Assembly (NCBI GenBank): GCA_026993785.1
Contig: JALWRZ010000013.1
Location: forward strand, 1-43,062
Reading direction: 5' to 3'
DNA length: 43,062 nucleotides
Origin: DHVE2 group archaeon
GTDB lineage: Archaea > Thermoplasmatota > Thermoplasmata > Thermoplasmatales > Aciduliprofundaceae
The translations under genes were made by a program, and so were the position numbers. Shown here in pieces: positions 1 to 43,062 of the stretch (positions within the stretch are counted from its first letter, which is position 1; every line of letters starts with the position of its first letter). The notes below the pieces were generated by a model, which was not told where the DNA came from, did not search any database, and saw only the letters and a list, made by a program, of their open reading frames with translations.

Positions 1-2
1 AT

Positions 3-287
3 CATGAGATGATTGGCAAGGGCATAGGAATAGCGAGAGCGGATGAGGTGAATATAGCGGAAGCGAAGTTGCAGGGTAATCTTTCTGCGGGAGTGAACTA
101 TGTCCTGCTTCCATTGCTGGAGAATTATAATGGAATATGCAGCATAATGTGGTACGTGGACGGCGCATATGTGCCAGGCGATAAGCCAGTGGTAAGCTTT
201 GATGCAGGAGTGCATGGCGTGGAGCTACGGATACTGCGCAGCTCTGGCACCTGGGAGAGCTACTCTCTCCAGCTCTCCGTTTCCTGA
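3..287 (+). CDS. C-terminal end of a larger, probably extracellular protein (partial)
   Basis: The reading frame is open to the left edge of the window, so this is the last ~94 residues of a protein that starts outside. The ATG at 9 is probably internal. The visible part is rich in short beta-strand-like stretches with many Gly, Val, Tyr and Ser, and ends in alternating polar and hydrophobic residues (SYSLQLSVS). This resembles an Ig/PKD-like beta-sandwich at the end of an archaeal surface or secreted protein. No catalytic motif is visible. The family assignment is a guess from composition only. A 160-bp gap separates it from the next gene. Confidence 0.55.
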   Translation, partial: HEMIGKGIGIARADEVNIAEAKLQGNLSAGVNYVLLPLLENYNGICSIMWYVDGAYVPGDKPVVSFDAGVHGVELRILRSSGTWESYSLQLSVS

Positions 288-415
288 GTTTTTAATCCTT
301 ATTCTTTTTTCAAACTTCGAGGTATTGTGACGAGGGGATTAGTAGTAGAATCTGGAATGTGAATGGTGATTTTAAGATTCTTAAAAATAAATAAGAAGCA
401 CCGCAGTACTCCAGG

Positions 416-428
416 AAATGTTTAAATA
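416..428 (+). promoter_or_regulatory. Archaeal BRE/TATA promoter of the membrane-TPR gene
   Basis: The sequence around 421-428 (TTTAAATA) is an archaeal TATA box preceded by purines. Its centre lies about 25 bp before the ATG at 450, so transcription should start at or next to the start codon. This favours ATG 450 over the upstream GTG at 429 and indicates a leaderless mRNA. Confidence 0.6.
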
Positions 429-449
429 GTGAAAAGGGAATCTTCGAGT

Positions 450-1574
450 ATGGAAAAGGGGGTTCTCCATCTTCTCGTATTCAACGCAGCGGTGGTAATT
501 ATTACGCTCACCGTGTTTCTTTACGGTCCTATGGGTAACTCACACTTCTTTCTCATTTCTTCCTGGGTTATATTCTCCCTCCTTCTCCTGGCTGCCTCGT
601 TCACCCTTTATCACATTCTCAGACGCCGTGGATGGGACAGGATGACTATGCTCTTTCTATCCATGCTTGCTCTCGGCTTCGTTCTATCTTTTTTCAATTG
701 GTTTATAGGAGGAGTCATAGCTCTCATAGCCCTTCTATTCCTGTTTCTTAGTCCAAGAACCCTTGGAGATTGGGAAATTCTCGTGAGTTATGGTGGGTTT
801 GCCTATCTAGCCCTGCTTCCTCCCTTGGAAACATATCTAGGCATATTCCCCTCTTTCTGGGATTACATAGTAATAGCTGCAGGAATAGTCATTATTCTCC
901 TTGGCGTGTTTCTTGCCCGAAGAAAACTTGAGTTTGAGCTAATGCTCGGTTTTATCTTCCTCTCTTTATCCTTTTTAATCTTGGCTCCTTTCCATGAGCT
1001 CTTTGGAATTCATAACAACGGGGTATTTGGCATTTATGATGCCTCTATAATAATTCTCGCAGTCATAACCTTCTTCATCTTCCTGTTCTCCCTTCTAGAG
1101 TATGATATAAAGTGGATGGAGATGCAGGAGAAGATAAGGAAGGGCTACATCTACATAGGTAAGGGGGAGTACAAAAAGGCCGAGGGGCTTTTCAGGATAT
1201 TATATAAGAGATCCAAAGATGAAGAGATACTCAATGGATTAGCCATCGCTCTTATGAGGGGTGGAAAACTGAATGAGGCGGAGAAAATACTTCAGGCCTT
1301 GGTAAGAAGATATCCCAACGAGATTTATTTAACGAATCTCGGCAATCTCTATTATCGCCGGGGCAATCTACAGGCGGCCATGCTTCTTTACGGCAAGGTT
1401 CTTAAAAAGAATCCGGATTCATATAATGCGCTGAATAATCTGGCTCTGTGTTACATGGATCTGGGCGAGGAGGATAAAGCGAGAAAGCTTCTCGAGAGGG
1501 CTATGAAGATTAAACCCAAAAGCGGGGTGGCGGAGATGAATTACAGAAAACTTCTTAAAAAAGCCAAGTCTTAG
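450..1574 (+). CDS. Polytopic membrane protein with C-terminal TPR repeats
   Basis: The N-terminal ~220 residues hold about eight hydrophobic segments separated by short loops. From about residue 225 the protein becomes soluble and helical, with TPR-like repeats: paired helices with the A-G-Y-A type spacing, for example EKILQALVRRYPNE, then NLGNLYYRRGNLQAAMLLYGKVLKKNPD, then NNLALCYMDLGEEDKARKLLERAMKIKP. The protein probably places a TPR scaffold on the cytoplasmic face of the membrane, but its partner is unknown. Start chosen at ATG 450 because the TATA box at 421-428 predicts a leaderless transcript there; GTG 429 would add seven residues. Its stop overlaps the convergent CBS gene by 4 bp. 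Function is not assignable beyond architecture. Confidence 0.75.
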   Translation: MEKGVLHLLVFNAAVVIITLTVFLYGPMGNSHFFLISSWVIFSLLLLAASFTLYHILRRRGWDRMTMLFLSMLALGFVLSFFNWFIGGVIALIALLFLFLSPRTLGDWEILVSYGGFAYLALLPPLETYLGIFPSFWDYIVIAAGIVIILLGVFLARRKLEFELMLGFIFLSLSFLILAPFHELFGIHNNGVFGIYDASIIILAVITFFIFLFSLLEYDIKWMEMQEKIRKGYIYIGKGEYKKAEGLFRILYKRSKDEEILNGLAIALMRGGKLNEAEKILQALVRRYPNEIYLTNLGNLYYRRGNLQAAMLLYGKVLKKNPDSYNALNNLALCYMDLGEEDKARKLLERAMKIKPKSGVAEMNYRKLLKKAKS

Positions 1575-2080
1575 TCCTTTGTTATTCTGTACCACTTAAG
1601 CACTTTCCTGAACTGGATAATGAGGGTCTTTATGGTTATCTCTCCAAGCAGATTGTTTTGGTTATCCACTATGGGTAATCTCCTTACCCGGAAAGACCTC
1701 ATCTTTTCCAGCGCCTGCTCCACCGTTTCATCAGGATGCGCAACTATAACCTTCTTACACATAACATCTTTTGCTGTCTTCACGTTTCCAAATAGCAGGG
1801 AGGTGAGGTCCACGCTTCCAATAACATAGGGTTTTATTCTCTTGGGAGCCATGACCTCGAGAAGATCCTTCTCCGTGATAACACCCACGAGTTTTGTGCT
1901 TCCCTTCTTTTCCATAACCCACACATGCCTGCGAGCGGTCATGATAGAGAATATTTCCTCTATAGGAGTATCCTGAGAGACCAATGGAAGATCCCAGATT
2001 TTCCTATCCATTATGGATTTTATGGGTACCTTATAGAAATGCTTGAGCACATACTGGAGGTCGTAGTCCTCTTTCTTCAT
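1571..2080 (-). CDS. Two-CBS-domain protein
   Basis: 169 residues. After a short N-terminal segment there are two consecutive CBS motifs. The first covers roughly residues 20-75 (IMDRKIWDLPLVSQDTPIEE followed by GVITEKDLLEV). The second covers roughly 103-160 (AKDVMCKKVIVAHPDETVEQ, RRLPIVDNQNNLLGEITIKTL). CBS pairs usually bind adenine nucleotides and act as regulatory modules; here there is no attached effector domain, so the target is unknown. The start is supported by a TATA box on the minus strand at 2102-2110, about 26 bp upstream, giving a leaderless mRNA. Convergent 4-bp overlap with the TPR gene. Confidence 0.85.
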   Translation of the reverse strand: MKKEDYDLQYVLKHFYKVPIKSIMDRKIWDLPLVSQDTPIEEIFSIMTARRHVWVMEKKGSTKLVGVITEKDLLEVMAPKRIKPYVIGSVDLTSLLFGNVKTAKDVMCKKVIVAHPDETVEQALEKMRSFRVRRLPIVDNQNNLLGEITIKTLIIQFRKVLKWYRITKD

Positions 2081-2134
2081 GGGGATGATATTGCGAAATC
2101 TCTATTTAAAATCATCGCCACAAAAATGGAAACC

Positions 2135-2770
2135 CTAAGTCCATCTATGTCCGTATTTACCTATAAGGGGCACAAAGGCAACATCGCCCCAAATCCTTTT
2201 TTCTATGCCCTTCTCCTTCTTCTTAACCACATAAAGCTCTTGGAAGAAGGTGCCACCTATGGGTATGATGAGAATACCTCCCACTTTAAGCTGCTCAATT
2301 AGGGGAGGAGGTATATCCGGAGCGCCACAGGTAACGATTATCCTGTCATAGGGCGCTTCTGCTTTGTATCCCATGGAGCCATCACCCAGAAATATTCGTA
2401 CTTTATCTTTGCAGGGACATTTCTCCATATTTTTTCTTGCGAAATCCCGCAAAGCGGGTATTCTCTCCACACTTATCACCTCCGCGCCCATGCAGGCCAT
2501 AAGACATGCGTTGTAGCCCGAGCCTGTGCCCACCTCCAGAATTTTATTATCTTCTTCAATTTCAAGAAGCTCAAGCATTATGGCCACCATGCTGGGCGCA
2601 CTTATAGTTTGCGCGTGCCCAATTGGAAGAGGCTCATCAAAATATGCATAGGGCCTTTTATCCTCAGGCACAAAATTTGCACGATCAACGAGCTCAAAGG
2701 CCCTTTTAACCTTCTCACTTTTTATATAGCCATCTCTCTCCAGCAAAGCTACCATAAGATGGTTGTCCAT
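2135..2770 (-). CDS. pcm: Protein-L-isoaspartate O-methyltransferase
   Basis: This is a SAM-dependent enzyme that repairs isoaspartyl residues in aged proteins, a common need in thermophiles. Family landmarks: the N-terminal segment RANFVPEDKRPYAYFDEPLP, the substrate-side motif GHAQTISAPSMVA, and SAM motif I ILEVGTGSGYNACLMA, followed by the acidic turn VISVERIPALRDFARKN and the later strand YDRIIVTCGAPDIPPPL. Length (211 aa) is normal. ATG 2770 is preferred over TTG 2776; a TATA-like stretch on the minus strand near 2792-2803 lies about 27 bp upstream, so this gene may have its own leaderless promoter inside the end of mobB. Confidence 0.93.
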   Translation of the reverse strand: MDNHLMVALLERDGYIKSEKVKRAFELVDRANFVPEDKRPYAYFDEPLPIGHAQTISAPSMVAIMLELLEIEEDNKILEVGTGSGYNACLMACMGAEVISVERIPALRDFARKNMEKCPCKDKVRIFLGDGSMGYKAEAPYDRIIVTCGAPDIPPPLIEQLKVGGILIIPIGGTFFQELYVVKKKEKGIEKRIWGDVAFVPLIGKYGHRWT

Positions 2771-2792
2771 ACTCAATTATCATCCGTGACCT

Positions 2793-3470
2793 TTATAATC
2801 TTTTCCTCCTGAGATGTATCTTCACCTCTTCTATTTTCCCAACACCCTTAAAGGAGGATAGCAGACCTATGAGGGTGTTGAGCACAACATCCTGGGCGAA
2901 TTTTCCCATGTAAATAGGTTTTCCATTTACCTCCACACTTATAAGACCGTCGGGGTTCCAGTATCTGCAGCCCCTGAAGGTATCTTCTCCACGATAGATG
3001 GCCTCTGCCATTTTTCTGCAGTTTTTGTGGGAGCATTCGCCACAGTTAAAGTTGGGTAGCTGTTTCCAGATTCTTTCGATCTCTAGCTCCTGGTGAATAT
3101 ATGAGATAACCTCTTCCACGGAGGGATTGCGAAGCACACATTTCTCGCATTCTGCATCTCCAAGACATACCTTCTTGAGGAACTTGTATTTTTTAAAGCC
3201 TTCAACGAGGATAAGCTCGTACTCTTTGCTTAGTTCCTTTATAACCCTAAAGAGATTGGTGGAATCTCTAAAATGCACTTCCTCATGATTCATGAGAACA
3301 ACTTCTCGCGCTCCGGAGTCGCGGAATCTTCGGCTATCTTTGCCTTGAACATCTATACCATGGGGGGCATGCTTTACAACCGCTATCTTCACATCTTTCA
3401 TTCTCTCTATTATCTCGCAGATCAATGTGGTCTTTCCCGTGTTGGATTTACCGCATATACCGAGATACAT
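2793..3470 (-). CDS. mobB: MobB-type GTPase fused to an Fe-S domain
   Basis: The N-terminal half is a MobB-like P-loop NTPase: Walker A GKSNTGKTT at residues 7-15, VKHAPHGIDVQGKDSRRF typical of MobB, and VEGFKKYKF. MobB acts with molybdopterin guanine dinucleotide synthesis. The C-terminal part contains two cysteine groups: CLGDAECEKC, then CGECSHKNCRKMAEAI...GCRYW, which has the CxxCxxxxC...C spacing of the FeS domain seen in redox proteins (PF04060-like). Bacterial MobB lacks this second part. Start at ATG 3470, 4 nt after the moeA stop, with GGTGA just upstream; the longer reading into moeA is rejected. Part of a moeA-mobB pair, so the role is in molybdenum or tungsten pterin cofactor assembly. 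Confidence 0.85.
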   Translation of the reverse strand: MYLGICGKSNTGKTTLICEIIERMKDVKIAVVKHAPHGIDVQGKDSRRFRDSGAREVVLMNHEEVHFRDSTNLFRVIKELSKEYELILVEGFKKYKFLKKVCLGDAECEKCVLRNPSVEEVISYIHQELEIERIWKQLPNFNCGECSHKNCRKMAEAIYRGEDTFRGCRYWNPDGLISVEVNGKPIYMGKFAQDVVLNTLIGLLSSFKGVGKIEEVKIHLRRKRL

Positions 3471-3474
3471 GAGC

Positions 3475-4689
3475 TCACCCCTCAAAGCTCCATAGATGGA
3501 CCTCGACCTCCTCTCCCTTCTCCACAAGATCCACATTGGCCGGTATGATTATGTAGCCATCTGAATCGGCAAGGCTTGTTATAGCTCCAGAGGTCTTGTA
3601 TGCCGGCTCTGTGTATCCATTCCTTAGCTTCACTGTGAAAAATTGTGTTCTTCCCAGGGTTGACGTTATTCTCCGTGCCATCCTTGCCTTAATAACCTTT
3701 TCTTTCCGTGGAGGAAGCCTCGCCATTTTCCTTATGGCCGGAGCCAGGAACTGATAGGCATCGTTGAGACAGGAGGTGGGAAATCCAGGCATTCCAAAGA
3801 TGACTGTTTTTCCCACAGCGCACCATGTGGGTTTTCCAGGCTTTATCTGCACTCCGTGAAACAGTATTTTAGCGTATTTCGATACCACATCTATTAGGAG
3901 GTCTCTATCCCCCACCGAAGAGCCTCCAGAGAATACCACCATATTATATTTCATGGCCTCCCTTAACTTCTTATCAATATCCTCTGGCTCATCAAGAACG
4001 TAGGGAAATATTATGGGCTCGCCACCATTCTCTCTGATAACCGAGGAGATGGTATAGGTATTCACATCATATATCTTTCCAGGTTTAAGCGGCTCTCCCG
4101 GTTTCTGAAGCTCATCCCCTGAAGGAAGCACTGCTATCTTGGGTCTGGCATAGACCTTAACCCTGGAAATACCCATAGCTGCTAAAGCACCTATTTTGGG
4201 TGGAGTCAGATACGTACCCTTTTCAAGGATTTTCTCACCTTTCTTTATATCCTCACCCCGTGGTGCCACATCGAAGCCGGGATGCACGGGTCTGAAAATT
4301 TTTACTGTTCCATCTTCTTCCTCGGTGTCTTCCACTCGGACTACTGCATCAGCACCTCGAGGAAGCATCGCTCCGGTGGATATCTTAACGCATTCCCCCT
4401 CCTTTATTTCCATATCCTTTGCCTCTCCTGTGTTTATTTCCCCAACAAGTTTGAGCTCCTTGGGGGTATAGGTGCCTGCGCCGTAGGTGTCCTGAGCCCG
4501 GACAGCGTAGCCATCCTCAGCGGCCCGGGGAAATGGGGGAACGTCTATAGGAGCTACAACATCCTCTCCAAGGACTCTATGAAGAGCCTCCATTATTGTT
4601 ACTTCCTCCACCTCCTCAATAGGTTTGACGCTTTCCATTACGAGTTTCCTAGCTCTCTCCAGGGGAATGAGGTTTGTGAAAGGTCTCAT
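3475..4689 (-). CDS. moeA: Molybdopterin molybdenumtransferase MoeA
   Basis: 404 residues with the full MoeA layout. The N-terminal domain carries FTNLIPLERARKLV and PPFPRAAEDGYAVRAQD. A beta-rich insert includes GEAKDMEIKEGECVKISTGA and PRGADAVVRVEDTEEEDG. The MogA-like catalytic domain carries VLPSGDEL, FSGGSSVGDRDLL and GMPGFPTSCLNDAYQFLAP, followed by domain IV. MoeA inserts molybdate or tungstate into molybdopterin adenylate. First gene of moeA-mobB. A hyperthermophile or related archaeon would often use tungsten here, but the sequence does not decide the metal. No clear TATA box was found in the short space upstream. Confidence 0.95.
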   Translation of the reverse strand: MRPFTNLIPLERARKLVMESVKPIEEVEEVTIMEALHRVLGEDVVAPIDVPPFPRAAEDGYAVRAQDTYGAGTYTPKELKLVGEINTGEAKDMEIKEGECVKISTGAMLPRGADAVVRVEDTEEEDGTVKIFRPVHPGFDVAPRGEDIKKGEKILEKGTYLTPPKIGALAAMGISRVKVYARPKIAVLPSGDELQKPGEPLKPGKIYDVNTYTISSVIRENGGEPIIFPYVLDEPEDIDKKLREAMKYNMVVFSGGSSVGDRDLLIDVVSKYAKILFHGVQIKPGKPTWCAVGKTVIFGMPGFPTSCLNDAYQFLAPAIRKMARLPPRKEKVIKARMARRITSTLGRTQFFTVKLRNGYTEPAYKTSGAITSLADSDGYIIIPANVDLVEKGEEVEVHLWSFEG

Positions 4690-4806
4690 AGGGGGAAATG
4701 CTCAATCGAGCATATCAAATTTGTGATTTTGAGCGGTATTTGATTAAACAAAATTGTCCAGGAAAACTTAAATATGTTAACACAATGGACAAAAGAGGTG
4801 ATTTAA

Positions 4807-5391
4807 ATGGATAAAGTTGAAGCAAATGTATTGCAGTGGTTAACTGCGGGTAGAGATGACGCATCAGATATTATTGATTTGCCCTGGAGAGTAGAAGAGA
4901 TAGAGAAGAATGTATTCTATGCGGAGCATCCTTCCGTTCCTATGAGATTGCTTGTAATATTCTCAGAGAATTTTGTGCATCTAATTGTTCCCACAACCGT
5001 AGAAACTGCGGAGATGAGCGATGAGGAAAGGCTTGAGGTATATGAAAAGCTCCTGTGGTTAAATGATAAGCTTAACATGATGAAGTATTCCATCGGTGAA
5101 GAAAAGAAAAATATCCACCTGAGGGTTGATCTTGACAAATCCACGCTGGGTAAAGAAGAGTTTAACAATGCGCTAGTGGCCCTTGTCCTGGGGATTCTTG
5201 TAGGTGTTAAGGCCCTAGGCATCGAGGAGGAATTCATCGAGAAGGTTATGAGTAGAATAATCGAGATGCTTGTCTACAGAATACAGCAGGGGGCAAGTGA
5301 GGAAGAGCTTCTGGATTTTCTAACTAAGACTGTGGGGATGGATATAAGGGATGCCAAGGAGCTTCTGGAAATAGTAGAGAATAGCCTTTGA
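4807..5391 (+). CDS. Small acidic soluble protein, YbjN/secretion-chaperone-like fold (uncertain)
   Basis: 194 residues, no membrane segments, acidic. The first ~120 residues alternate strands and helices (VPMRLLVIFSENFVHLIVPT, then a helix with EERLEVYEKLLWLNDKLNMMKYSI, then NIHLRVDL), an arrangement reminiscent of YbjN/Tir-chaperone-like folds. The C-terminal ~70 residues are helical. A TATA box at 4766-4776 and a strong Shine-Dalgarno GAGGTGA at 4795-4801 precede the ATG. A 9-codon reading frame from ATG 4785 overlaps the start and ends at 4814; it may only be chance. No function can be assigned. Confidence 0.6.
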   Translation: MDKVEANVLQWLTAGRDDASDIIDLPWRVEEIEKNVFYAEHPSVPMRLLVIFSENFVHLIVPTTVETAEMSDEERLEVYEKLLWLNDKLNMMKYSIGEEKKNIHLRVDLDKSTLGKEEFNNALVALVLGILVGVKALGIEEEFIEKVMSRIIEMLVYRIQQGASEEELLDFLTKTVGMDIRDAKELLEIVENSL

Positions 5392-5394
5392 TTT

Positions 5395-6624
5395 TTAAGG
5401 CATATTTTTATTTTTTATTGGCAAACCATCCCTGTAGTTCACATCATTTTCTACGGGAAGAGCAAAGATAAGTGAAACTCCGGCGGGAATTATAGCAAGG
5501 AGAATGGTAAGTGGCAGGGAAAGAAGAGAAATAAGGTAAGCGCCTATAAGCGGGCCAAATACCCAGCCGAGGGCCATGGCGGAGTTCATTATGCCTAATG
5601 CGGTAGCACGCTCTTTTCTTAGGCTCATCTTTGCTATATAGGTATTGATGGAGTTGAAATATGCGGCCCACTTGAACCCGGAAACCGTGGCGGCGAGAAG
5701 TATAAGAGGTATGGATACGGCAGCATAATAGAGGTAGAAGGTGGCCATGTAGCCAATGATTCCTATGATAGTAACGAGCTTGCTTCCTATTCTATCGGCC
5801 AGGTACCCGAGAAGATAAACGAAGATTATGGATACACCGCTATCTATGCCAAAGTACCATCCAACCCAGGCATCTCCAAATCTATCTTTGAGGAGTATAG
5901 AGACAAAGGAATATACCATGCCAGAAGCTATCATTATGAATAGAACGGACAGGGTCATTATCGCAATATTTCTATTTCTTTTCACAAACTCCTTTGCGCT
6001 CTGCCATCTAACGACGAGTCTGCCAGGCCTGTCTATTCTGAATATCATTCGAAAATCCATGGGGGTGCGGTGAGGCTCGTGCAGAAAAATTAGAAGAATT
6101 ATTGCGGCGAGGAACGGGATGCTGGAAATGGAGTAAAGAAGGGTGTAGTTTTTTGGGTAGGTGTCCATTATAAAGCCGCCTATAAAGTTACCGAGCATGA
6201 AACCGGCGTTTGAGAGGGAATTGAATATGCCAAAGCTTCTGCCAACGTTTTCCGAGAGCTCCGAGATTAATGCACTAACCGCCGGTGTCTGTGCGGACAT
6301 GAAGAAGCCCTGGAGTGTTCTCATGCTCAATAAAATCGTAGCTGAAGTGGCAAAGGCCATAATGAAAAAGAAGAAACCTCCGGTGGCAACGCCGAAGATA
6401 ACAAAGGGCTTTCTTCTCTGCACCTGGTCCGATTTACGGCCCCAGAAATACTGACCTGCGGTGGAAAATACATTGAAGAGGATGGAAAGGGATGCAACCA
6501 TGAGCATGGTACCGCCTAATGCCTTCATATAATTGGGAAGCTGAGGCCATGCTATACCCCAGCCCATATTCACGAAGAGAAACGCAAGGGAGAGAAGCAG
6601 AAGCTCTCTTCCGTTATTGCTCAT
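5395..6624 (-). CDS. Major facilitator superfamily transporter
   Basis: 409 residues with about 12 hydrophobic segments in two six-helix halves separated by a basic loop (residues ~185-215, HEPHRTPMDF...VVRWQSAKEFVKRNRN). The MFS signature between helices 2 and 3 is recognisable (YFWGRKSDQVQRRKPFVIFG), and its counterpart in the second half reads YLADRIGSKLVTIIG. The pattern is that of a drug- or metabolite-exporting MFS protein; substrate unknown. It is divergent from the MATE gene, with an AT-rich promoter between them at 6640-6660. Confidence 0.88.
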   Translation of the reverse strand: MSNNGRELLLLSLAFLFVNMGWGIAWPQLPNYMKALGGTMLMVASLSILFNVFSTAGQYFWGRKSDQVQRRKPFVIFGVATGGFFFFIMAFATSATILLSMRTLQGFFMSAQTPAVSALISELSENVGRSFGIFNSLSNAGFMLGNFIGGFIMDTYPKNYTLLYSISSIPFLAAIILLIFLHEPHRTPMDFRMIFRIDRPGRLVVRWQSAKEFVKRNRNIAIMTLSVLFIMIASGMVYSFVSILLKDRFGDAWVGWYFGIDSGVSIIFVYLLGYLADRIGSKLVTIIGIIGYMATFYLYYAAVSIPLILLAATVSGFKWAAYFNSINTYIAKMSLRKERATALGIMNSAMALGWVFGPLIGAYLISLLSLPLTILLAIIPAGVSLIFALPVENDVNYRDGLPIKNKNMP

Positions 6625-6639
6625 CCGAAGGTAATGAGT

Positions 6640-6660
6640 GTGTAAATATTAAATATTTTT
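6640..6660. promoter_or_regulatory. Shared divergent promoter between MFS and MATE genes
   Basis: The stretch TGTAAATATTAAATATTTTT contains TATA-like elements readable on both strands. For the plus strand it lies about 25 bp before GTG 6677; for the minus strand about 25 bp before ATG 6624. Both transcripts could be initiated from almost the same bases, so the two efflux genes may compete or be co-regulated. Confidence 0.5.
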
Positions 6661-6676
6661 GTATCATCACGCAATA

Positions 6677-8056
6677 GTGAAAATTTCCGAGAAGGAGATA
6701 CTGGAGGGAAGCATAGTTCGCGTAATCTTTGTTCTTGGCTGGCCTGTCATGATTTCCACGCTCCTAGAGACAGCTTATAATATGGCTGATACCTTCTGGC
6801 TGGGACGGTGGAGTAATGCCACGAATTCGGTCAGTGCTGTTGCCGCTATGCAAATAGCTTGGCCCCTCATCTTTGTTGTAATCTCCATTGGAATTGGATT
6901 TGGTATCGCCGGTATTTCTCTTATTTCCCAGTACACCGGTGCTGGTCAAACGGATAAGGCATCGGAATCTGCCGGGCAGCTGCTATCACTGGGAATAATT
7001 ATGGGTGCCATCCTTGCAGTTCTGGGAATTCTGCTGACCCCTTATCTTATTGGACTCATGCATCTCCAACAAGAAGTTGCCAGATATGCGTATCAATATA
7101 TGATCATAATATTCTCTGCCATACCCCTTATTTTCATCGCCGAAATATTTATCTTCGTATTGCGTTCCTATGGGGATCCCATAACCCCAATGCTAATAAG
7201 TGGGATAGGTGTAGGACTCAATATAATTCTTGATCCTATCCTCATAAACGGTTATCTAGGTTTCCCGCAATTGGGCGTGGTGGGCGCTGCCATAGCTACA
7301 GTATTCACTCGGGGCATCGCCAGTGCTATATCTCTCTATTTACTTTTCCGGGGTGTTGGTGGGTTGCGCATAAGGTTGAGATATCTCAAACCCAAACTGT
7401 GGTATATAAAGAAGATATTCAGCATTGGGCTTCCTGCGTCCATAGGGCAGTTCTCCTCCGGACTTGGATTCTTTATCCTGACTTGGATAATTGCCTCGCT
7501 TCCCAACTCCACGGTTGCTCTGGCGGCTTACGGTGTGGGAGATAGGGTCATAAATCTGGGCTTTATTATACCCTCTGGCATAGGTATGGGGATGGCAACG
7601 GTGATAGGGCATTCCATAGGAGCCAAGAAGTTCCACAGGGCTAATCAGGCATTTAGAGAGGCGCTCAAGCTAACTCTTCTTCTCCTCGTGGCTGAGACAT
7701 TCTTCATAGTCCTCTTCCGCTATCAGATAGTCGCCTTCTTTGTACCAAAGAGCATGGAGACTATAGAAGAGGGTGCCCTCTTTCTTCTGATTTTCGGATT
7801 CGGTATACCCTTCTTTGGAATAATTAGCTCTGTGGAAGGCCTTTACGAAGGCTCAGGACACACCACACCTATCATGATAATCGATATAGTGAGGCTCTGG
7901 GGATTTCGGGTGCTCTTCTCTTTCCTCCTCGGTATAATATTAGCTCTCGGTTCTCTGGGTGTTTGGATAGGTATGGCCCTGAGCAATATGGCAGCTGCGG
8001 GAGTGGCATTTCTTTTCTATCTCTCTGGCTCCTGGAGACGCAGGGTTATTGAGTGA
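6677..8056 (+). CDS. MATE-family multidrug/Na+ efflux protein
   Basis: About 459 residues with 12 membrane segments in two MatE repeats. Typical features are the first helix VIFVLGWPVMISTLLETAYNMADTFWLG, DPILINGYLGFPQLGVVGAAIATV at the end of the first repeat, and the second repeat starting IFSIGLPASIGQF. MATE proteins export cationic drugs or metabolites using Na+ or H+. The start is set at GTG 6677, because the TATA-like region at 6642-6660 predicts transcription start there; TTG 6659 would lie inside the promoter. Divergent from the MFS gene, suggesting a small export cluster. Confidence 0.9.
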   Translation: MKISEKEILEGSIVRVIFVLGWPVMISTLLETAYNMADTFWLGRWSNATNSVSAVAAMQIAWPLIFVVISIGIGFGIAGISLISQYTGAGQTDKASESAGQLLSLGIIMGAILAVLGILLTPYLIGLMHLQQEVARYAYQYMIIIFSAIPLIFIAEIFIFVLRSYGDPITPMLISGIGVGLNIILDPILINGYLGFPQLGVVGAAIATVFTRGIASAISLYLLFRGVGGLRIRLRYLKPKLWYIKKIFSIGLPASIGQFSSGLGFFILTWIIASLPNSTVALAAYGVGDRVINLGFIIPSGIGMGMATVIGHSIGAKKFHRANQAFREALKLTLLLLVAETFFIVLFRYQIVAFFVPKSMETIEEGALFLLIFGFGIPFFGIISSVEGLYEGSGHTTPIMIIDIVRLWGFRVLFSFLLGIILALGSLGVWIGMALSNMAAAGVAFLFYLSGSWRRRVIE

Positions 8057-8089
8057 GAATCTTTATATGATAATTTCCTATGGTCACCC

Positions 8090-8866
8090 ATGCCAGAGTT
8101 TTCTGTTCCTTTGGGAAAGAATGAAAAATTGAAGATTGTGGTGGATAGAATAAGAAATAATGTGGAGCTCAACGCGCTATGGAAAGCATCAAATATCATT
8201 GCAATTGATCGCCTGGGCTTCAATGACCATGGTCCTGTGCATGTGAAAATTGTTGCTAATCTCGCACTAAAAATGCTAAGAATTCTTATAAAGAGAGGGA
8301 TGGTTCCCAACATAGTTAAGGATTATGGGATGAGCAATGAGGATGCGGAGGTTCTTGTGGTTATAGCTGCTGCCCTCCACGATATAGGGCACGCTATTCA
8401 TCGAGTTGAGCATGAGGATAACAGTGTTTTTCTTGCAGCCCCCATAATCGACAAACTTCTCCGGGATTTGTATAACGAGGAGGAAAGAACGATTATGAAA
8501 GCGGAGATTCTACATGCCATATTCTCTCATAGGGCCAATGTTATGCCGTTGACTCTTGAGGCAGGAATAATAAAAATAGCCGATGCTCTCGATATGGAGG
8601 AGGGAAGAGCGAGGATCCCCTTTGAAATAGGCAAGGTGAATATCCATTCGGTTTCAGCTATGGCTATAAAGAAGGTGGAGGTGATGGAAGGGGAAGCTAA
8701 GCCCCTCAAGATAAAGATAAGCATGAGAAACTCTGCCGGTATATTTCAGGTGGACCAGCTTCTCAAGGATAAAATTGAAACCTCAGGAATTAAAGATCTG
8801 GTGGAAGTGGAAGCCAAGGTTATTGGGGAGATGGAAGAAAAAATAGTTGATCAGGTAACTTTTTAA
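8090..8866 (+). CDS. HD-domain metal-dependent phosphohydrolase
   Basis: 258 residues. HD-superfamily signatures: a first His in FNDHGPVHVKIVANLAL (near residue 45), the central HD pair in AALHDIGHAIHR (near residue 103), and a following helix with ILHAIFSHR and KIADALDMEEGRARIP, which supplies the last Asp. The C-terminal third is a separate small alpha/beta part. HD proteins cleave phosphoester bonds of nucleotides, but the substrate is not visible. A CTTTATAT box at 8061-8068 centred about 25 bp before ATG 8090 indicates a leaderless transcript. Its end overlaps the FKBP gene by 4 bp, convergently. Confidence 0.88.
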   Translation: MPEFSVPLGKNEKLKIVVDRIRNNVELNALWKASNIIAIDRLGFNDHGPVHVKIVANLALKMLRILIKRGMVPNIVKDYGMSNEDAEVLVVIAAALHDIGHAIHRVEHEDNSVFLAAPIIDKLLRDLYNEEERTIMKAEILHAIFSHRANVMPLTLEAGIIKIADALDMEEGRARIPFEIGKVNIHSVSAMAIKKVEVMEGEAKPLKIKISMRNSAGIFQVDQLLKDKIETSGIKDLVEVEAKVIGEMEEKIVDQVTF

Positions 8867-9663
8867 TTCTCTTTCTTCTCTTCCTCCTTTGCCTCGCTCT
8901 CCTCTTTTTCTTCTTTCTTTTCCTCCGGAGCTTTTTCTTCCTCTTTCTCCTTTGCTTCCTCCTTTTCCTCCTCTTTCTTCTCTTCCTTCTTGGGATAGAA
9001 CTCAACGAACTTCACATTCTTGTTGGCCACATAGTCCCTTATATCACCGACGATAACATATTTAGCCATGCTCCATGCGGAATCGTACTTGCAAACATCG
9101 GGTAGTTGAATAATTATCTCATCCTTCCTGATGCTTACAGAGAACTTGTCAACATCCTTACCGTAATCCATCTCAATTATGGCAAGCACCTTATCTTTGT
9201 CCTTTGTTACCATCTCCACTATCTTGAATTTATATTTGAGCGTCTTGCCTGCAAGGGGATGGTTGAAATCTATCACAACTCTCCCGGGGGTTACGGTTAC
9301 TATTCTTCCCCTCTTATTATTTATAACAACTTCCTTCCCGATTTCCGGCTCTATTTTCTGTCTTGCCAGCTCGCGATAGGAATGAATCTTTACAAGCTTG
9401 GGGTCTCTCTCTCCATAGGCCTTTTCAGGAGGGATGACAACTTCATACTCCTTGCCCACTTCAGCTCTGAGGAGCTCTTCTTCAATTCCCTTTATAAGTC
9501 TGCCAGCGCCAACTATGGATACCATGGGCCCGTATTTAGCGTTTGGGTCGTAAATTCCATGCTCCTTGGCAAGCTCTTCCTTGGTGGTATCTATCAGGCT
9601 CTCCTCTCCGTTTTCAAGCACCCACGCTTCGTATTCCCATCTTATAATGTCTCCCTTTTCCAT
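8863..9663 (-). CDS. Long-type archaeal FKBP peptidyl-prolyl isomerase with K/E-rich tail
   Basis: 266 residues. The FKBP domain is at residues 1-155: GDIIRWEYEAWVLENGEESL, then IVGAGRLIKGIEEELL and YEVVIPPEKAYGERDP, an inserted IF domain, then VVIDFNHPLAGKTLKYKFKI. This matches the long archaeal SlyD-like FKBPs that act as folding helpers. A second ~65-residue domain follows, typical of the 26-30 kDa archaeal type. The last ~44 residues are almost only Lys, Glu and Ala, highly charged and probably disordered. A minus-strand TATA-like element near 9695-9707 serves it. Confidence 0.9.
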   Translation of the reverse strand: MEKGDIIRWEYEAWVLENGEESLIDTTKEELAKEHGIYDPNAKYGPMVSIVGAGRLIKGIEEELLRAEVGKEYEVVIPPEKAYGERDPKLVKIHSYRELARQKIEPEIGKEVVINNKRGRIVTVTPGRVVIDFNHPLAGKTLKYKFKIVEMVTKDKDKVLAIIEMDYGKDVDKFSVSIRKDEIIIQLPDVCKYDSAWSMAKYVIVGDIRDYVANKNVKFVEFYPKKEEKKEEEKEEAKEKEEEKAPEEKKEEKEESEAKEEEKKEN

Positions 9664-9694
9664 GCGAATCCCTCAACCCGATATCTGGATTCCA

Positions 9695-9790
9695 TATTTA
9701 AGTATTTGCATTGCAGAACACTGCAAATGACGATATCTTCGCGATTCTTTATATTCTTCCATCTATTTTTCGCGAAATAATAATATCTTT
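9695..9790. promoter_or_regulatory. Divergent promoter region with inverted repeat, FKBP/mptD
   Basis: The 148-bp gap between FKBP (minus) and mptD (plus) holds an ACTTAAATA element near 9695-9707 for FKBP and AT-rich TATA-like elements near 9748-9757 and 9774-9784 for mptD. An inverted repeat TTGCAG-AACA-CTGCAA lies at 9711-9726, just upstream of the FKBP TATA box, and could bind a regulator. TTCGCGA occurs near 9737 and again near 9768. No known operator was recognised. Confidence 0.4.
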
Positions 9791-9811
9791 GTTCGTCATA
9801 CCCCATGAATA

Positions 9812-10198
9812 ATGAAGAGAAGAGATATCGCGAAAAAATATTTTAAATGCAGCAACGCAGAAAGGGCTGCATTTGAAGCGGGAATTAAACTCGGCACTGT
9901 ATATCATCAATTTGTTGGCACACCTCTAAGTTTGGAAAATGTGGATGCGCTAGAAAAAGCGATAGAGGCAAGCTTAAAGGTTCAGCCCTTTGTTAAGAAC
10001 GCCCGGGTTAGAATAGATAGGAGCAGGATAACCAAAAAAAGCGGATTTTATAAATATCTCACCTTGGAGGGTAGCATGCTCGATGTAGATCTCGAAGTGC
10101 AGTATGAGGACAAGCTTGCGGTGTGCAAATTGGAGTATGTTGAGGAGATGAAGTATCCCCTTATGTACATTAAAGAAATTAAAGAGTGTAAGGAGTGA
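9812..10198 (+). CDS. mptD: Archaeal dihydroneopterin aldolase (MptD/DUF372 family)
   Basis: 128 residues. The N-terminal motif AERAAFEAGIKLGTVYHQFVGTPLS is characteristic of the archaeal MptD family, which cleaves 7,8-dihydroneopterin to 6-hydroxymethyl-dihydropterin in methanopterin or folate synthesis. The size matches the family. A small alternative frame from ATG 9805 ends after 13 codons and is not considered coding. First gene of a three-gene group with THEP1 and trm1, with tight spacing. The pterin product may feed a tetrahydrofolate-like carrier; molybdopterin itself has another origin. Confidence 0.85.
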   Translation: MKRRDIAKKYFKCSNAERAAFEAGIKLGTVYHQFVGTPLSLENVDALEKAIEASLKVQPFVKNARVRIDRSRITKKSGFYKYLTLEGSMLDVDLEVQYEDKLAVCKLEYVEEMKYPLMYIKEIKECKE

Positions 10199-10203
10199 GA
10201 AAA

Positions 10204-10743
10204 ATGTATATCAAGATAGGTTTGAGCGGTTTGCCGGGTGTAGGCAAGACCACCACACTCAAGAAGACCATTGAAATTCTGGAGGAAGAAGGTTTCAAAG
10301 TGGGTGGAATGATTACTGAGGAAGTGCGAGAGAACGGTAAGCGTGTGGGTTTCTATGTTCTAAACTGGATGACTAAAGAGAAGAAGGTATTCGCCCACAA
10401 GGATTTTGAGTCTCGCTTTAAAGTTGGTAGATATGGCGTGGACATATCTGTCCTGGAGGAAGTGGGCATTAAAGCTCTTGAGGAGGCTATGGAAAAGGCG
10501 GATGTGATTGTCATCGATGAAGTTGGAAAGATGGAAGTGGGAAGCAAGAAATTCGTTAAAGTAGTTCGCGAAATACTTGATCTGGATAAGCATCTCATAA
10601 TGACGCTGCACAAGAAATCCCGAACTCCACTGCTTCAGGAGATAAGGAGAAGGGATGATATAAGAATGTTGGAGGTCACCCCAATAAACAGAAATCTGCT
10701 TCCCTTCAAAATAGTGCAACTGATAAAAGGGGAGCGACTGTGA
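10204..10743 (+). CDS. THEP1-family nucleoside-triphosphatase
   Basis: About 179 residues. Walker A is GLPGVGKTTT near the N-terminus; Walker B is VIVIDEVGKMEV at about residues 100-110, with the DEVG(K)ME form specific to THEP1. GGMITEEVRENGKRVGFYV is also typical. These enzymes hydrolyse NTPs in vitro and their cell role is uncertain. ATG 10204 is chosen over GTG 10195 because AAGGAGTGA sits at proper distance before it and overlaps the mptD stop. The stop overlaps the trm1 GTG start (GTGA), suggesting coupled translation. Confidence 0.9.
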   Translation: MYIKIGLSGLPGVGKTTTLKKTIEILEEEGFKVGGMITEEVRENGKRVGFYVLNWMTKEKKVFAHKDFESRFKVGRYGVDISVLEEVGIKALEEAMEKADVIVIDEVGKMEVGSKKFVKVVREILDLDKHLIMTLHKKSRTPLLQEIRRRDDIRMLEVTPINRNLLPFKIVQLIKGERL

Positions 10744-11741
10744 TCGTGGAAGAGGGCTCCGCGAAAATATTCGCACCCAATGTGAATTATAAGGGCCCGG
10801 GAAAAATCGAAGGTGTATTTTATAATCGGGAGATGATATTCAACAGGGATACCACAATCTTTATTCTCTTCAATCTGAACATTCGAAGAGCACTGGATGG
10901 AATGGCAGCCACCGGGGTGAGGGGAATAAGGATAATGAAGGAATGCGGTATAGATACCGTTTTCAACGACATATCCAAGGAGGCCGTGGAGATCATCAAG
11001 AAAAATCTCAAAATGAACGGTTTGGAGGCCAGGGTGGAAAATAGAAATATAAATGCCCTGATGTCTGAGGAGAGATTTGATTATATAGATATAGACCCCT
11101 TTGGCACACCGGTTCCCTACATAGATATGGCGCTTCTTTCTGCCAGAATTCTGGGAATTACTGCCACAGACACGGCAACCCTGGCTGGAAGGAACAGAAG
11201 GGTGGAAAGAAGGTATCTTTCCACTTTAAACTCCCCATCCCATTATGCCCATGAGCTGGGGGTAAGGAATCTTCTGGGATATCTTGCGAGAATGGCGGCC
11301 CGATTCGATCGCGGTATATCGCCTATTCTTTCTCTCTGGCACAAGCATTTCTACAGGGTATATATCCGCATTCTTCCGGGAATATCCAGAGCCAAGGAGA
11401 GCCTCAAAAACGTGGGATATAGTGATTTTGGAGGTCCCATATGGATAGGTAATATCCATGATTTCCAATTTCTGGAGAGCGCACGTATTCCTGAGGGCTT
11501 GCCCACTGAGAAAACTATGAGGAAATATCTGGCTTTATGGAAAGGGGAGAAGTTCTTCCTTTTCTATCATCTGCCCACCCTGTGTAAGAAGATGCGCATT
11601 TCTACGCCATCCATCTATAAGGTTATAGAAAAGCTTAGAGATGAAAATTACGAGGCTTATAGAACGCATTTTTCCTTGGAGGCAGTGAAAACTAATGCTC
11701 CCCGCTCTGTGGTGGAGGTAATTCTGAGAGAGATTTCCTAA
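10740..11741 (+). CDS. trm1: tRNA (guanine26-N2)-dimethyltransferase Trm1
   Basis: 333 residues, close to the archaeal Trm1 length. N-terminal NYKGPGKIEGVFYNREMIFNRD, SAM-binding ALDGMAATGVRGIR, catalytic-site IDIDPFGTPVPYIDMAL, and ITATDTATLAGRN, then NLLGYLARMAARFDRGISP and FGGPIWIGNIHD. A C-terminal winged-helix-like part follows. It methylates G26 of tRNA using SAM. It begins with GTG overlapping the THEP1 stop. Being the last gene of the mptD-THEP1-trm1 group, it is probably expressed with them. Confidence 0.95.
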   Translation: MIVEEGSAKIFAPNVNYKGPGKIEGVFYNREMIFNRDTTIFILFNLNIRRALDGMAATGVRGIRIMKECGIDTVFNDISKEAVEIIKKNLKMNGLEARVENRNINALMSEERFDYIDIDPFGTPVPYIDMALLSARILGITATDTATLAGRNRRVERRYLSTLNSPSHYAHELGVRNLLGYLARMAARFDRGISPILSLWHKHFYRVYIRILPGISRAKESLKNVGYSDFGGPIWIGNIHDFQFLESARIPEGLPTEKTMRKYLALWKGEKFFLFYHLPTLCKKMRISTPSIYKVIEKLRDENYEAYRTHFSLEAVKTNAPRSVVEVILREIS

Positions 11742-11818
11742 TGACTCCCTTTAAATTTGCAAATTTCACGTGAGAAAAGGGCATAAATATGATAATGCCA
11801 TTACCCCATGGTGATGAG

Positions 11819-12379
11819 ATGATAGAAATTCGTTTTCATGGACGCGGTGGACAGGGTTCTGTGATTGCCTCAAAGATCCTGGCAAAGGCCTTCTTTATGG
11901 AGGGAAAATATGTATCCTCGTTCCCATACTTCGGTGTGGAGCGGAGAGGTGCTCCGGTAACTGCGTTTACCAGGGTGGATGATAAACCAATAAGGGCAAA
12001 ATATCAGATATACGAGCCTGATTATGTTATTGTTCTTGACCCCTCCCTCCTCAAGGCGGTAGATGTTCTAAGAGGTCTTAAAAAGGATGGATGGGTTTTG
12101 ATAAACACAATAAAGCCTCCTGAGGAGGTAAAAAGAGAGCTAAAGCACGAAAAAATAGCAACAGTGGATGCCACGAGCATTGCCATCAGGCATCATCTCG
12201 GCTCACAGGCGGCACCCATAGTGAACACCGCAATTTTAGGTGCCTTTGCCAGGATGAGCGGTCTGGTTAAGATAGAAACTGTGATGGAGGCAATTCGCCA
12301 GGCGGCTCCTGCCAAGAGAGAGGAAAATGCCCTGGCTGCCAAAGAGGCGTACGAAAGCGTAGTTATGGGAGGTGAATAA
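11819..12379 (+). CDS. porG: 2-oxoacid:ferredoxin oxidoreductase gamma subunit
   Basis: The gamma domain starts [25 protein letters not shown] and continues with [21 protein letters not shown], both standard for POR/VOR gamma. ATG 11819 is selected over ATG 11789: it follows GGTGATGAG, and a TATA-like CATAAATAT at 11782-11790 lies about 30 bp upstream of it. First of four genes in the order gamma-delta-alpha-beta, as in Pyrococcus por and vor operons. The enzyme oxidises a 2-oxoacid with CoA to acyl-CoA and CO2, reducing ferredoxin. Confidence 0.93.
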
Positions 12380-12381
12380 TT

Positions 12382-12708
12382 ATGGTCGTATTACCGGAAG
12401 AACCAACACCCATTGCAAAGGTTCCCAGCACTGAGAATAAAACTGGTGGGTGGAGAACATTCAGGCCCCGTATAATCTATGAGAAGTGCATTCGCTGTTA
12501 TATTTGCTGGAAATTCTGTCCCGAACCTGCTATAGAGTTCGATTCTCCCGATGCGCATCCAGCACCAAAACCTGCGCTTGCAAAATTTGACACAGTGAAA
12601 ATAAATTATGATTACTGCAAAGGTTGCGGTATATGCGCCAACGAATGCCCTGTGAATGCCATAGAGATGGTGCTTGAGGAGAGCATCGAGGAAGAGGAGG
12701 CTGATTAA
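12382..12708 (+). CDS. porD: 2-oxoacid:ferredoxin oxidoreductase delta subunit (2[4Fe-4S] ferredoxin)
   Basis: 108 residues with two [4Fe-4S] motifs, CIRCYICWKFCPEPAI at about residues 33-46 and CKGCGICANECPVNAI at about 77-90. The preceding segment GGWRTFRPRIIYEKC is typical of POR delta. It passes electrons from the TPP-containing core towards external ferredoxin. It starts 2 nt after porG ends. The acidic tail (EESIEEEEAD) is normal. Confidence 0.95.
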   Translation: MVVLPEEPTPIAKVPSTENKTGGWRTFRPRIIYEKCIRCYICWKFCPEPAIEFDSPDAHPAPKPALAKFDTVKINYDYCKGCGICANECPVNAIEMVLEESIEEEEAD

Positions 12709-12709
12709 G

Positions 12710-13900
12710 ATGGTGAAGATGATTCTAACAGGCAATGAATCTGCGGCATGGGGTGCTCGTTTATCCAGGCCCAAGGTTATAGCAGCGTATCCAATAACTC
12801 CCCAGACAAGCATAATTGAGACCATTGCGGAGTTCATAGCCAACGGTGAGATGGATGCCCGGTACATCCGTGTGGAAAGTGAGCATAGCGCCATGGCTGC
12901 GTGCATTGCAGCTCAAAACACCGGTGTAAGGACCTTCACAGCAACCAGTGCCCATGGCCTGACGCTCATGCATGAGCTTCTGATATGGGCCTCCGGAGCC
13001 AGGTTGCCCATAGTAATGAGTGTTGTGAATCGCGCAATGGCACCGCCTTGGAGTGTTTGGACTGATCAGCTGGATTCCATGGCTCAAAGGGATACAGGAT
13101 GGATGCAGATTTACACGGAGAACAATCAGGAAGTGCTTGATTCCATAATAATCTCCTACAAGGTGGGGGAGAAGCATCACATTCTTCTTCCCACCATGGT
13201 TATGGAGGATGCCTTTATTTTGAGTCACACCTCTGAACCGGTGGATGTACCCGAGCAGAAGATGGTGGATGATTTCTTGGGAGAGTATGAGCCTGCATTT
13301 AAGTTGGATCCTGATGATCCTGCAGGGTTTGGCTCTCTGATCATGCCTGAAGGCCCCTATATGGAGTTCCGCTACAAGATGGCTCTGGCAATGGATGCGG
13401 CAAGAGAGGAAATAAGGAAGGTGAGCCAGGAATTTGGTGAGGTTTTTGGAAGGTATTACCCTGGACTTGTGGAGGAGTATCGCACTGAAGATGCCGATGC
13501 CATAATGCTCGTGCTTGGAACTATAGGCTCTACGGCCAAAGATGTGGTGGACAGGATGAGAGAGAAGGGTAAAAAAGTAGGTTTGGCAAGGGTTCGCTAT
13601 TTCAGACCCTTCCCCTTCGAGGAGATAAGGGAAATCGCCAAGAAGGCTGATATGCTGGGTGTGGTGGATCGCAGCTACACATTCGGCTACGGAGCCAACC
13701 TGTATGCTGAAACCAAATCTGTGCTTTACGGCCATTCCGATGTGCCTGTGAAAAACTATGTGATGGGTCTCGGCGGAAGGGATATAACTCCAGAGATAGT
13801 GGAGAAGGTGTTTGATGATATGCTCAAAATCGCCAGAGAAGGGCAAGTGGATAGAGAAATTGAATGGGTGGGCCTGCATGGCGATGAGAGGTGGTCATAA
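12710..13900 (+). CDS. porA: 2-oxoacid:ferredoxin oxidoreductase alpha subunit
   Basis: 396 residues from ATG 12710 (2 nt after the porD stop, with GAGGAGG upstream). Landmarks: VIAAYPITPQTSIIETIAEF, the conserved Thr/Arg region RYIRVESEHSAMAACIAA, GVRTFTATSAHGLTLMHE and LPIVMSVVNRAMAPPWSVW. The last is typical of pyruvate-type rather than 2-oxoglutarate-type enzymes. Domain II (EDADAIMLVLGTIGSTAKDVVD) follows. It binds the pyrophosphate side of TPP with the beta subunit. Pyruvate is the likely substrate; branched 2-oxoacids are possible. Confidence 0.95.
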   Translation: MVKMILTGNESAAWGARLSRPKVIAAYPITPQTSIIETIAEFIANGEMDARYIRVESEHSAMAACIAAQNTGVRTFTATSAHGLTLMHELLIWASGARLPIVMSVVNRAMAPPWSVWTDQLDSMAQRDTGWMQIYTENNQEVLDSIIISYKVGEKHHILLPTMVMEDAFILSHTSEPVDVPEQKMVDDFLGEYEPAFKLDPDDPAGFGSLIMPEGPYMEFRYKMALAMDAAREEIRKVSQEFGEVFGRYYPGLVEEYRTEDADAIMLVLGTIGSTAKDVVDRMREKGKKVGLARVRYFRPFPFEEIREIAKKADMLGVVDRSYTFGYGANLYAETKSVLYGHSDVPVKNYVMGLGGRDITPEIVEKVFDDMLKIAREGQVDREIEWVGLHGDERWS

Positions 13901-14799
13901 TGAGAAAATTAACAATTCCCGAGGAGGAATATATGCTTCCGGGACATACCGCCTGTTTAGGCTGTGGCGCCACCATAGCGATGCGTTATGTTCTCAAGGC
14001 CCTGGGAAAGAACACGATTCTCTCAATTCCAGCATGCTGCTGGGCGGTAATTCCCGGTGTGTATCCCCATCGTACCCTTGATGTTCCACTCCTATACACA
14101 GCCTTTGAGGTCACAGGTGCGGCAATATCCGGTATTAGGGAGGCGCTTAACGCTTTAGGAAAGGAGGATGTGAATGTGGTGGGATTTGCGGGAGATGGTG
14201 GAACTGCGGACATAGGTCTTCAGGCGCTTAGCGGTGCTGTGGAGAGAGGACACAATATCTTTTACATTATGTATGATAACGAAGCTTATATGAATACGGG
14301 AATACAGCGCTCAGGATCCACACCCATGGGTGCTTGGACCACAACTACTCCCGGAGGAAAGAAAAGGATGTACAAATGGGAGCCTAAAAAGAGCGTGGCT
14401 GAAATCATGGTGGCTCATAACATCCCCTATGTAGCCACTGCAACCATAGCATATCCCGAGGATTTGATTGCGAAAATCAAAAAGGCCAAGGAGATAAAGG
14501 GACCAAAATTCATCCAGATTTTATCCCCCTGTCCCACGGGCTGGAGGCATTCTCCCGATAAAACGGTTGAAATTTCCCGCCTGGCAGTGCAAACCAACAT
14601 GTTTCCACTCTATGAAGTTGTAAATGGGACATACAGAATAACCGTTAAACCTAAGAACCCAAAGCCTATTAAGGAATATCTTAGGCTGCAAGGCAGATTC
14701 AGGCACCTGACCGATGAAGAGATAGAAATGATTCAAAGGGAAGTGGATAAGAGGTGGAAGGAGCTTCTAAAGAAGGAAAGATGCAGCAATGAAGATTAA
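13900..14799 (+). CDS. porB: 2-oxoacid:ferredoxin oxidoreductase beta subunit
   Basis: 299 residues from ATG 13900, overlapping the porA stop (TAATG); GAGAGGTGG lies upstream. The N-terminus LPGHTACLGCGATIAMRYVL gives the first cluster cysteines, SIPACCWAVIPG another, and GFAGDGGTADIGLQAL is the TPP/Mg motif. NEAYMNTGIQRSGSTPMGAWTTTTP is strongly conserved in pyruvate:ferredoxin oxidoreductase beta chains. SPCPTGWRHSP carries the remaining cluster Cys. Last of the porGDAB operon. Confidence 0.95.
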   Translation: MRKLTIPEEEYMLPGHTACLGCGATIAMRYVLKALGKNTILSIPACCWAVIPGVYPHRTLDVPLLYTAFEVTGAAISGIREALNALGKEDVNVVGFAGDGGTADIGLQALSGAVERGHNIFYIMYDNEAYMNTGIQRSGSTPMGAWTTTTPGGKKRMYKWEPKKSVAEIMVAHNIPYVATATIAYPEDLIAKIKKAKEIKGPKFIQILSPCPTGWRHSPDKTVEISRLAVQTNMFPLYEVVNGTYRITVKPKNPKPIKEYLRLQGRFRHLTDEEIEMIQREVDKRWKELLKKERCSNED

Positions 14800-14826
14800 A
14801 GAATAGAAAGCTCAGGAGGAAATTTG

Positions 14827-16707
14827 ATGAGGTACGAAAATATAATATTAGATGAGCCCGGTAGAAAGGAGTTTTTGCTGGGCAATGAGGCCATAGTGCG
14901 TGGAGCCATAGAAGCGGGAGTGGATTTCGCATCCACATATCCGGGAACACCCTCAAGCGAAATAGGCAATGTTCTCTTCTATGTGGCTAAGAAGGCCGGG
15001 ATGTACTTTGAATTCTCTACCAACGAAAAGGTTGCGTTGGAGGTAAGCGCTGCAGCAGCAGCCTCAGGGCTTCGCAGCATGGTTTTCTTCAAGCATGTGG
15101 GATTGAACGTGGCAGCAGATGCCTTCATGAGCACTGCGTACGTGGGCACCAATGGAGGTATGGTGATAATAAGCGCCGATGACCCCAGCATGCACTCCTC
15201 GCAGAATGAGCAGGATAACAGGTACTATGCCCTCATCTCTGGAATGCCCATGATTGAGCCCTCCAATGCCCAGGAGATGAAGGATTTTATAAAAGAGGCC
15301 TTTGAAATCTCAGAGAGGTATAAACTTCCAGTTCTGTTCAGAACAACTACCCGCGTGAATCATGTGCGCGGCATAGTGGAATATGGAGAGATTAAAAGGG
15401 AGAAAAGAGAAGGATATTTCCATAAGAATCCTGCAAAGTATGTGATTCTACCCTCAGCTGCAAGAAGAATGCATCTGGAGCTTCTGGAAAAGCTCAAAAG
15501 GGTGGAAGAGGAAACTAATACAACGTGGCTCAATAGGATTGAAGGAAGCGGCAATGAGATAGGCATAATAACAAGTGGCGTTGCCTACAATTATGTGCAC
15601 GATGTGGTGAAGGAGCTTAACCTAAATGCGAAGATACTAAAGCTTGCATTTACGCATCCATTCCCCCGGAAGTTGGTGAAGGAATTCATAGGCAACGTTA
15701 AAAAGGTGATAATTGTAGAGGAGCTTGAGCCTTACCTGGAGAAGGAGACCAGGCTTGTGGCGCAGATGAACAATATGCAGGTGGAAATCTACGGGAAGCT
15801 CAACGGTTATTTCCCAAGGGCATATGAGTACAATCCGGATGTGGTTAAAGACGCGCTGGAGAAGATACTGGGAATAAAGATAGAGAGAAATTCCTATAAT
15901 CCCACGGATATTTCCTTGCCCTCGCGTCCCCCGGTACTTTGCCCGGGATGCCCCCATAGAGCTACCTACTATGCGGCGATGATGGCACTAAAGCAACTCA
16001 AGATAAAGGATGCAATTATAACCACCGACATAGGATGCTATACCCTTGGCATCCAGAAACCCTACGAGATGGCAGATTATCTCCTTTGCATGGGTAGCAG
16101 CATAGGCACCGCCGTCGGTTTTTCCAAATCCACAAAGCAGAAGGTGATTGGTTTTGTGGGCGATTCTACATTCTTCCATGCATCTATCCCTGGACTCATA
16201 GATGCATATCATAACAAGGCGAATCTTGTATACGTAATTTTAGATAACAGAACTACGGCCATGACCGGACATCAGCCACATCCTGGATTGCCCATGAACG
16301 GGATGGGTGAGCCAGCGCCCTACGTGGATATCGAGAAGCTTGTGCGTGGTATAGGTATAGATTTCGTCAAGACTGTGGACCCCTACGATGTAAAGGAAAC
16401 AATAAGAGTCTTCAAGGAGGCAATTCAGCACGAGGGCATATCTGTTATAATCTCCAAGAGAGAATGCGCTCTTCTTTGGGATGCCCGTCGCCGCAAGCAG
16501 GGTGAATGGTGGATTTATCAGATAAATCAGGATAAGTGCACCCAGTGCGGTCTTTGTTCTGATTGGTTAGCATGCGCCGCCATATTCAAGCGCAAGGACG
16601 AAGATGGAAAGGTTCGCATCTATATCAACGATGCCCTGTGCGATGGCTGTGGAGTTTGCGCAACTATATGTCCTTTTGATGCTATTGAGAAGAAGGTGAT
16701 AAAATGA
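14827..16707 (+). CDS. iorA: Indolepyruvate:ferredoxin oxidoreductase alpha subunit
   Basis: 626 residues. N-terminal ALLGNEAIVRGAIEAG-like start (here LLGNEAIVRGAIEAGVDFAS), TYPGTPSSEIGNVL, KHVGLNVAADAFMSTAY, then SADDPSMHSSQNEQDNRYY. The second half carries PVLCPGCPHRATYYA, TTDIGCYTLG and the TPP motif FVGDSTFFHASIPGL, then TAMTGHQPHPG. The C-terminal ~60 residues form a ferredoxin domain with CTQCGLC and CDGCGVCATICPF. IOR oxidises arylpyruvates from transaminated aromatic amino acids to aryl-acetyl-CoA. ATG 14827 follows AGGAGG at 14814-14819. Only 27 bp separate it from porB, so por and ior may share a transcript. Confidence 0.96.
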   Translation: MRYENIILDEPGRKEFLLGNEAIVRGAIEAGVDFASTYPGTPSSEIGNVLFYVAKKAGMYFEFSTNEKVALEVSAAAAASGLRSMVFFKHVGLNVAADAFMSTAYVGTNGGMVIISADDPSMHSSQNEQDNRYYALISGMPMIEPSNAQEMKDFIKEAFEISERYKLPVLFRTTTRVNHVRGIVEYGEIKREKREGYFHKNPAKYVILPSAARRMHLELLEKLKRVEEETNTTWLNRIEGSGNEIGIITSGVAYNYVHDVVKELNLNAKILKLAFTHPFPRKLVKEFIGNVKKVIIVEELEPYLEKETRLVAQMNNMQVEIYGKLNGYFPRAYEYNPDVVKDALEKILGIKIERNSYNPTDISLPSRPPVLCPGCPHRATYYAAMMALKQLKIKDAIITTDIGCYTLGIQKPYEMADYLLCMGSSIGTAVGFSKSTKQKVIGFVGDSTFFHASIPGLIDAYHNKANLVYVILDNRTTAMTGHQPHPGLPMNGMGEPAPYVDIEKLVRGIGIDFVKTVDPYDVKETIRVFKEAIQHEGISVIISKRECALLWDARRRKQGEWWIYQINQDKCTQCGLCSDWLACAAIFKRKDEDGKVRIYINDALCDGCGVCATICPFDAIEKKVIK

Positions 16708-17285
16708 AGGTGGGAATAGTATACGCGGGAGTTGGCGGCCAGGGGGTGCTTACAGCTTCCAGCATTGTTGGCAAGGCAGCGCTTCTCTCAGGGATGAATG
16801 TAGTCATGAGCGAAGTTCATGGAATGGCCCAGAGAGGAGGTATCGTAGTTACAGAGATGAAAATAGGTGAGGCAAAGAGTCCCCTGGTGGGCAATGGTGA
16901 GGGAGATATAATCGTGGGTTTTGAGCCTGTGGAGGCATATCGCGTGCTTCATAAGGCTCATAGAGGAAGCTATGTGATTGTCAATACTGAGCCCATAATA
17001 CCCACCACCGTGTCCCTGGAGGGAGAGAATTACCCTAAGGTAGAAGAGCTCCTTAAAAGTATGAAGGAGCTCAATGTCATTGCCATACCTGCCACAGAGC
17101 TTGCCAGAAAAGCAGGTAATGCGATAGCGACTAACATAGTGATGCTTGGTGCTTTATCTCGGGTACCCGTATTTCCCATTTCCAAGGATAAACTGGTGGA
17201 AGCCATAAAAGCTACCATAAATCCGAGATATCACGAGATGAACCTGCGGGCTTTTGAACTCGGCTATGAGGCCGTGAATCTTTAA
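16704..17285 (+). CDS. iorB: Indolepyruvate:ferredoxin oxidoreductase beta subunit
   Basis: 193 residues, the usual IorB size. The sequence VYAGVGGQGVLTASSIVGKAAL is the gamma-type domain shared with porG, then MSEVHGMAQRGGIVVTEMKIG and VGFEPVEAYRVL. Its ATG overlaps the iorA stop by 4 bp (ATGA). With IorA it makes the complete indolepyruvate:ferredoxin oxidoreductase. Followed by a T-rich probable terminator. Confidence 0.95.
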   Translation: MKVGIVYAGVGGQGVLTASSIVGKAALLSGMNVVMSEVHGMAQRGGIVVTEMKIGEAKSPLVGNGEGDIIVGFEPVEAYRVLHKAHRGSYVIVNTEPIIPTTVSLEGENYPKVEELLKSMKELNVIAIPATELARKAGNAIATNIVMLGALSRVPVFPISKDKLVEAIKATINPRYHEMNLRAFELGYEAVNL

Positions 17286-17315
17286 TTTTTTCCTCCTTAT
17301 CTTTTCTCTATTTTG
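17284..17315 (+). terminator. T-rich probable terminator after iorB
   Basis: Immediately after the stop codon come a run of T residues and further pyrimidine-rich bases (TTTTTTCCTCC..., TCTTTTCTC). Archaeal RNA polymerase usually stops at oligo-T without a hairpin. The position, before a new promoter at 17371, fits. Confidence 0.45.
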
Positions 17316-17370
17316 AGTAAAATATAGAAATTTTCTCATTTAAACATTTCTTTCCCTTTTACCGGGAAAA

Positions 17371-17500
17371 ATTTAAATATTATGATGGATGTGGAAAAAT
17401 CGGGCAGAGCTTGACATTTGCAGGCTCTGCAGTGCAGCTTTCTCTTCCCAAGCTCTTTGGTTTATCTCTTTCGCTTAAAAACTTAAAAGGAGGTGATAAA
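17371..17500 (+). promoter_or_regulatory. Promoter and ~100-nt structured leader of the KamA-like gene
   Basis: A strong TATA box (ATTTAAATAT, 17371-17380) predicts transcription from about 17402, leaving ~100 nt before ATG 17501. Most first genes in this window appear leaderless, so the length is unusual. The leader can form hairpin 1 GCAGAGC (17404-17410) with GCTCTGC (17424-17430), and hairpin 2 AGCTT (17436-17440) with AAGCT (17450-17454). It ends with the strong Shine-Dalgarno AGGAGGTGATAA directly before the ATG. No known riboswitch class is recognised. Confidence 0.55.
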
Positions 17501-19417
17501 ATGGCAGAGGAGATGAACAATGTTGGTGCATCTACCATGGATGTTGAAAAATCACCATGGGGTTTGGAAAGAGGCATAGGACATGAAGAATTTTTAAGTA
17601 TCTTCAATCCGCTGCCTAGGATAAGGGAAATACTGGAGGAATGCGATGAGCTGGAGGATGCGCGAGAAAAGTTAAGAGAGTATGCAACTGAGTTGCTTTG
17701 GAAATACAAAAATTACGAGATTGAGGTGGATCCTATTGACCGTTGGCTCGCCATAGAGGCAATAAACGTATTCCTTAACATAATCTCCAAATTTGGAGAG
17801 GAAAAGGCAGGATTTAGCACTCTGGAATATCTCTGGAAAGCCACACAGGGAGATGAAGAGACTCTACAGCTCCTTACAGAGGGCTTTGTGGAAGAGTTCA
17901 GACATCTTTTCCTTGCGATGGCTGCTAAAACTGGGTATTCCAAGGGATGGCTTTCGCAAATTCTCAAGAATGAAGGTATTCATTTTGTGGATTTCAGCAA
18001 GATAAAGGGAAGAAAAGCGGCTCTAATGCGCTCTGATTATCTTGATGGAATATGGAAGCAGATGAAAAGGTATCTTGATAAATATCCATCTGGATTGGAT
18101 AGAAAAATAATAGAGAAAAGGAAAAAGCAGAGAAAGCTTCTTATGGATTTCTTTGGCGTGGATGAGGATGACTGGTTTGACTATCGGTGGCAGTTCTCCA
18201 ATGTTCTGAAGAGAGAGAAAGGTGTGAAAATTCTCACGGAGTTAAAGGAAAGCGGCATAGTAAAGATCCCCGAGGAGGACATAGAGCAGGCAGAGCAGGC
18301 TGTGAAGTACAGAATCCCATGGGGTATAACGCCCTACTATCTGCATCTGTGGGATTTTGAGAACCCCTATGTTCATGATATCCAGGTACGAAGACAGGTG
18401 ATGCCACCTGCCTGGTATGTGGAGCGGATGATAGAGCACAGGGATGATAGGGAGTACTACTTTGATTTCATGGGCGAGCATGATACATCCCCCGTAGACC
18501 TTGTAACCAGGAGATATGTAACCATTGCCATACTCAAGGCCTACGATACCTGTCCGCAGATATGCGTGTACTGTCAGCGCAACTGGGAGGTTATGGAACC
18601 TTTCATGCCCGGATCTTTCCCGCCGTGGAAGAAGATTGAAGCAGCGCTAGAATGGTTTGCAGAGCATGACGCCATGATAGATGTGCTTATAACCGGTGGA
18701 GATCCCTTCGTGCTCAGTGACCCGGTAATAGATAAAATAATGGCGAGATTTGCAGAGATGGACCATGTGGCTAACATCCGATGGGGCAGCAGGATATTCG
18801 TCACAGTGCCCATGAGAATCACGGATTCCCTGGCAGAGGTTCTTGGTTCCTACATTGAGCCCGGTAAGAGAAATGTATCGGTATCCACGCATGTGGAGAG
18901 CGCCTACGAGGTCACGCCGGAGATGGCAGAAGCCGCGCTGAAGATAAGGAAGCAGGGAATCTACATATACAACCAGCTTGTGTATCAGCGCAGTGTGAGC
19001 AGGAGATTTGAGAACGTAGCATTGCGAATCGCGCTGAAGAAGATAGGTATAGATCCCTATTACACCTTCTATCCCAAGGGCAAGATAGAGCAGAAGGATT
19101 ATCTGGTACCCATAGCAAGGATAGTGCAGGAAAGAAAAGAGGAGGCAAGGTTGCTACCTGGGCAATTCAGACCCGATGAGCCGATTTTCAATGTTCCGAG
19201 AATGGGTAAGAATCATCTCAGAGCCTGGCAGGATAGGGAACTCATAGCCATAGCTCCGGATGGCAGGAGAATATATCTCATGCACCCCTGGGAGAAGGGC
19301 ATAAGCGAGACAAAGATGTACACCTATCCCGATGTGCCAATCAAGGAGTACCTGGATTATCTGGAGAGCATAGGCGAGAAGAGGGAAGACTACGAGAGCA
19401 TCTGGTATTACTACTGA
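17501..19417 (+). CDS. KamA-like radical SAM aminomutase with long N-terminal extension
   Basis: 638 residues against about 420-470 for ordinary lysine 2,3-aminomutases; the extra ~270 residues are at the N-terminus and largely helical. The core has the radical SAM motif CPQICVYC (351-358), ITGGDPFVLSD (GGDP at 399-402) and a candidate PLP lysine in NVPRMGK (K570). Where lysine mutases have Asp in PYYxYxxD, this protein has Lys (K526, in PYYTFYPKG). Where they have the Asp before PGGGGK, it has Asn (N564). By my recollection of the family these are the changes found in glutamate 2,3-aminomutase, so an acidic substrate is more likely than lysine. No beta-lysine acetyltransferase gene (ablB) is nearby. 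ATG 17501 is fixed by AGGAGGTGATAA. Confidence 0.75.
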   Translation: MAEEMNNVGASTMDVEKSPWGLERGIGHEEFLSIFNPLPRIREILEECDELEDAREKLREYATELLWKYKNYEIEVDPIDRWLAIEAINVFLNIISKFGEEKAGFSTLEYLWKATQGDEETLQLLTEGFVEEFRHLFLAMAAKTGYSKGWLSQILKNEGIHFVDFSKIKGRKAALMRSDYLDGIWKQMKRYLDKYPSGLDRKIIEKRKKQRKLLMDFFGVDEDDWFDYRWQFSNVLKREKGVKILTELKESGIVKIPEEDIEQAEQAVKYRIPWGITPYYLHLWDFENPYVHDIQVRRQVMPPAWYVERMIEHRDDREYYFDFMGEHDTSPVDLVTRRYVTIAILKAYDTCPQICVYCQRNWEVMEPFMPGSFPPWKKIEAALEWFAEHDAMIDVLITGGDPFVLSDPVIDKIMARFAEMDHVANIRWGSRIFVTVPMRITDSLAEVLGSYIEPGKRNVSVSTHVESAYEVTPEMAEAALKIRKQGIYIYNQLVYQRSVSRRFENVALRIALKKIGIDPYYTFYPKGKIEQKDYLVPIARIVQERKEEARLLPGQFRPDEPIFNVPRMGKNHLRAWQDRELIAIAPDGRRIYLMHPWEKGISETKMYTYPDVPIKEYLDYLESIGEKREDYESIWYYY

Positions 19418-19477
19418 CTTTTTTTACCGTATTTATTAAATACCCCCTTGCTATTTAGTAGCTTGGAGGTAATTCCC

Positions 19478-20590
19478 ATGGGTTATAAAATAGCCGTTCT
19501 TCCCGGAGATGGTGTAGGCCCCGAGGTAATAGAGGCCGCGATGATAGTTCTGGATGAAATAGCTCTCGACGCGGAGTATATTTACGGAGATATTGGCTGG
19601 GAGTTCTGGCGCAAGGAAGGGAACCCGCTCCCAGAGAGAACCGTGGAGATGATGCGAGAAACGGACTGCGCTTTATTTGGAGCGATCACTTCGAAGCCCA
19701 AGGATGAGGCGCAGAAAGAGCTTGCGCCGGAGCTTCAGGGTAAAGGTCTCGAATATTATAGTCCTATAGTGAAACTCCGGCAGCTCTTTGATCTTTACGC
19801 CAATGTGAGACCGGCCAAGGCATATCCTGGAAATCCCCTCAACTACAGGGACAATATTAATATCACTGTGTTCAGGGAGAACACTGAGGGACTTTACAGC
19901 GGTGTGGAGTATTATCCTGTGCCCAAGGAAATAGACGATGTTTTCAAGGAGCATCCCCGTTACAAGAAATTTGTAGGGGTGGATAAGGCAATATCCCTGA
20001 GAATAATCACTAGAAAGGGGGCGGAAAGAATAATAAGGGCTGCATTTGAATACGCAAGAAAGAATAAACTGAAGAATGTTACCGTGGTTGAAAAGCCCAA
20101 TGTGCTTCGAGAAACCAGTGGACTGTTTGTGAGGGTTGCCCGTGAGATTCATAAGGAGTATCCTGAGATCGAGATGTGGGAAACCAATATAGATGCTCAG
20201 GCCATGTGGCTGGTGAAGAATCCTGAGAAGTATGATGTTCTTGTGACCTCCAATCTCTTTGGAGACATCATATCCGATCTTGCTTCCCAGTTGGTAGGCG
20301 GTCTGGGGTTCGCCGCAGCTGGAAACATTGGGGATAACTATGCTGTATTTGAACCTGTGCACGGTTCCGCGCCTAAATATGCTGGCCTGTATAAGGTAAA
20401 TCCCATCGCAACAATTAGAGCAACGAGGATGATGCTGGATTATCTGGGAGAGCATAAGAAGGCAGATAGGCTGGAAAGGGCCATTGAGGAAGTTATCAGA
20501 GAAGGAAAAGTGCGGACATACGATATGGGCGGAGATGCAGGCACCCTAGACATGGCAAGGGCAATCGCCAAGAAATATGCAGAACTCTAA
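19478..20590 (+). CDS. NADP-type isocitrate/homoisocitrate/isopropylmalate dehydrogenase family
   Basis: 370 residues from ATG 19478, preceded by GGAGGT. Family motifs: LPGDGVGPEVIEA, SPIVKLRQLFDLYANVRP, FRENTEGLYSG (catalytic Tyr140), VVEKPNVLRETSG (Lys206), NIDAQAMWLV and NLFGDIISDLASQLVGGLG (metal-binding Asp). HGSAPKYAGLYKVNP has Lys300, Tyr301 and Val307 at the positions that bind the 2'-phosphate in NADP-dependent isocitrate dehydrogenase; NAD enzymes have Asp-Ile there. The substrate pocket is not decisive: RENTEGLYSG excludes the classical LeuB form but isocitrate and homoisocitrate both fit. An AT-rich TATA region at 19428-19442 supplies its own promoter. Confidence 0.85.
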   Translation: MGYKIAVLPGDGVGPEVIEAAMIVLDEIALDAEYIYGDIGWEFWRKEGNPLPERTVEMMRETDCALFGAITSKPKDEAQKELAPELQGKGLEYYSPIVKLRQLFDLYANVRPAKAYPGNPLNYRDNINITVFRENTEGLYSGVEYYPVPKEIDDVFKEHPRYKKFVGVDKAISLRIITRKGAERIIRAAFEYARKNKLKNVTVVEKPNVLRETSGLFVRVAREIHKEYPEIEMWETNIDAQAMWLVKNPEKYDVLVTSNLFGDIISDLASQLVGGLGFAAAGNIGDNYAVFEPVHGSAPKYAGLYKVNPIATIRATRMMLDYLGEHKKADRLERAIEEVIREGKVRTYDMGGDAGTLDMARAIAKKYAEL

Positions 20591-20606
20591 CTTTTTTCTT
20601 TTTATT
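20591..20606 (+). terminator. T-rich terminator after the dehydrogenase
   Basis: CTTTTTTCTTTTTATTG follows the stop codon directly. Oligo-T of this kind is the usual archaeal termination signal. It overlaps the end of the convergent gene at 20602. Confidence 0.4.
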
Positions 20607-21114
20607 GAAATGTCCTGTGTATTTCAATTTCCTGTCTTATGTAGTTTATAGCGGTATCTTTATCTCCGATGGAGACGACGAGGTAGTCTCTTTTCCACCC
20701 ATGCATCTTCAGGAGTATTCTCGAGATCCTGGGAATTACTATTAACATAACGGATTTCCCGTTCATCTTTCCTATTCTTATCCCGTAACCTCCGTATTTC
20801 CATACGCTACCCTTCATCTCTTCCACATCCGCAACTTTTTCCCACGGGATTTTCACGGAGTATAGGGGAAATCCCGCAATTAGAACTTCAGTGGTTATAA
20901 TTACCCTGTATACCAAGAAACCATAATCCAGGAGGATAAAAATAAAGAGCATAAGCGCAAGAAACCAGTTTGGTGCAGGTTTCGTGCCAAGGGGTCCAAT
21001 TAAAATCTGATAAATTAAAATAGCTAGGAAGATTGCTATTAAGGGAAGCATTATTAGAAGGATGAACCAGAAAATATGCTTTTCCTCATATACAATGCTT
21101 CCCGATATGCGCAC
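20602..21114 (-). CDS. Two-TM membrane protein with PH-like cytoplasmic domain
   Basis: 170 residues. Two membrane segments at about 14-40 and 48-68 are followed by a strand-rich region (VYRVIITTEVLIAGFPLYSVKIPWEKVADVEEMKGSVWKYGGYGIRI) that resembles bacterial PH domains, and a terminal helix. Function unknown. GTG 21114 lies 4 nt after GAGGTGA, which overlaps the stop of the M20 gene, so both are probably translated from one mRNA. No catalytic residue is visible. Confidence 0.65.
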   Translation of the reverse strand: MRISGSIVYEEKHIFWFILLIMLPLIAIFLAILIYQILIGPLGTKPAPNWFLALMLFIFILLDYGFLVYRVIITTEVLIAGFPLYSVKIPWEKVADVEEMKGSVWKYGGYGIRIGKMNGKSVMLIVIPRISRILLKMHGWKRDYLVVSIGDKDTAINYIRQEIEIHRTFQ

Positions 21115-21118
21115 CTAT

Positions 21119-22144
21119 TCACCTCTTTGACCAATCCTGCAACACCTTTTTCAGGATTTCATATGCCTTCTCAACATCTTTCATATCCACATGCTCATCC
21201 TTGGTATGTGCATATCTCAATTCCCCTGGTCCAAAGACCACGGTGGGCGTGCCTTTATCTACGAGGCTTTGGGCATCACTCCAGCTTCTAAATCCTCCAA
21301 GCTCTGCATATTTTAGAAATTCTCTAACGCGGCTTTTTTGTGGAGAAATTTCGAAGGGTGGTGAGAGATCATAAATCATATGATTCATATTGAATTTGCG
21401 ACCTATACGATTCACCTCATCTATGATTTCAACAGCTGTCTGTCCGGGTAAATAGACGAAATCTACCAGGGCCTTTGCACTCTCGGGCACTGCGAGGATA
21501 TAATCTCCGCCGTCGAACATCTCCACATTTATCGCAGGTTTTCCGAGCAGTTTATGCTCCTCTTTCAGAAATTTCATCCTCTTAAGTGAGGTGAGAAATT
21601 TTATTCCCTGCCAGATTGCGCTGTTTTCCTCATCCCCACAGGAGCCATGCATGGCCTTTCCCCAGAACTCAAACTCAAGCTCCAAGCTTCCCGCTTCTGC
21701 GGTGCACACCTTAAGCGAGGTAGGTTCAAGAGTTATTGCGAAATCGTGTGCATATTTCTCCGCATACTTTTTTGAACCTTTGCCTTCCTCCTCCTCATCC
21801 ACGAAGAATACATAACTCACGGGCAGTTTATCTCGAAACTCTTCGATGAGTTTTAGGATTATGAGCACCCCCGCCTTATCGTCCATTACGCCGCGGCCCC
21901 AGAGAATAGAACCTTCAACCTCTGGCGGAAAATAATCTCCCACGGTATCCACATGGGCATTAACCATGAAACGCTCCTCTGGATTCACAATAATATTGTA
22001 TCTCTCCTCGTCCACGGGCATTCGCTCATAATCCACACCCATCTTTTCCAGTTTTTCCTCTATAAATGCGAGAATTTTTGATTCGTAGCCTGTTTCGCTT
22101 CTTATTTTCGCAAGCTCTATGAGCTCTTCAATCTTTATCTTCAT
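21119..22144 (-). CDS. M20-family amidohydrolase/deacylase
   Basis: 341 residues. Zinc-site motifs: VNAHVDTVGDYF (His, Asp), GRGVMDDKAGVLI (bridging Asp), VDEEEEGKGS (catalytic Glu and metal Glu), ITLEPTSLK and the last His in LRYAHTKDEHVDM. The family includes carboxypeptidases, ArgE/DapE and archaeal LysK ([LysW]-lysine hydrolase). The size and pattern are close to LysK, but no LysW or lysine-synthesis genes are near, so the substrate is open. ATG 22144 is preferred over the ORF start at 22165: a minus-strand AATATTAAA element at about 22167-22176 is 27 bp upstream. Confidence 0.85.
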   Translation of the reverse strand: MKIKIEELIELAKIRSETGYESKILAFIEEKLEKMGVDYERMPVDEERYNIIVNPEERFMVNAHVDTVGDYFPPEVEGSILWGRGVMDDKAGVLIILKLIEEFRDKLPVSYVFFVDEEEEGKGSKKYAEKYAHDFAITLEPTSLKVCTAEAGSLELEFEFWGKAMHGSCGDEENSAIWQGIKFLTSLKRMKFLKEEHKLLGKPAINVEMFDGGDYILAVPESAKALVDFVYLPGQTAVEIIDEVNRIGRKFNMNHMIYDLSPPFEISPQKSRVREFLKYAELGGFRSWSDAQSLVDKGTPTVVFGPGELRYAHTKDEHVDMKDVEKAYEILKKVLQDWSKR

Positions 22145-22176
22145 GGGGATGGTATTTTCTTTCACTCTTTAATATT

Positions 22177-23145
22177 TTACCCCAGAAACCTTCGTAGGTG
22201 AGGACCAAGGGCATAAATGAGGAACATGATATAGAAGACCTGCAGGATTGGTTTGAAGGATAGTGCAAAGACTGTTAGGGGTGGAAATACCGTGGCTGCA
22301 AGGGAAAGAGATATGGCCTGGGAACTTGCCGTGGCACCTAAGATGAGAATCATACCTTGCTCATATCTGAATTTGAGAAGCTTGGCTGCCAGCACAGATA
22401 GTGCAGTTTGAATGAAATAATAGGAGAATAGGGCAACGAGAACAAGAAGGAAAATCTCAGGCTTCTCAATGACCTTTGTGGATACCTTGGCAACGGAGAA
22501 GAATACAATGAGAAGAATGCCAAGCGCAGAGATCCCGGGAAGATATTTCTTTATGCTCATAAAATAATCTCTTCCCCTTCTCCTTATTATCTCCCTTCGG
22601 GTGAGCATTCCGAGGGCAAGAGGAACAAGAATGTAGAAAAGAAGGATTATCACAAGTTGCACAACGTTAATCGTTGCAAAGATACCACCGTTGATATAAA
22701 TCAGAATGGGGGATAGGATGGGAATGAGAAGAAGACCGGTAACCGCGATTACGAGAGCATCGGCAACGCTTGCATCGGCAATTCCGCTCCATCCGATGAG
22801 CATATTGGAGCAGGGAATCGCGCCTACAAGAACTAAAGCAAGGGCAAGATCATCATAACCCCGCAGAATTGTGCGTGACAGGAAAAATGCGGTTAATGAG
22901 GCGATGAAATAAGCAAAAATTAGAGTAGCCAGGATTAACTTGTAATTCCCCCCAGCCTTCTTTACCTTCTCTACCTCCATACCTGTGAGCATGGGATAGA
23001 GCATGATGAACACTGCAGCCACGCTCACGGGCATGATATTCATCCTGCTGAAATCCACATATTGGCCCAGCATGAGAGCTATTATGAATACAACGGTTAC
23101 ATAGAGATAGAGTCTCCTCTTGACGTGTAGCAAAAATTCGAGCAT
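22177..23145 (-). CDS. BASS/ACR3-superfamily transporter
   Basis: 322 residues, about nine or ten membrane segments. The segment LALVLVGAIPCSNMLIGWSGIADASVADALVIAVTGLLLIPILSPI corresponds to the characteristic unwound helix region of SBF/ACR3 carriers, with a Cys where ACR3 arsenite permeases have their key Cys. The matching second crossover is LILGATASSQAISLSLAATVFPPLTVF. It could export arsenite or carry an organic anion. No arsenate reductase or ArsR lies next to it. A TATA box on the minus strand at 23167-23176 predicts a leaderless start at 23145. Confidence 0.75.
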   Translation of the reverse strand: MLEFLLHVKRRLYLYVTVVFIIALMLGQYVDFSRMNIMPVSVAAVFIMLYPMLTGMEVEKVKKAGGNYKLILATLIFAYFIASLTAFFLSRTILRGYDDLALALVLVGAIPCSNMLIGWSGIADASVADALVIAVTGLLLIPILSPILIYINGGIFATINVVQLVIILLFYILVPLALGMLTRREIIRRRGRDYFMSIKKYLPGISALGILLIVFFSVAKVSTKVIEKPEIFLLVLVALFSYYFIQTALSVLAAKLLKFRYEQGMILILGATASSQAISLSLAATVFPPLTVFALSFKPILQVFYIMFLIYALGPHLRRFLG

Positions 23146-23301
23146 AGAGGCGAATTCTCAACTACCTATTTAAATCATTTCCTCTGGACATCCTTATGTC
23201 TTGTGGTCTTCCCGCTAATTGAAAAAATTACAGATTTTCTTTGATAAATTTTATGGGCTTAATGGTTATTCAGTACTATAAAGTATGGGTGGAAGGTTCT
23301 T

Positions 23302-24327
23302 ATGGGGGCCTGGTTTGTTAATTTTTCTATCTGGGCAGGAGACATAGTTCTTGCGGTTCTCGCTGAGCCGATTATGGGGAATTATCATCTTACCCATTCC
23401 TATTTTTCCTTTCTTCTTTCCCTCCCCATCTTTATGATGGTGCTCTTGGGTCTGCCCGTAGGCGTGCTTATAGCAAAGCTGGGGCCAAAGAAAACTGCTA
23501 TTTTAGGACTGCTCATTGCTTTCCTTGCGCAGGTAGTCAGAGGTCTCTCTCCTGATACTTTGAGCTTTACTCTATGCACATTGATTTACGGTGTGGGCAT
23601 GGCGGTGGTATTTCCAAATCTCCCAAAGATAGCTGAATCGGCCTTTCCACCGGAGCAGCAGGCTCTTGCTTCTGGCGTATACATGTCGGGACTGCCCAGC
23701 GGCGCCATTTTAGGACTGATTGCCAGCACCTTTCTCCTTGTGGGAGGAATTCTATGGCATCTCACTGCAAGAGAGTTGAAGGAGGAAAAGGTATCTTTGC
23801 GGGAAGGTATTCATAAAGTATCCAGAAACAGACTCCTCTGGCTTGTCTCCGTGGCAAATCTAACGCTTCTAATTACCTATTTCGGTGCTACCAAGTACTT
23901 TCCATCCCAGGAACAGCTCAGGGATTATCTTGGTACCCTATCTTCCATTCTTGTGGCTACCATTTCCGTGGCGCTAATTCTCGGACTTCTGCTGTTACCA
24001 TCTCTATCGAGAAGAATTGGTGAGAAAAAAGCTCTCGTTATATATCAGCTCCTTACCGCTCTTCTTCTCCCACTTTTTGCCTGGGGAATAATTTCTCACA
24101 GCGCTGTGGTATGGGGGTTGGCAATCCTAAGCGGAGTTTTGCTTGGTGGAACTATACCACTATACTTCGCTTATTTATCTCGAGTGGGGGTGGAGAGAAG
24201 ATATTTTGGCATAGCCTCGGGAATATTTGTATCTGTTCTAAACATCGGGGGATTCGCTGCACCTATACTATCTCAAACTATGGATGACTTTGGAGGGATA
24301 TTTAGAGTAGCTATCTTGTTCTCCTAG
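23302..24327 (+). CDS. MFS transporter, apparently truncated and shortened (possible pseudogene)
   Basis: 341 residues. The first half has the MFS signature PVGVLIAKLGPKKTAILGLL and GVGMAVVFPNLPKIAESAFPPEQQALASGVYMSGLPSGAILG; the second half has LSRRIGEKKALVIYQLL. Two defects are visible. Between SGAILGLIA and LVGGILWHLTAREL there is not enough sequence for both helices 5 and 6, as if about 25-30 residues were deleted in frame. The frame stops at a TAG (24325-24327) inside the last helix, and reading through it gives 14 more plausible residues (VSLTGALLTSLFPR) up to TAA 24370-24372. A TATA-like ACTATAAAG at about 23275-23283 puts transcription start at ATG 23302. Confidence 0.7.
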   Translation: MGAWFVNFSIWAGDIVLAVLAEPIMGNYHLTHSYFSFLLSLPIFMMVLLGLPVGVLIAKLGPKKTAILGLLIAFLAQVVRGLSPDTLSFTLCTLIYGVGMAVVFPNLPKIAESAFPPEQQALASGVYMSGLPSGAILGLIASTFLLVGGILWHLTARELKEEKVSLREGIHKVSRNRLLWLVSVANLTLLITYFGATKYFPSQEQLRDYLGTLSSILVATISVALILGLLLLPSLSRRIGEKKALVIYQLLTALLLPLFAWGIISHSAVVWGLAILSGVLLGGTIPLYFAYLSRVGVERRYFGIASGIFVSVLNIGGFAAPILSQTMDDFGGIFRVAILFS

Positions 24328-24333
24328 GTTTCC

Positions 24334-24960
24334 TTAACAGGAGCGCTTTTGACCTCCCTTTTTCCCAGATAACCAGATCGCTACTGAAAGAATCAATAGG
24401 ATGAGCAAATAGCTGATTCCAGGCCAAGGGCATGGCACTCGGTGCTCCGGAAGGAGCCTATAAAGGGCGGTACCTAAGAGAAAAGAGGATAGAGGTGCTA
24501 GGGTAGATGGTAATATTAAATCCCGCCATCTATAATTCTTTCTCCGTAAGGCTGGGCTAAGTAGTAGAAATATGGCAGGAATAAGAGAAAGAAAGAGAAA
24601 GAGCAAAGTTCCCCAGTGCTCGAGAAGGGGTGAATGTTCAAACACTCCAAGATATACTTCCTCGTAGAGGAAATAGGCTAGAATAAGATAGAGCATCGAA
24701 AAAAATACGAAGGCGAGGAAACTGGTTTTTATGATTTTTTCCTTTTTTAAATTGGAAGAGAAGAGCGAAGAATACAACACACATATACCCAGACTTCCAT
24801 AGCCCAGTCCCCAGGTATAGGCGTAGGGAGAGGCACCACAAAATTTGTGATTGGTATGGCACGAAAGGCACACTCCGAAGAGGAAAATAGAAACAAATCC
24901 GAAAAAGAGAGAATAAACCCCTGCAGTCACACTTAAGATATCTTTTCCTTCCAAACTCAT
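24334..24960 (-). CDS. Six-TM membrane protein with cysteine/histidine cluster, unknown function
   Basis: 208 residues with about six hydrophobic segments. Between the first and second is CLSCHTNHKFCGASPYAYTWGLGYGSLGI, with three Cys and two His. The pattern Cys...SPYA...WGLGYGSLGI faintly recalls vitamin K epoxide reductase (VKOR) proteins, but the paired CxxC expected near the end is absent; only one Cys is found in HRVPCPWPG. The CxxCH itself also resembles a haem-c motif, but it follows the first membrane segment without other support. It overlaps the read-through tail of the MFS gene, convergently. Confidence 0.6.
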   Translation of the reverse strand: MSLEGKDILSVTAGVYSLFFGFVSIFLFGVCLSCHTNHKFCGASPYAYTWGLGYGSLGICVLYSSLFSSNLKKEKIIKTSFLAFVFFSMLYLILAYFLYEEVYLGVFEHSPLLEHWGTLLFLFLSLIPAIFLLLSPALRRKNYRWRDLILPSTLAPLSSFLLGTALYRLLPEHRVPCPWPGISYLLILLILSVAIWLSGKKGGQKRSC

Positions 24961-24977
24961 ATTGGGGGAATGGAAAT

Positions 24978-25352
24978 GTGGCTATTAAGATTATTCCCAT
25001 CGGAATGGCACTTCTCGCAGTTGCAGTAATTGGGTTCATAGGCTCTTTCATACCAAGATGGTGGGGAGGAATAATAGCCATGGTATTCGGTGTGCTTGGA
25101 TTTCTGGGAACACTTATCAACATCATAGGAATTCAGGCCATTCCCAAGGTGATGGGCTTAGATAGCACAGATATAAAGGCAACCACAGAGATTGGTATCT
25201 ATATAACTCTTCTGGGATTTATCATCCTGCTGATAGGAGGGATAATCCAGGTAGTGCTTCTGAGAAAAGCGGCGAAGGCTAAAATTCCACCGCCCCCTGT
25301 GCCAACGTTTTCAGAAGGTGGTGGGATGGAGGAAAGAGAGCTTGCTGAATGA
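24978..25352 (+). CDS. Small three- or four-TM membrane protein with proline-rich tail
   Basis: 124 residues. Hydrophobic segments at about 5-25, 29-50 and 72-95 are followed by a basic stretch and a soluble tail PPPPVPTFSEGGGMEERELAE. The GTG 24978 start is the only reasonable one before the first helix. The divergent neighbour starts only 17 bp away, so the promoter of this gene must lie inside that neighbour; CTTAAGATATC at 24932-24942 is a candidate. Similar small proteins are common in archaeal genomes with no known role. Confidence 0.55.
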   Translation: MAIKIIPIGMALLAVAVIGFIGSFIPRWWGGIIAMVFGVLGFLGTLINIIGIQAIPKVMGLDSTDIKATTEIGIYITLLGFIILLIGGIIQVVLLRKAAKAKIPPPPVPTFSEGGGMEERELAE

Positions 25353-25360
25353 TTGGGAGC

Positions 25361-26074
25361 TCATTCCATCCCCCATTTCACAACCCGGGATGATGCAAGA
25401 ATCCCAAGTATGACCCAGCCTGCGAGAATAACTGTGGGATACCATAGATTGTGCCAGGAGCTGAGTCCTGAGAGCTGCCTTGCTATCTCTGCGCTAGCAG
25501 CGGTTGGAATGAGGAGAACAAAGTATCTTGCGGTTTCTGGGAGTATGCTCGCGGGATAAAAAACGGGAGGGAGGATAATCAGCATCATCTGAAGCGGATT
25601 GGTTACTGCCGATATATTAGTGGGCTTCTTTATGCGCATCACTATACTCAATCCAACAAGGTTGCTTATAAGAAGCAGAGGGGCTACGGCAATAAGTGAC
25701 GCGAGCACTATGCTCCACGCGTTTAGATAAACGATGAGGATGAGCATGTAGAGAAAATCTGCCACGAGGAAAATTAGAGAGGAGATGAAGTACCCGAACA
25801 CATAGTGGAAGGGCTTTACCGGTGAGGCTATGAACATATCCGTTATCTTCTGCTGCTTGTCCCACCCTATGCTCTGTGCCACGAGATTTATGCCCATACC
25901 CCAGGCACCGGAGATGAACCATGCAACGAGAACATTTCTAAGGCCGTTGATTCCGCCCCATACGAACATGAGAAGGGCGAAACCTAATACGATGAAGAGA
26001 TCCTGAACTAGCCACATGGGTTGACGGCGAATCCATCTACTTGCGAGATAGGCAACACCTTTAATTTTCCCCAT
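25361..26074 (-). CDS. ABC-2 type transporter permease
   Basis: 237 residues, about six membrane segments. The cytoplasmic N-terminal helix with ASRWIRRQPMWLVQDLF, the loop SIGWDKQQKITDMFIASPVKP before helix 3, and the short amphipathic segment PLQMMLIILPPVFYPASILPE before the last helices match DrrB/NodJ-type ABC-2 permeases. ATG 26074 (after AGGAGGTG) overlaps the ATPase gene by 14 bp. It forms an exporter with that ATPase, possibly for a lipid, drug or peptide. Confidence 0.88.
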   Translation of the reverse strand: MGKIKGVAYLASRWIRRQPMWLVQDLFIVLGFALLMFVWGGINGLRNVLVAWFISGAWGMGINLVAQSIGWDKQQKITDMFIASPVKPFHYVFGYFISSLIFLVADFLYMLILIVYLNAWSIVLASLIAVAPLLLISNLVGLSIVMRIKKPTNISAVTNPLQMMLIILPPVFYPASILPETARYFVLLIPTAASAEIARQLSGLSSWHNLWYPTVILAGWVILGILASSRVVKWGME

Positions 26075-26951
26075 TGGCGACACCTCCTACCAGGTAAAGG
26101 TATGCGTCTTCTAGGGTTATCTCCTCAATACCTATGCTTGTTGCCTCAATTTTCTCGGCGAGTTCCATTGCCTCCTCTTTTCCTCTCACGTAGATTACCT
26201 TTCTGTCTCCAAGGTCGATGTGCTCCTTGATGGGTAGTTTTCGAGCATTTTTAACCACTATCTTATGGGTGTAGGGAATCCTGTGCTTCAGTTCTTCAGG
26301 TGTACCTTGGGCAACTGTTTTTCCCTTGCCTATCATAACCACATAGTCTCCCAGAATTTCCGCTTCCTTCATATCGTGGGTGGTTAAAATTATGGTTTTT
26401 CCCTTCTTCGCCTCTTCTCGCAGGGATTTCCAAACGATGTATCTCGCTTCTACATCTAACCCGCTGGAGGGCTCATCTAAAAACACCACGGGTACATCCG
26501 AAGCAAGAACCATGGCAACTGCAATTCTCTTTCTCTGCCCCCCACTCAGCGCTATTGCAGGAGTTTTTCTTATCGTCCATAGGTCCAGGAGTTTCAGATA
26601 TTTCTCGCTTTCCTCCATAGCCTCTCCAGAGGATAATCCACGAATCATAAGATAGCCCTTTAGTGCATCCCATGGGCTCCAGTTACCATCCACCCGGATA
26701 TCCTGGGGACATAGGGCAATCAAATTTCTCACCTTCCACACGTTGTCCACTGTTGAGTATCCCTCAATCAAAGCTCTTCCCTTGGTGGGCTTTAGCAGTG
26801 TAGTAAGCATACCCACCGTTGTAGTTTTACCGGCACCATTGGGTCCAAGGAGCACAGTGATACGGGATTTATCAGCGGAGAAGTTCACATCTATGGCACC
26901 CCACACCCCATTGGAATATTTCTTGGCAAGATGCTCCGCAATCACGCTCAT
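26061..26951 (-). CDS. ABC transporter ATP-binding protein (DrrA/CcmA type)
   Basis: 296 residues. Walker A LLGPNGAGKTTTVGML near residue 33, Q-loop in ALCPQDIRV, signature LSGGQRKRIAVAM near 139, Walker B VVFLDEPSSGLD, and H-loop ILTTHDMKEAE. The C-terminal ~75 residues form the extension typical of drug-exporter ATPases. Third gene of an operon reading leftwards from 28082: bactofilin-like protein, 2-TM peptide, ATPase, permease. It is energised on the cytoplasmic side of the membrane. Confidence 0.93.
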   Translation of the reverse strand: MSVIAEHLAKKYSNGVWGAIDVNFSADKSRITVLLGPNGAGKTTTVGMLTTLLKPTKGRALIEGYSTVDNVWKVRNLIALCPQDIRVDGNWSPWDALKGYLMIRGLSSGEAMEESEKYLKLLDLWTIRKTPAIALSGGQRKRIAVAMVLASDVPVVFLDEPSSGLDVEARYIVWKSLREEAKKGKTIILTTHDMKEAEILGDYVVMIGKGKTVAQGTPEELKHRIPYTHKIVVKNARKLPIKEHIDLGDRKVIYVRGKEEAMELAEKIEATSIGIEEITLEDAYLYLVGGVANGEN

Positions 26952-26997
26952 ATTATCTCACACCTCTTTCATCACTCTTATTTTCTGCGGTCACTAT

Positions 26998-27183
26998 TTA
27001 CCAGAGGGACCATCTTCGGTTAAGAATCAGGGCCAGTCCTGCGATTATGAGCAGAATTGGACATATTATGCAGATGTTAAATTCTATGATTCCCAACATC
27101 TCTAGGAGCCAGAGAATACCGATGATTATGAGGAATGCTCCACCAAGCAAGCTTCCTGTGGATACATATCCCCAGCGTCTCAT
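26998..27183 (-). CDS. Two-TM small membrane protein (LiaF/DUF5668-like)
   Basis: 61 residues: STGSLLGGAFLIIIGILWLLEMLG and a second hydrophobic stretch NICIICPILLIIAGLALIL ending in NRRWSLW. Helix hairpins of this form occur at the N-terminus of LiaF and PspC-related proteins that sense envelope stress. ATG 27183 overlaps the stop of the upstream gene (ATGA), so the pair is translationally coupled. The isolated family resemblance is weak but the genomic context fits. Confidence 0.65.
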   Translation of the reverse strand: MRRWGYVSTGSLLGGAFLIIIGILWLLEMLGIIEFNICIICPILLIIAGLALILNRRWSLW

Positions 27184-28082
27184 TTCCGCACCACCTCCTT
27201 AACCCGTGCTTTTTTGCTTATTTTCATTTCCTCGGCTTCCAATTTGCTTATGTTACAATTGTCCCCTATCTCCACCTCCTCGCCTTTGACATAATCTGCG
27301 GATACGCATTCCAGATATATTTTCTCTCCTATTATCTCTCCCGCCTCCAGTTTTCCATTGAATTTTCGAAGGAATCCCCTCTTGCATTCGATTCTTATGG
27401 TCTCTCCCGCAATTCTCCCTATTCTGCTCCCTCCCAGCTTGCCGCTATTGTCTATCTTTATTTTTATTTCCTCTCCCTTAATCCTCTCCGCGATTATAGA
27501 ACCTGCGATTTCAACGTTTTCACCCTTTATCCTGCGACATTCTATTCCCCCGGAGAGACGGAGATCTTCGCCGATTATATCCAACCCTTTGAATCCGCCC
27601 GCAATAGACACAGTTTCCGCCAGTAGGCTTCCTTCAAGCTTTGCAGCTCCTGATGCTTTGAAAATCTTTGCCTTTATGTTGCCCTGAGAGCTAAGGGCAC
27701 CTGCCACGGAAATTCGGTGGGCTATAACATCCCCCGTGAGCTTGAGGCTCCCGGCAGCGGAAATATAATCGTATTTCCCGGGACCCAGAACGCAGGAGCC
27801 TGCGCATTTGTATCCTCTTTCCTTTCCCTTGGATTCCGGAAAAACCTCATTGAGGGATTTCTCCACGTCCTTCATGGCCTGGGAGACGGAACGTGAGATA
27901 ATCTCACCTATATCGTAAAATTCTCCTTCTGAGGGCTTTGATGACTCCCCTTTCTCTTCCATTACTTCTTCCTCTTCTTTGATCTCTTCCAGATATCTCT
28001 TGAGTATGTCCTCATAAGTTTCCTTGGAAATCTCACCCCTTTGATACTTCTCTCTCAGCTTTTTAATGAATTCATCTTCCAT
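27180..28082 (-). CDS. SHOCT-like plus bactofilin-like (polymer-forming beta-helix) protein
   Basis: About 300 residues from ATG 28082. The N-terminus (FIKKLREKYQRGEISKETYEDILKRYLEE) is a SHOCT-like helical module. A low-complexity, charged linker follows, then a long strand-rich region with short repeated units (ISVAGALSSQGNIKAKIFKASGAAKLEGSLLAETVSIAGGF...), as expected for a right-handed beta-helix like bactofilins. The protein may polymerise at the membrane and scaffold the ABC exporter. The start is supported by a TATA box on the minus strand at about 28104-28112 (leaderless). First gene of the exporter operon. Confidence 0.7.
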   Translation of the reverse strand: MEDEFIKKLREKYQRGEISKETYEDILKRYLEEIKEEEEVMEEKGESSKPSEGEFYDIGEIISRSVSQAMKDVEKSLNEVFPESKGKERGYKCAGSCVLGPGKYDYISAAGSLKLTGDVIAHRISVAGALSSQGNIKAKIFKASGAAKLEGSLLAETVSIAGGFKGLDIIGEDLRLSGGIECRRIKGENVEIAGSIIAERIKGEEIKIKIDNSGKLGGSRIGRIAGETIRIECKRGFLRKFNGKLEAGEIIGEKIYLECVSADYVKGEEVEIGDNCNISKLEAEEMKISKKARVKEVVRK

Positions 28083-28103
28083 ACTTGGCACATGAAATAG
28101 CAG

Positions 28104-28182
28104 AATATAAATGTTTTTATAAAAATTATTTTTTAAAAGTTGAACTTCAACCTTCAAGTTTCAACTTTAAAGTTGAAATACT
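28104..28182. promoter_or_regulatory. Divergent promoter with clustered palindromic operator-like sites
   Basis: Between the regulator (plus) and the bactofilin-exporter operon (minus) lies a perfect 20-bp palindrome at 28159-28178 (TTTCAACTTTAAAGTTGAAA), a second inverted repeat GTTGAA-C-TTCAAC at 28139-28151, and an extra TTCAA at 28153-28157. All share the half-site TTGAA/TTCAA. The cluster sits upstream of the minus-strand TATA box at 28104-28112 and over the place where the plus-strand promoter for ATG 28203 should be. It is a good candidate for autoregulated control by the neighbouring winged-helix protein. Confidence 0.7.
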
Positions 28183-28202
28183 ATGGTGCAATCATCTCCA
28201 TC

Positions 28203-28610
28203 ATGGGACCTCTGGAAAGAATTGCCAATGTAATCTCGCCACTGCGCATGGAAATTCTGAGAAGTCTTAGAAAAGAGGCACATCCCGAGGAACTGGCCAG
28301 GGAATTCGGGATTACCAGGCAGGCGGTGGATAAGCATCTTTCCATCCTTTACAGGTATGGCTTTGTGGATAAGAGAATAAGAGAGGGTCCACGGCCCATG
28401 GTTTTCTACCGCATCACATCCGACGGTGAGGAATTTCTCCACAATTTTGAGGATCTGGTGGAGGGGCATATTATGAACATAAGAAAGAGATATAAGGATG
28501 AGCTCTTTTCTCTGGACAGAATGCTCGTGGATGGTGAGATAAGCGAAGGCGAGTATAGGAATAAGAGAAAAGCTCTCTCCAAGAGGTTTGAATGGGTGAT
28601 GGAGGTATGA
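28203..28610 (+). CDS. Winged-helix transcriptional regulator (ArsR/MarR-like) with SHOCT-like tail
   Basis: About 135 residues from ATG 28203. A winged helix is at residues ~8-85: SPLRMEILRSLRKEAHPEELAREFGITRQAVDKHLSILYRYGFVDKRIREGPRPMVFYRITSDGEEF. The C-terminal part (LDRMLVDGEISEGEYRNKRKALSKRFE) has the L...G-I-S-E-EY...K..L pattern of SHOCT modules, like the N-terminus of the divergently encoded bactofilin-like protein. It probably binds the palindromes at 28139-28178 and represses or activates the exporter operon. The upstream in-frame ATG at 28140 lies inside the operator and is rejected. Stop overlaps the acetyltransferase gene. Confidence 0.85.
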   Translation: MGPLERIANVISPLRMEILRSLRKEAHPEELAREFGITRQAVDKHLSILYRYGFVDKRIREGPRPMVFYRITSDGEEFLHNFEDLVEGHIMNIRKRYKDELFSLDRMLVDGEISEGEYRNKRKALSKRFEWVMEV

Positions 28611-29053
28611 GGATAAGAAGAGGTAGAAGAGAGGATCTTCAATACCTACCCTCCATACTTATGAAAGCTTACGAGGGACTTGAGGAATACGGGGAGAGGG
28701 ATATAGATAGGGCGAGGAAATACATAGATGAGCTGTATGAGGAGGATCCCGAATGTTTCTTCGTTGCAGAAGAAAATGGCGAGATAGTGGGATTCATCTT
28801 CTGCAACCGCTTCTGGTACAGCAAGTTTGAGCATTCTCAGGTGGGTGCCATACACGAGATAGTTGTGCTCCCATCTCACCGACATGAGGGAATAGGGAAA
28901 AAGCTCATAGAAAGAGCTATGGAAGAGCTGAAACCTTCGAAGATTGAGCTGTGGGTGGGTGAAGGGAACAAGGATGCCATAAAATTCTATGAAAAGCTGG
29001 GTTTCAAAAGAAAAGAAAAAGCCGGAAAATGGGTAAGGATGATAAAAGATTAG
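28607..29053 (+). CDS. GNAT-family N-acetyltransferase
   Basis: 148 residues. GNAT motifs: IRRGRREDLQYLPSILMKAYEGL at the start, FFVAEENGEIVGFIFCNRF (strand pair), and the acetyl-CoA binding motif VVLPSHRHEGIGKKLIERAMEEL with the RxxGxG core near residue 91. The end is IKFYEKLGFKRKEK, typical of RimI-like enzymes. ATG 28607 overlaps the regulator's stop (ATGA); ATG 28592 with GAGGT upstream is an alternative. The target is unknown; it could be ribosomal proteins or a small molecule. Convergent 4-bp overlap with rpoP. Confidence 0.88.
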   Translation: MRIRRGRREDLQYLPSILMKAYEGLEEYGERDIDRARKYIDELYEEDPECFFVAEENGEIVGFIFCNRFWYSKFEHSQVGAIHEIVVLPSHRHEGIGKKLIERAMEELKPSKIELWVGEGNKDAIKFYEKLGFKRKEKAGKWVRMIKD

Positions 29054-29181
29054 ATGGCGTAAACAATTTTCTTCATATTGGGACGCTCTTTATAAAACAT
29101 TCTGCTTCCGCATTCGCATTCAAGCTGCTGCACACCCAACTCGCTTGTAAGGGGTTTACCACACCTTATGCATCTATACAT
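29050..29181 (-). CDS. rpoP: DNA-directed RNA polymerase subunit P (Rpb12-like)
   Basis: A 43-residue reading frame, easily missed because of its length. It starts [16 protein letters not shown] and continues with [14 protein letters not shown], ending IVYAI. The Cys pattern CxxC...CxC and the GSRxxxKxRP motif are those of archaeal RpoP/Rpb12, a zinc-binding subunit of RNA polymerase. The ATG lies inside the end of the L37Ae gene, after GGTGAGG. In archaea rpl37ae and rpoP are commonly adjacent at the end of the exosome operon, which supports the call. Confidence 0.92.
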
Positions 29182-29428
29182 TTACCCTCACCCTCCTCCA
29201 TTCCTTATAAACATCGGGGGTATACGCGCCTCCCGCAAACTTCAGACCACAGTGGGTGCACACCCATATGCCTGTGGAAATGCGTTTCACAGAGTAATGA
29301 TGGCAGCGCGGGCAGAGATGCTTCTTCTCCTTCTCCTTCATTATATCTGCCCAGCGATAGCGCAGCGAAATGCCGTATCTAGGGCCGAAGCGCCCGGCAA
29401 TGCCCACCTTCTTAGTCCTCTTTGCCAT
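29174..29428 (-). CDS. rpl37ae: Ribosomal protein L37Ae (eL43)
   Basis: 84 residues. [25 protein letters not shown] at the start, then the zinc ribbon [33 protein letters not shown] (CxxC...CxxC). This is the large-subunit protein L37Ae. ATG 29428 lies within the last codons of rrp42 and follows GGTGATT. The longer ORF from 29437 is rejected. Followed by overlapping rpoP. Confidence 0.95.
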
Positions 29429-30224
29429 CTGAATCACCGAGAATGATTTCTCTGACCTGTCGGCCGATATCCATGCTCATATTTATAACTTTCTGCACCT
29501 CCTCGTAGGTAAACGTGCCGCTAAGCCCTTTCTGCATGGCGTTTATCTTTCCTTCTTCGTTAGTCGTCACCGTTAATCGAGCGGATGCAATGCTCTCTTC
29601 GTCGAGATTAGGATCCGCCACAATCCAGTTACCAATCTTGGCAAAGGTAACTGGCACGGGGTAATGCTGCACAGGCAGCTTATAATCATCTCCAAGCTCA
29701 TATCTGGAAGCGGGAACTATGGCATCTGCCAGTGCTGCAAGGGCCCCATAGCCTGAGGCATCGAAGAGATTGCCATCGTAATCTAGTACGTGGATATCCA
29801 CGAATACTATCCATACCTTTTCTCCTTCCTCTATTACAAGCTTCTCCAGATCAATGGCATGGCCTTCCCGTATACCGCGGTCAACCACGCGGGCGAGCTC
29901 TATGGCTTCCTCTCCTGGCGGTCCTGGCTCAAAGGTAGGTGACGCAAGGGGTGCAAGCTCTGCGTTGGTGGTAAGTATTCCCATATTTGGAGTATCCGGG
30001 AAAGGTGTGCCGATCTCGATTTTCACGCCAACAAGAACCTTAGTTCTTCCTAATTCCACGAGCGCTGAGCCCTCAGCACGCTTTGCATAGCCCTTTGTGA
30101 TCTTGAGTGGTCTTATCTCATCGAATCCTCTTCCATCTATTCTTGTTCCTTTAGAAGCCAGCTTATGTATGTATTTCTTCATCATCTCGGGGATTACTCC
30201 CGCTGTGAATTTTGAGTTGCTCAT
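29412..30224 (-). CDS. rrp42: Exosome complex subunit Rrp42
   Basis: 270 residues with the RNase PH fold. Recognisable parts are [55 protein letters not shown] and [16 protein letters not shown]. It lacks the catalytic site, as known for Rrp42, and pairs with Rrp41 to form the hexameric ring. The start codon follows directly after the rrp41 stop, with GAGGTGGAG upstream. Last of the three exosome genes. Confidence 0.95.
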
Positions 30225-30950
30225 TTACTCCACCTCTAAATACTTCTTTTTAAGTGCTTCAACCTGCATCTGATAGATCTTCTGGGCAGCTTCCATGGCC
30301 ATATCCATGGCTGTTTTAAGCTCCTCATAGGTCATATCTCCATCCATTTGAAGCAGTGCAATTTCCTTGGTTCTTGGCAGTATGGCCATGGGCACATCAG
30401 CCTCACCATAATTGTCCTCCTCTTTGTTGAGATCAAGAACCACAACACCATCTATTTTTCCCGCTGCGCATCCTACTATTAAATCGCGCATGGGTATTCC
30501 TGCATCTGCCAGAGCAAGAGATGCTGCCGTAATTCCAGCAACTCTCGTGCCCGCATCCGCCTGAAGAACCTCGATGTATACATCGATGCTTGTCCTTGGA
30601 TATTTTTCCACAAATATCACGCTTTCTAAGGCTTCGCTTATCACCTTGCTCAGCTCTATGGCCCTTCTATCCGGCCCTGGTCTCTTGCGCTCATCCACAC
30701 TGAAAGGTGCCATGCTATAGCGAGCACGAACTATCGCCTTCTCCGCCTCTTGCACATGCTTGGGATATGCCTCCCTTGGCCCGTAAACTGCAGCGACTAT
30801 CTTATTTCCACCCCATTCTATGAAGGCAGAGCCATCGGCCCTTTCAAGAACGCCTACCTCCATCCTTATGGGCCTGAGCTGGTTTGGCAATCTTCCATCG
30901 ATTCTCAGGCCATTGTCATCAATGAGCTTTATATCTGCTTTAATTCCCAT
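30225..30950 (-). CDS. rrp41: Exosome complex exonuclease Rrp41
   Basis: 241 residues, RNase PH fold and catalytic subunit of the archaeal exosome. Motifs: [53 protein letters not shown] and the active-site region [15 protein letters not shown]. It degrades RNA 3'-5' using phosphate and can add tails in reverse. ATG 30950 (with GGGGTGA upstream) overlaps the end of rrp4; the ORF start at 30974 is rejected. Confidence 0.96.
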
Positions 30951-31626
30951 TTTCTTCACCCCTTTCTTCTTCAAGGAATGCCTTTATTCTATCAGTTAAA
31001 CCGTAGGTATGGGCTTCGTTCTCTATCATCCTAATAGCCTTTATCACGGTTATCATTCCCTCAGGCGAGCCTGAGATCCAGATCATCCCATTTTGGCCCA
31101 CATAGATTCTGCAGCCTGTGTACTCTTTCAGCATCTGAATCATCGAACCGCCCTTGCCTATCACCCGGGGCACCTTGAAGGGGGATATCTTGATTATATG
31201 GCCGCCCTCAAGTTTTCTGAGCCCAGGTTCCTTCAAGGTGATCCATACCTGCCCCAGCTCATTAACATTGCTGACCTTGGCAAGAACAACATCCCCTATG
31301 GATAGGTATCTTGCGGTGTATCCAAAATCAACATGCCAGGGCACATCGTTCACATGCAACGGTGCATAGTAGGGTGCGTTGATATCCACAACCCAGTTCA
31401 TGGGTGCTATGTCTATTATCTTCCCTATTACCTTGTCTCCCTTCTTCGGTATGTAACAACCGGACAGGGGTATAACATTTACATATCCTGCCCTTGTTTC
31501 AACAATACCCAAATAGGCAGAATACATCTTTCCATTCTCTACAAAAACCCCATTGCCCGGTTTACCTACCTCTTTTATCAACTCTCCAGGCACAACTATC
31601 TTCCGAACACCTTTTCTTTCATTCAT
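30940..31626 (-). CDS. rrp4: Exosome RNA-binding subunit Rrp4
   Basis: 228 residues in three parts: N-terminal beta-domain ([30 protein letters not shown]), an S1 domain ([28 protein letters not shown]), and a KH domain ([44 protein letters not shown]). It forms the RNA-binding cap of the exosome. AGGAGGT precedes ATG 31626; the ATG four bases upstream gives only three codons. Confidence 0.96.
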
Positions 31627-31631
31627 TCATA

Positions 31632-32330
31632 TTACCTCCTTAAAATTTTTGTTTGAACATTACCGTGAGTTCTCTTATTGAGCATATCAAAGAACTCACC
31701 TTGGATTCCCGCAGGAATCTCAACCAAACCAATCCAGGAACCGTCCTTCTGCCACTCCTCCTGCAAGAGGGTTCCCATCTTACTCAATTCACCATATATC
31801 TTTCCGTAATACTCGCCGCTAACTTTCACAGCGATCTTTACCTTCTCAAATCTTATTGGTATTATGGGCTTGAGCGCTTTGAGAACTATGGGAATCTGCT
31901 CCTCCACGGATTTGAGAGGATCAATATGAACCTTCGCCTCCTCCATAGCCAATTCGATTCTCTTGGGTGGATGCGGCGCTTTTGTTTGCGGATTGATGGC
32001 ATTTCTTGCAATCTCCATTATTATCCTCTTTTTCTTCTCCTCCAGCATCTTACGTCGCTGCTCAGTGGTAAGCTGAACCTGCCCTTTTATCACGATCTCT
32101 CTGGCAACCTCATTGACATCCGTGGTGCCAAAAACCTCCCTTATGGCCTCTTCTCCAGCTCGATCACCTTTTCTCGCATCCTTGAAAATTTCATCTATCA
32201 CAAGATACTCTATAACATTCTTTATCTTGCCTGCCTTGATATCATCTATAGTATCAGGATCCACGAGGATTTCAAATCTGTGACCGTGATGTTCATATCT
32301 TGCAATGACTGCATCCTCAAGCCTGACCAT
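31632..32330 (-). CDS. Ribosome maturation factor SBDS
   Basis: About 232 residues. Landmarks: [26 protein letters not shown], the FYSH-like domain followed by [26 protein letters not shown]-type residues (here [14 protein letters not shown]), [26 protein letters not shown] and [21 protein letters not shown] releases the anti-association factor aIF6 from the large ribosomal subunit. ATG 32330 is preferred; GTG 32336 overlapping the psmA stop is also possible. Confidence 0.95.
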
Positions 32331-32332
32331 TT

Positions 32333-33064
32333 TCACGCCTCGCCCTTCATCTCCACATACTTCTCAATATATTTTCTAACCTCTCCATTTTCCATTATGG
32401 TGAAGGTTCCTCCCTTCTTTATGTATCCAATCTCTATATTCAGATTCTCAATCTTCTCATCGCTAACGGCGTCTATGCCCTTCAGCCCAAGAAGTATGGC
32501 CTCTTCCATATCCATATCTTCACGATATTCCTTCTCAAAAATCTCCATCACGGTTTCACGGCCTCCACCTATGCAATCTGCCTTGTAGCCCATTATAGTG
32601 CCACTGGGATCCGTTTCCATGAGATATATCCCTTTCTCATCTATGCCTGCGATGAGGAGCGATGCACCGAAGGGTCTTACGCCTCCATACTGTGTGTACT
32701 GCTGCTTGTAATCACTAATCCTCTTAACAAGCTGCTCCACCAGGATACGCTCCCCATAAGTCACGCGCTCTATCTGGGCAATGAGCCTTGCATAGTCTAC
32801 CAGGGCCCTCGCATCGCCCACAAGCCCCGAGGTGGCACACCCAATATGCTCATCAATAACAAATATCTTCTCCATACTCTCGGGCTCAATCAACCTACTC
32901 TTTATTCTCTTATCCACAATCAATACCACTCCATCCTTAAATTTTATACCTATCGTTGTGGTACCTCTCTTAACAGCTGCCCTGGCATATTCAACCTGAA
33001 ACAAGCGTCCATCTGGACTAAATACCGTTATTGCCCTGTCATAGGCCATCTGTGCTGGTTGCAT
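32333..33064 (-). CDS. psmA: 20S proteasome alpha subunit
   Basis: 243 residues. N-terminal gating segment [30 protein letters not shown] is the alpha-type proteasome signature, followed by [23 protein letters not shown] and [19 protein letters not shown]. It makes the outer rings of the 20S proteasome; the beta gene is not in this window. First gene of psmA-SBDS-rrp4-rrp41-rrp42-rpl37ae-rpoP, the well known archaeal RNA/protein-turnover operon. Confidence 0.97.
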
Positions 33065-33065
33065 A

Positions 33066-33115
33066 TCTCATCACCTCTCTCAACTTTTAATGTGATATAC
33101 ACAATCATTATAAAA
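33066..33115 (-). promoter_or_regulatory. Promoter and short leader of the proteasome/exosome operon
   Basis: A minus-strand TTTATAATG lies at 33107-33115, predicting transcription start near 33085, and the leader has GAGGTGAT (33069-33078 region) before ATG 33064. Unlike most first genes here, this one has a short leader with a ribosome site. The rest of the gap (33116-33385) holds no gene I can support. Confidence 0.5.
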
Positions 33116-33385
33116 CTTTGTGCCTTAAAATGCGCCAAGTGAAAAGAGCCGTTCTTCCTTATTTTTTCTTGCTCTCCAGAATTTCATGGGTTTTATTTAG
33201 ATGAAGATCCATTTAAAGCATAGAAAGGAGCTAGAGATTCTCATCCCAGAGCTTTACTCACTCTCAGAAATGCTCTTGGAGGGGATTTTCCAAGGTATGG
33301 GGGTTAGGTATCAGTGGGGGATCAACATAGTCCTGCCACATAGTTCTGCGCAGAGTTTATATCCCTTCAAGGAAATATGGAGAAT

Positions 33386-34318
33386 ATGAAGGTTCTAACC
33401 AATGTGTGTGAGCATGCTTCTCTCTTACAAGAGCTTTTGAAGGAGTTTGAGGTAAAATGTCTCAAGGATGCGGATGATAAATTTATAGAGGACGTGGAAG
33501 TTTTTGTTGCTGCCGGGTGGAAAGATATAGAGAGGCTTTTACCCAAAATGAAAAGGCTTCGGATGATTCAGACTCTGAGCGCGGGGGTAAACCACATAAG
33601 ATTTCATAAGCTACCCCCTCACGTGATTGTATGCAGCAACGCAGGCTCTAACGCTGTAGCCGTTGCGGAGCTCGCCCTTACCCATATCCTGGTTGCACTT
33701 AAACGATATGTGGAGCGATTCGAGAAGATGAGGCGAGGAGAGTTCCCGCAAATGATAGAGAGTAGATTGCTGAAAGGTAAAACTGTAGGCATTGTTGGGT
33801 TTGGAAATGTGGGCAAAGCCCTGGCAAGAATGCTCAAATGCTTTTCCACGAAGATTATGGCTGTAAATCGAAGTGGGAAGAGTGATATGGAGGTAGATTT
33901 CATAGGGGATATGAGCAAGCTGGATTATCTTCTATCGAATTCAGATATAGTGGTTTTAGCACTTCCCCTGACAAAGCAGACGGAAGGCCTTATAAATCGA
34001 GAGAAGCTGAAGTTGATGAAAAAGAACGCAATTCTTGTCAATGTGGCCCGTGGCAAAATAATCGCGGAGAAGGATCTCTATGAGCATCTGAGGGATAATC
34101 CGGAATTCACGGTGGCTCTGGATGCATGGTGGCATTATGACGATGAGTTTAAGCAAGCCTATCCCTTTGAGAAGCTGCCCAATGTTCTAATGAGCCCGCA
34201 TTGCGGGGGAGTGTACGAGGGATTCTGGGAAGATCTGATTCGCTATGCCGCGGAGAACGTGAAGCTTTTCTACGAAGGTAGACCACGGAATGTGGTGAGA
34301 AGAGAGGACTATCTCTAA
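33386..34318 (+). CDS. D-isomer-specific 2-hydroxyacid dehydrogenase
   Basis: 310 residues from ATG 33386. NAD-binding motif GKTVGIVGFGNVGKALARML in the middle, Arg of NVARGKII and His of LMSPHCGGVYEGF as catalytic residues; the catalytic Glu may be in HYDDEF. IQTLSAGVNHIRFHKLP is typical of the substrate domain. It reduces or oxidises a 2-oxo/2-hydroxyacid, substrate unknown; SerA is not obvious because no ACT domain follows. A TATA box TTTATAT at 33356-33362 is 27 bp before ATG 33386, so the ORF start 33377 is rejected. Confidence 0.88.
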   Translation: MKVLTNVCEHASLLQELLKEFEVKCLKDADDKFIEDVEVFVAAGWKDIERLLPKMKRLRMIQTLSAGVNHIRFHKLPPHVIVCSNAGSNAVAVAELALTHILVALKRYVERFEKMRRGEFPQMIESRLLKGKTVGIVGFGNVGKALARMLKCFSTKIMAVNRSGKSDMEVDFIGDMSKLDYLLSNSDIVVLALPLTKQTEGLINREKLKLMKKNAILVNVARGKIIAEKDLYEHLRDNPEFTVALDAWWHYDDEFKQAYPFEKLPNVLMSPHCGGVYEGFWEDLIRYAAENVKLFYEGRPRNVVRREDYL

Positions 34319-34354
34319 CAAAATCCTTATCTATTACCGTTACTTTTCTGCATT

Positions 34355-35587
34355 ATGGCCACCATCGTGGAGAAGATACTTCAGAAGCATTCCCAGGAGA
34401 AGGTGGAGGCAGGAGAAATTGTGTGGATAGACCTGGATATTATAACTGCGAGAGAGTTTGGAGGGCCCAATGTGGTTCGCCATCTTCGGGAAAATTTCTC
34501 CGGGAACTATGTGGCAAAGCCTGAAAGCACGTTTTTCACCTTTGATTTGAGCGTGCCTGCCAAAACTCTTAAGTATGCCCTGGCGCAGGATATATGCAGA
34601 AAATTTGCCAAGGAAACAGGAATCAAGGTCTTCGATATAAATCAGGGGATAGGCACCCATGTCCTAATAGATAGGGGCGTGATTAAGCCGGGTATGACTG
34701 CAGTTGGCACAGATTCCCATTACAACATCCTTGGTGCTGTAGGTGCCTTTGGGCAGGGTATGGGGGATAAAGATATTGCCTTTGCCTTCAAGACTGGAAA
34801 AACCTGGTTTGAGGTGCCCTATACCATGAAGGTCACAGTGGAAGGAAACTACGAATTTCCTGCGGTAGCCAGGGATTTGACCTTTGCCGTCATGGGCGAG
34901 CTTGGACCGGCAGGAGCACTGGGGAAAGCCATCGAATATTATGGAAATGCAATCGAAGAATTAAGCATAGATGGCCGCATAACCTTGGCATCTCAGACAA
35001 CTGAGATGGGTGGAATAATAGGCTTTCCGCCTATGGATGAGAAGCTAAAAGCTTTCTATAATTCACGAGGTGTTGATTTCCGGCCCATACATGCGGATAA
35101 GGATGTGGAGTATGCGGACGAGATACACATAGATGTTAATAACCTTGAACCACTGATGGCTGCACCACCCAACCCCTGCAATGTGCATCCTGTAAGCGAG
35201 TTTGAGGGCATGGAGATAGATGGCGCGTTTATCGGTTCCTGCACAAACGGAAGATACGAAGATCTCCTCGCCGCTGCTCGTGTTCTCAAAGGTAATCGGG
35301 TGAAAGTACCTCTCACTATAACCCCTACCACTAGGGAAGTGTGGCTTAAGGTTATGAAGGAAGGTCTCTGGGAAATATTCGCAGAAGCTGGTGCCGTTTT
35401 AACCAATCCGGGATGTGGAGGCTGTGCAGAGGGCATGGCTGGACTTATAGGTGATGAAGTTTATCTTAGCACCACCAATCGCAACTATCCCGGAAAGCAG
35501 GGGCCGGGTAAACTTTATCTTGTGTCTCCAGTGATAGCAGCCGCAAGCGCAATACATGGAAAGGTAACGATCCCGGAAAGAAAATGA
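34355..35587 (+). CDS. LeuC/homoaconitase-type large subunit
   Basis: 410 residues, the length of archaeal LeuC/HacA subunits rather than the ~650-900 aa aconitases. Motifs: GTDSHYNILGAVGAFGQGMGDKDIAFA, FIGSCTNGRYEDLLAAARVL (first cluster Cys near residue 295), and NPGCGGCAEG (Cys near 354 and 357) which bind the [4Fe-4S], then TTNRNYPGKQG. The enzyme isomerises a 2-hydroxy-tricarboxylate. The small subunit is not beside it, which is unusual. With the dehydrogenase at 19478 it could serve the citrate, homocitrate or leucine pathway. ATGA overlap with the next gene. Confidence 0.88.
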   Translation: MATIVEKILQKHSQEKVEAGEIVWIDLDIITAREFGGPNVVRHLRENFSGNYVAKPESTFFTFDLSVPAKTLKYALAQDICRKFAKETGIKVFDINQGIGTHVLIDRGVIKPGMTAVGTDSHYNILGAVGAFGQGMGDKDIAFAFKTGKTWFEVPYTMKVTVEGNYEFPAVARDLTFAVMGELGPAGALGKAIEYYGNAIEELSIDGRITLASQTTEMGGIIGFPPMDEKLKAFYNSRGVDFRPIHADKDVEYADEIHIDVNNLEPLMAAPPNPCNVHPVSEFEGMEIDGAFIGSCTNGRYEDLLAAARVLKGNRVKVPLTITPTTREVWLKVMKEGLWEIFAEAGAVLTNPGCGGCAEGMAGLIGDEVYLSTTNRNYPGKQGPGKLYLVSPVIAAASAIHGKVTIPERK

Positions 35588-36021
35588 AGATTTTAATGGG
35601 CGTGGGAAATGAGCTACGGGGCGATGATGCCATTGGGATATATGTAGCCAGGAATTTCAGAAAAGAGGGCTGGAAAGTAATACTCGCCGGACAAGTTCCT
35701 GAAGACTTCACCTCGGAGATAAAGAGATATCGTCCCGAACTTCTGGTAATCGTTGATGCCGCCCTTATGGACTTGAATCCTGGAGAGTTCAGAAGAGTGC
35801 CGGAAGATAAGATCCCCAAGGTGGCATTCAGTACCCACGGTATGCCACTCTCCTTTCTTATGGAATACCTAAGGGATTATGTTGGTAAAATTATCCTTAT
35901 AGGAATACAGCCCAAGAGCATGGAGTTCGGGGAAGGCCTGAGCGAGGAGGTTAAAAAAGCAGGAGATAAGCTAATAGAGTTGCTCAAGCGAGAGGGGTAC
36001 GAAAACATTCTGTCCTTATAA
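35584..36021 (+). CDS. Hydrogenase maturation endopeptidase (HycI/HybD family)
   Basis: 145 residues. MGVGNELRGDDAIGIYVARNF is the family signature with the metal-sensing Asp in GDD; LLVIVDAALMDL supplies the second acidic residue, and STHGMPLSFL gives the conserved His. The family cleaves the C-terminus of [NiFe]-hydrogenase large subunits after nickel insertion. The HycI type serves group 4 membrane hydrogenases, consistent with ferredoxin from Por/Ior. No hydrogenase gene is in the window. Its start overlaps the LeuC-like stop (ATGA). Confidence 0.88.
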   Translation: MKILMGVGNELRGDDAIGIYVARNFRKEGWKVILAGQVPEDFTSEIKRYRPELLVIVDAALMDLNPGEFRRVPEDKIPKVAFSTHGMPLSFLMEYLRDYVGKIILIGIQPKSMEFGEGLSEEVKKAGDKLIELLKREGYENILSL

Positions 36022-36068
36022 AGCATAAAAAAGGGAAACTTTTAATACCCCTACTTTTTCACCATTTT

Positions 36069-37124
36069 GTGAAAATTGGATTTGGCGTGTGCTCTCTGGG
36101 GATTGGCCATGCGACAAGGAGCATTCCCCTCATAAAAAAGCTGGTTGAAGAAGGAAACGAAGTTGTGCTAATATCCTATGGTAGGGCACTGGAACTCCTG
36201 CAGCAGGAATTTCCCGAGCTTAGAAGCTATGTTTTGGAGGATTTTCCTATACAATATCCCGAAAGGGCACATCAGTTTATCCCTTATTTTTTCTCTAAAT
36301 CCAACAAGATAATGAGAAGCATGATAAAAGGGCATAAGCAATTTCTAAAGATACAGGAGAAGGAAAATTTTGATATTTTGATATCCGATAGCCGCTATGA
36401 TGTCTTTCACCGTGATAGGCCATCCTTTCTCATAATTCATCAGCTCAGAATAATGGTTCCTATGCGATTTCTTCGAGAGATGACTCTTCTATATAACGCG
36501 TATATGTCCAAGTATTTTACCAAAATACTGATACCTGATTTTGAGCACGAACCTCTTTCCGGGGATATGTCCCACAACTTTGGAATGATTTCGAAAAATA
36601 GAGTAGAATACATAGGACCCCTTTCTTCATTTCAAAAGAGGGAGCTTCCAAGAGATATCGATGCACTCATTTCAATTTCAGGTCCGGAGCCCCAGAGAAC
36701 TATATTTGAGAAGCTCGTGCTTCAACAACTATCCGAGCTGGATGGGAATATTGTCGTAACTCTGGGCAAGCCAGAAAGCGGTGAAGATTGCAATGGGCAC
36801 ATATACTCCTACGTGAGCAGAGAGAAAAGGGAGGAGCTCATGAACAGAAGCAAGCTGGTAATTTCCCGTTCTGGGTATTCTACCATAATGGATCTATATG
36901 CCATAGGTGGCAAGGCCATGTTCATACCCACGCCAGGTCAACCGGAGCAGGAATATCTCGCGAGATACCTTGAAGAGAGAAAAATCTCGGGATTCATGCC
37001 CCAGGAAAACCTTGATTTGAAGAAATTAATGGAAAGAGCAAAATATTATAAGGGGTTTAAAGGCAACTACGATATCAATCGCTCTGTGGAAAACTTCGTA
37101 AGGGTGATATCAGAATGGAGTTGA
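36069..37124 (+). CDS. MurG/GT28-like glycosyltransferase (MJ1255 family)
   Basis: 351 residues. The N-terminus KIGFGVCSLGIGHATRSIPLIKKLVEEG is the glycine-rich loop of archaeal MJ1255-like glycosyltransferases. The C-terminal part has ELMNRSKLVISRSGYSTIMDLYAIGGKAMFIPTPGQPEQEYLARYL, the nucleotide-sugar binding region shared with MurG. It would add a sugar to a lipid or cell-envelope acceptor. A TTTTAATAC element at about 36040-36048 predicts a leaderless start at GTG 36069. It overlaps the flippase-like gene by 10 bp. Confidence 0.83.
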   Translation: MKIGFGVCSLGIGHATRSIPLIKKLVEEGNEVVLISYGRALELLQQEFPELRSYVLEDFPIQYPERAHQFIPYFFSKSNKIMRSMIKGHKQFLKIQEKENFDILISDSRYDVFHRDRPSFLIIHQLRIMVPMRFLREMTLLYNAYMSKYFTKILIPDFEHEPLSGDMSHNFGMISKNRVEYIGPLSSFQKRELPRDIDALISISGPEPQRTIFEKLVLQQLSELDGNIVVTLGKPESGEDCNGHIYSYVSREKREELMNRSKLVISRSGYSTIMDLYAIGGKAMFIPTPGQPEQEYLARYLEERKISGFMPQENLDLKKLMERAKYYKGFKGNYDINRSVENFVRVISEWS

Positions 37125-38122
37125 AGAAATGGAGGAAATGGCTAGTTCTGTCCATTGTTATTAGCTCTGCTTCCCTGGCTATAATTTTTATGTATTCCTC
37201 CACTGCCAGCTCTATCCCACTTATACTTCAGTTATCGCCACTCTTCTTCTTAGCGATACTAGCGGTGCACACCCTTCACTGGTTTTTTTGGGCTCTCAGG
37301 ATAAAGATAATGGCTCATGCCCTGGGAGATAAGATATCCTTCGTATGGGCATTTCGAATAGTCATGGTCAATCTTTTTATGGCATCTATCACGCCCTCAT
37401 CTCTGGGAGGCGAACCCTCACGCATCTATATGCTTTCCCAGGGAAATCTAAGCAGCGGAGATGCCACGGCCCTAACTTTAGGTGAGAGACTTATCGATTT
37501 CATATTCTTCGGAGTGGCTTTACCCCTCATGCTCATACTCTTGGGTATAAGTATAAACCTCAAGGATCTAGAATATGAGCTCTTGGCGGCTGCAGCTCTT
37601 TTCATCTTTGGAGGTGTTTTTCTCCTTATAGTAATTCTTCATGCCGGGTGGTTCAAGAAAAAAATTAAGAAACTGGAAAAACTACTGCGATTTTTCATGA
37701 AGAACAAGGAGAAGAGAAAGAGATTTATTCAGAAAGCCGAAAAAGAATTTGAGACCTTTGTAAAGGGTATAATGGTGATTTTCAAGCGTAAGAAGTTCCA
37801 TTTTCTAGGAGCTTTAGGTGCTACCGCCGTTATGTGGGTAGCGGATTTCTCCATACCCTCCCTTATTCTCATAGCTTTTGGATATCATCCTTTCTGGCTT
37901 CTATCCATCACGTTTCAGATGATAATACTTCTCATCACCATAATACCTGTGTCTCCAGGCGGTAGCGGTTTAGCTGAGTTCTCTGCGTATTTTCTTTATA
38001 CTCAAAAATTGCCCAAGAATCTAACGGGTGCCATGATAATCTTATGGAGAGTTCTAACATTCTATATGAATCTCTTTGTGGGTCTCGCCTATACCCTTCA
38101 CTACATTAAGAAGGGCAAATAA
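37115..38122 (+). CDS. UPF0104/LPG-synthase-like integral membrane protein
   Basis: 335 residues, about eight membrane segments. Family landmarks: ITPSSLGGEPSRIYML near residue 90, GERLIDFIFFGVALPL, and IIPVSPGGSGLAEFSAYFLY near 275-295, all characteristic of the UPF0104/AglD-type flippase-like family. The overlap with the glycosyltransferase gene suggests a common job such as glycolipid formation and its transfer across the membrane. The substrate cannot be told. Confidence 0.85.
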   Translation: MELKKWRKWLVLSIVISSASLAIIFMYSSTASSIPLILQLSPLFFLAILAVHTLHWFFWALRIKIMAHALGDKISFVWAFRIVMVNLFMASITPSSLGGEPSRIYMLSQGNLSSGDATALTLGERLIDFIFFGVALPLMLILLGISINLKDLEYELLAAAALFIFGGVFLLIVILHAGWFKKKIKKLEKLLRFFMKNKEKRKRFIQKAEKEFETFVKGIMVIFKRKKFHFLGALGATAVMWVADFSIPSLILIAFGYHPFWLLSITFQMIILLITIIPVSPGGSGLAEFSAYFLYTQKLPKNLTGAMIILWRVLTFYMNLFVGLAYTLHYIKKGK

Positions 38123-38129
38123 AGAAAAA

Positions 38130-38139
38130 CTTTAATATG
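38130..38139 (+). promoter_or_regulatory. TATA box of the tRNA-Ala gene
   Basis: CTTTAATAT-type element centred near 38134, about 33 bp before the mature tRNA 5' end, allowing a short 5' leader. It lies just behind the stop of the preceding gene. Confidence 0.5.
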
Positions 38140-38166
38140 TGGTTCATAATCCTCGTCCGTCTGAGA

Positions 38167-38240
38167 GGGCCGGTAGATCAGCCCGGAAGATCGCTGCCCT
38201 TGCAAGGCAGAGGCCGCGGGTTCAAATCCCGCCCGGTCCA
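38167..38240 (+). tRNA. tRNA-Ala (anticodon TGC)
   Basis: A complete cloverleaf: acceptor GGGCCGG pairs with CCGGTCC, including the G3-U70 wobble that marks alanine tRNAs. The anticodon stem-loop is CTGCC-CTTGCAA-GGCAG with anticodon TGC. The T-loop TTCAAAT is closed by CGGG/CCCG. The discriminator base is A at 38240. No CCA tail is encoded after it and no intron is present. Confidence 0.96.
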
Positions 38241-38500
38241 CTCGTTCGTTTTACTCACTCGTGGACCAGGCTTATGTTCTCCTGTTGTCGAACATCCCGC
38301 CCGGTCCACTTTTCACTACGCTCAAAAGGTTCCGGGCTTACTCTCAAAATTCCTTCTGAATTTTGCTCGTCCCGCCCGATCCACTCTTTGCTTTGCTCAG
38401 TCGCGGATTCGGGCTTAGTCGCATCAAAGATGCTTCTCCCATTCCATCCACTAAAGCCATTTCTTTTAAAAGAAAAGGGATTTACCCCAAAATAAATTTT
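38226..38500 (+). repeat. Tandem ladder of degenerate copies of the tRNA-Ala 3' end
   Basis: The 17 bases covering the end of the tRNA (38226-38242) recur exactly at 38294-38310, with two changes at 38369-38385, and weakly at 38437-38452, a spacing of 68, 75 and 68 bp. In the three clear units GGCTTA occurs at offset 41-43 (38269, 38335, 38412); in the weak fourth, GGATTTA at 38479. Each clear unit has hairpin A formed with the tRNA-like segment, then GGCTTA, then hairpin B at offset 50-52: GTTC/GAAC (38276-38293), CAAAATTC/GAATTTTG (38345-38365), GCATC/GATGC (38421-38433). This fills most of the 388-bp gap after the tRNA; no protein gene is supported in it. Confidence 0.8.
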
Positions 38501-38519
38501 CTGAGGAGAGAATAAGTTG

Positions 38520-38600
38520 TAGAAGCCCCCATGGGGGAACTATACTTGATGTGAGCAAGCCTAAAATGGGGCGATGCTAAGCCTCTCACGTAGAAAGGTT
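38520..38600 (+). other. GC-richer structured stretch, possible small RNA or mobile-element end
   Basis: After the tRNA-derived ladder lies a palindrome CCCCCATGGGGG at 38527-38538, then GTGAG (38552-38556) pairing with CTCAC (38586-38590), with AAGCCT repeated inside (38558-38563 and 38580-38585). It does not fit a complete C/D box or another RNA class I know. Terminal hairpins of this form occur at ends of IS200/IS605 elements, but no transposase or TnpB remnant is visible. Confidence 0.3.
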
Positions 38601-38628
38601 TTTATCTCATCCCTCTTTTTTAAGTCGT

Positions 38629-38835
38629 ATGTTAAAAGAAGCATTTGAAAATGTGCTGCCCTACATCACGAATATTTCAAAGGTGAGAGAATTTGTCTCC
38701 CAGAATGAAGCACGGGATATGGAAGAGGTTAAAAGAAAGCTTGAGGAGCTTGTGGAGACAAGCGAGGGAACCCTGAAAACAGATTATCGCATTCTGCTTA
38801 ACGAGTTAGAGAAAATCATTAATAAGAGTGTGTAG
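38629..38835 (+). CDS. Small helical protein of unknown function
   Basis: 68 residues, charged and predicted all-helical, with no known motif. A TATA-like GTTTTTATC at 38599-38607 is about 25 bp before the ATG, consistent with a leaderless gene start. It is 4 nt from the next gene, probably co-transcribed. Its only neighbours are the nuclease-fold-like protein downstream and the tRNA region upstream. Confidence 0.55.
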   Translation: MLKEAFENVLPYITNISKVREFVSQNEARDMEEVKRKLEELVETSEGTLKTDYRILLNELEKIINKSV

Positions 38836-38839
38836 ATTT

Positions 38840-39817
38840 ATGTTGGTGAATTTGAAAGACATGCTCAAGAAGCTTTTCGAGATGAATGATATTGAGGTGT
38901 TAGATAGGGAGCCGGAGGATTTTATATGGGCTCGCTATGGTGATTCTCTGGAGCTTGTTTATGTGGAAGAAAACCAGGTAGTGGATGGGGATTATGTTAT
39001 TCATTTTTCCAGAATGACGGAAGAAATTCATTCTAATAAGACAATAATATGCGTGAAAGGATATACGGAAGATGCCAAAAGCATGGCCAACAAACTGGGC
39101 ATTGAGCTTCTCAATCGTGCAGAATTCGCCAACCTGATTGGAGAGTTTATACTGGAAATTTATGAGAAAAAGAGAGTAATTCCCGTTGAGCTTTTGGAAG
39201 AGGAGGATGTGGAGGTTGAGGAACTAGAGGAGGAGAGCGAGGACGTAATTCCAATTTTTCTGGAGGAAGTCTCTGCAGAGGGAGAGGAGAGAATAATAAA
39301 ACTGCAGATAAACGAGGATGAAGCATCCGCCATTGCTCGAGGCTACGTGCATGGATTTCATCAGAAACTTGTACTGCTTCCCTACTATGTGTTTGAGTAC
39401 TCCCTAGAGCTTCTCATTGAGGGGAGCATAAAGACCAAAAGTGTCAAGGGGATAATTGCTATCAATGGGGTGAATAGAAAATTCGAGATCTGGAAAAGGG
39501 GCTTTGAAACCACAGTTACCCTGGAGGTGGAGCACCAGCGGATGGAGCCTGTTATAGGTCTGGAAGATGCCAGAAAGATGGCAGTGGAAGCTCTAAATAA
39601 AGAATATTCACGGGAAGAGGAAGTTAAAATTGAGGGGGAAAATGTAACCATCATAGAGAAGAGAAAAACTAGGCCCAAGAAGGGCAGCATTAATATTAAT
39701 TTTATAAGTCTTTACTATCTGCCTGTGTGGATAATAGAGGGAAGAGACGGACTTGTAATGATAAACGGCGCTACTGGAGAGATAATGAAAGAGAATTTTT
39801 ACGGCTCTATATCTTGA
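38840..39817 (+). CDS. Protein with restriction-endonuclease-like N-part and PepSY-like C-part
   Basis: 325 residues from ATG 38840. Residues ~1-110 (DREPEDFIWARYGDSLELVYVEE...TIICVKGYTEDAKSMANKLGIELLNRAEFANLIGEF) resemble the Mrr/PD-(D/E)xK-like fold, but the expected catalytic D...ExK residues are not clear, so it may be inactive. A strongly acidic linker follows (~125-150). The C-terminus has LEDARKMAVEALNKEY and YLPVWIIEGRDGLVMINGATGEI, which look like PepSY-type modules. No membrane segment is seen. Function unknown. Confidence 0.55.
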   Translation: MLVNLKDMLKKLFEMNDIEVLDREPEDFIWARYGDSLELVYVEENQVVDGDYVIHFSRMTEEIHSNKTIICVKGYTEDAKSMANKLGIELLNRAEFANLIGEFILEIYEKKRVIPVELLEEEDVEVEELEEESEDVIPIFLEEVSAEGEERIIKLQINEDEASAIARGYVHGFHQKLVLLPYYVFEYSLELLIEGSIKTKSVKGIIAINGVNRKFEIWKRGFETTVTLEVEHQRMEPVIGLEDARKMAVEALNKEYSREEEVKIEGENVTIIEKRKTRPKKGSININFISLYYLPVWIIEGRDGLVMINGATGEIMKENFYGSIS

Positions 39818-40904
39818 TTATTATGAAGAGCACGATTATGACAACGCTGGCAATTACGGCTATCATGAGCCACTGAGGGATGCGGGAACTTTCTATTCCT
39901 ATGGTTATGCTTCCATGCTCTAAGGCTTTTATTACCTCAACATTTTCCTGTACATGCATCTCTTGATAGTGCCCCACGATAAATCTGTAGTACTGGGTAA
40001 GATGGGTGCTGTTTCCATCTTCCTCCCAGAGGGTAAATCTGAATGGGTCTCGAATAAGAAATCCCCTTCCATAATTCTCTCTTCCAAGCTCTGTGGTTAC
40101 ATCTATATTCACCTTTATCAGGCCTTTCTGCGTGGGAATTACGGTAGCTACCCACGCATGAGGTTCCCAGTCTTTGGAAGTGTATAGATACCCGTATTCT
40201 ACCCATGCAGGGATGCCTATGCTTCTGGCCATGGAGACAAATACAAAGGACAGCTCATCGCAATCGCCCTGTCCGGCATTCCAGGTAGTAACCGCATCAT
40301 GGGGCAATCCGCTTCTCTCGGTCACATATTGAAAATTGGCTTCCATAACATCGTATATTGCACGCAATTTCTCGAGCACGGAGCTCTTTCCCTTGGTTAT
40401 ATTGAGGGTTACGTTTCTGAAGGGTCCAGGATTTATCACCCATATTTTTCTATTTCTCTCATCCAGCAGATATTCTCTATGGTTGTATTGCTTCTTTAGC
40501 TTCTCAGGTATGGAACCCACATCCAGGCTATTTTTTATATCCCATATTTTTGCCGTGGCATTGCCCACATAGCGAAAAGTTAAATGCGCATTGCCGCTAA
40601 GCGAATAGCTCCACACGGTTCTATTGGCTATCTGCAACACTCTTTTTGGATAGTGACTTTCATCTATTATTTTAACATCCTGGTATTCGTTTCTCTGGGG
40701 AACAGTGATATTCAGGGTGTAGACACCAACGGCGTTGATATTGATCTCCCTTTTAAATTCGAACTCAAAATTCTTGGTAAGGGTATATCCTTCAAGTGCA
40801 GGTGGCTCTTGAATTAGCCCGTTTATGAAAGGGAAAAAGATGTACAGAAGCAGAAGAAATACTGCGATGGCAGCTATTTTTGCGATTATTTTTCCTTTCT
40901 TCAT
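39807..40904 (-). CDS. Membrane-anchored transglutaminase-like protein
   Basis: 365 residues. One N-terminal helix (~7-29) and one C-terminal helix (~345-363) flank a large domain, probably outside the cell, with at least six N-x-S/T sequons. The transglutaminase-like triad is visible: GQGDCDELS (Cys215), DWEPHAWV (His249) and NIDVTTE (Asp268). Such archaeal proteins are thought to be proteases or cross-linkers of surface proteins. Its ATG overlaps the stop of the PrsW-like gene upstream (ATGA), so they probably work together. Its end overlaps the preceding plus-strand gene by 11 bp. Confidence 0.82.
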   Translation of the reverse strand: MKKGKIIAKIAAIAVFLLLLYIFFPFINGLIQEPPALEGYTLTKNFEFEFKREININAVGVYTLNITVPQRNEYQDVKIIDESHYPKRVLQIANRTVWSYSLSGNAHLTFRYVGNATAKIWDIKNSLDVGSIPEKLKKQYNHREYLLDERNRKIWVINPGPFRNVTLNITKGKSSVLEKLRAIYDVMEANFQYVTERSGLPHDAVTTWNAGQGDCDELSFVFVSMARSIGIPAWVEYGYLYTSKDWEPHAWVATVIPTQKGLIKVNIDVTTELGRENYGRGFLIRDPFRFTLWEEDGNSTHLTQYYRFIVGHYQEMHVQENVEVIKALEHGSITIGIESSRIPQWLMIAVIASVVIIVLFIIIKI

Positions 40905-41584
40905 TTATTTACCCTCCTTTTACCTTTTACTTTAAGCAGGTATCCCTTATAAACTTTGTAGTAGAGAACGGGTGCCGCTATGAATATGCCGCCTAGATAA
41001 TACAGGGGCTGAAAACCCCAGATGAGTGGTAGGAGTGTGAAATTAAATACTATTTGAAGGAGGAAGGATTTAAGCAAAGCTCCCTCCGCGTTTCCATTGA
41101 TTATTCCATCACCAATCCAAGTGCCTGAAGAGGCATGAATGGAGGAAAGGGCCAGGGAGAAAATAATGAAATAAATGGATGCGAGAAACTCTTCCTGCGA
41201 GGTCATAGACACTGAGCGAAAATACTGATAGATGATGGCGACGCTCCATATGGCGCCAATCCCCAGTCCAAGAGAGAAGCCATGGTATGGCAGCTCTTTG
41301 TCTCTTCTCTTGGAGGGAAGATTGAGATAGATGAATTTGAACATCTCCGTAAAAATGGCGAAAAATATCAGGGAAAGAATGGATAGATCCAAGGCCTTAT
41401 ACACGGAGGATTTTAGTATGAGGAAAAATACGGCTATAATTATTCCCATTATCCATCCTATGAAATAGTTGAAGAAGAGTTTTTTTTCGTTGAAATAGCC
41501 CTCCAGCTTACCCCATACCACATAGAATATTGCGAATGAAGGAAGGAAACCAACTATTGAGGCGATATAAAAATCAATGTCCAT
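40901..41584 (-). CDS. PrsW-like seven- or eight-TM membrane protein (tentative)
   Basis: About 227 residues from ATG 41584, nearly all hydrophobic segments. The third-to-fourth segment FFAIFTEMFKFIYLNLPSK has E...K in a position like the EExxK motif of PrsW/CPBP membrane proteases, and HASSGTWIGDGIINGNAEG has a conserved-looking His and Gly run. PrsW proteases use such residues, but the second Glu is missing. Start by TATA-like AAGTATTAAG on the minus strand at about 41603-41613; the longer ORF from 41653 runs into the Taw2 gene and is rejected. Confidence 0.55.
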   Translation of the reverse strand: MDIDFYIASIVGFLPSFAIFYVVWGKLEGYFNEKKLFFNYFIGWIMGIIIAVFFLILKSSVYKALDLSILSLIFFAIFTEMFKFIYLNLPSKRRDKELPYHGFSLGLGIGAIWSVAIIYQYFRSVSMTSQEEFLASIYFIIFSLALSSIHASSGTWIGDGIINGNAEGALLKSFLLQIVFNFTLLPLIWGFQPLYYLGGIFIAAPVLYYKVYKGYLLKVKGKRRVNK

Positions 41585-41610
41585 GGTTGAGATAAATCCC
41601 AACTTAATAC

Positions 41611-42591
41611 TTAATCTTTTGGAAATAAGCGGGCATCCACCACAATATGCCATATGTGGGGTGCGTATGATTTTATAACCCTCTTGTAGAGAATACGGGC
41701 CTGAAAGCCATGAGCGGCGGCGTATCTTTTGATATTCTCTTCTGGTTTCCAGTTTCTCTCCTCTGTTGTGAAGGTATCATGGTAGTGTATTACACCGCCC
41801 TCTTCCCTGAGAGCTTCCATGGCCACTGGAAGAAATGGTTCTGTGTGCACATAGCCAAGAAGGACCCTATCAGCCACCTTTTTGGGTGCGACCTCTCTAT
41901 TATCCCCAAGCAGCGGGATTATATTATGAATTTCATTAATTTCTATGTTCTTGAGAAGATAATGATAGGCGATGGGATTTTTCTCGCATGCATAAATCTT
42001 CGCTGCCCCCGCATATTTAGCCAGAGGAAGGGAAAAGTATCCTATGCCTGCAAACATGTCTACCACAATCTCGCCCTTTGCATCTATCCTACTCATTCTT
42101 ATTCTCTCCTCCACATTTCCTGAGGAGAACATGACTTTTGCGAGGTCAAGCATGTACTTTATGCCATTTTCCACGTGCACCGTTTCTGTATCTTTACCGT
42201 ATATAACTTCTATCTTGGGAACCCGAAACTCACCCTCAACCCCGTGATAGATAGCCACAGTTTTTGCTTTCAAAACTTTGGCAAAAGCCTCACCTACTTT
42301 TTTTACATCCTCGTAATGGTAAGGTGGAAGAAGAGCGACCTCTCCAATTTTCTCCCAGTAGTCTGGTATTGGACAGCCTACAAGCTCCCTAATACTCTCA
42401 TAGGGAGATTTTCTCTTTTTTCTTTTAGGGAGATCCATAAAAATCGCACCATCTACTTTTTCCTTTACAGGGAGGTAAAGATACTCGCCATCTATCACTA
42501 TACTCCATCGTGAATCCAGAAGCCCTTTTTTAACAAGTTTTCTGCGAATTGCCTCGGCGTTCTCCTTCTTTACCTTGATTGCATAGGGCAC
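41611..42591 (-). CDS. Trm5/TYW2-family tRNA enzyme, probably Taw2
   Basis: 326 residues. N-terminal D1-like region, then ELVGCPIPDYWEKIGEVALLPPY as in Trm5-family proteins, and the SAM motif VVDMFAGIGYFSLPLAKYAGAAKIYACEKNPIAYHYLLKN. Trm5 methylases have an NLP motif next; here ADRVLLGYVHTEPFLPVAMEAL and GGVIHYHDTF follow, closer to Taw2, which transfers an aminocarboxypropyl group to make wyosine at position 37 of tRNA-Phe. m1G37 methylation cannot be excluded. A TATA box at 42613-42622 (minus strand) gives it its own leaderless promoter between it and the 23S gene. Confidence 0.82.
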   Translation of the reverse strand: MPYAIKVKKENAEAIRRKLVKKGLLDSRWSIVIDGEYLYLPVKEKVDGAIFMDLPKRKKRKSPYESIRELVGCPIPDYWEKIGEVALLPPYHYEDVKKVGEAFAKVLKAKTVAIYHGVEGEFRVPKIEVIYGKDTETVHVENGIKYMLDLAKVMFSSGNVEERIRMSRIDAKGEIVVDMFAGIGYFSLPLAKYAGAAKIYACEKNPIAYHYLLKNIEINEIHNIIPLLGDNREVAPKKVADRVLLGYVHTEPFLPVAMEALREEGGVIHYHDTFTTEERNWKPEENIKRYAAAHGFQARILYKRVIKSYAPHIWHIVVDARLFPKD

Positions 42592-42654
42592 AATGGAGAA
42601 AATGGAGCTACGGATAAATAATTTTTGAGCTGGCCAGTCACAGACGCTCCTTTA

Positions 42655-43062
42655 GCATGGACCGGAAGGTAGCTTCGGGCGGTTAGTGGCCCACAGGCTG
42701 AACACCTCGCCCGAAGGCTCGGTGCTTACACCCGGGCTCTATCAAACCCGTCTTTTACGGGAGCCCTCAAACGGTGCCTCGTTTCGGGGACCGCTTCGTG
42801 CTTAGATGCTTTCAGCACTTATCGGTACACGGCGTGGCTGCCCGGCAATGCCTTGCCAGACAACCGGTAGACTAGAGGCCGCGGGGCCCCGTTCCTCTCG
42901 TACTAGAGGCCCCTTCCCCTCAGGCACCGAGCACCCCCACGGAAAAGCAACCCTACTGTCTCGCGACGTAGTGAACCCATCTCACGATCCCTTTTAATGG
43001 GCGTACAGCCCCACCCTTGGCAGCTGCTGCACCGCCAGGATAGGGAGAGACGACAACGAAGT
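42655..43062 (-). rRNA. 23S ribosomal RNA, 3' end (partial)
   Basis: The reverse complement contains the sarcin/ricin-loop neighbourhood of domain VI (AGTACGAGAGGAACGGGGCC, at about 42890-42909), then GGCAGCC... and GATAAGTGCTGAAAGCATCT (about 42805-42825), a region conserved in all large rRNAs. The gene continues beyond the right edge. The 3' end is estimated at about 42655-42660, some 22 nt beyond the CTAAC at 42682-42686, by analogy with other 23S genes. The gap to the next gene start is only ~65 bp, too short for 5S rRNA. Confidence 0.95.

Follow-up and report, generated by a model that had tools for sequence, protein, structure and literature searches.

A family-wide system of tandem structured repeats at tRNA 3' ends in DHVE2/Aciduliprofundum archaea, and a proposal for growth by cassette insertion

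Downstream of a tRNA-Ala(TGC) gene in a DHVE2 group archaeon, the 3' end of the tRNA recurs in tandem with two hairpins ahead of every copy, and this raises the question of what builds such a ladder behind an intact tRNA gene. The repeat system at tRNA 3' ends is real and family-wide; the evidence for its structure is strong and that for precise insertion is good. The mechanism that we put forward is a proposal, namely, serial site-specific insertion of tiny non-coding structured mobile cassettes at the exact tRNA 3' end, tRNA-proximal first, and we give it a probability of about 0.5. In the open-access literature, we found no description of the system. The window, i.e., the whole stretch of DNA that was analyzed (43,062 nucleotides), corresponds to contig C13 of an archaeal genome of 1.66 Mb; relatives in its family include Aciduliprofundum and other DHVE2 group archaea, which are Thermoplasmatota according to the NCBI taxonomy. 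An archaeal LSU rRNA has its 3' end at the edge of the window (42663-43062, minus strand).

The array behind tRNA-Ala(TGC)

The original prediction described tRNA-Ala 3'-end copies with two hairpins around GGCTTA, and indeed, both the copies and the stems were recovered (Table 1). The repeated sequence, R, corresponds to tRNA positions 60-73, comprising T-loop position 60, the 3' strand of the T stem, the 3' strand of the acceptor stem and A73. Copies of R follow the tRNA at +68, +143 and, weakly, +210, with spacings of 68, 75 and 67 bp. Hairpin A, GGCTTA and hairpin B precede every downstream copy, and a unit thus begins with hairpin A, goes on with part of the tRNA end in inverted form, then GGCTTA and hairpin B, and closes with R, giving the plan R - a - R' - b - R. 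That hairpin A of the first unit takes in the acceptor strand of the tRNA itself, as predicted, was also borne out. Folding of the 224-nt array gave z values of -5.3 for the sense and -6.8 for the antisense strand, and none of 200 shuffles was as good on either strand.

Table 1. Features of the array in the window
Feature	Position	Strand	Description	Source
tRNA-Ala(TGC)	38167-38240 (end 38240/1)	+	Array anchor	ARAGORN, Rfam RF00005
R0	38227-38240	+	TCCCGCCCGGTCCA, final 14 nt of the tRNA	
Hairpin A1	38235-38267	-	Antisense GGTCCAC-GA-GT-GA-GT-AAA-AC-GA-AC-GA-GTGGACC; arms GGTCCAC (38235-38241) and GTGGACC (38261-38267); tRNA acceptor end within outer stem	
Unit 1	38241-38308	+	68 bp, R1 at its end	
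Hairpin B1	38274-38295	-	Stem ATGTTC/GAACAT, antisense GA/GA internal loop	
R1	38295-38308	+	Same sequence as R0 (14/14)	
Unit 2	38309-38383	+	75 bp, R2 at its end	
Hairpin A2	38309-38328	-	Stem CTTTT (38309-38313)/AAAAG (38324-38328)	
Hairpin B2	38341-38369	-	CAAAATTC/GAATTTTG (38345-38365) in CTCTC..GCTCG frame	
R2	38370-38383	+	13/14 versus R0 (G to A)	
Hairpin A3	38375-38413	-	CCCGATCC (38375-38382)/GGATTCGGG (38405-38413); includes complement of the G-to-A change of R2	
Unit 3	38384-38450	+	67 bp, decayed R3 at its end	
Hairpin B3	38419-38438	-	GCATC/GATGC (stem 38421-38433)	
R3	38437-38450	+	9/14 versus R0, looks oldest of the copies	
Terminator-like inverted repeat	38453-38500	+	AAAGCCATTTCTTTTAAAAGAAAAGGGATTTACCCCAAAATAAATTTT, past the last R	Sequence

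A sequence similar to AAAGCCATTTCTTTTAAAAGAAAAGGGATTTACCCCAAAATAAATTTT also stands directly 3' of array-free tRNA-Ala genes. The same part of the window (38453-38500) holds a AGCCCCTTT..AAAGGTGCTTYACCCCAAA repeat that is found in the trailers L093, L098 and L099 as well as in the tRNA introns L037, L038 and L111, which suggests a common origin of these introns and the dispersed trailer repeat.

Units at other tRNAs and in other genomes

BLAST of the region against 18 genomes of the family placed units behind all three tRNA-Ala isoacceptors in at least five genera. Leu(TAG, GAG, CAA) and Ser(GGA) had downstream units bearing the ends of those tRNAs, and a survey of 185 tRNA genes added Leu(TAA, CAG), Ser(GCT, TGA, CGA) and initiator Met (L328, which is initiator Met by sequence and was called Ser(CGA) automatically). 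A pattern search of 117 genomes of the order yielded one further unit, in G021, which belongs to another family; it too lies at a tRNA-Ala. In the DHVE2/Aciduliprofundum family, 49 distinct units with a uniform length of 58 to 79 bp were collected behind tRNA-Ala, -Leu, -Ser and initiator tRNA-Met, and the ladder is thus part of a repeat family linked to tRNA 3' ends, much as had been considered from the single locus. Whatever the isotype, R in every unit copies the 3' end of its own tRNA. Among the 185 mostly non-Ala tRNAs, R recurred within 450 bp at 14/14 in seven cases, at 13/14 in two and at 12/14 in one, compared with control rates, obtained with the R of other tRNAs, of 0.2%, 0.04% and 0.2%, respectively; over 1.5 kb, 19 of 5025 controls reached at least 13/14. 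Together with the shuffled arrays, these counts put the ladder beyond chance.

Array size ranged from 0 to 4 units or more, with four at tRNA-Ala and Leu(TAA) of G012 and at L196, and units were missing from many tRNA-Ala loci and from entire genomes. The three tRNA-Ala loci of G009 have units in common, and A and B modules are common to different tRNA isotypes and genera. Since several contigs (L145, L146, L155 and L154) terminate within a ladder unit, the assemblies may have collapsed some arrays or may show too few of them. No ladder was found in viral contigs, and bacterial matches to the broad pattern were rejected as chance, their positions being away from tRNAs.

In the array of the initiator tRNA-Met of G012 (L374, downstream of L328), unit 3 is almost the same as unit 1 and the intervening unit 2 is different, which suggests conversion or repeated insertion. 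The Gly(GCC) locus of G012 shows a plain tandem duplication. At a tRNA-Glu(CTC) gene (L040), a second copy of the 5' end, GCTCCGGTGGT, lies about 45 bp upstream, the two being separated by an inverted repeat, and this may be a 5' counterpart.

Hairpin structure, strand and covariation

In hairpin A, the 3' arm is complementary to the final 5 to 6 nt of the local tRNA; the arm pairs are GTCCAC/GTGGAC for Ala, CCGCAC/GTGCGG for Leu, GGCGC/GCGCC for Ser and CGCTAC/GTAGCG for initiator Met. A match of at least 5/6 to the own tRNA was present in 25 of 49 units, compared with 9.4% for other isotypes, and the observed mean was reached by none of 300 permutations. When the inverted arm was compared with the neighboring R copies, it followed the upstream R in five cases and the downstream R in five, with eight ties, i.e., without preference. 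In the 23-nt class of hairpin A (13 sequences, picked by equal length, which is a mild bias), six of eight pairs were altered on both sides, 96.2% of the cells were paired and the GA/GA positions were invariant. Covariation in this class was 0.736, compared with 0.301 after shuffling and at most 0.093 after sliding. The 14-nt A2 alignment was kept out of the evidence because it had been selected by pairing score. The inner pairs of hairpin A (GC/AU/GU and CG/UA) change without regard to which tRNA is present, and therefore tRNA isotype alone does not explain the covariation. That the stem arms differ between units yet remain complementary, first noticed in three units at one locus, was hence upheld in independent units by both the arm match and the covariation.

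What these data add to the earlier account is the strand. The covarying hairpins form better as antisense sequence, in which TC/TC mismatches become GA/GA. The antisense strand had the lower fold energy in 49/49 units and the lower z in 44/49 (unit z of -2.75 antisense and -1.67 sense), and array-free control trailers neither gave a fold signal nor favored a strand (-0.12 and -0.04). Predicted antisense folds contained 61 symmetric GA/GA internal loops, compared with 0 in sense folds and 4.2 in shuffles; the antisense strand folds better because its stems are broken by these loops, the sense strand having TC/TC mismatches. In a G.U against A.C count aimed at telling RNA from DNA, wobble pairs numbered 13 antisense versus 7 sense in the hairpin A stems and were too few for a comparison in the B stems. 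The four-base apical loops are mostly GGAA, GTAA and GGCA. In a search of Rfam, only tRNA reached the threshold.

Relatives of these hairpins are scattered in the same genomes as a two-hairpin element, CGAGC-stem-loop-GCGAG followed by CAA-GCCC-hairpin-GGGC. It had 34 matches in the DNA examined, a few of which are probably chance, and a narrow pattern gave 8 copies in the genome of the window versus 0 for the reversed pattern. At five loci, L248 (tRNA-Gly GCC), L225 (Gly TCC), L279 (Ser TGA), L302 (Ser CGA) and L272 (Ser GGA), a second tRNA 3' fragment lies 3' of the intact tRNA, and in these fragments the T-loop is split by the dispersed element (TTC[AG]-CGAGC...-AATC).

Proposed insertion at base 73 and rival explanations

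In orthologous loci of one genus, the upstream coding sequence, the promoter region and the tRNA align, and divergence begins exactly past GGTCCA, i.e., after base 73. At this point, G007 reads TTAAGCCCC, whereas G013 carries 65 bp, the last bases of which are GGTCCA, ahead of TTAAACCC; the two are a clean empty/filled pair. Synteny via the neighboring flippase gene was uninformative, the tRNA not being conserved at that locus. From the first to the fourth copy, identity of R to R0 was 13.2, 13.0, 10.3 and 10.0 of 14 (with five units only at positions 3 and 4). This outward decay fits entry on the tRNA side followed by ageing and also fits a functional loss of distal copies.

At tRNA-Ser(GGA), 737 bp at 97.2% identity are common to G005 and G016, which belong to different genera; the segment extends from the tRNA as far as the next R, the flanks on either side do not match, and an orthologous locus, for comparison, is 60% identical. 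The 0.64-kb segment (L365:1182-1664, minus strand; L364, about 1763-2499) holds an ORF of 160 aa and a T-arm-like site with the dispersed two-hairpin element; this site is structured on the sense strand, opposite to the ladder units. In G016, the segment is tRNA-proximal, with two ordinary units on its far side. The 160-aa ORF had no match in Pfam, in PHROGs or among plasmids and one weak relative in a viral contig. A segment of 97% identity with unrelated flanks in two genera argues that R-bounded DNA moves, the evidence being one case in two draft assemblies, and we infer that such DNA is inserted at tRNA ends, the ladder units being products of this process that lack an ORF.

In the proposed mechanism, each insertion would set one unit between base 73 and the former downstream sequence and would leave the tRNA intact, duplicating its final 13 to 14 nt. 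A putative recombinase would recognize the folded antisense strand and use R as a short core site. New units would enter beside the tRNA and older ones would decay outward, and most units would be ORF-less cassettes moved in trans. As an insertion would give back the mature tRNA, its effect on the host is probably neutral. Presence or absence of DNA at base 73, R copied from the own tRNA, modules that cross isotypes, paired stem changes with invariant antisense GA/GA and the transfer of the ORF segment all speak for cassette insertion. No recombinase gene was linked to the arrays. Furthermore, the complementarity of units to the local tRNA is unexplained by plain insertion, and thus a secondary process is needed, be it selection, gene conversion or template switching.

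Could the arrays have arisen without a recombinase? If the tRNA 3' end and its trailer were duplicated in tandem, gene conversion between tRNA loci and template switching at quasi-palindromes, by which one arm is corrected from the other, would complete a satellite, and we regard this as unlikely. The R copies offer homology for slippage, and the variable unit number, the identical unit that recurs inside one initiator-Met array, the units shared within G009, the arm that matches the local tRNA, the small number of wobble pairs without clear strand bias and the duplication at Gly(GCC) of G012 all suit it. However, it leaves unexplained the A/B modules at different tRNA isotypes, the transfer of an R-bounded ORF segment and the invariant one-strand GA/GA, since template switching would erase mismatches.

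It is improbable that the antisense strand is transcribed into a functional RNA whose GA/GA hairpins with GNA/GNRA loops act as regulator, decoy or antisense to the tRNA end. Tandem GA, GNRA-type loops and strong covariation are what such an RNA would have, but many tRNA-Ala loci and whole genomes do without units, copies decay, and no Rfam family matched. Moreover, these motifs are also made by single-stranded DNA, in which GNA mini-hairpins have exceptional stability and melt at up to 78°C (PMC4686876). A structured trailer RNA, one of the explanations in the original prediction, is weakened, as it would come from the sense strand, which turned out to be the less structured one. Its elaboration, a 3' trailer with tRNA-like minihelices (acceptor plus T-arm mimics) cut by tRNase Z or RNase P, is quite improbable: R is exactly the T-stem and acceptor 3' strands plus base 73, pairing is possible between it and the arm ahead of it, and past the last R comes a terminator-like sequence, but the sense fold is weaker in every unit and free of GA/GA loops, and the arm favors neither R.

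The 3' ends of tRNA genes are targets of archaeal tyrosine integrases, and the att site of SNJ2 is only 13 to 14 nt long (PMC8371274). As in elements of this type, a short direct repeat of the tRNA 3' end bounds the inserted DNA and the tRNA is restored. Unlike them, the units are gene-free, have a hairpin anatomy and form stacks of up to four or more; no integrase gene was found on the 58- to 79-bp units, nor did the one protein of the ORF segment match Pfam or PHROGs. Stacked attachment sites, as originally suggested, therefore stand in spirit, given the presence/absence at base 73 and the R-bounded mobile ORF segment, but scars of large integrative elements are very improbable in view of the uniform unit length, the common hairpin modules, the recurrence across genera and a window without integrase remnants. 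Least probable of all are stray integration of spacers and target-site duplications made by a casposase, i.e., an integrase of the Cas1 type: the A. boonei casposase does insert at tRNA-Pro with a duplication of 14 to 15 bp in the same organism group, growth would likewise be tRNA-proximal and the family has Cas1 genes, but the duplicated interval is offset, beginning 8 bp past TCAAATC and taking in trailer sequence (PMC6614799), whereas R (60-73) lies upstream of it, no terminal inverted repeats were seen in the units and arrays occur in genomes without detected Cas1, including G001, G012 and G013 (draft assemblies). A casposase origin was rejected on this difference in footprint; a CRISPR array was rejected as well, since the "spacers" are homologous between species and R decays. 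The sole Cas1 of the genome studied here is on a different contig.

Serial cassette insertion resembles two further systems. REP/REPIN palindromes, which are mobilized by RAYT transposases (PMC3733652), are likewise small palindromic repeats with dispersed genomic relatives and structure on one strand, but they do not copy a local tRNA end. A Y1 (HUH) transposase (PF01797) was detected in 2 of 18 family genomes, G002 (no array detected) and G003 (one borderline unit), and was absent from the array genomes G000, G007, G009, G012 and G016; RAYT/IS200 was rejected because array genomes lack the transposase, with G003 as a borderline exception. A GTAG/CGTC tag was not evident by eye in the unit alignments, in which the hairpin foot is TAAG/CAAG. 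Integrons build cassette arrays with attI and attC sites, the latter recognized as a folded bottom strand, and occur in archaea (PMC9668308). Like them, the ladder is a tandem array beside a fixed anchor with presumed growth from the anchor end, its hairpin sites have variable yet complementary stems, and an ORF-bearing cassette was exchanged between genera. Unlike in integrons, a tRNA 3' end serves as anchor, 14 nt of tRNA sequence make up the core and nearly all units are ORF-less. Identity with attC was rejected because the core motif (GTTRRRY/RYYYAAC) is missing from most units, either motif occurring in only 3/49. No integron integrase showed up among the ORFs of the window that neighbor the array, two of which were run against Pfam. 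Tentatively, the arrays may belong to an archaeal cassette-capture system that is integron-like yet unrelated, with tRNA 3' ends as landing site, antisense tandem-GA hairpins as structure-recognized recombination sites and a putative recombinase that would stack ORF-less and ORF-bearing cassettes.

If a recombinase does insert the units, this would be a second way, besides integrons and CRISPR, to stack short DNA in order at a fixed chromosomal site. It would be a testable case of one-strand structure-guided recombination, the arrays sitting at tRNA genes of cultivable thermophiles such as Aciduliprofundum, and would account for tRNA 3' ends as hotspots without harm to the tRNA. Even under template switching, the family would offer a clean natural experiment on the upkeep of palindromes with fixed GA/GA mismatches.
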